NCBI GenBank assembly: GCA_003139855.1
Contig: PLGY01000036.1
Location: 4,751 to 68,750, forward strand
Length of the DNA: 64,000 bases
Origin: Candidatus Methanoflorens stordalenmirensis
GTDB lineage: Archaea; Halobacteriota; Bog-38; Methanoflorentales; Methanoflorentaceae
Direction of reading: 5' to 3'
The notes below the pieces were generated by a model. It searched no databases. It was not told where the DNA came from and worked only from the letters and a program-made list of their open reading frames with translations. Positions 1 through 64,000 of the stretch are shown piece after piece. Each line of letters starts with the position of its first letter. Within the stretch, counting starts at the first letter, position 1. The position numbers were made by a program, and so were the translations under genes.

Positions 1-474
1 GTCGACACGCGAATGCGAAAACTAAGAGCGAGCGAGTTTAGCGCGATCGTTCTCGCGGAAGCAGGGCTTGAGCGCTTGGGCATCCGCATCAATCAGAAGC
101 GCTTGCCGTTCGTGCCCTCACCAAATCAAGGAATAGTCGCCGTAATGGCGAGCGAGGAGATCCGAGAGTATGATGCCGTCGCCACACTCAATGACCGAGG
201 CACGCTTGTCGAAGCGATGGTCGAGCGTACCATCATGGAGACTCTGGGCGGCGGGTGTTTAGTTCCACTCGGCGTCTTCGCACAACTCCAAGGCGACTCG
301 GTCAGCGTTACCGCTGAGGTGCTCTCCCTTGACGGGCAACGGACGGTCCGCCTCGCCGATCACATTCTTGTAGAGAACTACGACCGCGGTTCACGAGCAT
401 TCGCACTCCGAATAAAGGAAAGTGGAGGTGAGGCGTTAATTGCAGAAGCCGTCGCAACGGGCTTCAGCGCTTAG
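1..474 (+). CDS. hemC: Porphobilinogen deaminase, C-terminal part (gene starts upstream of window)
   Basis: Frame is open from base 1: VDTRMRKLRASEFSAIVLAEAGLERLG matches the HemC 'VDTRLRKL...AxILAxAGLxRLG' signature. Confidence 0.9.
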   Translation, partial: VDTRMRKLRASEFSAIVLAEAGLERLGIRINQKRLPFVPSPNQGIVAVMASEEIREYDAVATLNDRGTLVEAMVERTIMETLGGGCLVPLGVFAQLQGDSVSVTAEVLSLDGQRTVRLADHILVENYDRGSRAFALRIKESGGEALIAEAVATGFSA

Positions 475-481
475 CCGACAC

Positions 482-1258
482 GTGAACCCGACACCCAGCG
501 GCAGAGGAAAGGTCTTTCTGGTAGGCGCGGGACCGGGTGATCCGGGCCTGCTGACACGAAAAGCAGAACGCGTGATTAGAGACGCCGACGTAGTGTTGTA
601 CGATAAACTCGTCGACGAACGCATCATCGCGCTCGTTCCCCACGAGACCGAGCTCCTGGATGTCGGAAAGGATCCGGACCGTCACAAGGTGCCGCAGCAT
701 AAGATAAACGATCTGCTTGTCAGCTACGCCCGTCAGGGCAAGAGAGTCGTGCGGCTCAAAGGAGGCGATCCCTTCGTGTTCGGTCGGGGAGGAGAAGAGG
801 CAGAGGAGCTCATAACCCACGGAGTCGACGTGGAGGTCGTGCCCGGCATCTCATCAGCGGTAGCCGTTCCCGCGTATGCCGGCATACCGGTCACACACCG
901 AGATTACGCCTCAAGCGTCACCATTATTACGGGTCACGAAGCGGCGGGCAACCAGCTCCAGTGGGATGTTCTCGCACAGCTTGATGGTACCCTCGTCGTG
1001 CTGATGGGCGTGGGCACACTTGCGGAAAACGTCAAGAACCTGGTCGCGTATGGAAAGGACGCGCAAACGCCTGCGGCGATCATAGCACAGGGAACGACGC
1101 CACACCAGAAAGTTGTCGTCGGGACTCTTAGCGACATCGTACTCAAGGCCAAAGACGCCGACCTGAAAGCCCCAGCGGTGCTTATAATCGGCGACGTCGT
1201 CAAGCTCAAACATACCCTACAGCCAAGCGATGAAGACATTAGCAATCATTCGACCTGA
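482..1258 (+). CDS. cobA: Uroporphyrinogen-III C-methyltransferase
   Basis: VFLVGAGPGDPGLLTRKAERVIRDADVVLYD, VRLKGGDPFVFGRGGEEAEEL, GISSAVAVPAYAGIPVTHR: SUMT signatures; likely GTG start at 482. Confidence 0.93.
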   Translation: MNPTPSGRGKVFLVGAGPGDPGLLTRKAERVIRDADVVLYDKLVDERIIALVPHETELLDVGKDPDRHKVPQHKINDLLVSYARQGKRVVRLKGGDPFVFGRGGEEAEELITHGVDVEVVPGISSAVAVPAYAGIPVTHRDYASSVTIITGHEAAGNQLQWDVLAQLDGTLVVLMGVGTLAENVKNLVAYGKDAQTPAAIIAQGTTPHQKVVVGTLSDIVLKAKDADLKAPAVLIIGDVVKLKHTLQPSDEDISNHST

Positions 1259-2006
1259 CAAGCAACTTGAGGATTCGAAAAAAGTTGTCGAATCCTTCGG
1301 GTACGGCGTGCTCGCGACCGCACTGGTCGACATCGTGCCGATACGAGACTTGCTCTGGCCTACGTTCTTGGACGAGCTAAAAACGGGCCGCGTCGACTAC
1401 GTCGTTATTACGAGCGCAAACGGCGCCCGCAGCTGCGCGGAACTCAGATTGAATGCGGCAAGCTTTCCGTCTTCGACGCGAGTGGTGGCCATAGGTCCCA
1501 AAACGAGGAGTGCTATGCTCAAAGCGCATCTCCACGTCGATCTTATGCCGTCAGAGTATAGCTCACACGGCATCGTCCAAATGCTCAGCGATGTTGAGCG
1601 CAAGAACATATGGGTCTTACGCAGCGCTTTTGGCAGCTCCGAACTAACGGAAGGGCTCCAGAACAGCGGCGCCACCGTAAACGAGATCGTGCTGTACACG
1701 CTGAAAAAGCTCTGTGGCCGACAGCAACGTGACTTCATCCGCGAGCTTGTAGAGAGCGACGTCGCCGGCGTTCTCTTTACGAGCACCATGACGGTGCGCG
1801 CACTATTTGACTGCGCCGACCGAATTGGAGTAAAGGGATACCTCATCGAGAGACTTGCGAATCGGGTTGTCGGCGCTATCGGAAAGCCGACAGCAGACGC
1901 ACTTGGCAGTTTCGACGTGCGTGTAGACGTCGTACCGAGCGAAGCGACATTCCGAGAGCTCGTTTCAACTGTTCACGCGACCCTGGCTGATCGCGCGCTT
2001 CAGTGA
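1230..2006 (+). CDS. hemD: Uroporphyrinogen-III synthase
   Basis: HemD-like fold sequence (VVITSANGARS, VVAIGPKTRSAML, GVLFTSTMTVRALFD, VGAIGKPTADAL); overlaps cobA end. Confidence 0.85.
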   Translation: MKTLAIIRPDKQLEDSKKVVESFGYGVLATALVDIVPIRDLLWPTFLDELKTGRVDYVVITSANGARSCAELRLNAASFPSSTRVVAIGPKTRSAMLKAHLHVDLMPSEYSSHGIVQMLSDVERKNIWVLRSAFGSSELTEGLQNSGATVNEIVLYTLKKLCGRQQRDFIRELVESDVAGVLFTSTMTVRALFDCADRIGVKGYLIERLANRVVGAIGKPTADALGSFDVRVDVVPSEATFRELVSTVHATLADRALQ

Positions 2007-2021
2007 ATCCAAGGAGGCTCT

Positions 2022-2897
2022 GTGGACATACTCCTGGCCGAATATGCAAGCGCAATGCTGCCCGATCTCGCGAAAGAGGGGCGAGCCATGCTCGACACGC
2101 TGAAAGGAGGTTTTCAACGTGCCGGACACGTCGTACACAGGCCGCACGTTCGCACGGGCGACGCTGACGCTTTCTGCAGCCAGGTACAACAGCTAGCACG
2201 ATCATGCGACGCAGGCATGATCATCGCACCCGACAACATCTTATACGATTTCACAGCGCTCGTGGAACGGCACACCACGAATCTCGGGTGTCCCGCAGAG
2301 GCGGTGAAGAGAGCGGCAGACAAGCTCAGCGCGTCTCGCGCGCTTTCGGAAGGATCGCTAACCGTACCCGAAATAAACCCTTCAACAGGCCCCTACGTTC
2401 TGAAGCCACGTTACGGATGCGGAGCGGAAGGAGTCAGGGTGGTCGAAATGCTCGAGGCTAACTGTGTGGACGAGAACACGCTTGTTTCGAAGTTCGTGAC
2501 GGGAGACCACATAAGCGTAAGCCTCGTCATTGGCAGGACCGCGCTTCCGCTTTCGATCAACAAGCAGCACCTTCGCATAGATGATGCGATTCATTACGTC
2601 GGGAACACGACGCCGTATGCAGTTCCTAACGCCAACCACGTCATCAATCAAGCGGTAAGAGCCGCAGAGCTGCTAGGGTGCGAAGGGTACGTCGGCGTCG
2701 ACATTGTGCTTCAACCCGACGGCGTCGTTAACATCGTTGACGTGAATCCTCGTCCGACGACGGCCATCGTTAGTGTCGATAAGGTGATGGGCAACGTTGC
2801 CGATTTGATTTGCAAAGCGCGATTCGGGCAAGAGCTGCCAACGTGTTTGAAGCCTCACGGCACACACACCTTCCGAACCGCCTGCGGAACCACCTAG
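2022..2897 (+). CDS. mfnD: ATP-grasp protein, tyramine-L-glutamate ligase-like (methanofuran biosynthesis)
   Basis: ATP-grasp motifs (YVLKPRYGCGAEGVRVV, GYVGVDIVLQPDGVVNIVDVNPRPTTA); GTG start after AAGGAGG; directly upstream of mfnF-like gene. Confidence 0.8.
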   Translation: MDILLAEYASAMLPDLAKEGRAMLDTLKGGFQRAGHVVHRPHVRTGDADAFCSQVQQLARSCDAGMIIAPDNILYDFTALVERHTTNLGCPAEAVKRAADKLSASRALSEGSLTVPEINPSTGPYVLKPRYGCGAEGVRVVEMLEANCVDENTLVSKFVTGDHISVSLVIGRTALPLSINKQHLRIDDAIHYVGNTTPYAVPNANHVINQAVRAAELLGCEGYVGVDIVLQPDGVVNIVDVNPRPTTAIVSVDKVMGNVADLICKARFGQELPTCLKPHGTHTFRTACGTT

Positions 2898-2915
2898 CCC
2901 TGTTTGAACACCCAA

Positions 2916-3902
2916 ATGGCTCTAAGCGATACGATTGGAATCGACATCGGAGGAGCAAATACAAAAGTTGCCTCCGCCAGCGGGCAGGCGAGAAGCGTGT
3001 ACCTACCACTGTGGCGGGACAACGACCTCACCGGCGAGTTGCGACGCATAAGAAATGAGTATAAGCCGAAGCGCGTCGGCGTCGTGATCACAGGCGAGCT
3101 CACCGACGCGTTCACGAGTAAGAAGGAAGGGATCTGCTCGATCGCGTCCTCAGTCGACTCAGTTTTCGCGAGGCCGTACTACCTGAACGTTCACGGCCAA
3201 TTTACGCGGCAGATCGCTGAGAGCGAGGCCTCCTTGTACGCCGCGTCAAACTGGGCGGCTTCAGCCGCATTTGTTTCACGGCGTGTCAGCAACTGCATAT
3301 TCGTGGACCTGGGGAGCACGACGTGCGACGTGATCCCGATACGGGACGGGAAACCCGCCGCCACAACAACAGACTTTGAACGATTGCGTGAATGCGAGCT
3401 CATCTACACTGGAGCACTCAGAACGAATATCGCGACCATTTTGCGGCTCGTAACCCTCAACGAGAAGAAGTATCGGCTGGCTTCCGAACTGTTCGCGATT
3501 GCTGCAGACGCTCATCGCGTTCTCGGCAACATTAGCGCGGAGGATTACGCTTGCGACACGCCGGATGGTCAACCGCGTGATCTGGAGCACTGTTATCGAA
3601 GAATCGCCAGAATCCTGCTTTGTGACGTGGATGAGCTTGGCCACAAGAACGCGCACGACGTTGTCCAACAGGTAGAGCGCGCCCAGGTCGATGAGCTTGC
3701 TCAGGCCCTCGCTTTTCAAGCACGCAAACACGACGTAAACGCAGTCGTGGGTGCGGGTCTCGGAGAATTTTTGATAGCTAAAGCCGCTTCAAAAGTGAAG
3801 CTTGAGTGCAGCTTGCTCTCGCAACAGTACGGCAAAACCCTTTCAAAGGTTTTCCCGGCGTTTGCGGTGGCAAACCTGGTGCACGACGCGTTTCAGCAGT
3901 AA
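2916..3902 (+). CDS. mfnF: MfnF-like hydantoinase/ASKHA-fold protein, methanofuran/H4MPT-linked C1 pathway
   Basis: IGIDIGGANTKVASASG, FVDLGSTTCDVIPI, VVGAGLGEFL. Confidence 0.8.
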   Translation: MALSDTIGIDIGGANTKVASASGQARSVYLPLWRDNDLTGELRRIRNEYKPKRVGVVITGELTDAFTSKKEGICSIASSVDSVFARPYYLNVHGQFTRQIAESEASLYAASNWAASAAFVSRRVSNCIFVDLGSTTCDVIPIRDGKPAATTTDFERLRECELIYTGALRTNIATILRLVTLNEKKYRLASELFAIAADAHRVLGNISAEDYACDTPDGQPRDLEHCYRRIARILLCDVDELGHKNAHDVVQQVERAQVDELAQALAFQARKHDVNAVVGAGLGEFLIAKAASKVKLECSLLSQQYGKTLSKVFPAFAVANLVHDAFQQ

Positions 3903-4112
3903 TCGACGCATCGCCTCTAAACGCGCGACGAGGAAAAGCGTGCACGAAGGTTACAGACTGGTGCATCGGTAATCGAACATTTTTTTTGCTTGTGTGGCAG
4001 CGGCGACCCAATGTGCTCGCGCGTTTGCCGCCTCCACCACGTGTGACACACAAATGTGTTCACGCGGCCTTATACCGCTTTTTCGCGCAGGATGGAGTAG
4101 GAGGGAACAGAC

Positions 4113-4355
4113 ATGGTCACGAAGAATTCGGGGTGCTATTACGGGTTCCACTTTGGCTGCCTCAACGTCGGGCGCGACCCCAACTGCGACAGGTGCGCAG
4201 AACGGCTAACAAACGCGGTAAATTATGTGCTGCGCTCGGGCGTGAACGACATCGACACGCCGCGCACATTGACAGCGCTACACGCTGGCGGAGCTACAGA
4301 GACGCGCGAAGAAAAAATAGCGAGCACACATTTTGCGGGAATTCACAATGCATAG
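4113..4355 (+). CDS. Small Cys-rich (putative zinc-ribbon-like) protein, family member A
   Basis: CYYGFHFGCLNVGRDPNCDRCAERLTNAV; GGAGGG SD upstream; stop overlaps start of the TrmB-like gene (AATGCATAG). Confidence 0.65.
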   Translation: MVTKNSGCYYGFHFGCLNVGRDPNCDRCAERLTNAVNYVLRSGVNDIDTPRTLTALHAGGATETREEKIASTHFAGIHNA

Positions 4356-5643
4356 CGAGATCGCGAGTTACCGCACAGATAACAAGTCATGTGATATCGG
4401 TGCAGAACCCTGTACAAAACTGCTGGGCGAGTTCGGGCTCGGCGAGAAGGAGGCACAGCTTTACGTGCACTTGCTCAAGTACGGACCGAAGCGTGCCGGC
4501 GATCTCGCACGATCCCTCAAGACGTACCGCCTGCACGTATATCGAAAACTTGCAAAGCTTGTCGATAAAACCATGGTGAGCGCAACGAGACAAAGCCCGT
4601 CTGTCTATGCAGCGGTGAACTTAGACGATGCGCTCAATGCCGTACTGCTCCCCCGTCAACGCGAGCTTCGCGTGATGAAGGAAATAAAGAGGGAGCTCAC
4701 CGTGCTCGCGAATGGCACGCAATTCCTTGCCTCAGACGAAACCATCCCATCTAAGGCTCTCGCAGTCGACAAGGAACAAGCGCTTACAAAACTGCGGGGC
4801 GAGTTCGGGCTCGGCGAGAAGGAGGCACAACTTTACGTGCACTTGCTCAAGTACGGACCGAAGCGTGCCGGCGATCTCGCACGATCCCTCAAGACGTACC
4901 GGGAGGACGCTTATCGCCGATGCGTAAGATTGATTAACGCAGGTATGATCGTAAAAAGCGCGGAAGATTGTTCATGCTACTCGCCTATATATCTTGATGA
5001 TGCGCTCGACGCCGCGCTCATATCCCGCCAGTGCGAGCTGCGTCGGTTGCAGAGGATCAAGCACGGCCTTGTGAGGGGCCCAAACGGTGAGCTCAGCCGC
5101 GGAGCAGACAACGCCGACGAGTTTAAGATGCTGAAAACCGTCGGCGAACTTGTTGCTGCTATCTCGCAGCTCATCAACTCAGCAGAGGCGTCTGTCGTCT
5201 TCGCCGCCCATCCTCGATGCAACCTCATCACGATGGGAGGCTTCCTGGATCATCTTAAATATGCGGTGAGCCGCGGCGTGCATGTCCGAGGCGTGCTCGA
5301 TATCTCGCTCCAGAACCTTTCTACGGGACGCGAGCATCTGGAAGGTGGCATTGAACTGCGGCATTCAAACCCGTACCGCGGAATGACGCTGGCAGTGGCC
5401 GACGGCAAGCGAAGCGTCAGCCTCATTCACCACGCTCTGAAGGCCGCCCTTTCGCTCGACGAAAATGTTGCTGCGCTTTGGAGCAATAGCGTTGCGCAAG
5501 CGGAATTCCTTACGAGCGCGTTTGAGATGGCTTGGGAGCAGGCGTCTGGCGCAGACGGGCGCATAAACGAGCTGCTGCCAAGGGCGCCACCGGCCATTAG
5601 AGTCCGTCGCAACCTCGAACCAAGACGCTTCAGTTTGGCATAG
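4348..5643 (+). CDS. TrmB-family-like transcriptional regulator with two tandem winged-helix domains and a C-terminal TrmB/PLD-like sensor domain
   Basis: Two copies of GEFGLGEKEAQLYVHLLKYGPKRAGDLARSLKTYR followed by a C-terminal domain shared with ORFs at 5779, 6729 and 7410. Confidence 0.8.
   Translation: MHSEIASYRTDNKSCDIGAEPCTKLLGEFGLGEKEAQLYVHLLKYGPKRAGDLARSLKTYRLHVYRKLAKLVDKTMVSATRQSPSVYAAVNLDDALNAVLLPRQRELRVMKEIKRELTVLANGTQFLASDETIPSKALAVDKEQALTKLRGEFGLGEKEAQLYVHLLKYGPKRAGDLARSLKTYREDAYRRCVRLINAGMIVKSAEDCSCYSPIYLDDALDAALISRQCELRRLQRIKHGLVRGPNGELSRGADNADEFKMLKTVGELVAAISQLINSAEASVVFAAHPRCNLITMGGFLDHLKYAVSRGVHVRGVLDISLQNLSTGREHLEGGIELRHSNPYRGMTLAVADGKRSVSLIHHALKAALSLDENVAALWSNSVAQAEFLTSAFEMAWEQASGADGRINELLPRAPPAIRVRRNLEPRRFSLA
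4413..4529 (+). repeat. Intragenic direct repeat copy 1 (wHTH segment)
   Basis: 117 bp, 115/117 identical to 4785-4901 by eye alignment. Confidence 0.9.
4785..4901 (+). repeat. Intragenic direct repeat copy 2 (wHTH segment)
   Basis: 117 bp, 115/117 identical to 4413-4529 by eye alignment; offset 372 bp. Confidence 0.9.
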
Positions 5644-5778
5644 ATACCGCAGCTGAGTTCTTTCAGCCAAAAATGAATCCTGAAGCGCTGGTGGTAGGGC
5701 CTTCGTCAACCACTGTGGTAAGGGTTCCGTCTAAAACAAACCGGCGATTGTTACCTGCCCGCGACCTCGCACAACAGA

Positions 5779-6462
5779 GTGCCAACCGAGTATCAACAAA
5801 AGCACTCAGACCCTCGCACTGAGCATCTTCTTTCTTTTTTGCCACTTGGGACTCATTCTACTGAAAACATAACACCTGTGTACCAGCATTGGAGAACTAA
5901 CAGGTTCCTGCCGGCTGACGAGCGCATCCAAGCGATGATAACCCTAGCGATGCATCAAGGGCACAGCTTTATAGCTCGAGGACGTTATCTGATGATAATG
6001 GGCGAGAGAATCATTATTGAAAGTGTCAAGGACGCGTTAGCCGTCGCTTCGACTATCGTAGAATCTGCGGAGGAGGAAGTCGCGTGGCTTCTCCAACCTG
6101 CTCTTTTGGTCTTCTGCTTTCAATTTGGGATAACAAATAAGTCCAAAATGCTGATAGAAAAAGGCGGACACGTTCGGGGGATCACCAAGGTTTCAGGGAC
6201 CTACCTTGATCCCGTACGCAAACTCTTGGACAACGGCGAAGAAGTGCGCCACATCGATCAGTACCAGGGAGCATTCATGCTTGTCGGAGACAAAAAAGAA
6301 AGTATCAGTTCGATAAACGTGAATATCGAGGATCCGTCGCTTGACGATCCAATAGTGGCGTTCTGGACTGATGACAAAGCATACGCTGATTTTCTCATCG
6401 CCACGTTTGATGCTGCGTGGGGCGAAGCAGTCGATGCAGAAAAGCGGCTACAAGAACTGTAG
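5779..6462 (+). CDS. TrmB-like C-terminal sensor domain protein lacking an obvious wHTH; true start may be internal (e.g. near 5938 or 5998)
   Basis: IIIESVKDALAVASTIVESAEEEVAWLL...KGGHVRGITKVSGTYLDPVRKLLDNGEEVRHIDQYQGAFMLVGDKKESIS...FWTDDKAYADFLIATFDAAWGEA. Confidence 0.7.
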   Translation: MPTEYQQKHSDPRTEHLLSFLPLGTHSTENITPVYQHWRTNRFLPADERIQAMITLAMHQGHSFIARGRYLMIMGERIIIESVKDALAVASTIVESAEEEVAWLLQPALLVFCFQFGITNKSKMLIEKGGHVRGITKVSGTYLDPVRKLLDNGEEVRHIDQYQGAFMLVGDKKESISSINVNIEDPSLDDPIVAFWTDDKAYADFLIATFDAAWGEAVDAEKRLQEL

Positions 6463-6689
6463 AACGCACGCGTTTCATTTGTTTAACCCGGCATTTGCCG
6501 CCAAGTCGCTTCTAAATCTGAGCAACTGGGGTGCTTATCTAACATCTGCCGCGGAATTGTTGTGACATATCAGAGCTTTTAGAGCCTAGACCTCCGCAGG
6601 CATAACTGGCTCACACTCAGGAAAATGCGGCAAGGCTTATTTTTCAGAGGCTTGTTTAGTCGCCGGCCTAGAACGTGAAGTAAACCTTG

Positions 6690-6708
6690 TCACGCGGCTT
6701 TATAAACC
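6690..6708 (+). promoter_or_regulatory. Candidate archaeal promoter (TCACGCGGCTTTATAAACC) with TATA box
   Basis: TTTATAAA about 27 bp upstream of ATG 6729; the CACGCGGCYTTA core also occurs at 4060-4076, 11006-11020 and degenerately at 10582-10594. Confidence 0.55.
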
Positions 6709-6728
6709 TCGGATTCTTTGTTGCGTTG

Positions 6729-7217
6729 ATGACAAGCGGGACAATAATTGAAAGCGTTAAAGACGCTATCGCTGTGGCTTCAACTATTATAGAATCTACA
6801 GAGAAGGAAGTTTCCTGGCTCGTCCCTGCCCCTCTGTTGGTCTTCGCCGCTCGTTTCAGCCTTCTTGAAAAATCCAGAGTGCTGATACAAAAAGGAGGAC
6901 ATGCACGAGGAATCACAGAGATCTCACCGCCCTACGTCGAAGTGGTACGCGAACTCATCGACATTGGCACAGGTGTCCGCCACGTGGAACAGTACACTGG
7001 AGCGTTTATGGTCGTAGGAGACAGCAGGCAAAGCATCAGTACGATTGGCGTTAATGTCGCAGATCACTCGCTTGACGGCAAGATTATCGCGTTCTGGAGT
7101 GCGGACCCTGACTACGCCGCATACCTCCTGTCAAGCTTTGATAGAACCTGGGCAGAAGCTACTGATGCGCAAGAACGGATACAAGAGCTTGGTGAAAGTG
7201 GCCCCTCGCATCTCTAA
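6729..7217 (+). CDS. TrmB-like C-terminal sensor domain protein lacking wHTH (paralogue of 5779 ORF)
   Basis: TIIESVKDAIAVASTIIESTEKEVSWL...KGGHARGITEISPPYVEVVRELIDIGTGVRHVEQYTGAFMVVGDSRQSIS. Confidence 0.7.
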   Translation: MTSGTIIESVKDAIAVASTIIESTEKEVSWLVPAPLLVFAARFSLLEKSRVLIQKGGHARGITEISPPYVEVVRELIDIGTGVRHVEQYTGAFMVVGDSRQSISTIGVNVADHSLDGKIIAFWSADPDYAAYLLSSFDRTWAEATDAQERIQELGESGPSHL

Positions 7218-7409
7218 GGCGCCGAGTTAAAAACGCGCCTAGCTCAAATCTAGCTACGGATGAAAGACGTATTTCCGGCTAAGATTCAACTATCGACTCT
7301 TCTTTTTGCGTAACCCGAAAAGCGCAGAACACTAAGCTACTAGCATCGCGCCCAATATCAAGGTATCACCGCGCTTCCGCTGATATGCCTGAATCGCACG
7401 TAGCAAGTT

Positions 7410-8468
7410 GTGCTTCGAGCAGAGTGGCCAACCGCGCAAGAGGTTGTCGATCTAATAGTTACTCTCGCAGCATTGCACAGAAAAGGCTGTGGGCCAAGTA
7501 TACTCGGCACAATGGACGCAGAGCGTAAGGCGCGCTACCTGGAACGGTCAGATACCTATTTAACAAAACACGGCAACGTGGCACAATCGAACAAGGCAAC
7601 TTTTATCTATGGCCTCCCCCATCTCGTCATGATGGAAGACGAAGCGGAATTTACCACTCGTCTTATAAGCTTCGGGCTTAACGAAAAGGAGGCACAACTT
7701 TACCTCCATCTGCTGAGGTACGGACCGAAGACTCCTTCTCCACTCGCAAAGTCGCTGAAGACGTACCGTGAGGACGTACACCGCACGCTCACTAGTCTCA
7801 TCGAAAAGGGCATGGTGCGCCCCTCGCTTGATTCACCAACAATATACGCAGCGGTGGAGCTCGACGCCGCGCTCAACGCCGCAGTGAAGCAGCAGGAGAG
7901 CGAACTGCTCGAGATGGAAGCGCGAAAGCGGGAGCTGCAGGAGCTTGCAATACAAGAGCGGTTTCGCCCCTCCGACGAAGTAACGACTTTCAAAATCATC
8001 AAAAGCATAAAGGAACTCGTCGGTCTCTCTACACCCCTCGCTGCCGCAGCCAAGAATGAAATCATTTTAGTAACTCCTGAAGAAATAATCACCATCGCTT
8101 CGCTGTTCGGCATATTGGAGGAAGTAAAGAGCCTCATAGGGCGCGGAGGGAGCTTCAGAATGCTGACCGATGTGTCGTACGGCGGAATTGAATCCACTAA
8201 AGAAGCACTGGACATTGGCGAGGACGTACGCCACTTAGACAGCTATCAAGGGGTGTATTTCGCTGTAGTGGACAGAAAAGTCTGTTTGCACGGTATTAAC
8301 ATGGATATCAAGCACATCTCTCTTAGTCAACCCCTTGCTATACTCTACGCCGATGACCCTACCTACGCTGAATATCTGATCGCCACTTTTGAAATGCTGT
8401 GGCAACAGGCAGTTCCTGCGGCACAGCGAATTGAGGAACTACAAAAACAAGGCCCACCGCCAGCTTGA
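7410..8468 (+). CDS. TrmB-family-like regulator, single wHTH plus sensor domain
   Basis: LISFGLNEKEAQLYLHLLRYGPKTPSPLAKSLKTYREDVHRTLTSLIEKGMV plus shared C-terminal domain; true start could be internal (around 7632). Confidence 0.78.
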   Translation: MLRAEWPTAQEVVDLIVTLAALHRKGCGPSILGTMDAERKARYLERSDTYLTKHGNVAQSNKATFIYGLPHLVMMEDEAEFTTRLISFGLNEKEAQLYLHLLRYGPKTPSPLAKSLKTYREDVHRTLTSLIEKGMVRPSLDSPTIYAAVELDAALNAAVKQQESELLEMEARKRELQELAIQERFRPSDEVTTFKIIKSIKELVGLSTPLAAAAKNEIILVTPEEIITIASLFGILEEVKSLIGRGGSFRMLTDVSYGGIESTKEALDIGEDVRHLDSYQGVYFAVVDRKVCLHGINMDIKHISLSQPLAILYADDPTYAEYLIATFEMLWQQAVPAAQRIEELQKQGPPPA

Positions 8469-8502
8469 CTGAACCGGCTCTGAAGCACCTTTTAAGATAA
8501 AG

Positions 8503-9465
8503 TTACCGATCGTTTTTTAGCGCGTGTAAGTAATAGCACCCAATCTGCCTTCGCACGCTTGTAGGCATCAGCAGTACCATCGGGAGATGTTTTACGACAT
8601 CAAACGCAAGGACTTTGTTGATAGCTCTCGCAACAGCGGGGTGATTAAAGTAGTGGCGGGCCTTGGATTCCTGCACCTCCAAGGACGGAAGAACATACGT
8701 CGTTAGATCCTGAGCCATAACGATTGAGAAGTCCTTTCGCATCTCGGCCTCGACTTTGTCCACGCGCTCGAACGTTTCAAGAGCACAACCTCTAAAAATA
8801 AGTTGCCACATCAGTTTCTCTGAAGGACTCAACTGGCTGGCGCGATTTCTCGTGTAGGCGTCGAAAACAATGAAAACGCCGCCCTCTTTAAGCTTTCTTT
8901 TCACCTCGCGCAGGACGTGCAGCTTATTGGTAGAATAGCACAAAGCCTCAATAACGAAGATAATATCGAGTGAATTGTCCTCAAATCGGCTTAGGTCGTG
9001 ATAATCGCTATAGCAGAAGTGTAGGTTTGGTATCTTCGTGTAACGTGCCAAAGGCTTGTTTGCTATGTCAAGGGCTTCAAATGTGACGTCGGGGTTGCGG
9101 CTCGCAAGGAACGCGCTGTTGGGGCCCAGTCCGTACGCCAGTTCTAAAACGTTTCGAGCGTCATTATCGATGATATATCGCTCAATCATTCGTGCTTGTT
9201 GCCTAAAATCCTCCCTCTTGCTTTTCCCGTCGTAGCTAATCCCGCAATGAATGAATCCGTCCCAGTTGAAACCGAGCCGGTACGAGAGTTTGTTTAGCAG
9301 AAAATAGTTGACTACTTGCTGCTTGTCGCGTGGCGCTTCAATAATGCGAGATGTGTCGAATATCTTGCGAATCTGCCCGAGATATAGCTCAAGATTGTCA
9401 TTTTGTTCGGTGGCGTGCTTACCTCGTGTGGAATCGGTAACGTATTCAGTGGAGTCTCGTGCCAT
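8503..9465 (-). CDS. SAM-dependent methyltransferase (class I)
   Basis: NVLELAYGLGPNSAFLA ... FEDNSLDIIFVIEALCYS ... LKEGGVFIVFDAY; directly follows the UbiA gene. Confidence 0.75.
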   Translation of the reverse strand: MARDSTEYVTDSTRGKHATEQNDNLELYLGQIRKIFDTSRIIEAPRDKQQVVNYFLLNKLSYRLGFNWDGFIHCGISYDGKSKREDFRQQARMIERYIIDNDARNVLELAYGLGPNSAFLASRNPDVTFEALDIANKPLARYTKIPNLHFCYSDYHDLSRFEDNSLDIIFVIEALCYSTNKLHVLREVKRKLKEGGVFIVFDAYTRNRASQLSPSEKLMWQLIFRGCALETFERVDKVEAEMRKDFSIVMAQDLTTYVLPSLEVQESKARHYFNHPAVARAINKVLAFDVVKHLPMVLLMPTSVRRQIGCYYLHALKNDR

Positions 9466-9466
9466 C

Positions 9467-10393
9467 TCAGTGCAACCCCCACGCAGCTACCAAGAGCGCG
9501 TAAACGACGCTGACGGCCGCTACAAGATAAGGAAAAGACGAGTTGAACGTCCTCAACCGCTTTCGCACATTTGCAGGATCTGGTGCTCGGAACAGGGATA
9601 AGGCTGTAAAGAGCCCAATGCCCCCCCACAGTGCAATGGCAAAGAGGTAAGCGATACCGGCGGCCCCCAAAAGATAAGGAAAAGGCGATGTCGCGACCGA
9701 GAGGAGTAGAAAAAGCGCACCAGCAATCGCCGCCACGCGCACGCCGCGTTTAATGGCCAAGGTCGGATATCTAGCTTTTAAATCGCCGTCCACGGTCAGC
9801 ACATCCTTCAGCACGTTTAGGCCGATGGCGCCTGCAGCAATCATCGCGACAAACGAGAGAGAGGTAATGTTAATAGTCTTAAAAACGACTGCGCCAGCGA
9901 AAAGAGCTATAGTCGCTCCCAAGTATCCCATGACCAGGTTGCTAAGAAAGCCCGAAAGTCGCTTTACTACGCTTGGATACAACACGAAGAGGACAACGTT
10001 AACCGCGACAATTCCAAAAGCGACTGCGTTGATCACGGACGAAACGACTAGCCCCGCAAGAAAGGTCAGCGCGGAAAACTGCATAGCTCTAGACAGCGGG
10101 ATCTCGTTTGACGGAATCGCTCTTTCTGGATGGGTAAGCCGATCTGACTCACAATCAAAGTAATCATTAATAGCGGCACTTCCGGCAATTACTAGCGATA
10201 CGGATAGAACTGCCAAACCGATTGAACCCAAGTTGTAAAATCCTTTTTGGAACGTCAGGATCAAGAGCACGCAGAGAAGGCCGACCATGAGAATGTAAGG
10301 GACCCTGATTAGATTGATATATGCCCTCAATGTGGCATCGAATTGCATTTTTCTCAGATGCATCTTTAATTTGGCGTATAAGTACATTTTCAT
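9467..10393 (-). CDS. UbiA-family prenyltransferase
   Basis: NDYFDCESDRLTHPERAIPS and DVLTVDGDLKARYPTLAI (two Asp-rich motifs), multiple TM segments. Confidence 0.85.
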   Translation of the reverse strand: MKMYLYAKLKMHLRKMQFDATLRAYINLIRVPYILMVGLLCVLLILTFQKGFYNLGSIGLAVLSVSLVIAGSAAINDYFDCESDRLTHPERAIPSNEIPLSRAMQFSALTFLAGLVVSSVINAVAFGIVAVNVVLFVLYPSVVKRLSGFLSNLVMGYLGATIALFAGAVVFKTINITSLSFVAMIAAGAIGLNVLKDVLTVDGDLKARYPTLAIKRGVRVAAIAGALFLLLSVATSPFPYLLGAAGIAYLFAIALWGGIGLFTALSLFRAPDPANVRKRLRTFNSSFPYLVAAVSVVYALLVAAWGLH

Positions 10394-10625
10394 TCAGAAC
10401 TCGCTGCTCAGGCTGCGAATTGCTTCTACGGCCTTTCAGAGTCACATAAACGAAACCAAGTTTGAAACTCGTGGCCGTTGCCACTAGCCTAGTCAGAAAA
10501 ACCCGTGTATCAGCTCGATTATTCGAATCGCTCGATCTTGCAATGTGTTCTTATATCACAGTTTCGCGCTCTATCGTCGTCTCACGCGGTTGAGTCTTTC
10601 TCGCCAGTCTGGTTTAGATGTGACC

Positions 10626-10763
10626 GTGACGGCAAAGAAAACAAATGCCTGTTACTACAGCCTTCACATTGACTGCTTGAACGCAACCAGTCGCGATTGC
10701 AGAATGTGCGCCCACTTGACGCGCGGTGAACCACGTAGCTCAAGGGACGACTTACAGTGTTAG
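10626..10763 (+). pseudogene. Probable decayed member B of the small Cys-rich family
   Basis: ACYYSLHIDCLNATSRDCRMCAHLTRG; compared with copy C the ATG is ACG, the SD is degraded and the frame diverges after LTR. Confidence 0.5.
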
Positions 10764-11057
10764 GGCACACAACGAAAGAGCACGCTACGCATTAAGGCGC
10801 GACGGGCCGTCGTCTTTCGCACTAGGGGGGTTGTCCTCGCGTTCTCGTCCAGAAAGCGCCGCATTCGAAATCAAAGATCTGGATGCCACCCCGGAGTACA
10901 CCGCGTTATCGAAATCAGCGCGCACAAAGCCGGTTCAGCTTCGACCTGCAGGCTACCCAAGAGTGGCACAAACTTGTTGTCACACTTTCACACACAAAGC
11001 CTGCCTTACGCGGCCTTAAGAAACTTTCTTGCGCAGTCTAGTTTGGAGGTGACCGTG

Positions 11058-11438
11058 ATGGCAAATAGGGAACTAACGAAACTCAAAAGCGACATCGCCG
11101 TTATCGAACAGACGCTTCGCACCATAATTGAGACCGATCCCACGGTGACAGAGATCTTTGTGGAGAGCCCCAGCAATAGAGTGCCACCCCAACAGCCAAA
11201 CCAAGAACACGATGTGTGCTACTATGGACTCCGCGTCGGCTGTCCTAACGCAACGCTTCCCGATTGCCGAACGTGCGCAGATCGCTTGACCCGCGCCGTT
11301 GACCGGCTCGCGGGTTCGATGGCAGCCAACGACGGTGAAGCAGACCACAGCGGAAGCACGGCTTTGGGCGATGATGCCTCTGAGCATTCTTCATATCTGA
11401 GCGACACGCTGATCAGTTATTCGAAAGAGCGCAGCTGA
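11058..11438 (+). CDS. Small Cys-rich (putative zinc-ribbon-like) protein, family member C
   Basis: VCYYGLRVGCPNATLPDCRTCADRLTRAVDRL; GGAGGTGACC SD upstream; long N-terminal helical extension. Confidence 0.65.
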   Translation: MANRELTKLKSDIAVIEQTLRTIIETDPTVTEIFVESPSNRVPPQQPNQEHDVCYYGLRVGCPNATLPDCRTCADRLTRAVDRLAGSMAANDGEADHSGSTALGDDASEHSSYLSDTLISYSKERS

Positions 11439-11951
11439 ACTTCCACGTGCGGTGGCCGCATGTAACTTACCCAGGCCACGTGCTAAATTGCAGGTTAGAC
11501 CGCAGACTTTGACGGAGTCTTGGCGCCTATACCTGGCCGAAACAAGAGCGGTTCAGCTAACGGGCGAGGTAACATTATCGCGACTCGAGGATCCGAATAC
11601 GTTTGATTTTGCAACACGCGTGTGCTAGTCATATTAACATCGATCACCTCGTCTCGAGGAACAACGCTCAGCGTCGACAACTTTTTTGATTGGAACAACA
11701 TCCCTACTGTCAACCCGCGAAAATGTAAGCTCGCACATATTGATGCTACGATCGTCGATTTATCAAGCGTGGAGCCACGCAGCTTCGATCACCGCGGCCT
11801 GCCCAAGAATCACGCGTCGCGACGAGTGACGCGGCTGCCGTGACGTAACGCTTGTAACGTCGCCGTGGTACCTTTGACACGAAAAACACGCGAGCAGGAA
11901 AGCAAAACGCAGGTCAAGCGCCGCGATGAATTGCAGAAGGGAGGTAAACGT

Positions 11952-13520
11952 ATGTCAACTGGTATTGTGCTCGGCGGCGGGGGAACCCTCGGCGATTTCC
12001 AAGTCGGAGCACTCAAGTATCTGTATGAAAAGGGAATTTTGCCAGATATTAAGTGCGTTTGTGGCACGTCAATCGGTGCCATCAACGCGGCGATCGTTGC
12101 TACTGGTGAGGACTGCGACGAGAAGCTGGAAAGCTACTGGTATAATGAAGTCAAAACTCGAGTAGATCTGATTCCGCAGCACGAATGGTCCGAAGACCTA
12201 GCCCCCTTACTAAACACCGTCGTCGACGGTGCAGTAGGTTCGTGGGTTTGCACGATGGGGGGCCTCTTGCACGACTCAAACCTCCAGCTATTGGGGGACG
12301 TTTCGAGCGCCGTCAAAGATTTTGAAGAGATGACCAAGATCGTTAAAGCTAACCGCTCGCTCTACACGGCCAAACGCCTTGAAAAGAAGATGAGGGAGGA
12401 GGTTGAAGATCTAGACAAAGCCCTTACGTCAGAAATAGCATTCCGTCTTTACGCTACAGATCTCAAGACAGGAGCGTACACCTGCTTCTATAATAGGTCG
12501 TGCGACACCGATCGCGACAAAGACAACAAGGGCGATAAAGTAAACATACTGTGTGAATCACGAGAGAAGCTTATTAAGGCCGCCCTAGCATCAGCAGCAG
12601 TCCCGGCGATATTTCCCCCCGTCGAGGTGGACGGCAGCTGGTATATTGATGGCTCTGCTCGGGAAGTCGTCCCCATCCGAGGAGCGATAGACTGTGGCGC
12701 CGACACGATCTTTGCCATTCTTTGTTTCCCGCGCCTCACTCGAGACCGCGAAGATTCGGTTGTAGATTACCCCACGCAGGATTGGACCACGAGTAGTCTG
12801 TTTGACATACGGACGGAAGACTTTAGCACGAACTGCATGGACTGGAGCACCAACGGTGATCGTGACCTCCTCGACATAGCAAATCGGGCGGCCGCGATTG
12901 TTCTTGACGAAATCACCAACCGCGATCTGGCAGAGGCGCAGCAAAGCGAGCGACCTGTAGAACTTACCGTCATTGATCCCTTCATTCCCGTTCACGGGCT
13001 TGCCGAGCTGAATATCGGCCTCATTAAGATCAATATGGACCAAGGCTTTATGCGGGCTTTCGACGAGGTCGGCGCTCCCAAGACGCGACGCACGCGATGC
13101 AGACAACTGACAAAAGAGATCACATCACAACGCGTAGCGATCTGGAGAAACGAACATGCGCTCATCAAGCAATGGGCAGAATCAACAGAGCAATTGCCGC
13201 TGGAAGGCACCCGACTGGTGCATATGTTTCATCTAACGCCTATCCTTCGGCTTTTGGATGACAGAGACGTGGTTGACACAAATATTCTACGCACAATCCG
13301 CCAGCAAAAAAGAGATCTAAAGCCCTTTATTAAGGAGCGTTTGAAAATCGCTGACAGTCGCGACTCATTTCCTGATGATTATAAAGACCTGTATCTGCAG
13401 TGGGAACGTCACGACCTGAGCCATGAAATGAAGAACATACCGCTTCCGTCGACTCCGTGGGATCGCCTCGACCTTGGCCACTTGGGTGCCGCAGTCATCC
13501 CAGAAGAAAAGCCGCCGTAG
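11952..13520 (+). CDS. Patatin-like phospholipase family protein
   Basis: GIVLGGGGTLGDFQVGALKYLYEKG, CGTSIGAINAA (GxSxG), YIDGS...PIRGAIDCGADTIFAI. Confidence 0.85.
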   Translation: MSTGIVLGGGGTLGDFQVGALKYLYEKGILPDIKCVCGTSIGAINAAIVATGEDCDEKLESYWYNEVKTRVDLIPQHEWSEDLAPLLNTVVDGAVGSWVCTMGGLLHDSNLQLLGDVSSAVKDFEEMTKIVKANRSLYTAKRLEKKMREEVEDLDKALTSEIAFRLYATDLKTGAYTCFYNRSCDTDRDKDNKGDKVNILCESREKLIKAALASAAVPAIFPPVEVDGSWYIDGSAREVVPIRGAIDCGADTIFAILCFPRLTRDREDSVVDYPTQDWTTSSLFDIRTEDFSTNCMDWSTNGDRDLLDIANRAAAIVLDEITNRDLAEAQQSERPVELTVIDPFIPVHGLAELNIGLIKINMDQGFMRAFDEVGAPKTRRTRCRQLTKEITSQRVAIWRNEHALIKQWAESTEQLPLEGTRLVHMFHLTPILRLLDDRDVVDTNILRTIRQQKRDLKPFIKERLKIADSRDSFPDDYKDLYLQWERHDLSHEMKNIPLPSTPWDRLDLGHLGAAVIPEEKPP

Positions 13521-13889
13521 CCGCTCGCAAATGACTCTGACGTGCTGGGATTCTGAAGTCGCATGAAGAGGTCGTTGAAACAACTAAGGCAGCAGCCCAA
13601 CGATCGATCTCGATTTGATCGCGTGAGCTTTTCCGCAAGGCTTGCCGACGACATTTCAAGCGGTTTTTCACGCGTCCGATTAACCTCGCCTCCCAAGCTC
13701 AGGATGATCTTTGCACAGCGCCTTTTTCAGAAAAAACTGTTAAGAATCCTATCACATCAAAAGTCTCTTATATAGACCCTTTCGATCTTTTGTGCTGGGG
13801 CCCTCACAAAACAGCTATCGCCTTTGCCGCAAAAAAGAGATGTAGTCGCAGCAAGACCCCTATCGGTCGGGATGCGCGAGCGGAACAGC

Positions 13890-14492
13890 ATGACGCACAC
13901 CGTGCTCAAAGTCGGAGGGAGCTTAATTGAGGTCGCCTCGAACTTGATTGCCTGCCTGAGTGCTGCTCACGTGGACGCGCTCGTGGTGCCAGGCGGTGGA
14001 CCATTTGCACAGACTGTCCGGCGCTATGGAGACCGCGTCGATGATGCGACTGCTCATTGGATGGCCATTTTAGCAATGAATCAATATGGCTTCTACCTGG
14101 GCACGTCCGGAGCGACATTGGTTGAAGATCTGGGTGCGCTTGTGCCGGGGATTTGCATTCTGTTGCCGTTCAAAATTATGTATGAGCGTGATCCGTTGCC
14201 ACACTCGTGGGAGGCTACTAGCGACTCCATCGCGTGTTGGGTTGCCTACGAACTTCACGCCGATCTCGTCATAGCAACCGATGTCGACGGAATTTTCTCA
14301 GCGAAAGGGATGACTTCGCGCATCGCTGCCAACGAGCTTACATCGCAAACGTGCGTCGATGCGTTCCTCCCTCAGCTTTTAGAAAAGTACAGCTTGAATT
14401 GCACCATTGTAAACGGTCGCCACTTTGAACGCGTCATCGCGGCTATCCAGCGACGCAGTACGATCGGCACGACGATCATTGGACGAAAATAG
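13890..14492 (+). CDS. mfnE: Amino acid kinase family, [5-(aminomethyl)furan-3-yl]methyl phosphate kinase-like (methanofuran biosynthesis)
   Basis: TVLKVGGSLIEVA, VVPGGGPFAQTVRRYG, LPHSWEATSDSIACWVA, DLVIATDVDGIF. Confidence 0.78.
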   Translation: MTHTVLKVGGSLIEVASNLIACLSAAHVDALVVPGGGPFAQTVRRYGDRVDDATAHWMAILAMNQYGFYLGTSGATLVEDLGALVPGICILLPFKIMYERDPLPHSWEATSDSIACWVAYELHADLVIATDVDGIFSAKGMTSRIAANELTSQTCVDAFLPQLLEKYSLNCTIVNGRHFERVIAAIQRRSTIGTTIIGRK

Positions 14493-14577
14493 TTTATAAA
14501 GGCGTCGCAGTACTGTAAAAGTAGCCAACACGAGCAAGGTTCACTCATCATTGAACCGCGCAAAGAGAAGTGAAAGA

Positions 14578-14733
14578 ATGGAGAAGACGTACATATGGTG
14601 CGGGACTCGAATAACAAGGGTTAACGCCACAGCGTACCCGTGCCCCTCGTGCGGCGAGATAATCGCGCGATGCAAGAGGTGCAAGAAGTTGAGCAATCCG
14701 TACCGGTGTTCATGTGGTTTTGGAGGCCCTTAG
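14578..14733 (+). CDS. Small zinc-ribbon protein upstream of aEF1B
   Basis: CPSCGEIIARCKRCKKLSNPYRCSCGFGGP; conserved archaeal pairing with EF1-beta. Confidence 0.8.
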   Translation: MEKTYIWCGTRITRVNATAYPCPSCGEIIARCKRCKKLSNPYRCSCGFGGP

Positions 14734-15003
14734 ATGGGAGAAGTAGCCGCACAGATAAAGATAATGCCCAACGGCCCCGACGCTGACCTTAAGGACCTAA
14801 GGACTCGAATTGAATCCCAGGTCGCCCATTACGGACGCATCCACAGCTGCGAAGTGCAGCCGATAGCGTTTGGGCTTAAAGCGCTGCTGATCACCGTCAT
14901 CGTTGAGGACAAAGAGGGCGGAACTGAAGCGGTCGAAGCGTCCCTGTCGGCAATCGACGAGGTAGAAAGCGTTCAAGTCGTAGCGGTAACCCGAATGCTG
15001 TGA
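14734..15003 (+). CDS. Elongation factor 1-beta
   Basis: MGEVAAQIKIMPNGPDADLKDLRTRI ... IDEVESVQVVAVTRML. Confidence 0.9.
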   Translation: MGEVAAQIKIMPNGPDADLKDLRTRIESQVAHYGRIHSCEVQPIAFGLKALLITVIVEDKEGGTEAVEASLSAIDEVESVQVVAVTRML

Positions 15004-15029
15004 CGCCGTCGGTACTGCGTACGCGAGAA

Positions 15030-15113
15030 TGCACCGACCGGGATTCGAACCCGGGTTGTGGGCTTTCTTCACGCGTTGGAAGGCCCAAGTCATAGCCACT
15101 AGACCATCGGTGC
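15030..15113 (-). tRNA. tRNA-Gly(TCC) with 12-nt intron (15065-15076)
   Basis: GCACCGA...TCGGTGC-A acceptor; anticodon stem TGGGC/GCCCA enclosing CTTCCA[ACGCGTGAAGAA]A; T arm CCGGGTTCGAATCCCGG. Confidence 0.88.
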
Positions 15114-15172
15114 GCGACGCAAAACTACTTTAACAGAACGTATATTAATGCTTTGCACGGCGTGCTTAGAAA

Positions 15173-15469
15173 ATGTCCCGACGACGAAAAAAGAAAGAGA
15201 TTATCAACGACATCGTTTCGCAGCGCATAGACCGCTTGTTCGAAGCGGCCGCCACAGAGTTTCCGGCGCACGCGCAGCGAAGCGATCGCTATGTCGAGCT
15301 TGTTCGGCGACTGGCAACCAGGTACCGGGTGCCACTCGGAAAAAAGAAGATGCGTTTTTGCAGAAGCTGTGGGACGTATTTCGTCTACGGAGCGAACGCA
15401 CGCGTGCGCATAAAAGACAAACGTACCGTTATAACGTGCTTAAAGTGCGGTGACCTGAGGCGCTATTGA
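15173..15469 (+). CDS. rnp4: RNase P protein component 4 (Rpp21/Rnp4)
   Basis: RRLATRYRVPLGKKKMRFCRSCGTYFVYGANARVRI...VITCLKCGDLRRY. Confidence 0.88.
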   Translation: MSRRRKKKEIINDIVSQRIDRLFEAAATEFPAHAQRSDRYVELVRRLATRYRVPLGKKKMRFCRSCGTYFVYGANARVRIKDKRTVITCLKCGDLRRY

Positions 15470-15488
15470 ACCGCAATCCAAAACACAC

Positions 15489-15809
15489 ATGATCAAAAGT
15501 GACATGCAAAAACTTAAGGCACTCTCAGCAGAGCTTATACCGACCCTCTGGATCGGCAAGAACGGCGCAAACGATTCGATCGTACTCGAACTGCGACGTC
15601 AACTCAAGCTGCAGAAGATGGTCAAAGTAAAGATGCTTAAGGCCGCCTTGTTCGAATCAAGTCGGGAAGTGATCGCGCACGAACTCGAGCACACCTCGGG
15701 TGCACGATTGGTCGATTTGAAAGGTGCCACCGCTGTGTATCTTTCGCCGTACCGCATCAAAAAAACGGCTCAAAACGACATTGCGCATCAGAGAAAAGGA
15801 TATAAGTAA
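15489..15809 (+). CDS. YhbY/CRM-domain RNA-binding protein
   Basis: PTLWIGKNGANDSIVLELRRQLKLQKMVKVKML ... GATAVYLSPYRI. Confidence 0.85.
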   Translation: MIKSDMQKLKALSAELIPTLWIGKNGANDSIVLELRRQLKLQKMVKVKMLKAALFESSREVIAHELEHTSGARLVDLKGATAVYLSPYRIKKTAQNDIAHQRKGYK

Positions 15810-15861
15810 AAAAAACGTAAAGACGCTTGATTCCAGTAGAGAAGTCCAATTAGGAGATTAA

Positions 15862-16281
15862 ATGACGACGCTGTACGATGTTCCTGCAAATAAACTGATC
15901 GAACTTACTGCAACGAAGCTGAAGAGCGACGAACGATTAGCCCCCCCAGAATGGTCGTCGTGGGTAAAGACGGGGGTGCACAGGGAGCACCCGCCGCAGA
16001 ACGATGACTGGTGGTATGTCCGCTGCGCCGCGCTGTTGCGACGCATCGCGATGGACGGCCCCGTTGGCACGCAACGACTCCGCTCAGTCTACGGGGGCAA
16101 AACCGACAACTCGTCAGCACCTGCGCGGTTTGTCAAAGGGAGCGGCTCAATAATTCGAAAAGCGATGCAACAGCTTGAGAGCGCGGGGTTCGTTAAGACG
16201 ACCCCAAAAGGTCGCGAGATCTCGTCACAAGGCAGATCGTTCCTCGACAACAATGCGTATGAGCTCGCACAAAGCGCATAG
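15862..16281 (+). CDS. rps19e: Ribosomal protein S19e
   Basis: [17 protein letters not shown]...[41 protein letters not shown]. Confidence 0.95.
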
Positions 16282-16302
16282 GCCACCCGGAGTGTGAGGA
16301 TT

Positions 16303-16632
16303 ATGGATGATGACCTTGAACAAATACGGAGGCGACGCCTCGAACAACTCCAAGCCCAGCAGAGCGGAATGCAAGGGCCGTCTACGGAAGAGGTAGAACA
16401 GGCACAGGCGCGGAAAAGCGCCTTGCTGCGACAGGTACTCACCCCCGAAGGTAGGGAACGGCTGAACAGCATTCGACTGACGCGTCCCGACTTTGCCGAC
16501 TCAGTGGAGTCGCAGCTACTCGCCTTGTACCAAAGTGGCAGGCTCACGGGAACGATAACTGACGAACAGCTTAAGCAACTCCTTAAACAAATTGCCCCCA
16601 AGAAGCAGAACATACGCATCACGCGCAGATGA
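16303..16632 (+). CDS. DNA-binding protein, PDCD5 family
   Basis: DDLEQIRRRRLEQLQAQQ ... LLRQVLTPEGRERLNSIRLTRPDFADSVESQLLALYQSG. Confidence 0.92.
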   Translation: MDDDLEQIRRRRLEQLQAQQSGMQGPSTEEVEQAQARKSALLRQVLTPEGRERLNSIRLTRPDFADSVESQLLALYQSGRLTGTITDEQLKQLLKQIAPKKQNIRITRR

Positions 16633-17216
16633 AGGTCGGCATTTTGTTCAGCGGCGGCAAGGATAGCGCGCTCGCAGCTATTCTCCTCAGCCCTTTTGCG
16701 CAAATTGAGCTCGCTACAGTATCTTTCGGAATTGTGCCAAATGACGCCGCGTCAGTGGCGCGCGTACTCGGTTTTCCCCACGTGATAATCGGCCTTGAGG
16801 CGGCCCTCGCAACGGCCACCGTCGACGCGATGATCGAGGACGGATACCCCAACAGAGGCATCAACCACCTGCACAAAACGGCGCTCGAACGCGCCGCCGC
16901 ACGCTATCAGGTAGTCGCCGACGGCACGCGCCGAGACGACAAGGCGCCGCTCCTGAACGTGCGTGAGGCTCGAAGTTTGGAAGATCGCTCAGCGATCGAC
17001 TACGTGCGGCCGCTCCTCGGCTACGGGCGAAGGGCGATCGACGCACTTGCCGACGCGCACCTCGAGGTCACGTACGGGGAGTGCATCTCGTTTGACTACG
17101 AGGTCGAATTGCGTAGAGTTATGGAGAGTTCGTACGGCTCCGAGGCCGTGGAGGCCGTTTTCCCTCAAGAACACATCCAGTCAAGGGTCACAGGACGAAA
17201 AAGCGTGGTTTTTTGA
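16629..17216 (+). CDS. Adenine nucleotide alpha-hydrolase / PP-loop ATPase family protein
   Basis: VGILFSGGKDSALAAILL PP-loop motif. Confidence 0.75.
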   Translation: MKVGILFSGGKDSALAAILLSPFAQIELATVSFGIVPNDAASVARVLGFPHVIIGLEAALATATVDAMIEDGYPNRGINHLHKTALERAAARYQVVADGTRRDDKAPLLNVREARSLEDRSAIDYVRPLLGYGRRAIDALADAHLEVTYGECISFDYEVELRRVMESSYGSEAVEAVFPQEHIQSRVTGRKSVVF

Positions 17217-17327
17217 GCCGTATTGGCGTAAACCATTATTAACGATGAAATGTAATAGGCTACTCTGATCGCGAGGATGTTTGAAAATGCCGAGCAATCC
17301 GCCGAGATCCGCAACAGAGGGACTGTA

Positions 17328-17480
17328 ATGAGCAAAGTAACTAAGGGGAAAAAGAAGCGACTCGCAAAAGCCACAAGTCAAAATAGGCGCGTGCCGGCTT
17401 GGGTTACGGTACGTTCAAACCGCAACGTGACGACCCATCCAAAAAGGCGGCACTGGAGACGCGGTCATCTCAAGGTGTGA
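17328..17480 (+). CDS. rpl39e: Ribosomal protein L39e
   Basis: [50 protein letters not shown]. Confidence 0.95.
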
Positions 17481-17486
17481 TCATTC

Positions 17487-17768
17487 ATGGCGAAAGACAC
17501 GAAGGTGGAAGAAGAACGGGTGTATACCATACCACTGCGAGCGGTGAAACATACGCCCAGGTGGAGACGCAGCAAAAAGGCGATGTCGGAAATTCGTCAG
17601 TACCTCGCCCACCATTTGAGCGCCGAAGAAGATAAAGTCAAGCTTGATCCCTCGATCAACAAAAAAGTCTGGGAGAGAGGTTCGAGCAATCCGCCGAATA
17701 AGATCACCGTCCGGGCGATGAAGTTCGACGATGGTGTCGTCGAGGCAGAACTCGCGGCCGAATCGTGA
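17487..17768 (+). CDS. rpl31e: Ribosomal protein L31e
   Basis: ERVYTIPLRAVKHTPRWRRSKKAMSEIRQYLAHHL ... LDPSINKKVWERGSSNPPNKITVRAM. Confidence 0.95.
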   Translation: MAKDTKVEEERVYTIPLRAVKHTPRWRRSKKAMSEIRQYLAHHLSAEEDKVKLDPSINKKVWERGSSNPPNKITVRAMKFDDGVVEAELAAES

Positions 17769-17811
17769 TGTTCGTGTTCGCAAAAAGAAACCCACCTCTA
17801 GAGGATCCATC

Positions 17812-18480
17812 GTGGTCAAGCGCATCTCGATAGACGGAAGCGCCGTGCTCGGCGTCTTTGCTGTGTGTACCGAAGAGTTCTTGCTTAGTGCGCCAGCGCC
17901 TACCGAGGAGGAGCAACTCAACTTCCTGCAGGAGCTGGACGTGACCTCCGTCCCACTCCTCATAGGCTCGAGCGCGGTCGTCGGATCGCTCGTCGCTGGA
18001 AACTCGAACGGATTTGTCGTTTCAAATAACGCGCTCAAGCACGAGATCGCACAGCTCAAGGCGAGTTGCGGAGGATTGCCTGTGCGAAAGCTCCCCGGCA
18101 GGATCAATGCCGCTGGGAACGTCATCCTCGCAAACGATACCGCAGCGCTGATCCATCCCAACCTAATCGCTCGAGCCGAACGAGTCATTTCTGAGGCCTT
18201 AGGAGTGGACGTGCAGCGCGGAACGGTCGCCGGACTGAAGACGGTGGGAATGGCTGCGTGCGCAACGAACAAAGGCGTTTTGGCGCATCCAAAAGCGACA
18301 GAGGGAGAGCTTTCGAAGCTGGACGACACCTTCAGCGTTCCCGTCAACATCGGCACCGTGAACTATGGATCACCGCTCGTGGGATCTTCACTTCTTGCAA
18401 ACACAAAGGGCTACGTCGTAGGCCTAGAGACGACAGGAATAGAGCTCGGGCGGATAGAGGACTCGTTAGGGTTTCTGTAG
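17812..18480 (+). CDS. eif6: Translation initiation factor aIF6
   Basis: IF6 repeats (VPLLIGSSAVVGSLVAGNSNGFVVSN, VGTLNYG-like, LLANTKGYVVG); likely GTG start at 17812. Confidence 0.92.
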   Translation: MVKRISIDGSAVLGVFAVCTEEFLLSAPAPTEEEQLNFLQELDVTSVPLLIGSSAVVGSLVAGNSNGFVVSNNALKHEIAQLKASCGGLPVRKLPGRINAAGNVILANDTAALIHPNLIARAERVISEALGVDVQRGTVAGLKTVGMAACATNKGVLAHPKATEGELSKLDDTFSVPVNIGTVNYGSPLVGSSLLANTKGYVVGLETTGIELGRIEDSLGFL

Positions 18481-18643
18481 CCTTTAGACCGTCACAAACG
18501 CCGTGCTCGTCAGTTTGGATAGCTATTTAACAGATAACCTCGCGAATAACTCAATGATCGAGGATCCTCGGCAGTGAGGACGTCGACCTCATGTGCGCAC
18601 GCCCAATGCGCTTATCACACGCTGATTAACGGATGGTGTAACT

Positions 18644-18832
18644 GTGGAAAGCAAAACCTTTCAAATAATGGGTTCCTTTAAAGCAGGACGTTCGTGGGAA
18701 CGATTCACAAAAAAACTCTCGAGCAACAACGAGAAAAATGCAGCCGAAAAGCTCTACTCACTCATCGGCAGTGAGCATGGCCTAAAGCGGAAAATGATTC
18801 GAATTGAATCCATCGAAGCGGAAGAAGTGTGA
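18644..18832 (+). CDS. Ribosomal protein LX / L18a family
   Basis: FQIMGSFKAGRSWERFTKKLSSNNEKNAAEKLYSLIGSEHGLKRKMIRIESIEEAE-type sequence; precedes prefoldin alpha. Confidence 0.88.
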   Translation: MESKTFQIMGSFKAGRSWERFTKKLSSNNEKNAAEKLYSLIGSEHGLKRKMIRIESIEAEEV

Positions 18833-18836
18833 TAGC

Positions 18837-19262
18837 ATGGCTAGCGAGCAAGAAGTGCGCGTGTTGGTCGCTCAACTCCAACAAGCAGAGGCAGAGGCGC
18901 GTGCGTACGAGCAACAAACGGAGGTCATCAGCTTCACCATCAACGAGATAGAAAACGCGATCGCGGCTGTTGAAGCTCTTTCCAAGCCAAAGGTCGGCAA
19001 AGAAACGCTTATACCGATCGGGGCAAGCTCGTTCGTCTATGGCAGCATTCCTCAAACGAAAAGGGTTATCATCGGACTCGGCGCGGACGTCTCTGCTGAG
19101 GTGGACGTCACTCATGCTGTTTCGTACCTCAACGACCGAAAGAAAAAACTAACGGACATGCAAGGACAATTCGCTGCTCGACTGAATCAGATCGGCTCAC
19201 AGATCTACGCGCTCCAAGCGAAATTACAGGAGTACCAATCGCAGTCACAGGCGGCACGCTAG
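18837..19262 (+). CDS. pfdA: Prefoldin alpha subunit
   Basis: Coiled coil with ETLIPIGASSFVYGSIPQTKRVIIGLGADVSAEVD. Confidence 0.9.
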   Translation: MASEQEVRVLVAQLQQAEAEARAYEQQTEVISFTINEIENAIAAVEALSKPKVGKETLIPIGASSFVYGSIPQTKRVIIGLGADVSAEVDVTHAVSYLNDRKKKLTDMQGQFAARLNQIGSQIYALQAKLQEYQSQSQAAR

Positions 19263-20384
19263 ATGTTTGAAGGCCTGCGGCAAAAACTCAATCAGTTCAA
19301 GAAGACTGTCACTAACAAAGAGCACGAGCTTGATGACGCAGAGGTCGAGGCCTCTTCAAATGATGCAGCACGTCTAGCCGAAGGTCCACAAGAAACCGCA
19401 GGCGAGACATATACACCTCCCGCTGTTCACGATGACGAAGCAGTCGGAGTCTCTCGATCAGCTGAATCAGCGACGCAGCGGGAAGTGCCAGGAGAGGCCA
19501 CAAGAACCACAAGCGGCAGATCCCTTTTTGAGAGAGAAATAAAGGAAAAAGACCTAGAAGAGCCCCTATGGGATCTTGAGATTGCCCTCCTGGAAAGCGA
19601 TGTGGCAATGTCAGTCTCTGAAGAGATCGTTGACACGGTAAAAAAAGAGCTGATTGGCACCAAGCGCAAGTGGCGTCAGGACGTCGGGGCACTGGTCGAG
19701 CAGGCGTTGCGCGACGGAATTTTAAAAGTGCTCGACGTGAACAGCCTTGATTTCGACGAACTTGTCAAAAAAGCACCGAAACCTGTGACCATCGTGTTTA
19801 CAGGCATCAATGGCACAGGTAAGACTACAACCATTGCAAAACTGGCATACCGCCTCAAAAATCAGGGGTATGCAGTTGTGCTCGCGGCAGGGGACACGTA
19901 CAGGGCCGGCGCGCTTGAACAGATTGAGCGACACGCCGATAACCTGGGAGTGAAGCTCATCAAGCACCAGCAGGGTGCGGACCCCGCTGCTGTTATCTAT
20001 GACGCGGTGCAGTATGCGCGCGCGAAACACAAGGACGTGGTGCTTGCAGATACCGCCGGGCGAATCCACACCAATGTTAACCTCATGAATCAACTGAAGA
20101 AAATTGAGCGAGTTATTGACGCGGATCTTGTGGTTTTTGTCGACGAAGCCCTCGCGGGCAATGACGCGGTAGAACGTGCGCTGCAGTTCAATACCGCAAT
20201 GGCTATCGATGGATCAATTCTCACCAAAGTGGATGCCGATTCAAAAGGAGGGACCGCCATCTCAATAGCGCACGCGACGAACAAGCCAATCCTCTTTTTA
20301 GGACTCGGACAAAAATACGACGACATTGTCAAGTTCAACCCCCAGTGGCTTCTGAATAGACTGTTCGGCGAGGCAGAGACGTAA
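19263..20384 (+). CDS. ftsY: Signal recognition particle receptor FtsY
   Basis: TIVFTGINGTGKTTTIAKLAYRL, DTYRAGALEQ, LADTAGRIHTN, TKVDADSKGGTAIS. Confidence 0.95.
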   Translation: MFEGLRQKLNQFKKTVTNKEHELDDAEVEASSNDAARLAEGPQETAGETYTPPAVHDDEAVGVSRSAESATQREVPGEATRTTSGRSLFEREIKEKDLEEPLWDLEIALLESDVAMSVSEEIVDTVKKELIGTKRKWRQDVGALVEQALRDGILKVLDVNSLDFDELVKKAPKPVTIVFTGINGTGKTTTIAKLAYRLKNQGYAVVLAAGDTYRAGALEQIERHADNLGVKLIKHQQGADPAAVIYDAVQYARAKHKDVVLADTAGRIHTNVNLMNQLKKIERVIDADLVVFVDEALAGNDAVERALQFNTAMAIDGSILTKVDADSKGGTAISIAHATNKPILFLGLGQKYDDIVKFNPQWLLNRLFGEAET

Positions 20385-20390
20385 ATGGTA

Positions 20391-21704
20391 ATGGAAAACC
20401 TCGGCAGCTCACTTCGTGATACGCTAAAGAAGATAGCGCGAGCAAATCGCATCGACGAAAAAACGCTCAACGAAGTCGTCAAAGACATTCAGCGGGCGCT
20501 CCTCAGCGCCGACGTCAACGTCGCTCTGGTGCAACAGCTGTCGAAACGCATCAAAGACCGGGCGCTAAAAGAAGAGCTCTCCGGGAAGCTGAATCCGCGT
20601 CAGCACGTCATCAACATAGTGTATCAAGAGCTTGTCGCGCTGCTCGGTGAGCCAATCTCAGTGCTGCTCACCCGTCATACAGTAATTATGGTCGGCCTCC
20701 AAGGCAGCGGCAAAACCACAACTACAGCGAAGCTCGCGCGATTTTTTCAGAAAAAAGGTCTAAAAGCCGCGGTCATCTGCGCGGACACCTACCGCCCTGG
20801 CGCGTACGATCAGCTTTCGCAGCTCTGCGAGCGAATTGGCGTCGCTTTCTACGGCGAATCGGAGAGCAGCGACGCGGTCGAGATCACGACCCGGGGCTTA
20901 GCCGAACTGAAACGCTATGACGTCATACTTGTCGACACCGCGGGCCGCCACGCACTCGAAACGGACTTGGTTCTCGAGATGGAGGCAATCAACGAAACGT
21001 CGAAAGCGGACCAACGCTTTCTGGTGCTCGACTCTGGCATCGGTCAGCAAGCGAGCGAACAAGCGAAAGCGTTCAACGAAGCAATCGGCTTAACGGGCGT
21101 TATTGTGACGAAGCTCGACGGGACTGCGAAAGGCGGCGGAGCGCTCTCTGCAGTGGCCGAGGTCGGAACGGGCATCGCGTTTATCGGCATGGGCGAAACC
21201 ATCGACGACCTCGAGAAGTTCGAACCAGACCGATTCATCTCTCGACTGCTCGGCATGGGCGACATGAAAACCCTCGTCGAGATGATCGAAGAAGAACCCC
21301 CCATCGAGATGGAAGAAGCAGAGGCGATGCTCAAAGGCGAGTTTACGCTCAAAGACATGTACAAACAAATGGATGCGATACGCAAGATGGGCCCTCTGAC
21401 CAAAATCGTTCAAATGCTTCCGCTCGGATCACTCGGCGTCGACATCCCCAACGGGGCGCTTCAATCAACGAAAGAAACCCTAGAACGTTTCAAAGTCGTA
21501 ATGGACTCAATGACTGGCGAAGAGCTCGAGCATCCACGGATAATTCGAAGTTCACGAATAAAGCGGATCGCGCGCGGTTCAGGAGTCACTTCTGACTACG
21601 TGCGCGAGCTCTTGAAATATCACAAAGCGATGCAGCGGGCGATGAAAGGTGTCCGCTCTCAAAAAGAGATGCAAAAGTTCTTGAGAAAACAAGGCGTCAA
21701 GTGA
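20391..21704 (+). CDS. ffh: Signal recognition particle 54 kDa protein
   Basis: GLQGSGKTTTTAKLARFF, DTYRPGAYDQLSQL, VDTAGRHALE, TKLDGTAKGGGALSA, M domain. Confidence 0.96.
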   Translation: MENLGSSLRDTLKKIARANRIDEKTLNEVVKDIQRALLSADVNVALVQQLSKRIKDRALKEELSGKLNPRQHVINIVYQELVALLGEPISVLLTRHTVIMVGLQGSGKTTTTAKLARFFQKKGLKAAVICADTYRPGAYDQLSQLCERIGVAFYGESESSDAVEITTRGLAELKRYDVILVDTAGRHALETDLVLEMEAINETSKADQRFLVLDSGIGQQASEQAKAFNEAIGLTGVIVTKLDGTAKGGGALSAVAEVGTGIAFIGMGETIDDLEKFEPDRFISRLLGMGDMKTLVEMIEEEPPIEMEEAEAMLKGEFTLKDMYKQMDAIRKMGPLTKIVQMLPLGSLGVDIPNGALQSTKETLERFKVVMDSMTGEELEHPRIIRSSRIKRIARGSGVTSDYVRELLKYHKAMQRAMKGVRSQKEMQKFLRKQGVK

Positions 21705-21727
21705 ACGCTGCACAGACGCGCGCGATC

Positions 21728-21868
21728 TCAGAGGATTTCGAGTAATTCCGCTTTTCGTTTTTCGTACGCTTGGCTAGTGATGAATCCCTTTTCACGCAAG
21801 ACGTCGAGCTTCTCTATTTGCTCGATTATGTCCTCCTTCATGCTCTGACGCTTCGGCTCCTCGGCCAT
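21728..21868 (-). CDS. 46-aa SHOCT-like miniprotein
   Basis: Manual translation MAEEPKRQSMKEDIIEQIEKLDVLREKGFITSQAYEKRKAELLEIL*; pattern ExLxxLxxLRxxGxITxxEyExxKxxLL; not in supplied ORF track. Confidence 0.6.
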   Translation of the reverse strand: MAEEPKRQSMKEDIIEQIEKLDVLREKGFITSQAYEKRKAELLEIL

Positions 21869-22011
21869 CGTTTTTCGGATTGCCTTTATGGATGATAAAC
21901 CTTATGTATTGTTACACCTAATGATAAAGATTCTAAATCTCGTCCTTCTCGAATAAGACTGCCATCCAAAAGGACGCGCCAAAATCTTGGCAAAAAGTAG
22001 CACTTTGGGCA

Positions 22012-22107
22012 AGCCGCCGGAGGGATTTGAACCCTCGATCTGCTGATAATTCTTTGAGCAGTGCTCAAATACGAATCAGCCGCTATGCCGAGCTTAGCCA
22101 CGGCGGC
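22012..22107 (-). tRNA. tRNA-Thr(CGT) with 22-nt intron (22048-22069)
   Basis: GCCGCCG...CGGCGGC acceptor, discriminator T, D stem GCTA/TAGC, anticodon stem GCTGA/TCAGC enclosing TTCGTA[22-nt hairpin intron]A. Confidence 0.87.
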
Positions 22108-22318
22108 CAAGCTTACTATGTTTAGATGTATATAAATGCTTTACATCAGCGTCGCAGGCACTTCCATGTCGGCCGCAGCTTCTGATCCCGGTGTGGTTGC
22201 TAATACACGCTCTTCGTACAACACTTAGCCTGTTGTTACCTTTTATCAGGAATAAGCGTCATAGAGAGTTGCAAAGACGCGAACAACGAGAGAAGACCTG
22301 AGTGCTAGCGGATAGATC

Positions 22319-23536
22319 ATGACGAATGAAGCTGACGAGATGCAGACACTCGACGCGATCCTCGTCCGCTACGGCGAGATCGGAATCAAGAGCGACAGAG
22401 TCAGGAGCCGATACGAGCGCACGCTCGTAAAGAATATAGAAAGAATGCTCCGCTTTTGTGCAATCTCATATGATGCCGTTGTCAGGGATTTCGGCCGCAT
22501 CTTTGTCAAGACACGTGATTCGGCAGCAGCTCCGGCAGTTGCAAGCGTTTTTGGAGTCGTTTCAACCAGCCCTGTCCAAACAAGCGTAGCAACTCTGGAT
22601 GCCATGCAGTCAGCTGCCCTGCGAATTGTTTCACCGTTGCTTACCGAGGGAAAATCCTTTGGCATTCGAGCACGTCGGACGGGAACGCACGACTACTCAA
22701 GCAAAGACATCGGCGAAGTTGTCGGACGTGCAATTGAAAAAGCAACTGGTGCGCCCGTGCGATTATCAACACCAGACGTCCAGTTGTTTATTGAAGTGCG
22801 AGCGAGCTGCGCGTATCTCTACACTGAGGTCGTCCCGGGGGTCGGAGGTCTGCCTTTGGGAACCCAAGGAAAAGTGATTGCTCTCGTCTCCGGAGGAATC
22901 GACTCGCCAGTCGCGGCATGGCTTATGATGAAGCGCGGCTGCACGATCGTTCCAGTGTTTTTTGACTGTGAGCCTTATCTTGGTGACACCGGGAGGCAGC
23001 GGGCAGAGGCCGTCGTCAGAGCTCTCGCCGTGTGGGCGGGACGTCCGCTGGATTTCGCAGTGGTGCATCACGGAGCCAGTTTGAGTGAATTCAAAAAGCT
23101 GGCCCCGCGAATGACCTGTGTACTTTGCAAGCGCATGATGTACCGGATCGCCGCATCAATCGCAAAAGAAGAGAACGCGCACGGAATCATGACTGGAGAG
23201 AGCATCGGACAGGTCGCAAGCCAGACCACTCAGAATCTCCTTGCAATCGACGAGGCCGCAAATGTTCCCGTCTACCGCCCACTGATAGGTCTCGACAAGA
23301 CGGAAAACATCAAGCTGGCGCGACGCATAGGGACATATCGTCTATCAACGGCCGGCGATTCTGCGGGTTGCACCGCCGCACATCGGCACCCGACGACAAA
23401 CGCAAACCAAGAGGAACTAAAACGGTATGAAGCTGAATTGCTGACACGCGAACTGAGTGACGAGGAGCTACGAAGTCTTGCCTGGCAACGGGTATTCCCT
23501 GATAAGTCACTTCGATGGGTGCTGAACCCCGAGTAG
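22319..23536 (+). CDS. thiI: tRNA 4-thiouridine synthetase ThiI
   Basis: THUMP region plus IALVSGGIDSPVAAWLMMKRG and GxSxGQVASQTTQNL. Confidence 0.93.
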   Translation: MTNEADEMQTLDAILVRYGEIGIKSDRVRSRYERTLVKNIERMLRFCAISYDAVVRDFGRIFVKTRDSAAAPAVASVFGVVSTSPVQTSVATLDAMQSAALRIVSPLLTEGKSFGIRARRTGTHDYSSKDIGEVVGRAIEKATGAPVRLSTPDVQLFIEVRASCAYLYTEVVPGVGGLPLGTQGKVIALVSGGIDSPVAAWLMMKRGCTIVPVFFDCEPYLGDTGRQRAEAVVRALAVWAGRPLDFAVVHHGASLSEFKKLAPRMTCVLCKRMMYRIAASIAKEENAHGIMTGESIGQVASQTTQNLLAIDEAANVPVYRPLIGLDKTENIKLARRIGTYRLSTAGDSAGCTAAHRHPTTNANQEELKRYEAELLTRELSDEELRSLAWQRVFPDKSLRWVLNPE

Positions 23537-23641
23537 AAACCGCTGTGGTGCGCCGTGTCGCTTCAACTGAGCGTGCGAACAACCGCTGACTATTGCTCGA
23601 GTTTCGGCAGGGCGCGTGCGCGGGATTCTGCCACGCCTGTT

Positions 23642-23929
23642 TCACATCTGAAAGTCGGTCCAGCTTCGCGTAACTTCGTCAACTCCTCTCCGCAGATACT
23701 TTTGCTGCAGCAAATGGTCGACGTCGACCTCGAGAAGATTGGCGATTGAGAGGGCACAAAAAACCACGTCTGCGACCTCTTCCGCCGCGGCTGCTTCCTG
23801 GCGTCGAATCGCGGTCGCAAGCTCGCCGCATTCCTCCAAGAGAACCGAAAGAAGGAAAAATGAACCAGATGCTCTATCGATCTCGCCGTACCTCTCTTGT
23901 ATTTCCCTCTGAAAGTCCGAAAGATCCAT
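23642..23929 (-). CDS. MazG-like nucleotide pyrophosphohydrolase
   Basis: EECGELATAIRR...EEVADVVFCALSIANLLEVDV. Confidence 0.85.
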   Translation of the reverse strand: MDLSDFQREIQERYGEIDRASGSFFLLSVLLEECGELATAIRRQEAAAAEEVADVVFCALSIANLLEVDVDHLLQQKYLRRGVDEVTRSWTDFQM

Positions 23930-23930
23930 C

Positions 23931-24137
23931 TTAGCTTCGCGATGCGGCCAAGCGGACGTCATCGACACGAATGGTTTTTCTCCCCGCGTGCTGTGCCAGT
24001 ATTAAAGCCCTCTCGGTGAGATCAATTACATAGTTTTCCATAACATTGGCAAGGGCTTCCGCTGCCTCTTGGCTTACACGTTCAGCGCCGGCTTTTCTTA
24101 TAATCCTATCAACAGGAGCAATAGGCAATTCAGTCAT
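23931..24137 (-). CDS. Archaeal histone
   Basis: ELPIAPVDRIIRKAGAERVSQEAAEALANVMENYVIDLTERALILAQHAGRKTIRVDDVRLA. Confidence 0.95.
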   Translation of the reverse strand: MTELPIAPVDRIIRKAGAERVSQEAAEALANVMENYVIDLTERALILAQHAGRKTIRVDDVRLAASRS

Positions 24138-24202
24138 TCAAACCTCCTAACCTCGTTTTTACCTTTCTTGTTTCGGTCCAGAGCACCACTGCGTTCTTTG
24201 CG

Positions 24203-24697
24203 CTATTTGAAGCTGGTATGCATCCAGTCCCACGGTTTCCCACAACGGATGTCCTGCATCTCGCCATTTATATTAGAGGGGCAGATTGTGAGATCATTCC
24301 ACGGACGCCGCTCCTCGTCAGGCGTCGTGTACTCGTAGAGCTTGTTAACGAAGTAAACTAAATAAGCTCGCTTGTCACCAAGAACCCTAAATCCGTGCCA
24401 GTAATGTCCGGGAATCCGTGCTGACTGCGAGACGTCGCTGGTGAGAATGATCTCATTAAGTTCTGCGGTCGCATCATCATACGCACATAGCTTAATCGCC
24501 CCGCGCAAAACGACGAAGTAATCCGTCTGTCCCCTAATGTGCCTGTGCCAAGCTCTAACGACCCCTGGATACGTGATAGAAAAATTGCATTGCTGAAGGG
24601 AGTCATCAACGATCCAGTCTTGCCTGACTAATTCTGTGAAAAATCCTCGCTCATCTGCGTGTTTGGTGAGTGCCCGTGTCTCTATTCCTTGAAGCAT
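24203..24697 (-). CDS. dTDP-4-dehydrorhamnose 3,5-epimerase-like (RmlC family)
   Basis: DERGFFTELVRQDW...NFSITYPGVVRAWHRHIRGQTDYFVVLRG...IPGHYWHGFRVLGDK. Confidence 0.82.
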   Translation of the reverse strand: MLQGIETRALTKHADERGFFTELVRQDWIVDDSLQQCNFSITYPGVVRAWHRHIRGQTDYFVVLRGAIKLCAYDDATAELNEIILTSDVSQSARIPGHYWHGFRVLGDKRAYLVYFVNKLYEYTTPDEERRPWNDLTICPSNINGEMQDIRCGKPWDWMHTSFK

Positions 24698-24769
24698 GTC
24701 CAGAATACAACTGTGCGCTCTTAGTTTAACTTGTTTGCGTTATTGAGCCGCGTATGGCTCTAATCCAGG

Positions 24770-25732
24770 TCATGTCAAGGCCCTTCCGCACAACAACAAA
24801 ACGACGAGTGAGACGGTAAACATCGACGTAATCAGCATAACGCTAAGGGCACGGTTGACAGTGGCCCTCGTTATGTTATCTCGACCGTCGCCGATCTCAT
24901 AGCTTGACGACCTGATTAGCGTCACGCCTAATCCCCCTGCGAATAGGGCGACGGGGATTCCTGAGTTAACGGCTGATTTTTTGTGCCGGTCCGTTTTCAA
25001 AACGTGCCATGCCTCTTCGCAGGCCGATTTGCCAGAGACCATGCGAAATCCTAGCAGCATTGGAACGATCGCCAAGCGGGTCGGAAGGTAGTTGAAAATG
25101 TCATCCAATCGGGCTGAAAACAAGCCGGCATATAGTCTGTGATCTCTGTAGCCAAGCATCGAATCAAGGGTGTTCACGACACGATAACAGAGTGCGCCTG
25201 CTACTCCAAAAACGGCAAAGAACAGAAGCGGAGAAACTACACTGTCAACGGTGTTCTCTCCGACTGACTCACACACACTCGACAAGACGCGTTCGCGGTC
25301 AAGATGCAACCTTTCTCTGCTGACGAGCGCGCGTAGGTGCAACCGCGCCCCATCGATGTCTGTGTAGGCGAGATCTGTCACCCTGATAGCCTCTTTTTGC
25401 AGCGTGAATATCGTGAATGATGCCTTGAGTAAGTAAGCACTGAGCCCGACGTAGCCCAACAGCAGCACGACGTTTCCGCTTGCGATCTGATAGCCTAGCC
25501 ACTGGAAAAGCGCGACCGGTACGGTAAAGGTTACGATCAGGCCTATCGCGAGAGCGACCCCCTTGAGGCGCTGTACACTAGCAGTCCCCCCGTACAAGCC
25601 TCGTTCCAGGATTGTGCCGATCTTCCCCATCCACACAACCGGATGCGCCACGGCTGGAGGTTCGCCGAGAAACACGTCGAGTGCCAACGCAACGAAAAGA
25701 ATCGAGATCTGAACGAGAAGCCAAGAAAACAT
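24770..25732 (-). CDS. cbiB: Adenosylcobinamide-phosphate synthase
   Basis: LDVFLGEPPAVAHPVVWMGK, SVGENTVDSVVSPLLFFAVFG, NTLDSMLGYR. Confidence 0.92.
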   Translation of the reverse strand: MFSWLLVQISILFVALALDVFLGEPPAVAHPVVWMGKIGTILERGLYGGTASVQRLKGVALAIGLIVTFTVPVALFQWLGYQIASGNVVLLLGYVGLSAYLLKASFTIFTLQKEAIRVTDLAYTDIDGARLHLRALVSRERLHLDRERVLSSVCESVGENTVDSVVSPLLFFAVFGVAGALCYRVVNTLDSMLGYRDHRLYAGLFSARLDDIFNYLPTRLAIVPMLLGFRMVSGKSACEEAWHVLKTDRHKKSAVNSGIPVALFAGGLGVTLIRSSSYEIGDGRDNITRATVNRALSVMLITSMFTVSLVVLLLCGRALT

Positions 25733-25735
25733 TGA

Positions 25736-27241
25736 TCATAGTCCGATAATCGAGTATAGCGCTTCCATGTCCACGTGGTCGAGGACAACACACGCCAGCT
25801 CATCAAAGGGATCCACACCTTGATCGGAGGGCAGCTGGCCCTTTAATGCGGTAGACCGCTGGGGAGCAGCGCGGCGTGGATCGTGTGGCTTTTCCATATG
25901 TTTAGAGTGCAGGTGCTCCAACAAAGCAGAGCGAAAGTTGTCGTTGTGGAACAAGCCGTGCAAGTAAGTACCTAAGACGAGGCCTGTGGCATCCTGCCCT
26001 CCATCATCGCCAAATATCGGAAGCGCAGATGTTGTGGTGCCCATGTGAATCTCGTACCCCCGCACGGTTTGATTCCTCAGGTGGTCGAGCACCGGCCCCG
26101 TTCCGGTAACACGTTTTTCCACCTGCTTCGTTCTTTTTTCGGAAGAATTGAAGACGGTCCGCGCATGCAGCAGCCGCAACCCTTCTACGACATTGCTTTG
26201 GTTTTGAGTTCCCTCAAAGCCTTCGTCAGTTATTGTCTCTCCAAGCATCTGAAATCCCCCACAGATTCCGATGATGGGGATTACTCCAGCACGCGCCTCG
26301 ATGCGCTTATCCATGCCAGAGCGACGCATTGCGCTCAAATCGTCAACCGTGTTCTTCGTGCCAGGAATAATTATGGCGTCGGGCTCATCTAGATCACCAT
26401 CTAACGAAACATATCGAACTCGGGCAACAGCTTCAAGCGGTTCAAAATCGGTGAAATTGGAGATATGGGGAAGCCGGATCACTGCAATGTCGAGCACGCT
26501 GTGTGCGGCCGGCAGTGTGTCACCAAGCGAAACGGAATCTTCAGACGGCAATCGCACGTTCACGTATGGAATGACGCCCAGAACAGGGATCCCGGTGAGC
26601 TCCTCGAGCTGTGTTAGGCCTGGCTCAAGCAGCTTCTCATCGCCTCGGAACTTGTTGATGATGAAGCCTTTGATACGTTTCTGATCATCCTCTGCCAGCA
26701 ATTGCACCGTCCCATAAAGGCTGGCAAAAACGCCGCCTCGCTCGATATCGCCGACTAGGACTACAGGGGCATCGGCACTGCGTGCGACGCGTAGGTTTGC
26801 GATGTCCTGCTCGTAGAGGTTGATTTCTGCAGGGCTGCCGGCGCCCTCCATTACGATGACCTCATATGAACGAGCAAGCGCTTCTAATGACTCGCAAACA
26901 TGCTGAAAAATAGCTTCTGTTGAGTCATAATACTCGCCCACTTTTCGATCACCTAGGGGCTTTCCGTGCAGGATCACCTGCGACACCATGTCCCCCTTAG
27001 GCTTCAACAAAACCGGATTCATGTCTGCTGACGGCTGAATCCTCGCAGCCCACGCTTGCACGGCTTGCGCGATTCCAATTTCGTCGCCGTCCTCCGTCAC
27101 CCACGAGTTTAAGCTCATGTTTTGGGACTTGAACGGCGCAACCTTGTAACCATTATTCACCAAAAGTCTGCAGAACGCAGCAACTAGCACGCTCTTGCCG
27201 ACGTGCGATGCCGTTCCACAGATCATTACAAATCGTGCCAT
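25736..27241 (-). CDS. cobQ: Cobyric acid synthase
   Basis: GTASHVGKSVLVAAFCRLL, PFKSQNMSLNSWV, VMEGAGSPAEINL, GICGGFQMLG. Confidence 0.95.
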   Translation of the reverse strand: MARFVMICGTASHVGKSVLVAAFCRLLVNNGYKVAPFKSQNMSLNSWVTEDGDEIGIAQAVQAWAARIQPSADMNPVLLKPKGDMVSQVILHGKPLGDRKVGEYYDSTEAIFQHVCESLEALARSYEVIVMEGAGSPAEINLYEQDIANLRVARSADAPVVLVGDIERGGVFASLYGTVQLLAEDDQKRIKGFIINKFRGDEKLLEPGLTQLEELTGIPVLGVIPYVNVRLPSEDSVSLGDTLPAAHSVLDIAVIRLPHISNFTDFEPLEAVARVRYVSLDGDLDEPDAIIIPGTKNTVDDLSAMRRSGMDKRIEARAGVIPIIGICGGFQMLGETITDEGFEGTQNQSNVVEGLRLLHARTVFNSSEKRTKQVEKRVTGTGPVLDHLRNQTVRGYEIHMGTTTSALPIFGDDGGQDATGLVLGTYLHGLFHNDNFRSALLEHLHSKHMEKPHDPRRAAPQRSTALKGQLPSDQGVDPFDELACVVLDHVDMEALYSIIGL

Positions 27242-27448
27242 GCTTGATCAACACCTAACGCTGCTTCCTGCAAGTTCGTTTCTCAAGATCTGGAAACGGC
27301 CGAGTTCAAGCACTTTTTACCGCAGGCCGCGATAAATAGTTGTGGGAAATCGTTCGCAAGAAACTTAGTAGCGGTTCGGAACTCTCGTACGCGCTCCTGC
27401 CCTCGTCATGAAGGCGCAGCGAAGAGAGACCTTAGGGCAATGCGATGA

Positions 27449-28540
27449 TCACAAAAGACGCGCCGGGTGGATAAAGCCGCCCGCCAGCATTAAGTCCGCA
27501 AGCACGATAGCGACCATTGCTTCTGCCACCGGGACGATTCTGGGCAGGATACACGGATCGTGCCTGCCCGATACCGACAGATCGACTTCCTCTAGCGTTT
27601 CCAAATCGACTGAGGTTTGTCGCATTCCGATTGAAGGAGTCGGCTTCACCGCAATTCTGCTAATGATCGGCGCTCCTGTCGAAATGCCGCCGAGAATTCC
27701 GCCAGCTCTGTTCGTTTTCGGTTCTATTCGGCCATCCTTCGTGGTGAATTGGTCGTTCATTTCGCTCCCTTTTAGTTTTGCTGCGAGGAAGCCTACGCCA
27801 ATTTCAACGCCCTTCACGGCGCCAATACTCATAAGGGCCCTACCCAATTCTGCATCGAGTTTACCGAACACCGGCTCGCCGACACCTGGAGGAACATTGA
27901 AAGCAACGATTTCGGCAATACCACCGACGCTGTCGCCAGCTTCTTTCATACGTTCGATACACGCAGCCATCTCGTCCGATGCGGCCGCGTCGCAGCATCT
28001 TACGATGCTCGTCTCAGCGAGGAGTAGATCTTCGGGACTCTCAAAGACGAACTTGGATTGTATCCCGTGGATATCGATAACGTGCCCGAGAACGCGGATC
28101 TCGCGATGCTCGAGCAGTTTCTTTGCCACCGCCCCCGCAGCAACGCGGGCGACAGTCTCTCGGGCTGACGCTCTCCCTCCGCCGCGGTGATCTCGCCACC
28201 CGTATTTCACGTGGAACGTGTAATCCGCGTGGCCGGGACGCGGCACGTGACGCAACTCATCGTACCCCCGCGAATCGACGTCTTCATTCCGGATGATGAT
28301 TGAAATCGGGGTGCCGAGCGTCTTTTCTTGGTAGATGCCCGAAAGTATGTGCGCGGTATCCTTTTCGGAACGTGGTGTCGTTATAGTGCTTTGACCTGGA
28401 CGTCTTCGATCGAGCTCTTTTTGAATGTCCTCGTGGGTTATCCGCAATCCTGCCGGGCACCCGTCGATAACCGCTCCCACTGCTTGACCGTGACTCTCAC
28501 CCCACGTCGTTACCCGAAAAATGTGTCCCCAAGTGTTCAT
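27449..28540 (-). CDS. aroC: Chorismate synthase
   Basis: [56 protein letters not shown]. Confidence 0.95.
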
Positions 28541-28564
28541 GAAGCAAGTCCCCCCCAGTGAGCT

Positions 28565-29842
28565 TTAGAGGGTCTCAATGCTCGTCTGCTCGAGATTTGC
28601 TCCGAGGGCGAAGATATCATCAAAGAAGTCCGGGTATGACACTTTCACCGATTCTGCATTGTCGATCTGGGTCTCTCCGTCGGCGCCCAGCGCTGCTACC
28701 GCAAGCGCCATAACGATGCGATGGTCCCCATATCCGCTCAAACTAGCTCCCTGCGGCTTTCCGCCCCCGATTCGCAACGTGTCGTCCACCTTTTTGATAT
28801 CCACCTGCATCTTTCTCAGCTCCGTTATTATGGCGACGAGTCGATCCGTCTCTTTGTAGCGCAGGTGAGCTACGTTTGAAATGTCGGTAGTGCCTTGAGC
28901 GTATGCGCCTAGAACCGCTAGTATAGGAACAAGATCTGGCACGTCACCTGCGTCAATCGCGATGCCCTGAAGCTCGGCACCGTCTACAGTGACGACATCA
29001 CCCTCCCAAGAAATATGTGCCCCCATCTCTTTGAGAATGGGGACAATTTTCTTATCACCTTGTTTCGATTCAGAGAGGTTGTGCACGCTCACGCGAGAAT
29101 TGGTTATTGCTGCGGCACTCAAATGAAAGGCTGCCGACGAAAAGTCGCCGGGAATCTGAAAATCTGTATCTGCATATTGCTGGCAGCAGGGGATCATGAA
29201 TTCGTGATAATCGGTGCTTACGTTGACTTGTGCTTTGTTCAACAGTTCGAGTGTCATGTCGACGTACGGGCGCGACGTAAGGTTGTGAACGGTCAGCATA
29301 CTATCTGCCTGACACAATGGACAGGCTATCAGAAGCGATGATAAAAACTGAGAGCTCATCGGATTCGTAAGCGTTGACTTTCCGCCTGAAAGAACGCCTT
29401 GGACGATCATAGGCGCGGTGCCATTCGACTTCGTCGAGAGAACCTTTGCTCCGAGTTCATTGAGAGCGTCGATAAGCTGAGAGCTCGGTCGAGTCCTCAG
29501 CGACGCATCTCCGGTCAAAACTGTCGTCCCGTCAATTAAGGAGCACACGCCCATCAGAAAGCGCAACGTGGTCCCGGAGTTCTGGCAATCTATAACATTC
29601 TCAGGCCTTTGCGGCTCTCCTTGCACGCCGTCGATGAAAAACGCATCACCGACGGGATTTATCGTCGCACCGATCGTCTCACACGCGCTTACCGTTGCGC
29701 ACGTGTCCGCAGAGACCAAAGGCTTGATGATACGTGAAGTCTTTGCTAAGCTGGCCATGACTATAGCGCGATGGGTGTAGCTTTTTGACGGAGGTGCGTC
29801 GAGCTTGCCGCGAATGATGGATTGCGAGACCTTCACGTTCAT
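28565..29842 (-). CDS. aroA: 3-phosphoshikimate 1-carboxyvinyltransferase
   Basis: GKLDAPPSKSYTHRAIVMASLA, NSGTTLRFL, GYGDHRIVMALAVAAL. Confidence 0.95.
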   Translation of the reverse strand: MNVKVSQSIIRGKLDAPPSKSYTHRAIVMASLAKTSRIIKPLVSADTCATVSACETIGATINPVGDAFFIDGVQGEPQRPENVIDCQNSGTTLRFLMGVCSLIDGTTVLTGDASLRTRPSSQLIDALNELGAKVLSTKSNGTAPMIVQGVLSGGKSTLTNPMSSQFLSSLLIACPLCQADSMLTVHNLTSRPYVDMTLELLNKAQVNVSTDYHEFMIPCCQQYADTDFQIPGDFSSAAFHLSAAAITNSRVSVHNLSESKQGDKKIVPILKEMGAHISWEGDVVTVDGAELQGIAIDAGDVPDLVPILAVLGAYAQGTTDISNVAHLRYKETDRLVAIITELRKMQVDIKKVDDTLRIGGGKPQGASLSGYGDHRIVMALAVAALGADGETQIDNAESVKVSYPDFFDDIFALGANLEQTSIETL

Positions 29843-29887
29843 AATATATGAATGATTAGAATCAATTTATTTAAACGTGTGGTAGAG

Positions 29888-30190
29888 ATGTTGGATCGAC
29901 TAGAAAACGAGATAGAGATGCTTGAAAGGCACTTAGAGGTTTTAAACGCAGTCGTTGTCGGGGAGCCTGTTGGGATTTCGAAATTGTCAGAAGTGACTGG
30001 ACATTCCAAGTACAAAGTCCGCTACTCGCTCCGAATATTAGAGCAGGAGGGCTTGATCAAACCATCACCGTACGGCGCAATTACCAGCGCGAAGATTTCA
30101 GAGTTTGTTCAGAACTACGAGCACCTTCTGGACCAGTTTCTCAAGAAGCTAAGTGAAGTCAAAGCCAACTACAGGATTGAACGCGATTGA
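29888..30190 (+). CDS. Winged-helix-like regulator/coiled-coil protein divergent from aroA
   Basis: GISKLSEVTGHSKYKVRYSLRILEQEGLIKPSPYGAI; TATA-like TTTATTTAAA upstream of ATG 29888. Confidence 0.65.
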   Translation: MLDRLENEIEMLERHLEVLNAVVVGEPVGISKLSEVTGHSKYKVRYSLRILEQEGLIKPSPYGAITSAKISEFVQNYEHLLDQFLKKLSEVKANYRIERD

Positions 30191-30285
30191 CGCCCAAAGG
30201 CGCCCACAATGAGCATCACTCGTCGCGCGAACGGTTCTACGACCTTAAAGCTTAAGTAAAAAAACAAACTAGAGAGATGTGTCAA

Positions 30286-30358
30286 GCCGCCATAACTCAG
30301 TTGGTAGAGTGCGTGGCTGTTAACCACGATGTCACAGGTTCGAGCCCTGTTGGCGGCG
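30286..30358 (+). tRNA. tRNA-Asn(GTT)
   Basis: GCCGCCA...TGGCGGC-G, anticodon loop CTGTTAA, T loop TTCGAGC. Confidence 0.92.
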
Positions 30359-30363
30359 TCAGC

Positions 30364-30438
30364 GGGCCTGTAGCTTAGCCAGGTCAGAGCGCCCGGCTCA
30401 TAACCGGGCGGTCACCGGTTCAAATCCGGTCAGGCCCA
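30364..30438 (+). tRNA. tRNA-Met(CAT)
   Basis: GGGCCTG...CAGGCCC-A, anticodon stem CCCGG-CTCATAA-CCGGG. Confidence 0.92.
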
Positions 30439-30756
30439 TCTCTTAGATTCTGAGATTGCAAGGGCGGTTCACTCACGGGTCGCGTAACTTAGTGGCGTCT
30501 CGTCGAGTTCATCCATTACGGCGTAAGAAACCTTTTTTCCAGGAAGATCGCGTCAGCATAAACTGACCGAGTTGAGCTATCGCTCGTCACGCGCGGCAAT
30601 TGGCTTTCTAGGCGCACAGAACAAATGGCACCGAGCTAAATAAATATGAGGTCCGCCATTAGGCGTATTACAAGCAAGACCACCGTCTATGTCCATAGCG
30701 TCTCTAAACGCGCATTTAATTCGACCAACGTGATCAATGTGAAGTTCGAACAAGTC

Positions 30757-31692
30757 ATGAGCAACGTGGAAGAGGCCGTAACCGAAGACGAGCTGGCTGC
30801 CCTTCTCGACAATGAGACAAACATTACCGCCTATGCCGGCTACGAACCTAGCGGAGAACTCCATCTTGGACATCTTCTAACGGCGTATAAGCTCATTGAT
30901 CTTCAGTCAGTCGGCGCCGATGTAATTGTGCTGCTGGCGGACTTGCACGCATATCTGAACGAAAAGGGCACGATGGATCAAATCCGCGACTGGGCGGACC
31001 ACTACCAGAAGTGTTTTTCCGCTTTAGGCCTTGCTGAAGGCACGAGATTTGTGCGCGGCAGCGATTATCAGCTTGAACCGGAATACACCAAGCTGATTCT
31101 GAAACTAGCGAGGCACACCACGCTGAACCGCGCTCGGCGAAGCATGGACGAGGTGTCACGAAACGCGGAGGACCCGGTCGTCTCTCAAATAATCTATCCG
31201 CTTATGCAAACAGCGGACATAGGATACTTAAACATCGACATCGCCGTCGGCGGGATCGATCAACGCAAGATTCACATGTTGGCGCGAGAAGAGCTTCATT
31301 CCATGGGATTTAAATCCCCTGTGTGCGTCCACACGCCAATCCTGCTCGGCCTCGACGCGAACAAAATGTCCTCGTCAAGGAACAACCTTATTGCCGTCGA
31401 AGACTCGCCTGAGTCCATCAAGAGGAAGATCCAATCCGCTTATTGCCCGCCGCGAACACCTGAGGAAAACCCCATCCTCCAGTTGTACCGGTACTACGTC
31501 TTTCCCCAATTCAAGCACGTCGAGCTCGAGCGACCCCAAAAGTTCGGCGGCTCGATTTGTTACGAGGACTTCTCCGCGCTCGAGCTGGATTACGCCGCCG
31601 GCAAGCTTCACCCGCTGGATCTCAAAAACGGCGCAGCGACGTATGTCGAAGGAATTATAGGGCCTATTCGTAGCGCGCTACACGGCGACTAA
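30757..31692 (+). CDS. tyrS: Tyrosyl-tRNA synthetase
   Basis: YAGYEPSGELHLGHLLTAYKL, PLMQTADIGYLNIDIAVGGIDQRKIHMLAREE, KMSSS. Confidence 0.94.
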   Translation: MSNVEEAVTEDELAALLDNETNITAYAGYEPSGELHLGHLLTAYKLIDLQSVGADVIVLLADLHAYLNEKGTMDQIRDWADHYQKCFSALGLAEGTRFVRGSDYQLEPEYTKLILKLARHTTLNRARRSMDEVSRNAEDPVVSQIIYPLMQTADIGYLNIDIAVGGIDQRKIHMLAREELHSMGFKSPVCVHTPILLGLDANKMSSSRNNLIAVEDSPESIKRKIQSAYCPPRTPEENPILQLYRYYVFPQFKHVELERPQKFGGSICYEDFSALELDYAAGKLHPLDLKNGAATYVEGIIGPIRSALHGD

Positions 31693-31765
31693 ACTGTTTC
31701 GACTGAAAGAAAAAGAGCCGTATTACGAACGAGGTGTTTCTCTGAGTCAAGAACCGCAGACTAAA

Positions 31766-32025
31766 ATGAGACTTCCACAGAAGAAGGGGGGGAGATCCTC
31801 GGGATCGTAGAAAGCATGCTCGGCGCGAACAGGGTGAGAATTCGGTCTATGGACGGCAAAACTCGCATGGGGGGAATTCGCGGCAAAATGAAAAGACGCG
31901 TCTGGTTACGTGCCGGCGATGTCATAGTTATGGTGCCGTGGAGTTTTCAAGACGATAAAGCGGACATCGTCTGGCGATACCAAGGAACGCAAGTTGAGTG
32001 GCTCAAGAAGAGCGGGTACTTGTAG
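31766..32025 (+). CDS. eif1A: Translation initiation factor aIF1A, apparent frameshift at a G7 run (31786-31792)
   Basis: Downstream frame [63 protein letters not shown] is aIF1A; upstream frame MRLPQKKGG joins only if one G is added. Confidence 0.8.
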
Positions 32026-32065
32026 ATGCCGTGAAACGGCGGCTTTCTCAGCCCTCCAAACATCC

Positions 32066-32854
32066 ATGACTGACCTGCCTGATTTGATTGACGATAAGAT
32101 AAAGCGCATCGAGAGAGACGTTGACGAGCTACGGGTGCGCGATAAAGAAGCAGACGATTTCAAGGTTCGAGACGAAGTATTCGACGAGCTAACCCTAAAG
32201 GCTCTATATCGCCTCGCTAGCACTGGGCTTATACAAGCGCTTGGTGGCCCTATTTCGACGGGAAAAGAAGCGAACGTTTTCCATGCAATAGGGCCGGGCG
32301 GACGTGAGCTCGCGATCAAGATCTACCGAATAAGAACGAGTGACTTTAAGGCTATGCACGACTACATACTGGGCGATTACAGGTTTGCGAACGTCAGGAA
32401 AACCAAGAAGGATGTGGTATTCGCGTGGACAAAAAAAGAATTCCGGAACTTAACGCGAGCGCGTAAAGCACGCGTCCGCGTACCCGAGCCACTCAAATAT
32501 AGGGAGAATGTGCTCGTCATGCAGTTTATAGGCCGAGACGGCGTCGCTTGTCCGCTTTTGAAGCACGCGGTAGAAAATTTAGAAAACGTCAAAGAGGTAT
32601 ACGACGCGACGATCGAATTCATGAAGAGACTTTATCAAGATGCACACTTGGTCCACGCCGACCTCAGTGAATACAACATACTTGTCGACGACCAAGCCGA
32701 GCCCGTATTCATCGATATGGGCCAGTCCGTGCTTGTACAGCACCCTCGTGCACAGGAGTTTCTGCAGCGGGACGTCGGCAACGTGGTGAAGTTCTTCAAT
32801 GAAGCTGGAGTGCGGGCTTCAGCGATCACAGTTTTGAGAGAGATCACTAAATGA
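32066..32854 (+). CDS. rio1: RIO1 serine/threonine protein kinase
   Basis: GGPISTGKEANVFHA, LVHADLSEYNILV, VFIDMGQSVLVQHP. Confidence 0.95.
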   Translation: MTDLPDLIDDKIKRIERDVDELRVRDKEADDFKVRDEVFDELTLKALYRLASTGLIQALGGPISTGKEANVFHAIGPGGRELAIKIYRIRTSDFKAMHDYILGDYRFANVRKTKKDVVFAWTKKEFRNLTRARKARVRVPEPLKYRENVLVMQFIGRDGVACPLLKHAVENLENVKEVYDATIEFMKRLYQDAHLVHADLSEYNILVDDQAEPVFIDMGQSVLVQHPRAQEFLQRDVGNVVKFFNEAGVRASAITVLREITK

Positions 32855-33387
32855 AGGAGTACCTAAAGGTTCCCAGAGACCGGATAGGAGTCATCATTGG
32901 CGTCGGTGGCAGCACGAAAGCGCAGATTGAGGAAAAAAGCACCGTGAAACTCGACATCGATAGCGCCGAGGGGACGGTCACCATCGAGAGCGATTCGCTT
33001 GGCATTTTGAAGGCAACAGAAGTCATTAATGCGCTTGCTCGCGGTTTTAGCCCAGAAAAGGCCTTCCGGATTTTCGAGGATGAACAGATTACCCTCGACA
33101 TCATCGATCTGTCAAAGGTCGCCGATACGCCGAAAGAGCTCAAACGGATTATGGGGCGCATAATTGGAAAAGAGGGAAAGTCGCGGGAGGCTCTTGAGAG
33201 TCTCACGGGCGCGAACGTTTCTATTTACGGAAAGACTGTGAGCACGATTGGGTACATCGATCAGATTCAGACGGTGAGAACAGCGATCGAAATGCTCGCA
33301 GAAGGAGCCAAACACGCTGCGGTCTACAGTTTCCTTGAAAGAAAACGGCAGGAACTGAAGCGTTCCCAATTGGATTATCTTGAGTGA
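32851..33387 (+). CDS. KH-domain rRNA processing protein (Dim2/Pno1-like)
   Basis: VPRDRIGVIIGVGGSTKAQIEEKSTVKLDIDSAEGTV ... RIIGKEGKSREALESLTGANVSIYGKTV. Confidence 0.92.
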   Translation: MKEYLKVPRDRIGVIIGVGGSTKAQIEEKSTVKLDIDSAEGTVTIESDSLGILKATEVINALARGFSPEKAFRIFEDEQITLDIIDLSKVADTPKELKRIMGRIIGKEGKSREALESLTGANVSIYGKTVSTIGYIDQIQTVRTAIEMLAEGAKHAAVYSFLERKRQELKRSQLDYLE

Positions 33388-33390
33388 CTA

Positions 33391-34203
33391 ATGCCGTCCC
33401 ATAGAGAAGCATTTATACTTCATGTGGCACAGGCGCTGCAGGAAGCTGAGACACGTCTGCCGCGCGATGTTACGCGGGCACTTGCCAACGCAGCAAAGGT
33501 TGAGTCAAACGATCGGGCCAAAGAACAGATATGCACAATTCTTGAAAACGTCAAGCTAGCGGGTGCTGCGGGTCTTCCGATGTGCCAGGACACAGGCGTT
33601 CCTATCTTCTTTGTCGAGATCGGACGAGAAGCAAACATCGATTTTGGCCTGAAAGAGGCACTTGCAACTGCTGTACAGCGTGCGACTGACGCAGTGCCCC
33701 TCAGGAAACACGCGGTTTACCCGCTCACAAGAAGGAGCTGCGATGAACCGCTCTTCGATATGATTTGTGACGTCAGCGAGGGGAACAGGCTATCGGTTGC
33801 CGTACTGGTCAAAGGCGCGGGTTCAGAAAACGTAAGCGCTTTGGCTATGCTGGAGCCGCTTCAAGACGTTAGGCCGTTCGTCCTCAACACGATATGGGAA
33901 AGTGGCGGCAAGCCGTGTCCGCCTATCATTGTGGGGCTAGGCATCGGAAGCACATTTGACGGCTGCGCGCGTCTGGCGAAAAGAACGCTGTTGAGATCGT
34001 TAGAAGAAGACCAGAGCCCCTTTGAAGCAGAGATCTTAGAACAGATCAACGAACTAGGCATCGGACCGATGGGCCTTGGCGGCGACACAACTGCGTTGCG
34101 CGTTTTCGTCGAAGAGGCCCCGTGTCACACCGCCATGCTTCCTGTAGCAGTGGCAGTCCAGTGCTGGGCCGATCGAAAGGCGAGATTCAGCATCAAGTTA
34201 TAA
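33391..34203 (+). CDS. Class I fumarate hydratase, alpha subunit
   Basis: CQDTGVPIFFVEIG, VYPLTRRSC, LGPMGLGGDTTAL-like GIGPMGLGGDTTALRV. Confidence 0.92.
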   Translation: MPSHREAFILHVAQALQEAETRLPRDVTRALANAAKVESNDRAKEQICTILENVKLAGAAGLPMCQDTGVPIFFVEIGREANIDFGLKEALATAVQRATDAVPLRKHAVYPLTRRSCDEPLFDMICDVSEGNRLSVAVLVKGAGSENVSALAMLEPLQDVRPFVLNTIWESGGKPCPPIIVGLGIGSTFDGCARLAKRTLLRSLEEDQSPFEAEILEQINELGIGPMGLGGDTTALRVFVEEAPCHTAMLPVAVAVQCWADRKARFSIKL

Positions 34204-34235
34204 CGAGGAGTCGTAGCTTGGATCGATCAAACGCT

Positions 34236-34820
34236 ATGCCAACCGTGCTACACGCCCCGATATCCCCAGCAGATATAGCTCCATTCAAGATTGGCGACGT
34301 CGTTTATATCAGCGGGGTTCTCTATACAGCTAGAGACAAAGCACACGATAGGATGCTAGCCGACCCGCACCTCCCGTTCAGTTTGCAGGACGCCTGCATT
34401 TACCACAGCGGGCCGCTCATCGTGAAAGAGGGGGACACGTATCGTGTTGTTTCGGCAGGACCGACGACCAGTGCGCGAATGAACGCGCAGACGCCCTCCA
34501 TTGTGAAGCAGGGCGTAACGGCGATAATCGGCAAAGGAGGCATGTCTCAAGAAGTTGCCCGTTCGTTTGCTGGTCGTTGCATGTATCTCGCGTTCACGGG
34601 AGGCTGCGGGATGCTGGCACGCGAAAAAATCGTGGAGGTCTTAGATGTGTACTATGCGGAGCTCGGCGCCACGGAAGCTGTGTGGAAACTCAAAGTGCTC
34701 AACTTTGGGCCTCTTTTGGTAGCAATAGACTCTCGAGGCGACAGCATCTACGAAACCGTCCGTGCGCGTTCGCACGAACGTCTCCTACGCTTGATCGCTG
34801 AGCGAAAGCGCGCTCTATGA
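34236..34820 (+). CDS. Class I fumarate hydratase, beta subunit
   Basis: IYHSGPLI...VVSAGPTTSARMNAQTPSIVKQGVTAIIGKGGM...MYLAFTGGCGMLA. Confidence 0.92.
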   Translation: MPTVLHAPISPADIAPFKIGDVVYISGVLYTARDKAHDRMLADPHLPFSLQDACIYHSGPLIVKEGDTYRVVSAGPTTSARMNAQTPSIVKQGVTAIIGKGGMSQEVARSFAGRCMYLAFTGGCGMLAREKIVEVLDVYYAELGATEAVWKLKVLNFGPLLVAIDSRGDSIYETVRARSHERLLRLIAERKRAL

Positions 34821-34834
34821 GCCTACCGACCGCA

Positions 34835-36133
34835 TTAATCTTTTTTATAGATGCCTATTGTCCGCTCGTGTTTGTACGCTTCAACAAGCGACTCAAGCCG
34901 GCGAAGCTGTTCCTGTTGTTTTGCGTTGGCGATTTCTGTTTGACCCTTTTCGATCATAAGCTCCAATGCATTCTTGTCGATCGTCATCAAAGTGCCAGAA
35001 AGATCCAATGCGAGCTCGCGCATCGAAAAAATAGGAATATCAGCTTCAAATAACGTTTTTCGAGCTACGTGCGACATTTCGTTTTTAACGACGACGGCGC
35101 GTATTCGTTTGTTGACCAAGAATTCAGCAGCAGCGATGCCGCCACCGCTTGCGTCCTCGAACAAGATGATGCTTTCGCTCAGCCCAAACTGGTCATCCGC
35201 GGCCTGAATCGCTTCTCGGTTGAAGGATTTGACGACTTTGACTGCCTTGACCGCTTTGTTACGCTCAGTTGCCCCGATTTGCTTCAGCTTACTGATGCGT
35301 TTCTGCAAGCCCTCATTGACCCTTTTCGTGCGTACAAGCTCAGCTGAAAGGCGACCGATTTCCTTTTGCCTGAACGTAACTTCCCTGTCCCTTCTCAGGT
35401 TTTTTGCGTCTTGAGACCGAATGGTATTAATCTTATTCTGCAGCTTCAGCACCTTTTCTTGGTCTAACTGCAACGATTCATTCAGATCAGCCACGTAGCT
35501 CGAAAGCCGATTAATTTGCTCGTCTTGTCGTTTGATGATTGCCTTGAAGTAGAGGATGTCGGGACCTAGAAGATCCTTCTCTGGGGCTGAAATTTGGCGT
35601 TGCACGTGATTCTCCGTCGGCACTAGGGGCTTTTTGAGCAAATTGATCGCAGAATCAAACGTATGTCCGCGCAAAACCAGCATCTGAAGTTCGTCGAGTT
35701 CAACGTCGGCAGAAGCCCTCTTCTCCACACTTTCAAGCTTGTTTCTGAGGCTTCTGGCCGCATCGATTGCAGCAGCGAGCGCATCTCGTTCGTGTTCGTT
35801 TGAATAGTCAAAGAGCTTCGTGTCGCGCCGCTTCTGTTCCAGCGAAAGTGATGAAGCAGGTGTGTGCAGAATCGCGTTAAAAGCTCGCTTTATCCGTTCG
35901 ACAGTTGCGGGAGCTGGATTCTTATCCGTGGCGATGATAAGCGGGTGTCCCGATTCAATCAGCAACCCCACGAGCTCAGAAAAACCCCAAGATCTTGAGC
36001 TGCCGGTTCTAAGGAGTCCACCTTTCAAATCCAAAACGGCAAAAGCGGCGGTTGTTCCGGGATCTACGCCGACGATAGTGTACGTCCTCTTTGGCGCAAC
36101 TAAACTCCCGCCGTTTTCGTTAGTGGTCGAAAT
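34835..36133 (-). CDS. DUF460 / RNase H-fold archaeal protein; N-terminus extends past the called TTG, likely ATT start
   Basis: Open frame upstream encodes ISTTNENGGSLVAPKRTYTIVGVDPGTTAAFAVLDLKGGLL; GGAGGTG 7 nt before ATT (36133-36131). Confidence 0.7.
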   Translation of the reverse strand: MSTTNENGGSLVAPKRTYTIVGVDPGTTAAFAVLDLKGGLLRTGSSRSWGFSELVGLLIESGHPLIIATDKNPAPATVERIKRAFNAILHTPASSLSLEQKRRDTKLFDYSNEHERDALAAAIDAARSLRNKLESVEKRASADVELDELQMLVLRGHTFDSAINLLKKPLVPTENHVQRQISAPEKDLLGPDILYFKAIIKRQDEQINRLSSYVADLNESLQLDQEKVLKLQNKINTIRSQDAKNLRRDREVTFRQKEIGRLSAELVRTKRVNEGLQKRISKLKQIGATERNKAVKAVKVVKSFNREAIQAADDQFGLSESIILFEDASGGGIAAAEFLVNKRIRAVVVKNEMSHVARKTLFEADIPIFSMRELALDLSGTLMTIDKNALELMIEKGQTEIANAKQQEQLRRLESLVEAYKHERTIGIYKKD

Positions 36134-36171
36134 TGCGTCGCACCTCCAACGCGCCCAAAAATAGGCCTCCG

Positions 36172-37077
36172 CTAGCCTGCAAAACGTTGTGCGGGACCGT
36201 GATCGCGTTGTTTTACGTATGCCAAAACATCTTCTGTTCGTCTTGCTATTTGATATTTTCTAGCAAAATACGATAGGACGGTGCTCACGTCTCTATGGAG
36301 CAATTCATCAGCATTGGGGTGCGACGCTGGTACCCATTGTGGCCAGTCGATCAGGGCGATGTTTCCGTCGGCACACACAATTACGTTGTATTCGCTTAAG
36401 TCGGCGTGAATGATGCCGAGCTCATACGTCAACTTAATCTGCGCAATGATCTTTTCAAGAATGACGACAGGGTCTCCTAGCGCAGTGTTGCTCATCTCTC
36501 GACCGTTTACAAGTCCCATGACGATAACGTGTCGGTTGCGCGCAATCGGCGTTGGAACGGCGACGTTCCCATAGAGAGTGGCAATGGCCTCATATTCTCT
36601 TTCTGCTGCGAGCCTAGAAGCAAGCATCCACGAGCATCGTTCGGCCTCACCGAAATATCCCCTAGATCGTTTCACGTGCCGGAAGGTCGTGCCTTCACGA
36701 TGGAATTTCACAATCACGATCCGACCGCCTTCACGCTCGGCGTCGTAAATATCAGACTCCTTCCCAACACCCACTTTCGATCCGAGAGACTCTATGGCCC
36801 CGCGCCGAACAAGCGTATTGATGGCAAGGGCGTCATACCCACCGAAAGTTAGCTTGTAGCCGACGTAGTGGGCCGTTTTCCGCTCAACGAGCTTATATTT
36901 GGAAAGCCGCTTGATTCTGTAATCCACCTCGTCTCGCGGCAGTCGAGCGTAGTTAGGCAGATCATCGACTGGAACCCAGTCAAAAAAACGCATGCCGGTT
37001 TCGACCGCTTGCAGCACTCGGAAATCATAGCGCTCCAACTCCCTAAATTCGCGTGCAATATCTTGAAGCATCTTCAC
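36172..37077 (-). CDS. rio2: RIO2 serine/threonine protein kinase
   Basis: N-terminal wHTH plus KVGVGKESDIYDAEREGGRIVIVKFHREGTTFRHVKRSRGY, IIHADLSEYNVIV, IDWPQWVP. Confidence 0.95.
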   Translation of the reverse strand: MKMLQDIAREFRELERYDFRVLQAVETGMRFFDWVPVDDLPNYARLPRDEVDYRIKRLSKYKLVERKTAHYVGYKLTFGGYDALAINTLVRRGAIESLGSKVGVGKESDIYDAEREGGRIVIVKFHREGTTFRHVKRSRGYFGEAERCSWMLASRLAAEREYEAIATLYGNVAVPTPIARNRHVIVMGLVNGREMSNTALGDPVVILEKIIAQIKLTYELGIIHADLSEYNVIVCADGNIALIDWPQWVPASHPNADELLHRDVSTVLSYFARKYQIARRTEDVLAYVKQRDHGPAQRFAG

Positions 37078-37152
37078 CGCCTTATAGCCAGACTTCGTTT
37101 CTCCCTGTGCGGCAGAACAGTTTATTAGTGTTCATCCGGAGATGTACACGAG

Positions 37153-38046
37153 ATGAAGTGCGATAAATGTAGCGCGCCTGCCGTTTTATTTCAGAGATAT
37201 TCAGGGCTACACCTTTGCAAGGCGCATTTCTTCGCCGACGTTGAAAAGAAGATCAAGAAAGAGGTCAGAAAGAAACGAATCGAAGGCACGCTCGCTGTTG
37301 CGTTCAGCGGCGGGAAGGACTCTGCCGTGGTCTTAGCCGTATTAAATGACCTTTTCTCACGCCGTGGCGTTGAAATTGTGGCCATCACTATCGACGAAGG
37401 TATTTCAGGATACCGCGACAAGGCTCTTGAATCAGCAGCAATGCTCATCGCAGAGCTCGGCGTTCGATGGCAGGTGGCTTCGTTTGAGGACTACTTTGAC
37501 ATCAGAATCGATCGCGTGCACGAGCGACCGTGCACGGTTTGCGGGATCCTCCGACGCTCACTCCTGAATCGGATAGCAAAAACGGTCGGCGCCGCGACAC
37601 TCGTCACAGGCCACAATCTCGATGATGAAGCACAAACAGTTCTGATGAATTATTTGCGCGGAGACATCGATCGGCTGCTGCGGCTTGATCACCCCGCCAA
37701 AGAAGGACTAGTCCGGCGTGTCAAACCACTCAAATATGTGCCAGAAAAAGAAGTCGCGCTATACGCTGTTCTCAGGGGAATCCCCATCAGCCTTGACGAG
37801 TGCCGTTTCTCTGCTGGGGTGTTTCGAGCCGAGGTGCGCAGCGTGCTGAATCAGCTAGAGCCTAGGCACCCAGGCACCAAGTACGCGCTCGTCAAGGGCC
37901 TTGAAAGGATCTTGGGATTAACGCAGCGTGAGCCGTTTCAGCTCGGTCACTGTGTGCAGTGCGGAGAACCCGCGGTCAAAGCGCTCTGTCAGAGCTGTGA
38001 AATCCTGAGAGAGCTGCAGTCGAGGGACTATAAAACGGCCAAATGA
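37153..38046 (+). CDS. tRNA 2-thiolation PP-loop protein (NcsA/TtuA-like)
   Basis: CxxC N-terminus, LAVAFSGGKDSAVVLAVL, CTVCGILRRSLLNRIAK, TGHNLDDEAQTVLMNYLRGD, C-terminal CxxC pairs. Confidence 0.88.
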   Translation: MKCDKCSAPAVLFQRYSGLHLCKAHFFADVEKKIKKEVRKKRIEGTLAVAFSGGKDSAVVLAVLNDLFSRRGVEIVAITIDEGISGYRDKALESAAMLIAELGVRWQVASFEDYFDIRIDRVHERPCTVCGILRRSLLNRIAKTVGAATLVTGHNLDDEAQTVLMNYLRGDIDRLLRLDHPAKEGLVRRVKPLKYVPEKEVALYAVLRGIPISLDECRFSAGVFRAEVRSVLNQLEPRHPGTKYALVKGLERILGLTQREPFQLGHCVQCGEPAVKALCQSCEILRELQSRDYKTAK

Positions 38047-38084
38047 GCCGCGAGCCAGCGACGTGTTAAATGTGAAAGAGCACC

Positions 38085-39242
38085 TTAGAGGATGCTGTCG
38101 ATCTCTCCGGATTCGAACTCGCGGGCGAAGTCTTTCACGCGCGATTCTTTTCTGGCCCCGCTGGCGCCTTGTTTTGCGCTTTGAAACTTGAATAGCTCGC
38201 CATAAGTCGGCCCTAACACCTGAGCAGATTGCACGCCAGTCACGATCGACATCACGCGCACGCGGCCCTCGTACCCTCTCTGAACCCGTGCACCCCAAAT
38301 GACGTTAGCGTTTGGATCCAACTGGGAGGTCAAAGCCTTAGCGATCTCTTCGGCCTCTTTCAGCGTCAAGTCCGGTCCACCTGTGATATGGATCAATGCG
38401 CCTTTTGCCCCGCGGAAGTCAACTTCGAGGAGCGGATGATTGAAGGCCTCACGCACGACGTCGCGTGCTTTGTCTTGGCTTTGCGATTCACCGACTAGCA
38501 TGGCGGCAACGCCGCCGCTATTCATGATGGTTCTGACATCTGCGTAGTCAAGGTTTATCAATGAAGGTTGTGTGATCGTTTCAGCGATGCCCTTAACGGT
38601 TTCTGCGATGATCTGATCCATCACTGAGAACGCATGGTCAATCGGCAAGTTCGGCACGAATTCAAGCAGACGATTATTATCAAGAACAATGACCGTATCA
38701 GCATCTCTCCGCAAGTCTTCAAGTCCTTCTTCGGCCTTAATCAGCCGCGCGCGTTCCACATTGAACGGAGTCGACACCATTGCCACGACGATTGCGCCGT
38801 GAGCTTTCGCGATCTGCGCGACGATCGGAGCAGCGCCTGTGCCGGTTCCGCCTCCCATCCCCGCGGTAACAAACACAAGATCGGTGTCTTTAAGAAGCGT
38901 TTCCAGCGTCCTGCGACCTAACTCGGTCGCACACCGTCCAACTTCAGGATCGCCGCCCGCACCCAACCCTTTGGTAATCGATTTGCCGACTAACACCTTG
39001 ACGTCGGCGTCGATCATGTCCAAATGCTGTTTGTCAGTGTTGAGCGCGATGGTCTCGGCGCCGTCGACTCCTATGTTGTAGAGTCGGTTGACCGTGTTGT
39101 TGCCAGCCCCACCGCAGCCCACAATGAGTATCCGAGGGGCTCCAAATTCCTCTTCTTCTTCTTGAAGCATATGAGGTCGCTGCTTCTCCATTTCGCAGCG
39201 TCGCAAGGCCTCTTCGACAATACTTTGCATATATACCGCCAC
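38085..39242 (-). CDS. ftsZ: Cell division protein FtsZ
   Basis: [67 protein letters not shown]. Confidence 0.97.
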
Positions 39243-39247
39243 CTGTA

Positions 39248-39424
39248 CTAGATCAAAACCGCACTTCGTTCTTTTCTGCTGAGGAGCTTCTCATAATGGG
39301 TATCAACCAGATCTCGAACAGCTGCACGGATTGCTTCGCTCTTCGAGGGGAATTCGCCCGCCACTACCAGCTTATCTATGAGTTCCAGCTGTTGTTTCGG
39401 CAATCTCAGGGTGATTCGCTCCAT
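39248..39424 (-). CDS. Ribbon-helix-helix protein adjacent to ftsZ (CdrS-like)
   Basis: [47 protein letters not shown]; immediately upstream of ftsZ on same strand. Confidence 0.82.
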
Positions 39425-39729
39425 AGCAACCATCTGAATTTCTGTAGCGTCAGACGAAGAGCTGACTTTTGTCTGCTTCAGAGGCTACAAAAAGCTGTCC
39501 AGTGTCAGACACATGTCTGTTTTTCGTCTGACCGTCAATCACCCTACTGTAATATTAAACTTTTGTTATCGCTTTTTTATAAAAAGAACAGGATTAATCT
39601 ACTAAATTAAGCCGTACACCATAATGCTCTCAAACGCCCCAAAACCAGAATCAGAACCACTCTGACAATATAAAGTCGCTCACCGAGCACAGTAAAGAAT
39701 AAGTAATAACGGTCGCAATACTGTCGTCA

Positions 39730-39803
39730 CCCGCCTTAACTCAGTCTGGCAGAGTGGTCGGCTGTAGACCGACATGTCCCCCGTTCAAATCGGGGAGGCG
39801 GGA
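39730..39803 (+). tRNA. tRNA-Tyr(GTA)
   Basis: CCCGCCT...AGGCGGG-A, anticodon stem CGGTC-like with CTGTAGA loop, C1-G72. Confidence 0.9.
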
Positions 39804-39819
39804 TTCACCCGCCAATGAC

Positions 39820-39893
39820 GCTCCAGTAGCTCAGCCTGGGAGAGCGCCAGACTGAAGATCTGGTTGTCCCCGGTTCAAATCCGGGCTGGGGCA
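39820..39893 (+). tRNA. tRNA-Phe(GAA)
   Basis: GCTCCAG...CTGGGGC-A, anticodon loop CTGAAGA, T loop TTCAAAT. Confidence 0.92.
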
Positions 39894-39915
39894 TTCCCAC
39901 TAGACGTACGAGTTT

Positions 39916-40587
39916 TTACTTTTTCTCTTGCTCCGGCAGCAGCGGCGTTAACCAATCAACGAACATCTTTTCGCTCCGGCTTTGTATGTAAACCGTCCCT
40001 TCTCCGTTAAATTCGGTAACCAGTACCTCGCCGCCAAGAACAGTGGATTTGACGCCTCCAAAAGTCCCAATTTTCCATTCGAGGCCTTCAGTGAATCCAA
40101 CAATGTGCCCGGTATCAACGCGAAAACGTCCGTTGATTCTTCGTTCTTGAATGGCGCCAAAACTTGAAATAAACACGTACCCAGACTGAGAGACTTTCAC
40201 AAAGAAAAGCCCCGTCTCCGACAAGAACCCTTTGACGCCGCCCCACTTCGTGTCTAAATCTAAGCTTTGCGAGCCCGCTAAGAAACTGTCTCCTTGGATA
40301 AGAAGCGTCTCATCCCTTATCTCTCTGTACGCAATATCGCCGACGTAAGGGGGAGCGAGGCCAACGACCGCGTCACCTTGCGCCACGAACGTGTTCAGGA
40401 AAATGTCAGCACCGCCGAGCACCGTTCTCTTAAGCCCCCGGAGGACCCCTCCCTTGATTCCGGTGCTCACGCCAAAATTCGGACTCATGTAGGCCATAGA
40501 TCGCCGATCGGCTTGAATACTTTCGCCATCTGAGAGTCTGACTTCTGCGAGGCTGTAGGTGGGTTTATACAAGATTTCATATTTCAT
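39916..40587 (-). CDS. AIM24/TIGR00266-family protein
   Basis: ESIQADRRSMAYMSPNFGVSTGIKGGVLRGLKRTVLGGADIFLNTFVA...KSTVLGGEVLVTEFNGEGTVYIQSRS. Confidence 0.85.
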   Translation of the reverse strand: MKYEILYKPTYSLAEVRLSDGESIQADRRSMAYMSPNFGVSTGIKGGVLRGLKRTVLGGADIFLNTFVAQGDAVVGLAPPYVGDIAYREIRDETLLIQGDSFLAGSQSLDLDTKWGGVKGFLSETGLFFVKVSQSGYVFISSFGAIQERRINGRFRVDTGHIVGFTEGLEWKIGTFGGVKSTVLGGEVLVTEFNGEGTVYIQSRSEKMFVDWLTPLLPEQEKK

Positions 40588-40752
40588 AGGCTTCCTCTAC
40601 GAATTTTCGGCTTATAGTTTGCGATCACAACGTGCAGCGCGACGACCCGCCGAACAAAGCAGGAGCAAACAAAAACGAAACGAGAGAAGGCGCGCAAGCA
40701 GCGTCGGTGCGCGTTTTATAAAGGATGAATAAGTTGTGAATAATGTGGTTCT

Positions 40753-40995
40753 TTGACTCGCATAGAACACCTGAAGATAATCCGACTAAAAATCGCAGAA
40801 CTCAGCGAGCAGACGAATGCCGACGCGCTAAGCAACGCATTTTCAAATAAACATGGGGTCGCTAACGTAGAGATCAACGTCAACAACGCGACTGTCGTCA
40901 TCGCCTATGATGACACGCTCACGTCCATCTTCGAAATTGAAGCCCTTGTTTACAAGCTGAAATTCAAGCTCGAAGGCGTAAGTTACTTAAGCTGA
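40753..40995 (+). CDS. Small protein, possible HMA-like fold without CxxC
   Basis: Beta-alpha-beta-like pattern VANVEINVNNATVVIAYDDTLTSIFEIEALVYKLKFKLEGV; no metal motif. Confidence 0.4.
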   Translation: MTRIEHLKIIRLKIAELSEQTNADALSNAFSNKHGVANVEINVNNATVVIAYDDTLTSIFEIEALVYKLKFKLEGVSYLS

Positions 40996-41103
40996 CCTCG
41001 CAGTAATCGCGAGCTCTCCTTCGCTAAACCAGCGCGAAATGCCTTGCCGTCGCGCTGATAACTTTTATATAGATACCAACGCATGATCGCATGCTCGATT
41101 TTT

Positions 41104-41175
41104 GCGCTGGTAGTGTAGTGGTTATCACTGAGGCTTGCCAAGCCTCAAACCCGGGTTCGAATCCCGGCTGGCGCA
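41104..41175 (+). tRNA. tRNA-Gly(GCC)
   Basis: Stem GAGGC-TTGCCAA-GCCTC; T arm CCGGGTTCGAATCCCGG. Confidence 0.92.
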
Positions 41176-41183
41176 TCTGACGT

Positions 41184-41284
41184 GCCGAGGTAGCCAAGTG
41201 GACTACGGCGCCAGCCTGGAAGTCTCGTGATCGGACAGCTGGTGAGGCTTCTGCCTCGCAGGGGTTCAAATCCCTTCCTCGGCG
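41184..41284 (+). tRNA. tRNA-Ser(GGA) with 15-nt intron (41222-41236)
   Basis: GCCGAGG...CCTCGGC-G; class II variable arm; stem CCAGC/GCTGG enclosing CTGGAA[GTCTCGTGATCGGAC]A. Confidence 0.85.
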
Positions 41285-41952
41285 TCTCGATCCCCCCTCT
41301 TCTTTTGAGCGATGACGTAAAGCTCGTCTTTTTGCGAGCTAAACAGCTTAACGATTTTGAAGCCTTCATCCTCGATGCGCTTCATAAGATCCCCTATAGC
41401 TTGTTCTGCTACTTTCCCTTTAAAAACCTGCAAGACTAGCCCTCCAGTTTTGAGAACCGCTGACAACTTTGCGAGAAGCTTAAGTGCATCAGCTGGTTCC
41501 GCCGTTATATCATTTAGCAGAACGTCAAAGCGCACCCCAAGACGGCCAAAATCAAAAGAAAATGCGTCAGCGTAAATGAGAGTTACCTGGCCAGGATACC
41601 TTCCTGCAACCGCCTCAAGAAATGGCTTGCATGACGAACTGAACTCGACTGCGTAAACTTCGTGCGCTAGTTCCGCCGCGTACCACAAGAAGCCTCCCGC
41701 GCTCGCGCCAATGTCGAGTACGGCGTCACCGGTTTTTATCAGCTCAAACGCCTCTTGGATTCCTCTTAGTTTCCAATACCCAGCCGGTCTGTCGGCAGCA
41801 GCGCCAACGGTAACCACTTGGTGACGCGTAATGTCAAACGAAGCCTTGACGACAGTCCTTCCGTCAACTGTAACAAACCCACTTTTGATCGCCCTTTGTG
41901 CGCGTGAGCGCGATGCAATAAGCTTTTCCCGAACGAGATACGTATCCAGCCG
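41266..41952 (-). CDS. S4 plus FtsJ-type rRNA methyltransferase (TlyA-like)
   Basis: LDTYLVREKLIASRSRAQRAIKSGFVTVDGRTV; AVLDIGASAGGFLWYAAELAHEVYAVE; LVLQVFKGK; stop lies within tRNA-Ser antisense. Confidence 0.85.
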   Translation of the reverse strand, partial: RLDTYLVREKLIASRSRAQRAIKSGFVTVDGRTVVKASFDITRHQVVTVGAAADRPAGYWKLRGIQEAFELIKTGDAVLDIGASAGGFLWYAAELAHEVYAVEFSSSCKPFLEAVAGRYPGQVTLIYADAFSFDFGRLGVRFDVLLNDITAEPADALKLLAKLSAVLKTGGLVLQVFKGKVAEQAIGDLMKRIEDEGFKIVKLFSSQKDELYVIAQKKRGDRDAEEGI

Positions 41953-42026
41953 CATGGTGTGCGCAAGCTTCTTGTATGTATCATCCATTAGATTACAAGC
42001 TAAAAAGCTTTACAAAGTCGCATCTC

Positions 42027-42530
42027 ATGTGGAGTGAAGTGCTCGCAAGGTTTGCCAAGTTTCCCGCTCAAGAGCGGGTTGCAGAGGTTTTGCTTGAGCA
42101 CGGATTCCAAGTGAATAGCGAGGGAGAGGTTGTCTCGGGCACCATTAAGATCCCTGACACCGAGATCTCGCGCGCAGCCAAAGTCGATCGGAGAGCGGTC
42201 GATGAGGCAACTGCCACTATTCTAGGCGACGACATGCTGAGACACTTTTTTTCAAACCTGAAAACGTTGATATTCCTCCGCGACGTTGCGCCCCTTCTGG
42301 GACTTGGCGTGATCGTCATAACACCTCAAGATGCCACTCACATAGGCATCATCGAAGAAGTTGCTGAAACCGTTGCAGCGTTTGATGTGCGCGTCAGGCA
42401 GGCCGTCACTGATGATCCTTACTTTATTGATGAGCCCAAGCTGACGATTATCTGCGACACGCGCGTTCCCGGTTCGCTTGTTGACAAGCTCCTACAACTT
42501 GCAAGCGTAAAAGGCGTTTCGATCTTCTAA
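42027..42530 (+). CDS. ACT-like amino-acid-binding regulator (archaeal conserved)
   Basis: EISRAAKVDRRAVDEATATIL; C-terminal GIIEEVAETVAAFDVRVRQAVTDDP...LTIICDTRVPGSLVDKLLQLASVKGVSIF. Confidence 0.7.
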   Translation: MWSEVLARFAKFPAQERVAEVLLEHGFQVNSEGEVVSGTIKIPDTEISRAAKVDRRAVDEATATILGDDMLRHFFSNLKTLIFLRDVAPLLGLGVIVITPQDATHIGIIEEVAETVAAFDVRVRQAVTDDPYFIDEPKLTIICDTRVPGSLVDKLLQLASVKGVSIF

Positions 42531-42572
42531 AATAGGCGCTCTTTCGAATGGCTGGGCGGGTCACAGCGGCGG

Positions 42573-43253
42573 CTAGCGAGCATTTCGGGCGCCTCTGACG
42601 CATGCCAGCTCTGATTCCAAGTAAGGGCCGATTTGCGGGACAAGGCCTGGTGCGTCCGTCCCTTTCTTACAGACGATAGAGTGCTCCAAAATGCCGAGCC
42701 TTTCGATCGCGTAGACATCTCGTGCGTGGCCACTCCGTTTCAGAGCCGCGTGGATCTGCGCGCGGGTAGCATTGTTGACATTTATCCGGTCGGTCCCTTT
42801 TCTCCACCGCCACAATGCGTCGATTTGGTTTTTCGTAAACTCTGCATCAAATTCTCCTACTAGTCGAACCTGCAGAGGCAAACAATGAATCAGGCCAAAT
42901 CTTGAGGCGATCTGTTCAACAGTGCCACGCCCGAACGGTTCAAGCCGGACAAAGGGCACCAAAACACGTTTACAGCCTGTGTCGAGGGCAATGCCATTAT
43001 CGTTGATCCCCGCTAGCCAAGCACGTGCGATATCGCCCGGTTGGGGGTCGCGCAACTCGCCATATTGCTTTACGAGTAAGTCTCCGGCAACCTGTTCTTG
43101 ACTCCCGGTGATAGTCACCGAGATCCACGAGGTAAGCGTGAGCGAGTATATGACGCGCAATTCTTTTAAGTCGTTGCGCAGCATCGCGTCGAACGATCGG
43201 GCTGCCTTGCCTGCGTTGCCGCAGACGAGCTGCATAAGATGAATCGTTCTCAT
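42573..43253 (-). CDS. DUF2110-like archaeal protein
   Basis: Archaeal conserved architecture, chain overlaps HD and TFE genes. Confidence 0.6.
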   Translation of the reverse strand: MRTIHLMQLVCGNAGKAARSFDAMLRNDLKELRVIYSLTLTSWISVTITGSQEQVAGDLLVKQYGELRDPQPGDIARAWLAGINDNGIALDTGCKRVLVPFVRLEPFGRGTVEQIASRFGLIHCLPLQVRLVGEFDAEFTKNQIDALWRWRKGTDRINVNNATRAQIHAALKRSGHARDVYAIERLGILEHSIVCKKGTDAPGLVPQIGPYLESELACVRGARNAR

Positions 43254-43801
43254 AATCGCTGCTTCGCACGCGTTGCGGGGACAGACCGTTTGGCGCTGCC
43301 AAAAACTTCGTCGTGAAGATTTCTTATGCGAATTGCAGCTGGGTTTCCGTTGAGCTTAGCGTGGAAATCAGCTTCTGCCTCGTCAATGGTGATCCTCTGT
43401 GTTCCTTCTATGAGGTTGTCGGCGGCAGCAACGATTTTTTCCTCGAGGGTCTCGGGGATGTAGTTTCCAGGGGGGAGGTGCAAGCGTACAGCTTCTTCCT
43501 CTGTTATTCCAGCACCGACGTGTTTTTCAGCGATGCTCGCGACGCGTTCGTCGACTCCGAGGCTCCGCAACAGCTTTCCACCTACAATGCCGTGCTCAAT
43601 GCCGTGAGTCTTGCATCTGCCGATGTCATGCAAAAGCCCACCAATCTGGACAAGCGCCACATCCGCATCCGCCAGAGATTCGGCAACTTCGACCGCGTAC
43701 TTAGAGACAGCCTCTACGTGTCGTATGAGTCCATCGCTGCAGCCGGTTTCCTTGAGAAGTTGAAGCGCTCTGTCGTACGAGGGGAGGCTACTCGAAGGCA
43801 C
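43250..43801 (-). CDS. HD-domain phosphohydrolase
   Basis: LIRHVEAVSKYAVEVAE...VQIGGLLHDIGRCKTHGIEHGIVGGKLLRSLG. Confidence 0.88.
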   Translation of the reverse strand: MPSSSLPSYDRALQLLKETGCSDGLIRHVEAVSKYAVEVAESLADADVALVQIGGLLHDIGRCKTHGIEHGIVGGKLLRSLGVDERVASIAEKHVGAGITEEEAVRLHLPPGNYIPETLEEKIVAAADNLIEGTQRITIDEAEADFHAKLNGNPAAIRIRNLHDEVFGSAKRSVPATRAKQRL

Positions 43802-44282
43802 GTCTCAGCTCTTCCAGCTTTCTTCCTACGGCATCGACTAGAACAGAGTTATCTTGATGATCAAGCCCCGCATGGCAAACAGGGCAGACAAAATCATAGT
43901 CGCTTGCTGTCTCAAATAAAAAACGACCACAGCCGTTCTCGCACGTGTAGCAAACGTTCTGTCCTTCAAAGTCTAAACGCGTATCAAGTCTCCTAATAAG
44001 CTTCTGTGCCTCTTCGTCCATATTGCGCGAAATGTCGCTCAAATCAACTTTCCACAAGTACGTAAGCCACCCACTGTCCTTGTCCCGCTCACGTCGGTAG
44101 TTTGCTAATCGGTTTTCATAAAGGATGTACAGGGTCCGCCTTACCATGTTAAGGTTTGAACCCGTCTCTTCAGCTATTTTTTCGTCGGTCAACTCGTTGA
44201 TGGACGCACGCTCAATCATTTCCAAGCCGTCATCTCCGACAAGATTCTTCAAATAGCCTCGAACGGCAAGATCGTTAACCAT
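43788..44282 (-). CDS. tfe: Transcription initiation factor E alpha (TFE)
   Basis: wHTH DEKIAEETGSNLNMVRRTLYILYENRLANYRRERDKDSGWLTYLWKVD plus zinc ribbon CYTCENGCGRFLFETA...FVCPVC. Confidence 0.93.
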   Translation of the reverse strand: MVNDLAVRGYLKNLVGDDGLEMIERASINELTDEKIAEETGSNLNMVRRTLYILYENRLANYRRERDKDSGWLTYLWKVDLSDISRNMDEEAQKLIRRLDTRLDFEGQNVCYTCENGCGRFLFETASDYDFVCPVCHAGLDHQDNSVLVDAVGRKLEELRRAFE

Positions 44283-44362
44283 CAGATTATTTTTGTGCGT
44301 TAAGGTGTCTTATACCTACTTATGGTGTGTATTCATGCCAGAGGGGACCACCATAGTGCCAC

Positions 44363-45526
44363 TCAGCTCTGGTAGGCCTTTTTTGCAGCTTCTATGTAAT
44401 ACGCGGCGTTATTGAACGCAGAATCTCTTGACTTACCATATCCGATAGCCGAGATGATCGGCTTCGCGCGCTCGATATAAGCTCCTTTTTGGGGGATATC
44501 CATGTAATGCGCTCGGTTGCATGCTTTCGTGACTTGCAAATCTTGCTCCGCGAAGCAGATCATGCGGCATGAGAATCTCCGATACTTTGCAATGGAGATC
44601 AGTTCGCCCTGGCAGCTTTTAATGTGAGCCTCGACCAGGTTGACGCCGAGTGACCCCTCGATCGTGTCGAGAGTTCCTTGAAATCTAGGATTGATCTCAA
44701 TTACGACCGGGCCCCTTGGACCGATGATGAAATCAATCCCATTCGTACCAACCAAGCCCAGATCGACTGCTAGCGAGTTCGAAATGCTTTCGATTTCCTT
44801 CGCATAACTCGTTTTAAGCGGAGTCAAACTACCACAGAAGCTGAAGCGCCGCATCGGACCAAGACTCCTCAGTCCGATAAGCTGTTCGTTTATTGCGACG
44901 GTGACCGCCTCTGTGCCGGTAGACAACACCGAAGAGCTAGCATCTATCCCGCGAACGTATTCCTGAACGAGGAAGTCATCCGCCCACCCATTCTCGTGAT
45001 ACTGCTCAATGCTCCTCCGGAGTTGCTCTTCATCTTTGACTAGAACGTTCTTAAATCCACCCGCACCTCGCTTCGGTTTCAGAATGACGGGAAATGGCAG
45101 ATTTTCTTCTAACCCATAATGCTTAGGGACTGGATAGCCTAAGGATTGGAGCTTGTCCCTCATACGACCTTTGTCATTAACGAAGCTCGACAGCGATGGA
45201 GGATTTCCAGCCGTGCGCGGGATTTCAAGTGTCTCAAAACCTGCGGCTAGTATTGCGTGGTCGTAGTCCAAGCCTCCCACGAGCGCTTTTACGCCAGCAT
45301 AGTCGGAGTCGGAGATTATTCCAGGGAACTCGTCTCTTATGAAACGCGTTACGTCACCGCATTTGATCAAGTCACGATCTTTGTAATGGCTTACGGACTC
45401 GACATAGTATCCTGCTCGCTTTGCAGAGCATATTATATGCCTTGTGTTGTATCCCATGACAAGGATCCGCTGGTCTCCACCGCTTCGACCGGCAGTGCTA
45501 GTTGATCTGCTCAGAACGCTTAACAC
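44363..45526 (-). CDS. ATP-grasp family protein (carboxylate-amine ligase-like)
   Basis: [26 protein letters not shown]...[18 protein letters not shown]...[28 protein letters not shown]. Confidence 0.83.
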
Positions 45527-46028
45527 CTGCCTTGTTACCCGTGTTGCCGATGATCTTCATTTTCCCTTCGAAATCCGCCTTGAGCTCCTGCCCCCCCTGG
45601 ACGTGATCGAGAAAGACGCTTAAGGCTGCTATCTCCGAGTGCGGTTGATTCGTGACTGCTACGTTGTAATCCGCGAGTCGGTAGAGGTCTGGGGGTACCT
45701 TTTCAGCCCCTACGACGACCATAAGCTTCTCGCTTTTGAGTTGGCCGATCGCGTTTGGAAGGTTCTCTCCGTACATGGTCAGGTGCACGACCGTGCCCAT
45801 TTCTCGCTTCCATTTTACGATCTCTCGCCTCCAGTTGGCGTTATCGCGAATCCAGAAGTTCCCCCCCCAACGTTGCACTACATCGCGTATTGTTGAAACG
45901 ACAGAGCGGTCTGAAGCTGCGAGAAGCATTCCTTGGGCTCCTAATGCTCTGGCACACAGACCCACGTGCGTGGTGACGCGTCGATCGCGATCGATGCGAT
46001 GACCCATTCTCAAAACCACAATTTCCAT
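45498..46028 (-). CDS. trm56: tRNA (cytidine(56)-2'-O)-methyltransferase
   Basis: [34 protein letters not shown]...[14 protein letters not shown]...[41 protein letters not shown]. Confidence 0.92.
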
Positions 46029-46068
46029 AGCTGTTTGCGTACCCCGTGCTTATCGGGGGGCACAGTCT

Positions 46069-46491
46069 TAATAATTGGTATATCGTACATAAAGATAGCA
46101 GTGCTCAGTTTGAAGACGAGCGTGAAGCTGATTTTACATCACAAGAAAGCTATTGCTGCCGTCTGGATCCTGTTGATTCTTTTTCCAAACACGATGATCT
46201 TGCTCGCAGAGGTCTACCGCTTCTATGAGATGCCGACCAAGCCTACAAACCATGTGAAACTCGTTGCAGCGTCGCTCCGGAGAAATGGGAGCGGAATCGA
46301 GCAATATGTCGACGCTCACGTTCAGTGCGCATATGATTTTCAAGTCTTCGGGGCTGTGCGGTACCTCCCACGCAGAGCGACGTGCTAAAACCGCACAAGG
46401 GGACTGTAAGTCGAAAGCGGTCTCCAGGGCAAGCTTTTTTGAAGCGAAAGGGATTCCTTTCACGTTAATGGTTTCTCCCGTCCGTGTCTAG
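46069..46491 (+). pseudogene. Transglutaminase-like membrane protein, frameshifted near 46375-46390
   Basis: Frame 1: KLILHHKKAIAAVWILLILFPNT...RRNGSGIEQYVDAHVQCAYDFQVFGAVRYLP, continues in another frame as AERRAKTAQGDCKSKAVSRASFFEAKGIPFTLMVSPVRV. Confidence 0.6.
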
Positions 46492-46855
46492 GTCGGCTGC
46501 AGGGGCAAGCCGTGAACCAATTTTGGTGAACACTACGAAACCTCAAGTTGCTTTCGTTGACAACGGCTAATCAACGCTGCCAGACAAAACAAATGCGTTG
46601 CTTTATCTAAATACGTATAAAGATATAGTGTGGGCTTCGATGCCGTTCTTGAGAAAGATCGCGCTGATAAGTGGGCTAGCAATTATCATTCAATTTAGCT
46701 ATTGTCAGCAGCCAAAGAAACGCTTGCGGCAATATCTCAGCGAGGCGGCATCTGAGCTGCCCTCAAACACCCAGTTGAAAGCTTTTTTCGGTTCTCGGCG
46801 ATGGCAGCAACACGTATATATCACGGCGTAAATCACACAGTTGGACGCCTTAAGC

Positions 46856-46940
46856 GCGGGGGTTGCCAAGCCAGGTCAAAGGCGATAGGTTCAGGGCCTA
46901 TTCTCGTAGGAGTTCGTGCGTTCGAATCGCACCCCCCGCA
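46856..46940 (+). tRNA. tRNA-Leu(CAG)
   Basis: GCGGGGG...CCCCCGC-A; ATAGG-TTCAGGG-CCTAT; class II variable arm. Confidence 0.9.
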
Positions 46941-46956
46941 TATGGCCTCACGGCGA

Positions 46957-47229
46957 TTATCCCTGATCGGCACGATCGCGAGAGGATCGTTCAATTGAAC
47001 TATTGACCGAATCGTTATAACGATCGCCAAGGGCCGCCGCATTTGTAACGTAATCGTCTTTCAAATAGACGTAAATCGTCAGTCGCCGCGCAATTTTCTC
47101 CACCACGTCTACGTCATTATCCGCAACGCGAAACTGCACGCGGTCATCGTCCGGGTGCTCGAAGCTCACTCCTTTTTCGACTAGCGCTGCTTCAAATTCA
47201 GCAGGCTTAGCAGCATAAAACACTCTCAT
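46957..47229 (-). CDS. Hypothetical small protein
   Basis: MRVFYAAKPAEFEAALVEKGVSFEHPDDDRVQFRVADNDVDVVEKIARRLTIYV; plausible alpha/beta composition. Confidence 0.5.
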   Translation of the reverse strand: MRVFYAAKPAEFEAALVEKGVSFEHPDDDRVQFRVADNDVDVVEKIARRLTIYVYLKDDYVTNAAALGDRYNDSVNSSIERSSRDRADQG

Positions 47230-47603
47230 AGGCACAAGCTAGTTTGCACTTAACGTATTTCTTAAGAGCTCGTTGAGCCTTAATAGATTTACTCTGCCAG
47301 CGGCCCTCGCCTGCAAGAGTTTACTTCGAAAAGACCCGCTTGCTGTACACCAATCAGAAATCCGGGGCATTGAGCACCCCGGTCAAGCTTTTCCGCGTGT
47401 GAGCGAGGAGGCAGTAACTGGCAAACGCGCCAATGGTCCGGCGCGATAATGCACGCGCGACAAAGCTTTTTTTAGCGCTTTCGTGCAGAAACTCACTACA
47501 AAAAAATTCTGGTCCCCAAACGAGGTCACATGCTCCTGCACTCAAGTGTCGTACTAACAGTTTCCAATAACCTTAAGCGATACAACGACGCAAGACTCAG
47601 AAG

Positions 47604-47987
47604 GTGTTTAAGATGAGCAACGAAGGGACTACCGACGCTTCGCGTCTAACGGAGAAACACTGCGTACCGTGCGAAGTCGGCACGCAACCGTTTGACCTGG
47701 AGACCATCAATGGACTCTTACCCATGGTGCCCAAGTGGAAGCTGGAAGACACAACAAAGATCGTGCGAAGTTTCAAGTTCAAAAACTTCATCGAGTCGAT
47801 GCGCTTCATCAATGAAGTGGCACAACTGGCAGAAGCTGAAGGGCACCATCCAGACATTTTCGTGTCCTACAGCTACGTGCGAATCAATCTTACGACCCAC
47901 AACATAGGGGGGTTGTCTGAAAACGATTTCATAGTGGCAGCTAAGATAGATGAAATATTTGCGAAAACCGCGCCTAGGCCAGAGTAA
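47604..47987 (+). CDS. Pterin-4a-carbinolamine dehydratase-like
   Basis: W-L...KIVRSFKFKNFIESMRFINEVAQLAEAEGHHPDIFVSYSYVRINLTTHNIGGLSENDFIVAAKID. Confidence 0.9.
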   Translation: MFKMSNEGTTDASRLTEKHCVPCEVGTQPFDLETINGLLPMVPKWKLEDTTKIVRSFKFKNFIESMRFINEVAQLAEAEGHHPDIFVSYSYVRINLTTHNIGGLSENDFIVAAKIDEIFAKTAPRPE

Positions 47988-48141
47988 GCTCGTACAGTAG
48001 ATACGGAACCCTTTAAACCAAAAATACACGTACACTAAGGCTTAGCGGTTTCGGCCCATAGACCAGCCCCGTAAATTGGTGTACGCGGATAGACAGGGCC
48101 GGTGCAGCTGAACGTCAGAGCGACAAGAATGCGTATGGTAG

Positions 48142-48606
48142 TTGATTGTAATGAGTCCTGGAAGAAAGACTCAAAATAATGAGCTCGGCAGCGTCTTCGG
48201 AAAGCTGAAAAGCGACCGCTATTCGAGCTTTTTAGGAATTCAGATTACAAAAATCGAACGAGGCTACGCTCAAGCGAACCTGACAGTTGCTGAACAAATG
48301 CTCAATTTTAATGGCTTTGCGCACGGAGGCTTGATTTTTTCGCTCGCTGATGCAGCATTTGCAGCTGCTTGTAACTCATATGATCAGACGGCAGTCGCAT
48401 TGTCGTTCCACATCGCGTACCGACGGCCAGTCCAAGTTAACACACAGCTGGTAGCAGAGGCTGTGGAAGAGAGCTCGGGAAAAAGCACCGCGCTTTATAA
48501 GATCGTAGTAAAAACCGACGATCAACGCGTCGTCGCCATATGTGAAGGTTTGGCGTATAAACTGCAGTCTCGCGCAGTCAAAAATGATGGGCCCGAGGCG
48601 ATTTGA
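48142..48606 (+). CDS. PaaI-like hotdog thioesterase
   Basis: MLNFNGFAHGGLIFSLADAAFAAACNSYDQTAVALSFHIAYRRPVQ; TGA stop lies inside tRNA-Ile antisense. Confidence 0.88.
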   Translation: MIVMSPGRKTQNNELGSVFGKLKSDRYSSFLGIQITKIERGYAQANLTVAEQMLNFNGFAHGGLIFSLADAAFAAACNSYDQTAVALSFHIAYRRPVQVNTQLVAEAVEESSGKSTALYKIVVKTDDQRVVAICEGLAYKLQSRAVKNDGPEAI

Positions 48607-48695
48607 ACGCCTGACCTCACGGTTATCAGCCGTGTGCATATTCTCCGTCCTGAAATAAAACAGGATGGAATCAAACCTGGCTAAGCTACGGGCCC
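48588..48695 (-). tRNA. tRNA-Ile(GAT) with 33-nt non-canonical D-arm intron (48638-48670)
   Basis: GGGCCCG...CGGGCCC-A, CACGG-CTGATAA-CCGTG; removing TTCCATCCTGTTTTATTTCAGGACGGAGAATAT restores D stem GCTT/GAGC and a 75-nt tRNA. Confidence 0.85.
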
Positions 48696-48874
48696 ATTCG
48701 TTGGCAGCGCAATGCCTATAGGTCAATGCATTATATAACAATTCTTGTGTGCTCCTTAAGCAGACGGCGACGCGCGAATCTTTCTTTCTCGCAAAGTAAT
48801 GCTTATATGCATTGAGCCAAAAACGCTGTTGAAGTGTTCGGGCAGTCTACTAAAGGCAAACTGAGCACAGAGAA

Positions 48875-48946
48875 GGGCCGGTAGATCAGGGGTAGATCGC
48901 TACCTTGGCATGGTAGAGGCCTCGGGTTCAATTCCCGACCGGTCCA
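48875..48946 (+). tRNA. tRNA-Ala(GGC)
   Basis: GGGCCGG...CCGGTCC-A; CTACC-TTGGCAT-GGTAG. Confidence 0.9.
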
Positions 48947-49157
48947 CTTTTTTTCAATAGGCGATTTTCCTCTTGCGCTTTATCTGCGAGTTCTGTTCAT
49001 TCAGCTCGCCCTATGTTGGGCCCTTGGCCGCCCCGGCTTCCCGCGATTTATAGATTCGCAAAGATCCTGTTTTCGGTTCGCGCTTTAACAAATTTGATTC
49101 GGCGCTTGAGCTGTCCAAGCTACAGCATTATATAACGCAGAGAATAAAACAAATGCG

Positions 49158-50180
49158 ATGAGATTTCGTTGCCCGAGTTGCGGCAGCCTTTCCTGCGTGA
49201 CTTCTGCCGAGCACGTCCTTGAAATTGCCCCTACAATGTACGCAAAGTGTCAGGCATGTCACGATTTGGTTCTTAAGAAAACAGATGAAATCAATTTGTC
49301 CGACATCAATTTTAACGATTTGACGTGCACTAACTGTGGAAGAAGACCCCTTGATGCCGTGATGGCACACATACTCGCCACGTCGGTTCGGCGCAAAGAT
49401 CGACCAAAGCTGTCGCTTCGAGAAGTAGGTACCCCGCTGTTGTCACCAGGCGTCCCTACATACGCTCCGCCACATGTTGGATACCACAACCTGCTTCTCA
49501 TGACCAATCAACGACTTATTGCAGATGCGAGCGACAGAATTCTCCGAGAGGTACCTGAAGTCGCAGGAGTGATCTTTGGAGATACAAAGCGAGTAATCGG
49601 TCTAGCTCACAGCCAAGCCCAGCCGCACACGTGTCGCGTCTTGGCGGGTTGCGACATCCGAGCCGACCTAGTCGCTTCAGCTTATGGGCGGATCCTAATA
49701 TACAAGAGCCAATCAAAGATTCATATAGAATACGACAATGCGATCAAGATGGCAAAACTCGGAGCGCTTCCAGTATCGGGCCGCGTCGTGCTTGACGCAC
49801 TCGCCGGGCCAGGTTCCCTCGGTCTTATGAGTGTGCTCATGGGCGCTCAAAGAGTAATTCTAAACGACGCTTGGCTGCCTGCGGTGGAGAATGCGTATCT
49901 CAACTTGCGGGTGAACAGAAGAATACTCGGCATACGGATGATAAAGCGCGCGTCAACGACCAAAAGAGAGTCAGATAAAACCCCTGAACTATTCTGCACA
50001 GCTACTACCGATAACGGCGTGATAGAGCTTTATCACGGTGATTTTCAGGAGTTCAGTATTCAAGATTGCGAAGTAGATATCATCTTAGTAGACCCGTTCC
50101 CCGGTACCGAGGGTAAGTTCAACGCGCTATGCGAGGAGCTTCGCAAAGAACACCCAAAGGTTCAAGTGGTCTACATTTAA
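49158..50180 (+). CDS. Zinc-ribbon plus SAM-methyltransferase-like archaeal protein
   Basis: CPSCGSLSCV...CQACHDLV...CTNCGRRPLD; VVLDALAGPGSLGLMSVLMGAQRVILND; VDIILVDPFPG. Confidence 0.65.
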   Translation: MRFRCPSCGSLSCVTSAEHVLEIAPTMYAKCQACHDLVLKKTDEINLSDINFNDLTCTNCGRRPLDAVMAHILATSVRRKDRPKLSLREVGTPLLSPGVPTYAPPHVGYHNLLLMTNQRLIADASDRILREVPEVAGVIFGDTKRVIGLAHSQAQPHTCRVLAGCDIRADLVASAYGRILIYKSQSKIHIEYDNAIKMAKLGALPVSGRVVLDALAGPGSLGLMSVLMGAQRVILNDAWLPAVENAYLNLRVNRRILGIRMIKRASTTKRESDKTPELFCTATTDNGVIELYHGDFQEFSIQDCEVDIILVDPFPGTEGKFNALCEELRKEHPKVQVVYI

Positions 50181-50618
50181 GGAGAAACAATCCAAAGGTG
50201 CCCCGCACAAGTGCACGCCCTGCACAGCCTCAACAGGCGGCCCTGCAGACAGCAAAACGGATTAGCGGGTTATCCAGGTGCAAAGAAGAGCTAGAACTCG
50301 CTTTTTAACCTATTTTTTACTCCTGACGATGTTTTTTAAGAATGGTGCCTTGATCAGGCTAGCCAACAACGTCGTTATTCCAACTTGCGTTGTTGCGATA
50401 TTTTTCGGGTCTTCAGTCCCAGTATTCCCTCGAGGTTGACAGCGAGATTCGCACTAAACCGCCGGACTGCAACGGCTTAGGTCGTAGTACCATATCCAAT
50501 TCCTAACAAACATTATGTAGAAGCTCATTCCATAGCTGGACTACTAATTCGTACTATAAATAGACAATAATGCGAACTCGCGCAGCTGTCAGACGAAGTA
50601 GGTGCATTATAAGTGTCC

Positions 50619-51713
50619 ATGTTAGCATTTGTCGTCGGAACTCGGCCTGAAATAATCAAGATGGCCCCGGTGATCCGCGAATGTGAAAAACAGTCAATAG
50701 ATGAATTGATTATACACACCGGGCAGCACTATTCGTACGAGATGGATAAGGTCTTTTTTGAAGAGCTAGAGCTTCGTGACGCAGACTACGCGCTTAGCGT
50801 GGGATCCGGCACTGACGCAGAACAAACCGGCAGGATCCTGGTCGGCGTCGAGAGGGCTTTGAGTAAAGAGCAGCCAGACGTGGTTTTAGTGGAAGGAGAC
50901 ACGAATTCCGTTTTTGCAAGCGCGTATGCAGCGACGAAGCTGCACGTGGAAGTGGGGCACGTAGAAGCAGGCTTGCGAAGCTACGACAGATTCATGCCAG
51001 AAGAAATAAACCGCGTGCTTACTGATCATATCTCCGATTTCCTGTTTGCCCCAACTCCGAAAGCAGAAGCGAATCTCTTAGCCGAGGGAATTCCTTCAAA
51101 CCGGATATCGGTAACGGGTAACACGATCGTGGACGCAGTCCACCAGAATCTCAAACTTGCACAAAAAAGAGCCCGTATTCTCGAAGAGCTGAATATTGAC
51201 GGAAGAGACTACTTTCTGACAACCGCGCATAGACGAGAGAACGTCGACAACAAAGCACGCCTTAGCGGAATTTTGAAAGGATTGAAAGCGCTGCACGATG
51301 AGTTCGACGCGCCGATAATATTCCCGATGCATCCACGAACTCAAAAGCGCGTCGCAGAGTTCGATCTAGCCTTAGACGGCGTCATATCGACTTCTCCTAT
51401 CGGTTTTCTCGAGTTCTTGCTGTTGGAAGCAAATGCGAAGCTTGTTATCACCGACTCTGGAGGTGTGCAAGAAGAGGCGTGCATTCTAAAAGTCCCGTGC
51501 ATAACGGTTAGAGATAACACCGAAAGGCCTGAGACGGTGGCAGTCCATAGCAACTTAGTGGTTGGTACCAACGCTGATCAGATCGTAACAGGTGCACGAG
51601 CTATGCTAAACAAGCCACGCAACTGGGATAACCCATTCGGTAACGGCGACTCAGGGCAGCGCATCGTGTCTATACTTAAGAGCGCTTTCGAGGCTTGTGG
51701 CGTCGACCTGTGA
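50619..51713 (+). CDS. wecB: UDP-N-acetylglucosamine 2-epimerase
   Basis: FVVGTRPEIIKMAPVIRECE, HTGQHYSYEM, VEAGLRSYDRFMPEEINR, TDSGGVQEEACIL. Confidence 0.95.
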   Translation: MLAFVVGTRPEIIKMAPVIRECEKQSIDELIIHTGQHYSYEMDKVFFEELELRDADYALSVGSGTDAEQTGRILVGVERALSKEQPDVVLVEGDTNSVFASAYAATKLHVEVGHVEAGLRSYDRFMPEEINRVLTDHISDFLFAPTPKAEANLLAEGIPSNRISVTGNTIVDAVHQNLKLAQKRARILEELNIDGRDYFLTTAHRRENVDNKARLSGILKGLKALHDEFDAPIIFPMHPRTQKRVAEFDLALDGVISTSPIGFLEFLLLEANAKLVITDSGGVQEEACILKVPCITVRDNTERPETVAVHSNLVVGTNADQIVTGARAMLNKPRNWDNPFGNGDSGQRIVSILKSAFEACGVDL

Positions 51714-51798
51714 CGCAAAAAAAGCTTTTCTGCGCCTGCCGAAGCTCCGCGCCTTCCCGCTTACCGCACGTACGCCTCAACGACGCGCTACTTCGCTT

Positions 51799-52962
51799 TT
51801 AAGATGTAGTTTGACCTGCTTTTTCTGCTACTTCACGGCAGACCACCAATAATTCCTCACCGGCCTTTTCCCAGGAAAACTTCCGCGCTTGCACTACGCC
51901 TTTTCTACTCATCTCCCTTTTTAAGTCGTCGTCCTCGAGTACTGTGAGCATTGCGTGCGCTAGCGCTTCGACGTCATAAGGATCAACGAGGAGAGCCGCT
52001 TCTCCGACCACTTCTGGCAGCGACGAAACGTTCGATGCAATAACCGGGCACCCGCACGCCATCGCTTCGAGTACAGGAAGTCCAAATCCTTCGTAAAGCG
52101 AAGGGTACACGAAGACGTCAGCCTGCTCATAGAGGGCCAGTATTTCAGCGTCTGGTAAGTAGCCCGCAAATGTGATTTTGCTGTTTTTATTTCGCACTTT
52201 GACATCTTGAAGGATGGTCTCCAATTCGGGAATGGCGGTTCTCATATATCCTGCGATAACCAATTCCAATGGATTTTGAGATCGTTTTTGTACGAGCTCA
52301 AACGCCTTTATCAGCCGTAGATGATTTTTTCGTGGGGAGATATCAGACACGATCAAGATCTTATTGCTTCCAAAATCTTTGCGAGGAGCTTTTGGAGCGA
52401 TGAACGGACCGTGGTGAATCACCACAACTCTGTCGGCTTGCAGACCCCAAAAACGCATCGCGTCCTTCTTCGTTGATTCTGAGACCGCGATGTATTTTTC
52501 AGGTACGTCGCTGAAGTGCTTTTGAAACGTATTGAAGAGCTTTATCGTCCGCCTGCCTTGGATTCCGTCCTCAGAAAAAATATAAGGGATGAAATCGTGC
52601 ACTACTTGAACCCATCTTGACCTAGGCAGAAAGCCGTACTTGATGAGCAGAAGAAAAAAATACAAGGCCTCTAAGGGGTCCAGCACGTCCCACGGTGGAG
52701 CCAAGAACAGTACCACATCACTTTCCTTATACAAGCGTATGAGTTTCACCATAGTCTGAGGTGTGAGAAAACGCGCTATCGTAAAAAGTGAGACTTTTTG
52801 ATTAACGAGGAGAGAAGGAGTGAGAAAGTCCATGCCTTGACGAGCAAGGACTGAAACCACGTCCACTTCAGTTGCCTCGGATATTCTTTTGAGTAGCTCC
52901 TCGGCGACCCGTGGTATCCCATCTTTTTGTCGGGGAAAAGGTGCTATGACAGTAACTTTCAT
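51799..52962 (-). CDS. Glycosyltransferase family 4
   Basis: [73 protein letters not shown]. Confidence 0.92.
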
Positions 52963-53240
52963 AATCCTGTATGCCGTTACAAGCTCCGACTCATAATCGC
53001 TTCTGATCGAAGGTTGAAATGCGTGCACCTTCGATTTCGGTCGATCTTTCATTCGAGCGGTTGGCTCTCATTTCAGGCGTGCGTCGACCGCCTTTGCTGA
53101 GCTCGTATGGACGGTGCACGCTAAGCACTTTGAGCAACCATCTGTTCGTCATATTACAAATAAATACAGCTTCGTAAGGTTTGTACTGTTTGGTTCAAAA
53201 AAATCCGCTTTCTCCGCTTTAGTCGCTAAAAAAATGGTAG

Positions 53241-54446
53241 ATGACATTGAAAATAGCGCAAGTTTGCATTAGGTATCTCGCTCCTGGCGGCGTGGAAACG
53301 CATATACAAAAGATTTCAGAGCGGTTGGTGCAACGAGGTCACGACGTAACCGTTTATACAACAAACCTGAAAACACAGGTGCCTTGGCAATGCTTTGAAG
53401 ATTACGCCGCAGAAAGTTACGTCAACGGCGTGCGGGTAGTGCGACTGCCCGTTAAACGATACCCGTTCCCTTACGCAGCATACCCAACTATTCCTGGCTT
53501 GATCAAGACAATTTTCGATGCTGAAGATGATGTCGTGCACGCCCATTCGCACCGCTATTACCAGATTTTTGCATGCGCTGCGGCGAAATTGAAACGGGGC
53601 CGTCGAAAAGGACGATACCAGATGCCACTAGTGGTCACCCCTCACTTTCATCCGCCGTCTAACATGGAACCACTCGCGGCACGATTCTTCATGGGACTAG
53701 ACGACATCCTTTTTTCGCGTCGCGTTTACAGAATGGTCGATAAGATACTGGTTGTAACAGACAGTGAAAAGCCTTTCATCGGAAAATTCGCGCCCTTAAC
53801 GAAGTGCGTAACCGTTCCAAATGGACTAGATATAGAAGACTGGACCCCCATTCCCGACGGTCGACTTTTCCGGAGGCGCTATAAGATGGAAGACGATGAG
53901 AAGATGGTCCTGTATACTGGAAGACTAGCAGATAATAAGGGACTGGAACACTTGATCGACGCGTCATATGACGTCGTTGCGAAGTACCCTAAAACAAAAT
54001 TCGTGATAGTAGGGGAAGATTGGGGCGTGCTTAAGAGGCTCAAAAAGAAGATATGGGCAAACAATTTAGATGATTACTTCGAGTTCACTGGCCATATAGA
54101 CAGTTACGAGCTTTTTAAGTCAGGCTATGCTGCTGCCAACGTTTTCGTTCTGCCGAGCGAGTGGGAAGCTTTTGGCATCGTTTTGCTTGAGGCAATGGCG
54201 TGTGGTACTCCAATTGTTGCTTCAGACGTTGGAGGGATTCCCAACGTCGTCGGTGATGTCGGCAGAATATTTAAGTATGGGGATACACGAGCTCTTGCCG
54301 AAAATATCATTGATATTCTTGACAATGAGAAGCAGGAACGAAAGAAGAGCATTCAAGGCAGGGCGAAGGTAATTGAACAATTCACGTGGAGCGCTGTGGT
54401 CGATAGGCTTGAAAGAATCTATGGGAGCCTCGTCGACGCCAAATGA
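53241..54446 (+). CDS. Glycosyltransferase family 4
   Basis: APGGVETHIQKISERLVQRGHDV, YTGRLADNKGLEHLIDA, AANVFVLPSEWEAFGIVLLEAMACGTPIVASDVGGIPNVVG. Confidence 0.92.
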   Translation: MTLKIAQVCIRYLAPGGVETHIQKISERLVQRGHDVTVYTTNLKTQVPWQCFEDYAAESYVNGVRVVRLPVKRYPFPYAAYPTIPGLIKTIFDAEDDVVHAHSHRYYQIFACAAAKLKRGRRKGRYQMPLVVTPHFHPPSNMEPLAARFFMGLDDILFSRRVYRMVDKILVVTDSEKPFIGKFAPLTKCVTVPNGLDIEDWTPIPDGRLFRRRYKMEDDEKMVLYTGRLADNKGLEHLIDASYDVVAKYPKTKFVIVGEDWGVLKRLKKKIWANNLDDYFEFTGHIDSYELFKSGYAAANVFVLPSEWEAFGIVLLEAMACGTPIVASDVGGIPNVVGDVGRIFKYGDTRALAENIIDILDNEKQERKKSIQGRAKVIEQFTWSAVVDRLERIYGSLVDAK

Positions 54447-54517
54447 TTTGCGCCCTGCCCCCTTCGAGTTTTGTGGGCCGCTGTTTTGGTAGACTAGAAG
54501 ACACGAGCACATAAGAG

Positions 54518-55795
54518 ATGGCACCAACTAATGACGAAAAAGCAGCAAAGTTGAGCCGCGGGTCAGTGGTACGCGGCATAAAAAACAGCGTGCTTTTGTT
54601 TGGTGGAAATGCGATCTCTGCAGTAATCTCGTTTGTCATCACCGTTTACATCGCGCGAGTGCTGTCTGTCCCAGACTTTGGCTCTTACATCACTGTGATC
54701 TCGTTCGTCACATTATTTGGCATCTTCACGGATTTCGGGATCAACACAGTCATAATCCGCGAAGGAGCAAAAAACCCTGAAAACACACACCATCTCATTT
54801 TTAGCTCGATGGGGATCAAGTTTTTCATGTCCCTCGCATCGATGCTGGCTGTAATCGTATTCGATATTTTCACGCCTTACACATTCGAGGTGAAGGCGCT
54901 GATCGTGTTAATGTCTATTACGCTCTTGATGGGCGGCATCGGGAGTATGTTCAGCGCTGTTTTCAGCATTTACCAAGACATGAAGTATATCTCGATCATT
55001 CAGATCGCTGAACGAATTACTTTTTCCTCGCTTGCGTTCGTCTTTCTGATCGCAGGACTTGGCGTACCCGGCGTCATACTTGCGATTATTATAGCCGCTT
55101 TTGTCAGCCTTATACTTAATTTCGTAATCAGCCGACGAATTCACTACTACAAGCTGAACTTTAAACCCGTATTAGATTATGCCATACTAATGCCGGCGGT
55201 GTGGTTTGGCATTGCGGGGGTACTTGGGACAATCTGGCAAGGAATAGACACCATTATGCTCTCATTGTTGGCCAACATGACGCAGGTCGGACTGTACACA
55301 CCAGCGGTCAGCTACGTAAATATAGGGGACATGGCTGTGCTCGCGCTCACCGGCGCATTCTTTCCTATTGTTTCGAGAACCGTGCACGAGAGGAAGGTCT
55401 CCAAAAAGGAACTGTCGAAGTACCTCGGCTACTTCGCTGTAGCAGGACTTGTCATGCTCGGAGTAACGTACGCGTTCGGAGGGCAACTCATGATTTTCGC
55501 CTTCGGCCCAAAATTCGCTGAGTCTATCGTGTTCATCAATATCCTTGTCATTGGATTTGCCGTGAACTTGGTAACCATCCCAACCGGCCTCTTGCTGGAC
55601 GCAACGAACAATCAGAAGGTGCACGTGCTGAATGCAACTTATTTGACGGGGGTGAACGTTGGGCTGAACTTGATTTTGATACCAGCTATGGGCGCTTTAG
55701 GTGCCGCATATGCGACGACTATATCGCAGAGTCTTGGTGCGGCTCTCGGCATACCTATTGCACTCTACGCCTTGAGACGGTCACACTATCTATGA
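54518..55795 (+). CDS. Oligosaccharide flippase (Wzx/MATE-like)
   Basis: Polytopic; FGGNAISAVISFVITVYIARVLSVPDFGSYITVISFVTLFGIFTDFGINTVIIREGAK. Confidence 0.9.
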   Translation: MAPTNDEKAAKLSRGSVVRGIKNSVLLFGGNAISAVISFVITVYIARVLSVPDFGSYITVISFVTLFGIFTDFGINTVIIREGAKNPENTHHLIFSSMGIKFFMSLASMLAVIVFDIFTPYTFEVKALIVLMSITLLMGGIGSMFSAVFSIYQDMKYISIIQIAERITFSSLAFVFLIAGLGVPGVILAIIIAAFVSLILNFVISRRIHYYKLNFKPVLDYAILMPAVWFGIAGVLGTIWQGIDTIMLSLLANMTQVGLYTPAVSYVNIGDMAVLALTGAFFPIVSRTVHERKVSKKELSKYLGYFAVAGLVMLGVTYAFGGQLMIFAFGPKFAESIVFINILVIGFAVNLVTIPTGLLLDATNNQKVHVLNATYLTGVNVGLNLILIPAMGALGAAYATTISQSLGAALGIPIALYALRRSHYL

Positions 55796-56104
55796 CAAGT
55801 GAGTGATTATGATCCAGAGTTTAGCGAGTCCCTCATGGATTACGCTCTTTTTTTTCTTCCTCAATGTACACATAGGTCGCTAAGAAGAATAACGAGGAAA
55901 AAGCGGAAGTCTACGATAAAATCGAAAAACTCTTTTACTGCTTCGACATTGCGCTGGTGACAAAGCATCAGTTTCACTAAACTGTCTGAAGCAAAATTGA
56001 ACCACTATTTTCGTTTAGAATCGGTTGTTCTTTCTATCTTGTTGTACAGCAAGATGTTCAAGCATAAAGATTGCTTAAACAGAAACTAAGCGTGATTGAA
56101 ATCC

Positions 56105-56620
56105 ATGATGTGTGCACGCGATAGAATGATCTTCGCGGGGCCTTCCTCCTGCCTTACCGGTTCGCTGGTTACGTATTTCATCGCGTTTTTTGGCGGCAAT
56201 TATCTCTTCGAACGCTACGGCGAGTACAACAGAATAACACATTAAGAGCTGCTTGCCGCAAATGAGTGGTTTGACAAATATGGGGGGGCTCTCCGTTTTT
56301 GTCAGCTAGATGGTCCTAGGGTGCGGGCGTACAAGTCTATACCAGCGGGAATCTATCGAATGGACCTTAAGAAGTTCGCCGCATATATTTCCCTAGGCCA
56401 ACTTCCGTAGAACGCTGTACTGGCTTTCGCTGGATTCTATTTGCGGGCCAATTGGAAGACAATAACGTCAACGTAATACTGCATCACTGCGGCGGTGTTG
56501 CCCATCTTGGCAGCCGCTATCCTTGTGCTCGTTCTAAGATTCAGACGAAGTAATCAGGCAGCACAAGCCAGAGAAGACAAACGATGGACACCGGAAAAGA
56601 TAATAGCTAACTCAGCGTAA
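56105..56620 (+). pseudogene. DedA/SNARE-associated membrane protein pseudogene
   Basis: One continuous frame: LTGSLVTYFIAFFGGNYLFERYGEYNRITH*ELLAANEWFDKYGG...VRAYKSIPAGIYRMDLKKFAAYISLGQLP*NAVLAFAGFYLRANWK...; stops TAA 56243, TAG 56408, TAA 56474. Confidence 0.75.
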
Positions 56621-56711
56621 CCACTATATAGAGTACGACGTTACTTAAGGATTCTGTGCGACTTGGACGAACACTTTTTGAAGATGGCGCTAATCGCAGG
56701 AGGTCATTCAC

Positions 56712-57947
56712 TTGAAAACGATATCAGAGAAGATTCTATCAAAGCGCAGTGGAGTTGACGCCGCGAGTGGCGATATCGTCACCGTCCCAGTTGATTTAGT
56801 TTTCGCCCACGATGGCACACTGCCGCTTGCGATCCAGGAACTGGGCAGACACCCAGTGAAATTTCCAAAAAGCGCCGTGGCTTTTTGCGATCACGCATCA
56901 CCATCTCCATCAGAGAAAGTGTCCAACGTCCAAACGCTCATGCGACAGTTTGCCCACACGTACGGTATGGATTTTTATGAAAATGGTGATGGGATTTGCC
57001 ATCAAATTGTCCTCGAACGGTACGCGTCGCCCTATAAGATAATCGTAGGCGGGGACAGTCACACGTGCACCCACGGTGCACTCGGCGCTTTCGCCACTGG
57101 AATGGGTTCGACTGACGTGGCTTCGATCATGGCCTACGGAAAAACGTGGTTGAAAGTGCCAGAAACAGTACACGTGGAGGTTTCGGGAAAACTGCCGAAA
57201 AGCGTTCACTCGAAAGACGTATTCTTAGAACTGCTTTCACGAATAACGGCCGACGGGGCCACTTACAAGGCTCTTGAATTCTACGGCGACACTGTTGAAA
57301 CGATGAGCGTTGAGTCCCGCGCTACGTTGTCAAACATGGCGATTGAAGCCGGCGCAAAGGTAGGAATGTGCGCAGCAGATGAAAAGGTTGAAGCGTATCT
57401 AGCGCACTACGGGCGCGGCGACGAGTTCACGCCTTTATACGCCGATAAAGATGCTATTTATGTTGATGAGATCCGTATTCGCGCCGAGACTGTCGTTCCG
57501 ATGATCGCTAAACCCCACAAAGTCGACAAGGTCGTTCCGGTTACAGAGCTTGAAGGTCAGGAGCTAGACCAAGTATGCATCGGCTCGTGCACAAACGGAC
57601 GGATTGAAGATCTCCGCGCCGCAGCACGCATTCTGCACGGACATCGGAGCAAAGCGCGACTAGTGGTCTACCCAGCAAGCCGCGATGTCCTTCTAGAAGC
57701 CCTTAAAGAGGGGGTCCTAGAAACGCTTCTGAAAGCAGGCGCCTCGATAGGCCCCCCTGGATGCGGCTTTTGCATAGGAAGGACGGTCGCCTTGGGAGAT
57801 GGAGAAGTTGCCCTTTCCACACAAAACAGAAACTTCAAAGGCAGGATGGGTAACGACACTTCGTTCATTTACCTATCAAGTCCGTCAACAGCGGCAGCAA
57901 GTGCGATCGAAGGGAAGATCACAGATCCGCGAGGTTTGGAGCGTTGA
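56712..57947 (+). CDS. Aconitase superfamily, LeuC-type large subunit (3-IPM dehydratase / homoaconitase / aconitase)
   Basis: VFAHDGTLPLAIQELG, GGDSHTCTHGALGAFATGMGSTDVA, IGSCTNGRIEDLRAAA, GPPGCGFCIG. Confidence 0.92.
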   Translation: MKTISEKILSKRSGVDAASGDIVTVPVDLVFAHDGTLPLAIQELGRHPVKFPKSAVAFCDHASPSPSEKVSNVQTLMRQFAHTYGMDFYENGDGICHQIVLERYASPYKIIVGGDSHTCTHGALGAFATGMGSTDVASIMAYGKTWLKVPETVHVEVSGKLPKSVHSKDVFLELLSRITADGATYKALEFYGDTVETMSVESRATLSNMAIEAGAKVGMCAADEKVEAYLAHYGRGDEFTPLYADKDAIYVDEIRIRAETVVPMIAKPHKVDKVVPVTELEGQELDQVCIGSCTNGRIEDLRAAARILHGHRSKARLVVYPASRDVLLEALKEGVLETLLKAGASIGPPGCGFCIGRTVALGDGEVALSTQNRNFKGRMGNDTSFIYLSSPSTAAASAIEGKITDPRGLER

Positions 57948-57971
57948 AGGCTGTTCTCGATAGAGGGAAAC

Positions 57972-58484
57972 ATGAAAATTGAGGGGAAAGTTGTCCGAGT
58001 ATTTCCTAGTGATACCAACACAGATGAGATTATTGCTGGCAAATACAAATATGATGAGCTCGACTTGAATAAGCTCGCTCGGCACACGTTTGAATCACTC
58101 GATACGCACTTTTATGATGATTGCAAGCGCTTGAAAGATCCGATTCTGGTTGCTGGGGCGAACTTCGGGTGCGGCTCGTCACGAGAGCAAGCGCCACAGG
58201 TTCTCAAAGCTTGTGGCATCTCCTGCGTCATCGCCGACTCTTTCGCACGTATATTCTACCGAAATGGCTTCAATATCGGCCTTCCATTGGTGGAGTGCGA
58301 AAGCATGTCAAACAACGTGACGCGAGGCGAGATGCTTAACGTAGATTTCGGTAAAGGGGTGATTCGAAGCGAGAATCAAAATGCCGAGTATCACTTCAAG
58401 CCCATTCCACAGTTCATGCAAGAATTGTTAGCGAAAGGCGGACTAATGCAATACTTGGACGCCCGTGGCGGATTCACGGATTAG
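57972..58484 (+). CDS. Aconitase superfamily, LeuD-type small subunit
   Basis: [76 protein letters not shown]. Confidence 0.93.
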
Positions 58485-58526
58485 CCAACTCAGCGTTTTT
58501 GACAACTGAATCATTCTGGTGAGGCA

Positions 58527-59558
58527 ATGCAAGAAGTAGCCGTTATATTGGGAGATGGAGTTGGACCTGAACTGGTAAAAGCAATGATGCGAATCGTCAC
58601 TGCTACCGGAGCGCCCGTAAATATGATCCCTTGTCACGCGGGAAGCGATTGGTACGAGTCTCACGCAGGAACCTCATTAATTCCCGATGAGACCTGGGAC
58701 GTAATCAACTCAACTCAAGCCTGTTTCAAAGGGCCGACCACAACACCTGGAGGGCCTGGTTCCCCGCGCAGTGTCGCCGTTACCATTAGACAGGAAAAGG
58801 ACCTATTTGCAAACGTCCGTCCGATACGAACGTTTCCCAATACCCCTCGTCCTCTTGGAGATGTCGACTTTGTGTGCGTACGTGAAGCGACTGAAGGCAT
58901 GTACGCGGGCAGTGAAGTGCAGCTCTCGGGAGACATGTACGTCGCCCTACGGAAAATCACGAAATCGGCGAGTCGAAGAATAGCTCACTTCGCTTTTAGC
59001 GAGGCATACAAACGAAGCTGGACAACTGTTGTCGCTATCCATAAGAGTAACATACTAAAGCAGACGGACGGCGCTTTTCTCCAAGCCGTCCGCGAGATAA
59101 AAAGTGAGTTCTCGAACATTGGACTCTGGGAGTACCACGTGGACAACGTCGCACAACAACTCGTGAAAAATCCGCAGATATTTAACAAATCGATATTACT
59201 GTCTACTAACCTCTTCATGGACATACTAAGCGAAGAGTGTGCGGCGCTGGTCGGGAGCATTGGAATGATCTACTCGGCGAATTTCGGCGACACTTATGCC
59301 ATGTTTGAACCCGCCCACGGTTCAGCCCCCAAGTATCAAAACCTTGACAAGGTGAATCCCACCGCCACCGTACTTGCTGGAGCGTGGATGCTCGATTACT
59401 TGGGCTTGAAACGCGAATCCGCGATGATATTCAACGCCCTCCAAGAGACTGTTGCTGAAGGCAAAACGACGTACGACCTCGGAGGCGCTCTCAAAACGAG
59501 CCAAGTGACCGATTGCCTCATCGAAAAAGTTGAGGGGGGCTTTGACCGAGCGCCTTGA
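58527..59558 (+). CDS. Isocitrate/isopropylmalate dehydrogenase family, residues favour isocitrate dehydrogenase
   Basis: SVAVTIRQEKDLFANVRPIRTFP; HGSAPKYQNLDKVNPTA (IDH-like APKY...KVNP rather than IPMDH APDI...IANP). Confidence 0.85.
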   Translation: MQEVAVILGDGVGPELVKAMMRIVTATGAPVNMIPCHAGSDWYESHAGTSLIPDETWDVINSTQACFKGPTTTPGGPGSPRSVAVTIRQEKDLFANVRPIRTFPNTPRPLGDVDFVCVREATEGMYAGSEVQLSGDMYVALRKITKSASRRIAHFAFSEAYKRSWTTVVAIHKSNILKQTDGAFLQAVREIKSEFSNIGLWEYHVDNVAQQLVKNPQIFNKSILLSTNLFMDILSEECAALVGSIGMIYSANFGDTYAMFEPAHGSAPKYQNLDKVNPTATVLAGAWMLDYLGLKRESAMIFNALQETVAEGKTTYDLGGALKTSQVTDCLIEKVEGGFDRAP

Positions 59559-59575
59559 CGCGACCGACCAAAGCC

Positions 59576-59767
59576 TTATTCCTTTTCTGAACAGGCTGCG
59601 CACGCGCTGCGGCTTTGGTCTAACAAGAGACCTTTCTTGCTGCAGCTCACGCACTCTTGAGAACGTCCTCCGCTCACGAAGCGCTTTTTCGGAGCCATGT
59701 GCTGACAATCGAAGCTTTCACGCAGCGTTTCGATGGCGCACTCATCGCACTGTACTTCATGAACCAT
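59576..59767 (-). CDS. Possible small zinc-binding protein (three CxxC)
   Basis: MVHEVQCDECAIETLRESFDCQHMAPKKRFVSGGRSQECVSCSKKGLLLDQSRSACAACSEKE; downstream of the Re-citrate synthase-like gene on same strand. Confidence 0.45.
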   Translation of the reverse strand: MVHEVQCDECAIETLRESFDCQHMAPKKRFVSGGRSQECVSCSKKGLLLDQSRSACAACSEKE

Positions 59768-59880
59768 AATGCCTTCGCCGGCGAGGACACAAGAGTAAAA
59801 ATCTAGGCGTTCCGATCCGAGCAGGACACGCTCACGCCTGCGGTAGCGGCACTCCTTCGTATTGCTTCCTCCCCTGGCTT

Positions 59881-61134
59881 TTATTCGTAACGAGTGTGGG
59901 CAATCCAGGGCGGGTACGCTTCCTCGCTCGTTAGGAAGTATTTAATCGCGTACTCCTTGAGTTCATCATCTGAAACGCTTGAGGTGCGCGCCTCCTCATC
60001 GTAAAGTTTGTGAATGTCGTTGCAGATCATCTTAATCCTGCGGTCGTTTTTCCTCAAGTTCACCTCGACGCCCAGAAGCTCGTTCAGGACTTCCTGCATC
60101 TTGTAGCGCACTACTTCCCTCCCAGAAGAGTCTCCGATGAGAAGCACGCGCTGTCCGCCCACAACCTCTGGCGGAAAAGGCTCGTACGTAAAAGGGTTCT
60201 TCAACACGCCGTCAGTATGTATGCCGCTTTCGTGGGCGAAAATGTTTTCGCCGACAATGGCCTTGTTTCGCGGGAGTCTAAAAGCGAGCTCGTGTTCCAA
60301 ATAGCGGGTGAGCTCCGTAACTGGTGCAGGATTGTACTTTTCGAATCCCTTCACGCGACAAAAAAGAAAGGTGAGAATCTTTTCAAGCTCGGTATTCCCT
60401 GCCCGCTCACCTATGCCCATGAACGTCAAACTAGACCAGTTCGCCCCGTACCAGTACCCCGCCAATGTGTTGGCAACGCCGAGTCCAAAGTCATCGTGAA
60501 CGTGCATTTCGAGATTCTCCGCGCCGATCTCTTTGAAGGCGCGCACGATCTTAGGTATGCTGAACGGCAGCGGAGTCTCTTCGAACGGAACGCCGTAGTT
60601 CAAAGTATCGCAGATTCGAAAAATCGCGTCAGGGGCAATATCCAACAATTCCTTGACGAAAGGGATCACGAAGTTTGGGATATCAGCGCGCGTAATATCC
60701 TCGAGATGACATCGTACCTTCAACCCGTGATCGACGGCATATTGGAGAGCTTCAGCGTACTTGTCGCGCGCCTGTTCTCGATCTTTCAAGCCAAGTTTAT
60801 CGAAAATGTGCGTGTCCGATATGGACATCAGAATGCCTACCTCGTTTATGCCGTCCATACTAAGGTTCATATCGATATCGCCGATGTTGGCGCGCGCCCA
60901 CCCCGTGATTTCAGGATGATCATAATTGCAATCGAGCATATCGCGGACCAAGCTGCGGTCTCTCTCATTGAAAACAAAACACTCGAGCTTTTCTATGCCC
61001 ATTTCGTGCAAGAACTCGAATATCTTAAGCTTCTGTGCTTTCTTTAATACGATGCCCGGCATTTGGGACCCGTCTCTCAGGGTGCTGTCGCTGATCTTGA
61101 CCTCCAAATCGCCAGGAAGCTCGATTTTCGGCAT
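59881..61134 (-). CDS. Re-citrate synthase-like protein (LeuA/homocitrate synthase superfamily)
   Basis: DSTLRDGSQMPG; EITGWARANIGDIDMNLSMDGINEVGILMSISDTHIFDKL; VRCHLEDITRAD; RICDTLNYGVPFEETPLP; IGERAGNTELE. Confidence 0.75.
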   Translation of the reverse strand: MPKIELPGDLEVKISDSTLRDGSQMPGIVLKKAQKLKIFEFLHEMGIEKLECFVFNERDRSLVRDMLDCNYDHPEITGWARANIGDIDMNLSMDGINEVGILMSISDTHIFDKLGLKDREQARDKYAEALQYAVDHGLKVRCHLEDITRADIPNFVIPFVKELLDIAPDAIFRICDTLNYGVPFEETPLPFSIPKIVRAFKEIGAENLEMHVHDDFGLGVANTLAGYWYGANWSSLTFMGIGERAGNTELEKILTFLFCRVKGFEKYNPAPVTELTRYLEHELAFRLPRNKAIVGENIFAHESGIHTDGVLKNPFTYEPFPPEVVGGQRVLLIGDSSGREVVRYKMQEVLNELLGVEVNLRKNDRRIKMICNDIHKLYDEEARTSSVSDDELKEYAIKYFLTSEEAYPPWIAHTRYE

Positions 61135-61308
61135 CTCAGCGTACGATCTGTACAATTTTAGAATCCTCCACTTCGTCGCAACGCGATATAACGCAACTGC
61201 GTTCTTTTTTATTACAATAGTTCTATATGAATCTACTTCTGCTTGTTTTGCACAGCATCTCCGGGGCGTCGCACATTGATATACTAAAAAATACTTATTA
61301 GTCACTGT

Positions 61309-62577
61309 ATGGGCAAATCTCGAGTGACTCTCAAATACGGAGACCGAAAAACCACTGTCACGCTAAACAAAAGAGACCTCATTCAAGTAATACAACCAAA
61401 CGAAATCGAGACTGGAGATGAAGAAAGTGAGATTATCCGCGCGATGCAACATCCTATCGGGACACCCATGCTCCACGAAATCGTGTCAACGCGCAAGGCG
61501 TCCAAAAAAGACTTGACCGCCGTCATCATCGTGAGTGACGTAACGAGGCCGACGCCGACCAAGAAGTTGCTCCCTCATGTTTTAAGACACCTGCACAAAG
61601 GCGGGATACCTGAAGACTCGGTGACGATCTTGTTTGCTCTCGGAATTCACAGGACGTTATCCGAACGAGAGATGAGAACGCTCGTGGGCGATAACGTCTT
61701 TGACGATTACCACTGCGTCAACCACGACGCGAATGAGTGCGCTTTTGTAGGAACAACGTCGCGAGGCACGCGGGTTCGTGTCAACACGGTGGCGCTCGAC
61801 TCCGATGTGAGAATTTGCATAGGGGCGGTTGAACTCCACTACTTTGCAGGATACAGCGGCGGATACAAGTCACTGCTCCCAGGCATCTGCGCGCGAGAGA
61901 CTATCGAAGCAAATCACAAACTTATGCTACAGCCAAACGCGGCCGCCGGAAGGCTAGACAGCCCTGTCAGAAAAGACCTAGAGGAGGCGGGCCGGTTGAT
62001 CGGATGCGACTTTCTCGTAAACGTCGTGCTTAACTCAAAAAAGCAGATCGTAAAAGCCGTGGCAGGTGATCCCATTGCAGCGCACCGGGAAGGCGTCAAA
62101 GTCGTCGATTCGATGTACATAATTCCGATTACCGAACTTGCTGATGTCGTGCTCGTTTCAGCAGGAGGTACACCCAAGGATATAAACCTCTTTCAAGCAC
62201 AGAAAGCGCTTGACAATGCGAAATACGCGATGAAGGAGGGTGGCACGATCGTGCTGGCGGCCGAGTGTCCAGAAGGATTGGGTGAAAAAGTGTTTGAACG
62301 ATGGATTAACGAAGCTCATAGCAAACAGGAGCTCGTTGACAGGCTCGACTACGCATTCGAAATCGGCGGACACAAGGCCGGAATTCTGGCTAAGCTCACC
62401 CAAAAAGCCGATGTTTATCTCGTGTCTGAGCTTCAAGAAGAGATTGTGGAGCGCGCATTTTTACTCTGCGCACGAGATTTGGACGATGCTCTACAAGAAA
62501 CAGCGCGAAAGTATGGGCCAGATGCCCGAATTATAGTCATGCCGTACGGAGCACTCACTCTCCCGCGGCTTCAATAG
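61309..62577 (+). CDS. larA: Nickel-dependent lactate racemase (LarA) family protein
   Basis: VIIVSDVTRPTPTKKLLPHVL; ALGIHRTLSEREM; YFAGYSGGYKSLLPGICARETIEANHKLM; SAGGTPKDINLFQAQKALDNA. Confidence 0.85.
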   Translation: MGKSRVTLKYGDRKTTVTLNKRDLIQVIQPNEIETGDEESEIIRAMQHPIGTPMLHEIVSTRKASKKDLTAVIIVSDVTRPTPTKKLLPHVLRHLHKGGIPEDSVTILFALGIHRTLSEREMRTLVGDNVFDDYHCVNHDANECAFVGTTSRGTRVRVNTVALDSDVRICIGAVELHYFAGYSGGYKSLLPGICARETIEANHKLMLQPNAAAGRLDSPVRKDLEEAGRLIGCDFLVNVVLNSKKQIVKAVAGDPIAAHREGVKVVDSMYIIPITELADVVLVSAGGTPKDINLFQAQKALDNAKYAMKEGGTIVLAAECPEGLGEKVFERWINEAHSKQELVDRLDYAFEIGGHKAGILAKLTQKADVYLVSELQEEIVERAFLLCARDLDDALQETARKYGPDARIIVMPYGALTLPRLQ

Positions 62578-62626
62578 AAAAACGGCCGCGCTGGTGTAAC
62601 AAAAAGAGCGCACAAGATTCGGAGTT

Positions 62627-63682
62627 ATGTGGGTAACTAACTGCCACAATGGCTCAGGGCGACCTTTAGACATTAGGAAAAGGTATAGCGGCGTTGAGCG
62701 CCCGCTTTTCATTTTGATTCTCTCCAATTCGGATACGGCAGCTATTCCCGGCATATCAGGTGCTGGAAGCACTGAAGATTACATCCAATACACGCCGGCT
62801 GCTGACGCTGAAATTGTCTCCAACGGAAAACTGAAAACGATTGGAGTAATGCCTAATGCACCGTCTGGAGCCGTCACTCCTGCCGTTCTCACACGTGCCG
62901 GCCTTAATCTGTCACAAAGTGCACATCTTCTAATAAACTCAGGCTTGAAGATTGTGCCCGGAGTCCCCTATTACGACTTGCGAACGAAACACGGCAGCGA
63001 CATCCGATTTGCGCCAGCAGTGCCCGACGCTTACTCAATCCAAAAGGCTGCCAAAAAGCTCGCTGCGTGCTGTGACTGCGACTTAGCAGTAATAGGAGAG
63101 ACAATTCCTGGAGGCACAACCACCGCGCTGTGCGTGCTACGAGCGCTCGGCTTCACCGCTAACGTGAGCAGCAGCTTCGCGACGAATCCGATCGCTTTAA
63201 AAGAAAAAGTCGTACGAGAGGCGATGCGCCGCGCTTCTATTAATCCAGGAAACTTACGAAACGATCCCATGCGAGCTATTGAACTATTTGGTGATCCCAT
63301 GATGCCTTGTGCGGTCGGACTCACCGAGGGTTTCCTGCGCTCCGGAAAAGAAGTTATCTTAGCAGGTGGAACGCAAATGGGTGCAGTTGCAGCCGCGTTG
63401 CGTGCACTCGACGTTTCCACCGACCTTGTAATAGCTACGACAAAGTACGTCTTTGACGATCGTGCGGCTCGGTTTGTAAAGTTGGTTAATGCATTAGACG
63501 TAGATGCGTTTAGCGCGGATCCAGGCTTCTCAAAAAGCTCGGTTGATGCACTTCAGAAATATGAGCAGGGAGAGGTGAAAGAAGGCGTGGGGGCAGGGGG
63601 GGCCATGACTCTAGCTTATATACGTGGCTACAGTCAAGAAGCTTACAGACGGGAAGTAGAGGCTGTGATCAAACGCCTGTGA
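62627..63682 (+). CDS. cobT: Nicotinate-nucleotide-dimethylbenzimidazole phosphoribosyltransferase-like (archaeal CobT family)
   Basis: ISGAGSTEDYIQYTPAADAEI; IGETIPGGTTTALCVLRALG; EVILAGGTQMGAVAAAL; VGAGGAMTLAYIRG. Confidence 0.87.
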   Translation: MWVTNCHNGSGRPLDIRKRYSGVERPLFILILSNSDTAAIPGISGAGSTEDYIQYTPAADAEIVSNGKLKTIGVMPNAPSGAVTPAVLTRAGLNLSQSAHLLINSGLKIVPGVPYYDLRTKHGSDIRFAPAVPDAYSIQKAAKKLAACCDCDLAVIGETIPGGTTTALCVLRALGFTANVSSSFATNPIALKEKVVREAMRRASINPGNLRNDPMRAIELFGDPMMPCAVGLTEGFLRSGKEVILAGGTQMGAVAAALRALDVSTDLVIATTKYVFDDRAARFVKLVNALDVDAFSADPGFSKSSVDALQKYEQGEVKEGVGAGGAMTLAYIRGYSQEAYRREVEAVIKRL

Positions 63683-63779
63683 CACATATGTACCGACCGC
63701 AACACCAGCGTAGGCACTTGTAGGCGGATAAGACGACACTCGACAAATTATAAAAGCTTCAGTTAACAATACTCACAAG

Positions 63780-64000
63780 ATGTTCAAGCAAAAACACATC
63801 GTTTCAATGCGAGATTTAACGCGCGATGATGTGGACTTTGTGCTGGACTACGCTGAAAAAATGATGCCGTGCGCAAAAGCCGGCGTGCGACTGCTCCAAA
63901 GCCGAATATTGGCGCTGCTTTTTTTCGAACCTAGTACTAGAACGCAACTTTCGTTCGACTCAGCGATGAAGCGGCTCGGCGGCTCTACTTTAAGCTTAAC
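63780..64000 (+). CDS. pyrB: Aspartate carbamoyltransferase catalytic subunit, N-terminal part (runs off window)
   Basis: MFKQKHIVSMRDLTRDDVDFVLDYAEKM...LLFFEPSTRTQLSFDSAMKRLGGS. Confidence 0.95.
   Translation, partial: MFKQKHIVSMRDLTRDDVDFVLDYAEKMMPCAKAGVRLLQSRILALLFFEPSTRTQLSFDSAMKRLGGSTLSL

Follow-up and report, generated by a model that had tools for sequence, protein, structure and literature searches.

A conserved 23/24 D-arm intron, predicted to be spliced, in the tRNA-Ile(GAT) gene of Methanoflorens

The window, the whole stretch of 64,000 nucleotides analysed here, carries a tRNA-Ile(GAT) gene in which the D arm is interrupted by a short insert (Table 1). Read as the reverse complement of 48588-48695, the gene consists of GGGCCCGTAGCTTAGCCAGGTTTGA (5' exon), TTCCATCCTGTTTTATTTCAGGACGGAGAATAT (intron) and GCACACGGCTGATAACCGTGAGGTCAGGCGTTCAAATCGCCTCGGGCCCA (3' exon). 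The insert lies at tRNA position 23/24 and not at 37/38, and the anticodon loop, within an intact CACGG-CTGATAA-CCGTG arm, is uninterrupted. Direct reading of the sequence thereby bears out both the 33-nt D-arm insert at 48638-48670 and the intact anticodon arm described in the first-pass annotation. Excision of the insert leaves a 75-nt tRNA called as Ile(GAT) by ARAGORN and restores the D stem GCTT...GAGC, as had been claimed. The ends of the insert are unique, a shift by one base never yielding the same mature tRNA. The spliced junctions predicted from sequence for the intron-bearing tRNA-Ile genes read GGTTTGA^GCACACGG or GGTCGGA^GCGCTCGG (^, splice site). ARAGORN makes no call on the unspliced gene of the window, and in a covariance-model search with the Rfam tRNA model the unspliced gene reaches 24.3 bits, below the gathering threshold of 29 bits, with its 5' half misaligned. 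More generally, the ARAGORN call is absent or wrong for the unspliced intron-bearing tRNA-Ile genes, and the spliced forms are called as Ile(GAT) in 14/14 cases. ATC and ATT codons are frequent in the window, accounting for 211 of 3976 codons in ten ORFs, and tRNA-Ile(GAT) is therefore needed. Standard annotation overlooks essential tRNAs such as this one.

Table 1. Coordinates of the tRNA-Ile(GAT) gene and its elements in the window, and of a second tRNA gene with a D-loop insert elsewhere in the same genome (^, splice site).
Feature	Position	Strand	Remarks
tRNA-Ile(GAT) gene	48588..48695	(-)	108 nt, discriminator A73 included
5' exon, tRNA positions 1-23	48671..48695	(-)	end ...GGTTTGA; matches intronless relatives
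Intron at 23/24	48638..48670	(-)	33 nt, TTCCATCCTGTTTTATTTCAGGACGGAGAATAT
3' exon, tRNA positions 24-73	48588..48637	(-)	anticodon GAT
Central BHB helix, 5' strand GTTT	48673..48676	(-)	exon positions 19-21
Central BHB helix, 3' strand GAAT	48640..48643	(-)	intron-internal
5' bulge GA^T	48670..48672	(-)	5' splice site past second base
3' bulge AT^G	48637..48639	(-)	3' splice site past second base
TATA-like box TTATATAA, within block GAATTnTTATATA	48731..48738	(-)	upstream block kept in 6/6 distinct genomes compared
tRNA-Ser(CGA)	G000:C30:6365-6500 (L246, G000:C30:6315-6550)		17-nt D-loop insert and 25-nt canonical intron

The unique exon boundaries coincide with the cut sites of a bulge-helix-bulge (BHB) motif. 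Its central helix GTTT/GAAT has 4 bp, two of them G-U wobbles, and its inner helix spans nine positions with one A.C mismatch. The first-pass annotation had described these helices and the GAT and ATG bulges, all of which are present, and had left unmentioned that the outer helix past the 3' bulge is a single pair, G18-C25, in the window gene. This helix amounts to one pair in families f1 and f9 and two in f12 and f16, short of the outer helix that the strict hBHBh' form has beyond the 3' bulge; since it measures merely 1-2 bp, the motif belongs to the relaxed HBh' class, likewise on record for archaeal tRNA introns (PMC6379350). In 14/14 intron-bearing tRNA-Ile genes, the splice sites lie in two 3-nt bulges on either side of a 4-bp central helix. 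When the insert was subjected to mononucleotide shuffling in a fixed register, four central and at least eight of the nine inner pairs arose at a frequency of 1.45e-4. In folding of the whole precursor, the BHB fold (-37.6 kcal/mol) lies 4.5 above the minimum (-42.1 kcal/mol) under an energy model that ignores tRNA tertiary contacts. As a separate observation, window position 48674, tRNA position 21 and usually A, is here U21 and pairs with an intron G, and G21 occurs in f9, f12, f16 and several intronless relatives; the exon base at this position may be shaped by pairing with the intron.

The genome of the window (2.06 Mb, 76 contigs, 85% complete) is one of seven from GTDB Bog-38 (Methanoflorens), a group of peat methanogens (PMC10805028, PMC10873845). 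This lineage is one genus alone in its class, searches at genus, family, order and class level returning the identical set. The 23/24 intron is present in the tRNA-Ile(GAT) gene of 7/7 genomes, with nearly invariant exons and an intron of 32-34 nt that is variable in loop and stem. Across the six distinct rows of the alignment, 97.4% of the pair cells of the intron hairpin are paired, and two-sided changes affect three inner-helix pairs (A-U to G-C once, C-G to U-A twice), compared with a mean of 1.2 after shuffling; in slid controls, two-sided changes number 0-1 and pairing is lost. The A.C mismatch was considered as an argument against the inner helix and rejected: the same site is A-U or G-C in four sister genomes, and the mismatch is hence an intermediate. 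An intact second tRNA-Ile(GAT) without the intron was looked for by pattern searches in the seven genomes, each 61-90% complete, and none was found.

The same site is occupied in other families. A pattern search for the D-arm intron in 397 genomes of the phylum Halobacteriota yielded matches in four genomes of family f9, one of them carrying two copies in tandem, in three genomes of f12 and in two of f16. These introns measure 17-26 nt, lie likewise at 23/24 with 3-nt bulges, and have central helices GTCG/CGAC or GTTG/CAAT; no intronless tRNA-Ile(GAT) copy was detected by pattern in the carrier genomes of the three families. The tandem pair (G014:C1:2821347-2821619, L185/L194) is spaced 211 bp start to start and its introns are identical. 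Two further matches of the search were rejected, one (G123) being an intronless tRNA with a chance GCTCAG upstream and the other (G322) not a tRNA. Intronless pattern matches were obtained in 220/397 genomes of the phylum, and the sequence in three intronless genomes (G220, G150, G012) is GGTTGGAGCGCACGG, which across the junction matches the spliced form of f12 and f16 without a difference; on this sequence identity, these genomes represent the empty site of the 23/24 intron. The recurrence of the site in three further families of the phylum, with an empty site in others, is new. The remark in the first-pass annotation that introns at noncanonical positions are rarer in euryarchaea agrees with previous work (PMC3218864), but the site is not unique to this lineage. 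Family f9 is probably Methanocellaceae. Because tRNA genes in the Methanocella genome paper were predicted with a program that allows for introns, and those with introns were counted (PMC3146512), the f9 introns are possibly already in databases; no paper describing them was found in the literature searched. The 23/24 intron of tRNA-Ile may go back to a single ancient intron in a common ancestor of the carrier families. An EndA tree built to weigh one against several intron origins has unresolved backbone forks and several very long branches.

At the genome level, the window genome is rich in tRNA introns. An anticodon-loop intron is present in 14/39 of its Rfam-listed tRNA genes, as counted by ARAGORN with introns allowed or after removal of a D-loop intron, and the tRNA-Ile(GAT) D-arm intron comes in addition. 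This share is far above the roughly 8% of intron-bearing tRNA genes given for Euryarchaeota (PMC4090602), despite an endonuclease of the alpha'2 type. An intact tRNA-Ser(CGA) gene is misread as Gly(CCC), and removal of its 17-nt D-loop insert is sufficient for ARAGORN to call Ser(CGA). This insert has a BHB of its own (GGAC TA^A TCG-GTTA-CGA GTCC CA^A). As judged from these gene structures, noncanonical introns number at least two in this genome, and one tRNA gene contains two introns; the tRNA-Ser(CGA) insert is seen in one genome only. Within the window, a tRNA-Leu(CAG) at 46856-46940 on the forward strand is found by ARAGORN and omitted from the Rfam gathering list; its sequence resembles that of an ordinary class II tRNA.

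Inspection of the splicing endonuclease revealed one gene of ~350 aa with two PF01974 domains per carrier checked and no further PF01974 match in these genomes; the gene of G005, a genome 61% complete, is truncated where its contig stops, leaving one domain visible. The enzyme of the window genome is a two-domain protein of 346 aa, whose nearest solved structures are those of Archaeoglobus fulgidus (1r0v and 2gjw; E about 3e-34, nearly full length). The stretch after the FYG motif comprises 8-9 residues in 12/13 carrier sequences (G032 was not parsed) and 8 in A. fulgidus, and is longer in the CSL-bearing 3p1y. Such a short stretch indicates that a loop of the Crenarchaea-specific type is lacking. 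By domain content and motif spacing, the carriers' endonuclease is two-domain and alpha'2-type.

Taken together, the conservation in 7/7 genomes, the compensatory changes, the failure to find a second GAT gene, the relatives with an empty site and the presence of the endonuclease argue for the reading put forward in the first-pass annotation, namely that the lineage's tRNA-Ile(GAU) gene carries a spliced noncanonical intron at 23/24 in the D arm (probability about 0.93). The gene's own promoter would drive transcription of the pre-tRNA, in which D-loop bases 19-21 would form the 4-bp central helix with bases close to the intron's 3' end. The two-domain (alpha'2-type) endonuclease would then cut each 3-nt bulge past its second base, and a tRNA ligase would join the exons to restore GCTT...GAGC.

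It could be argued that the stability and structural conservation of the hairpin reflect an insert that is kept in a functional tRNA with an enlarged, hairpin-bearing D arm. This is very unlikely, since D-stem bases 22-23 would be split from 24-25 and relatives possess an intronless gene; moreover, the 3' end of the insert is fixed to pair with exon positions 19-21 and the bulges fall exactly at the junctions in four families, a geometry that would be unneeded in a retained insert. Even less probable, and strongly disfavoured, is a pseudogene accompanied by a working tRNA-Ile(GAT) in unassembled sequence: the 61-90% completeness of the assemblies and the sub-threshold Rfam score would fit, but exons are near-invariant in 7/7 genomes, the TATA-like box is kept, the intron changes are compensatory, and a second copy was found in 0/7 genomes. 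Split and permuted tRNA genes are known in archaea (PMC3218864), but such a gene, or an assembly artefact, is the least credible explanation and is contradicted by contiguity: each of seven assemblies, produced under various fen and SPRUCE peat project names, places the two halves in order and 33 nt from one another on a single contig.

A spliced intron at this site resembles the noncanonical BHB introns of Crenarchaeota, Thaumarchaeota, Nanoarchaeota and a few euryarchaeal methanogens in its short length, 4-bp central helix, 3-nt bulges, cut past the second bulge base and location in the D arm. Noncanonical sites described so far include 20/21, 22/23 and 25/26 (PMC4090602). The present introns differ in their occurrence at 23/24 of tRNA-Ile(GAT) in several Halobacteriota families and in being accompanied by an alpha'2-type rather than an (alpha-beta)2 or epsilon2 enzyme. 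With canonical 37/38 archaeal introns they share the BHB motif and presumably the enzyme, but not the position or, with the outer helix nearly absent (relaxed HBh'), the full motif. Noncanonical and relaxed introns have been tied to (alpha-beta)2 and epsilon2 endonucleases, and alpha4 and alpha2 enzymes to canonical BHB motifs only, euryarchaeal introns being few and restricted to 37/38 (PMC4090602, PMC4033280). It has also been reported that efficient removal of relaxed motifs is achieved by (alpha-beta)2 and epsilon2 enzymes only (PMC6379350), that alpha'2 enzymes favour strict BHB motifs (PMC6379350, PMC12397907), and that homodimeric enzymes cut BHL-like motifs as well (PMC8707768). The A. 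fulgidus alpha'2 endonuclease (1r0v, 2gjw), with which the window enzyme shares the two-domain organization, the GFKFG..FR.Y and HS.YLV motifs and the lack of a long post-FYG loop, is described as acting on canonical BHB only (PMC12397907) and as cutting BHL at 37/38 in full pre-tRNA (PMC6379350); unlike the A. fulgidus enzyme as described, that of the window genome would have to serve relaxed sites in the D arm. Either the full pre-tRNA context would help the alpha'2-type enzyme, or its specificity would be broader than described.

A wider proposal, tentative and put at slightly less than an even chance, is that in several Halobacteriota families an alpha'2 endonuclease lacking the loops to which broad specificity is ascribed routinely removes D-arm HBh' introns, of which the 23/24 intron may be one old shared example, and that subunit type and loop would accordingly not set the substrate range, against the co-evolution model. 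If confirmed, the combination of an alpha'2-type enzyme with an intron-rich genome harbouring at least two D-arm introns would provide a direct test of the limits of this enzyme.
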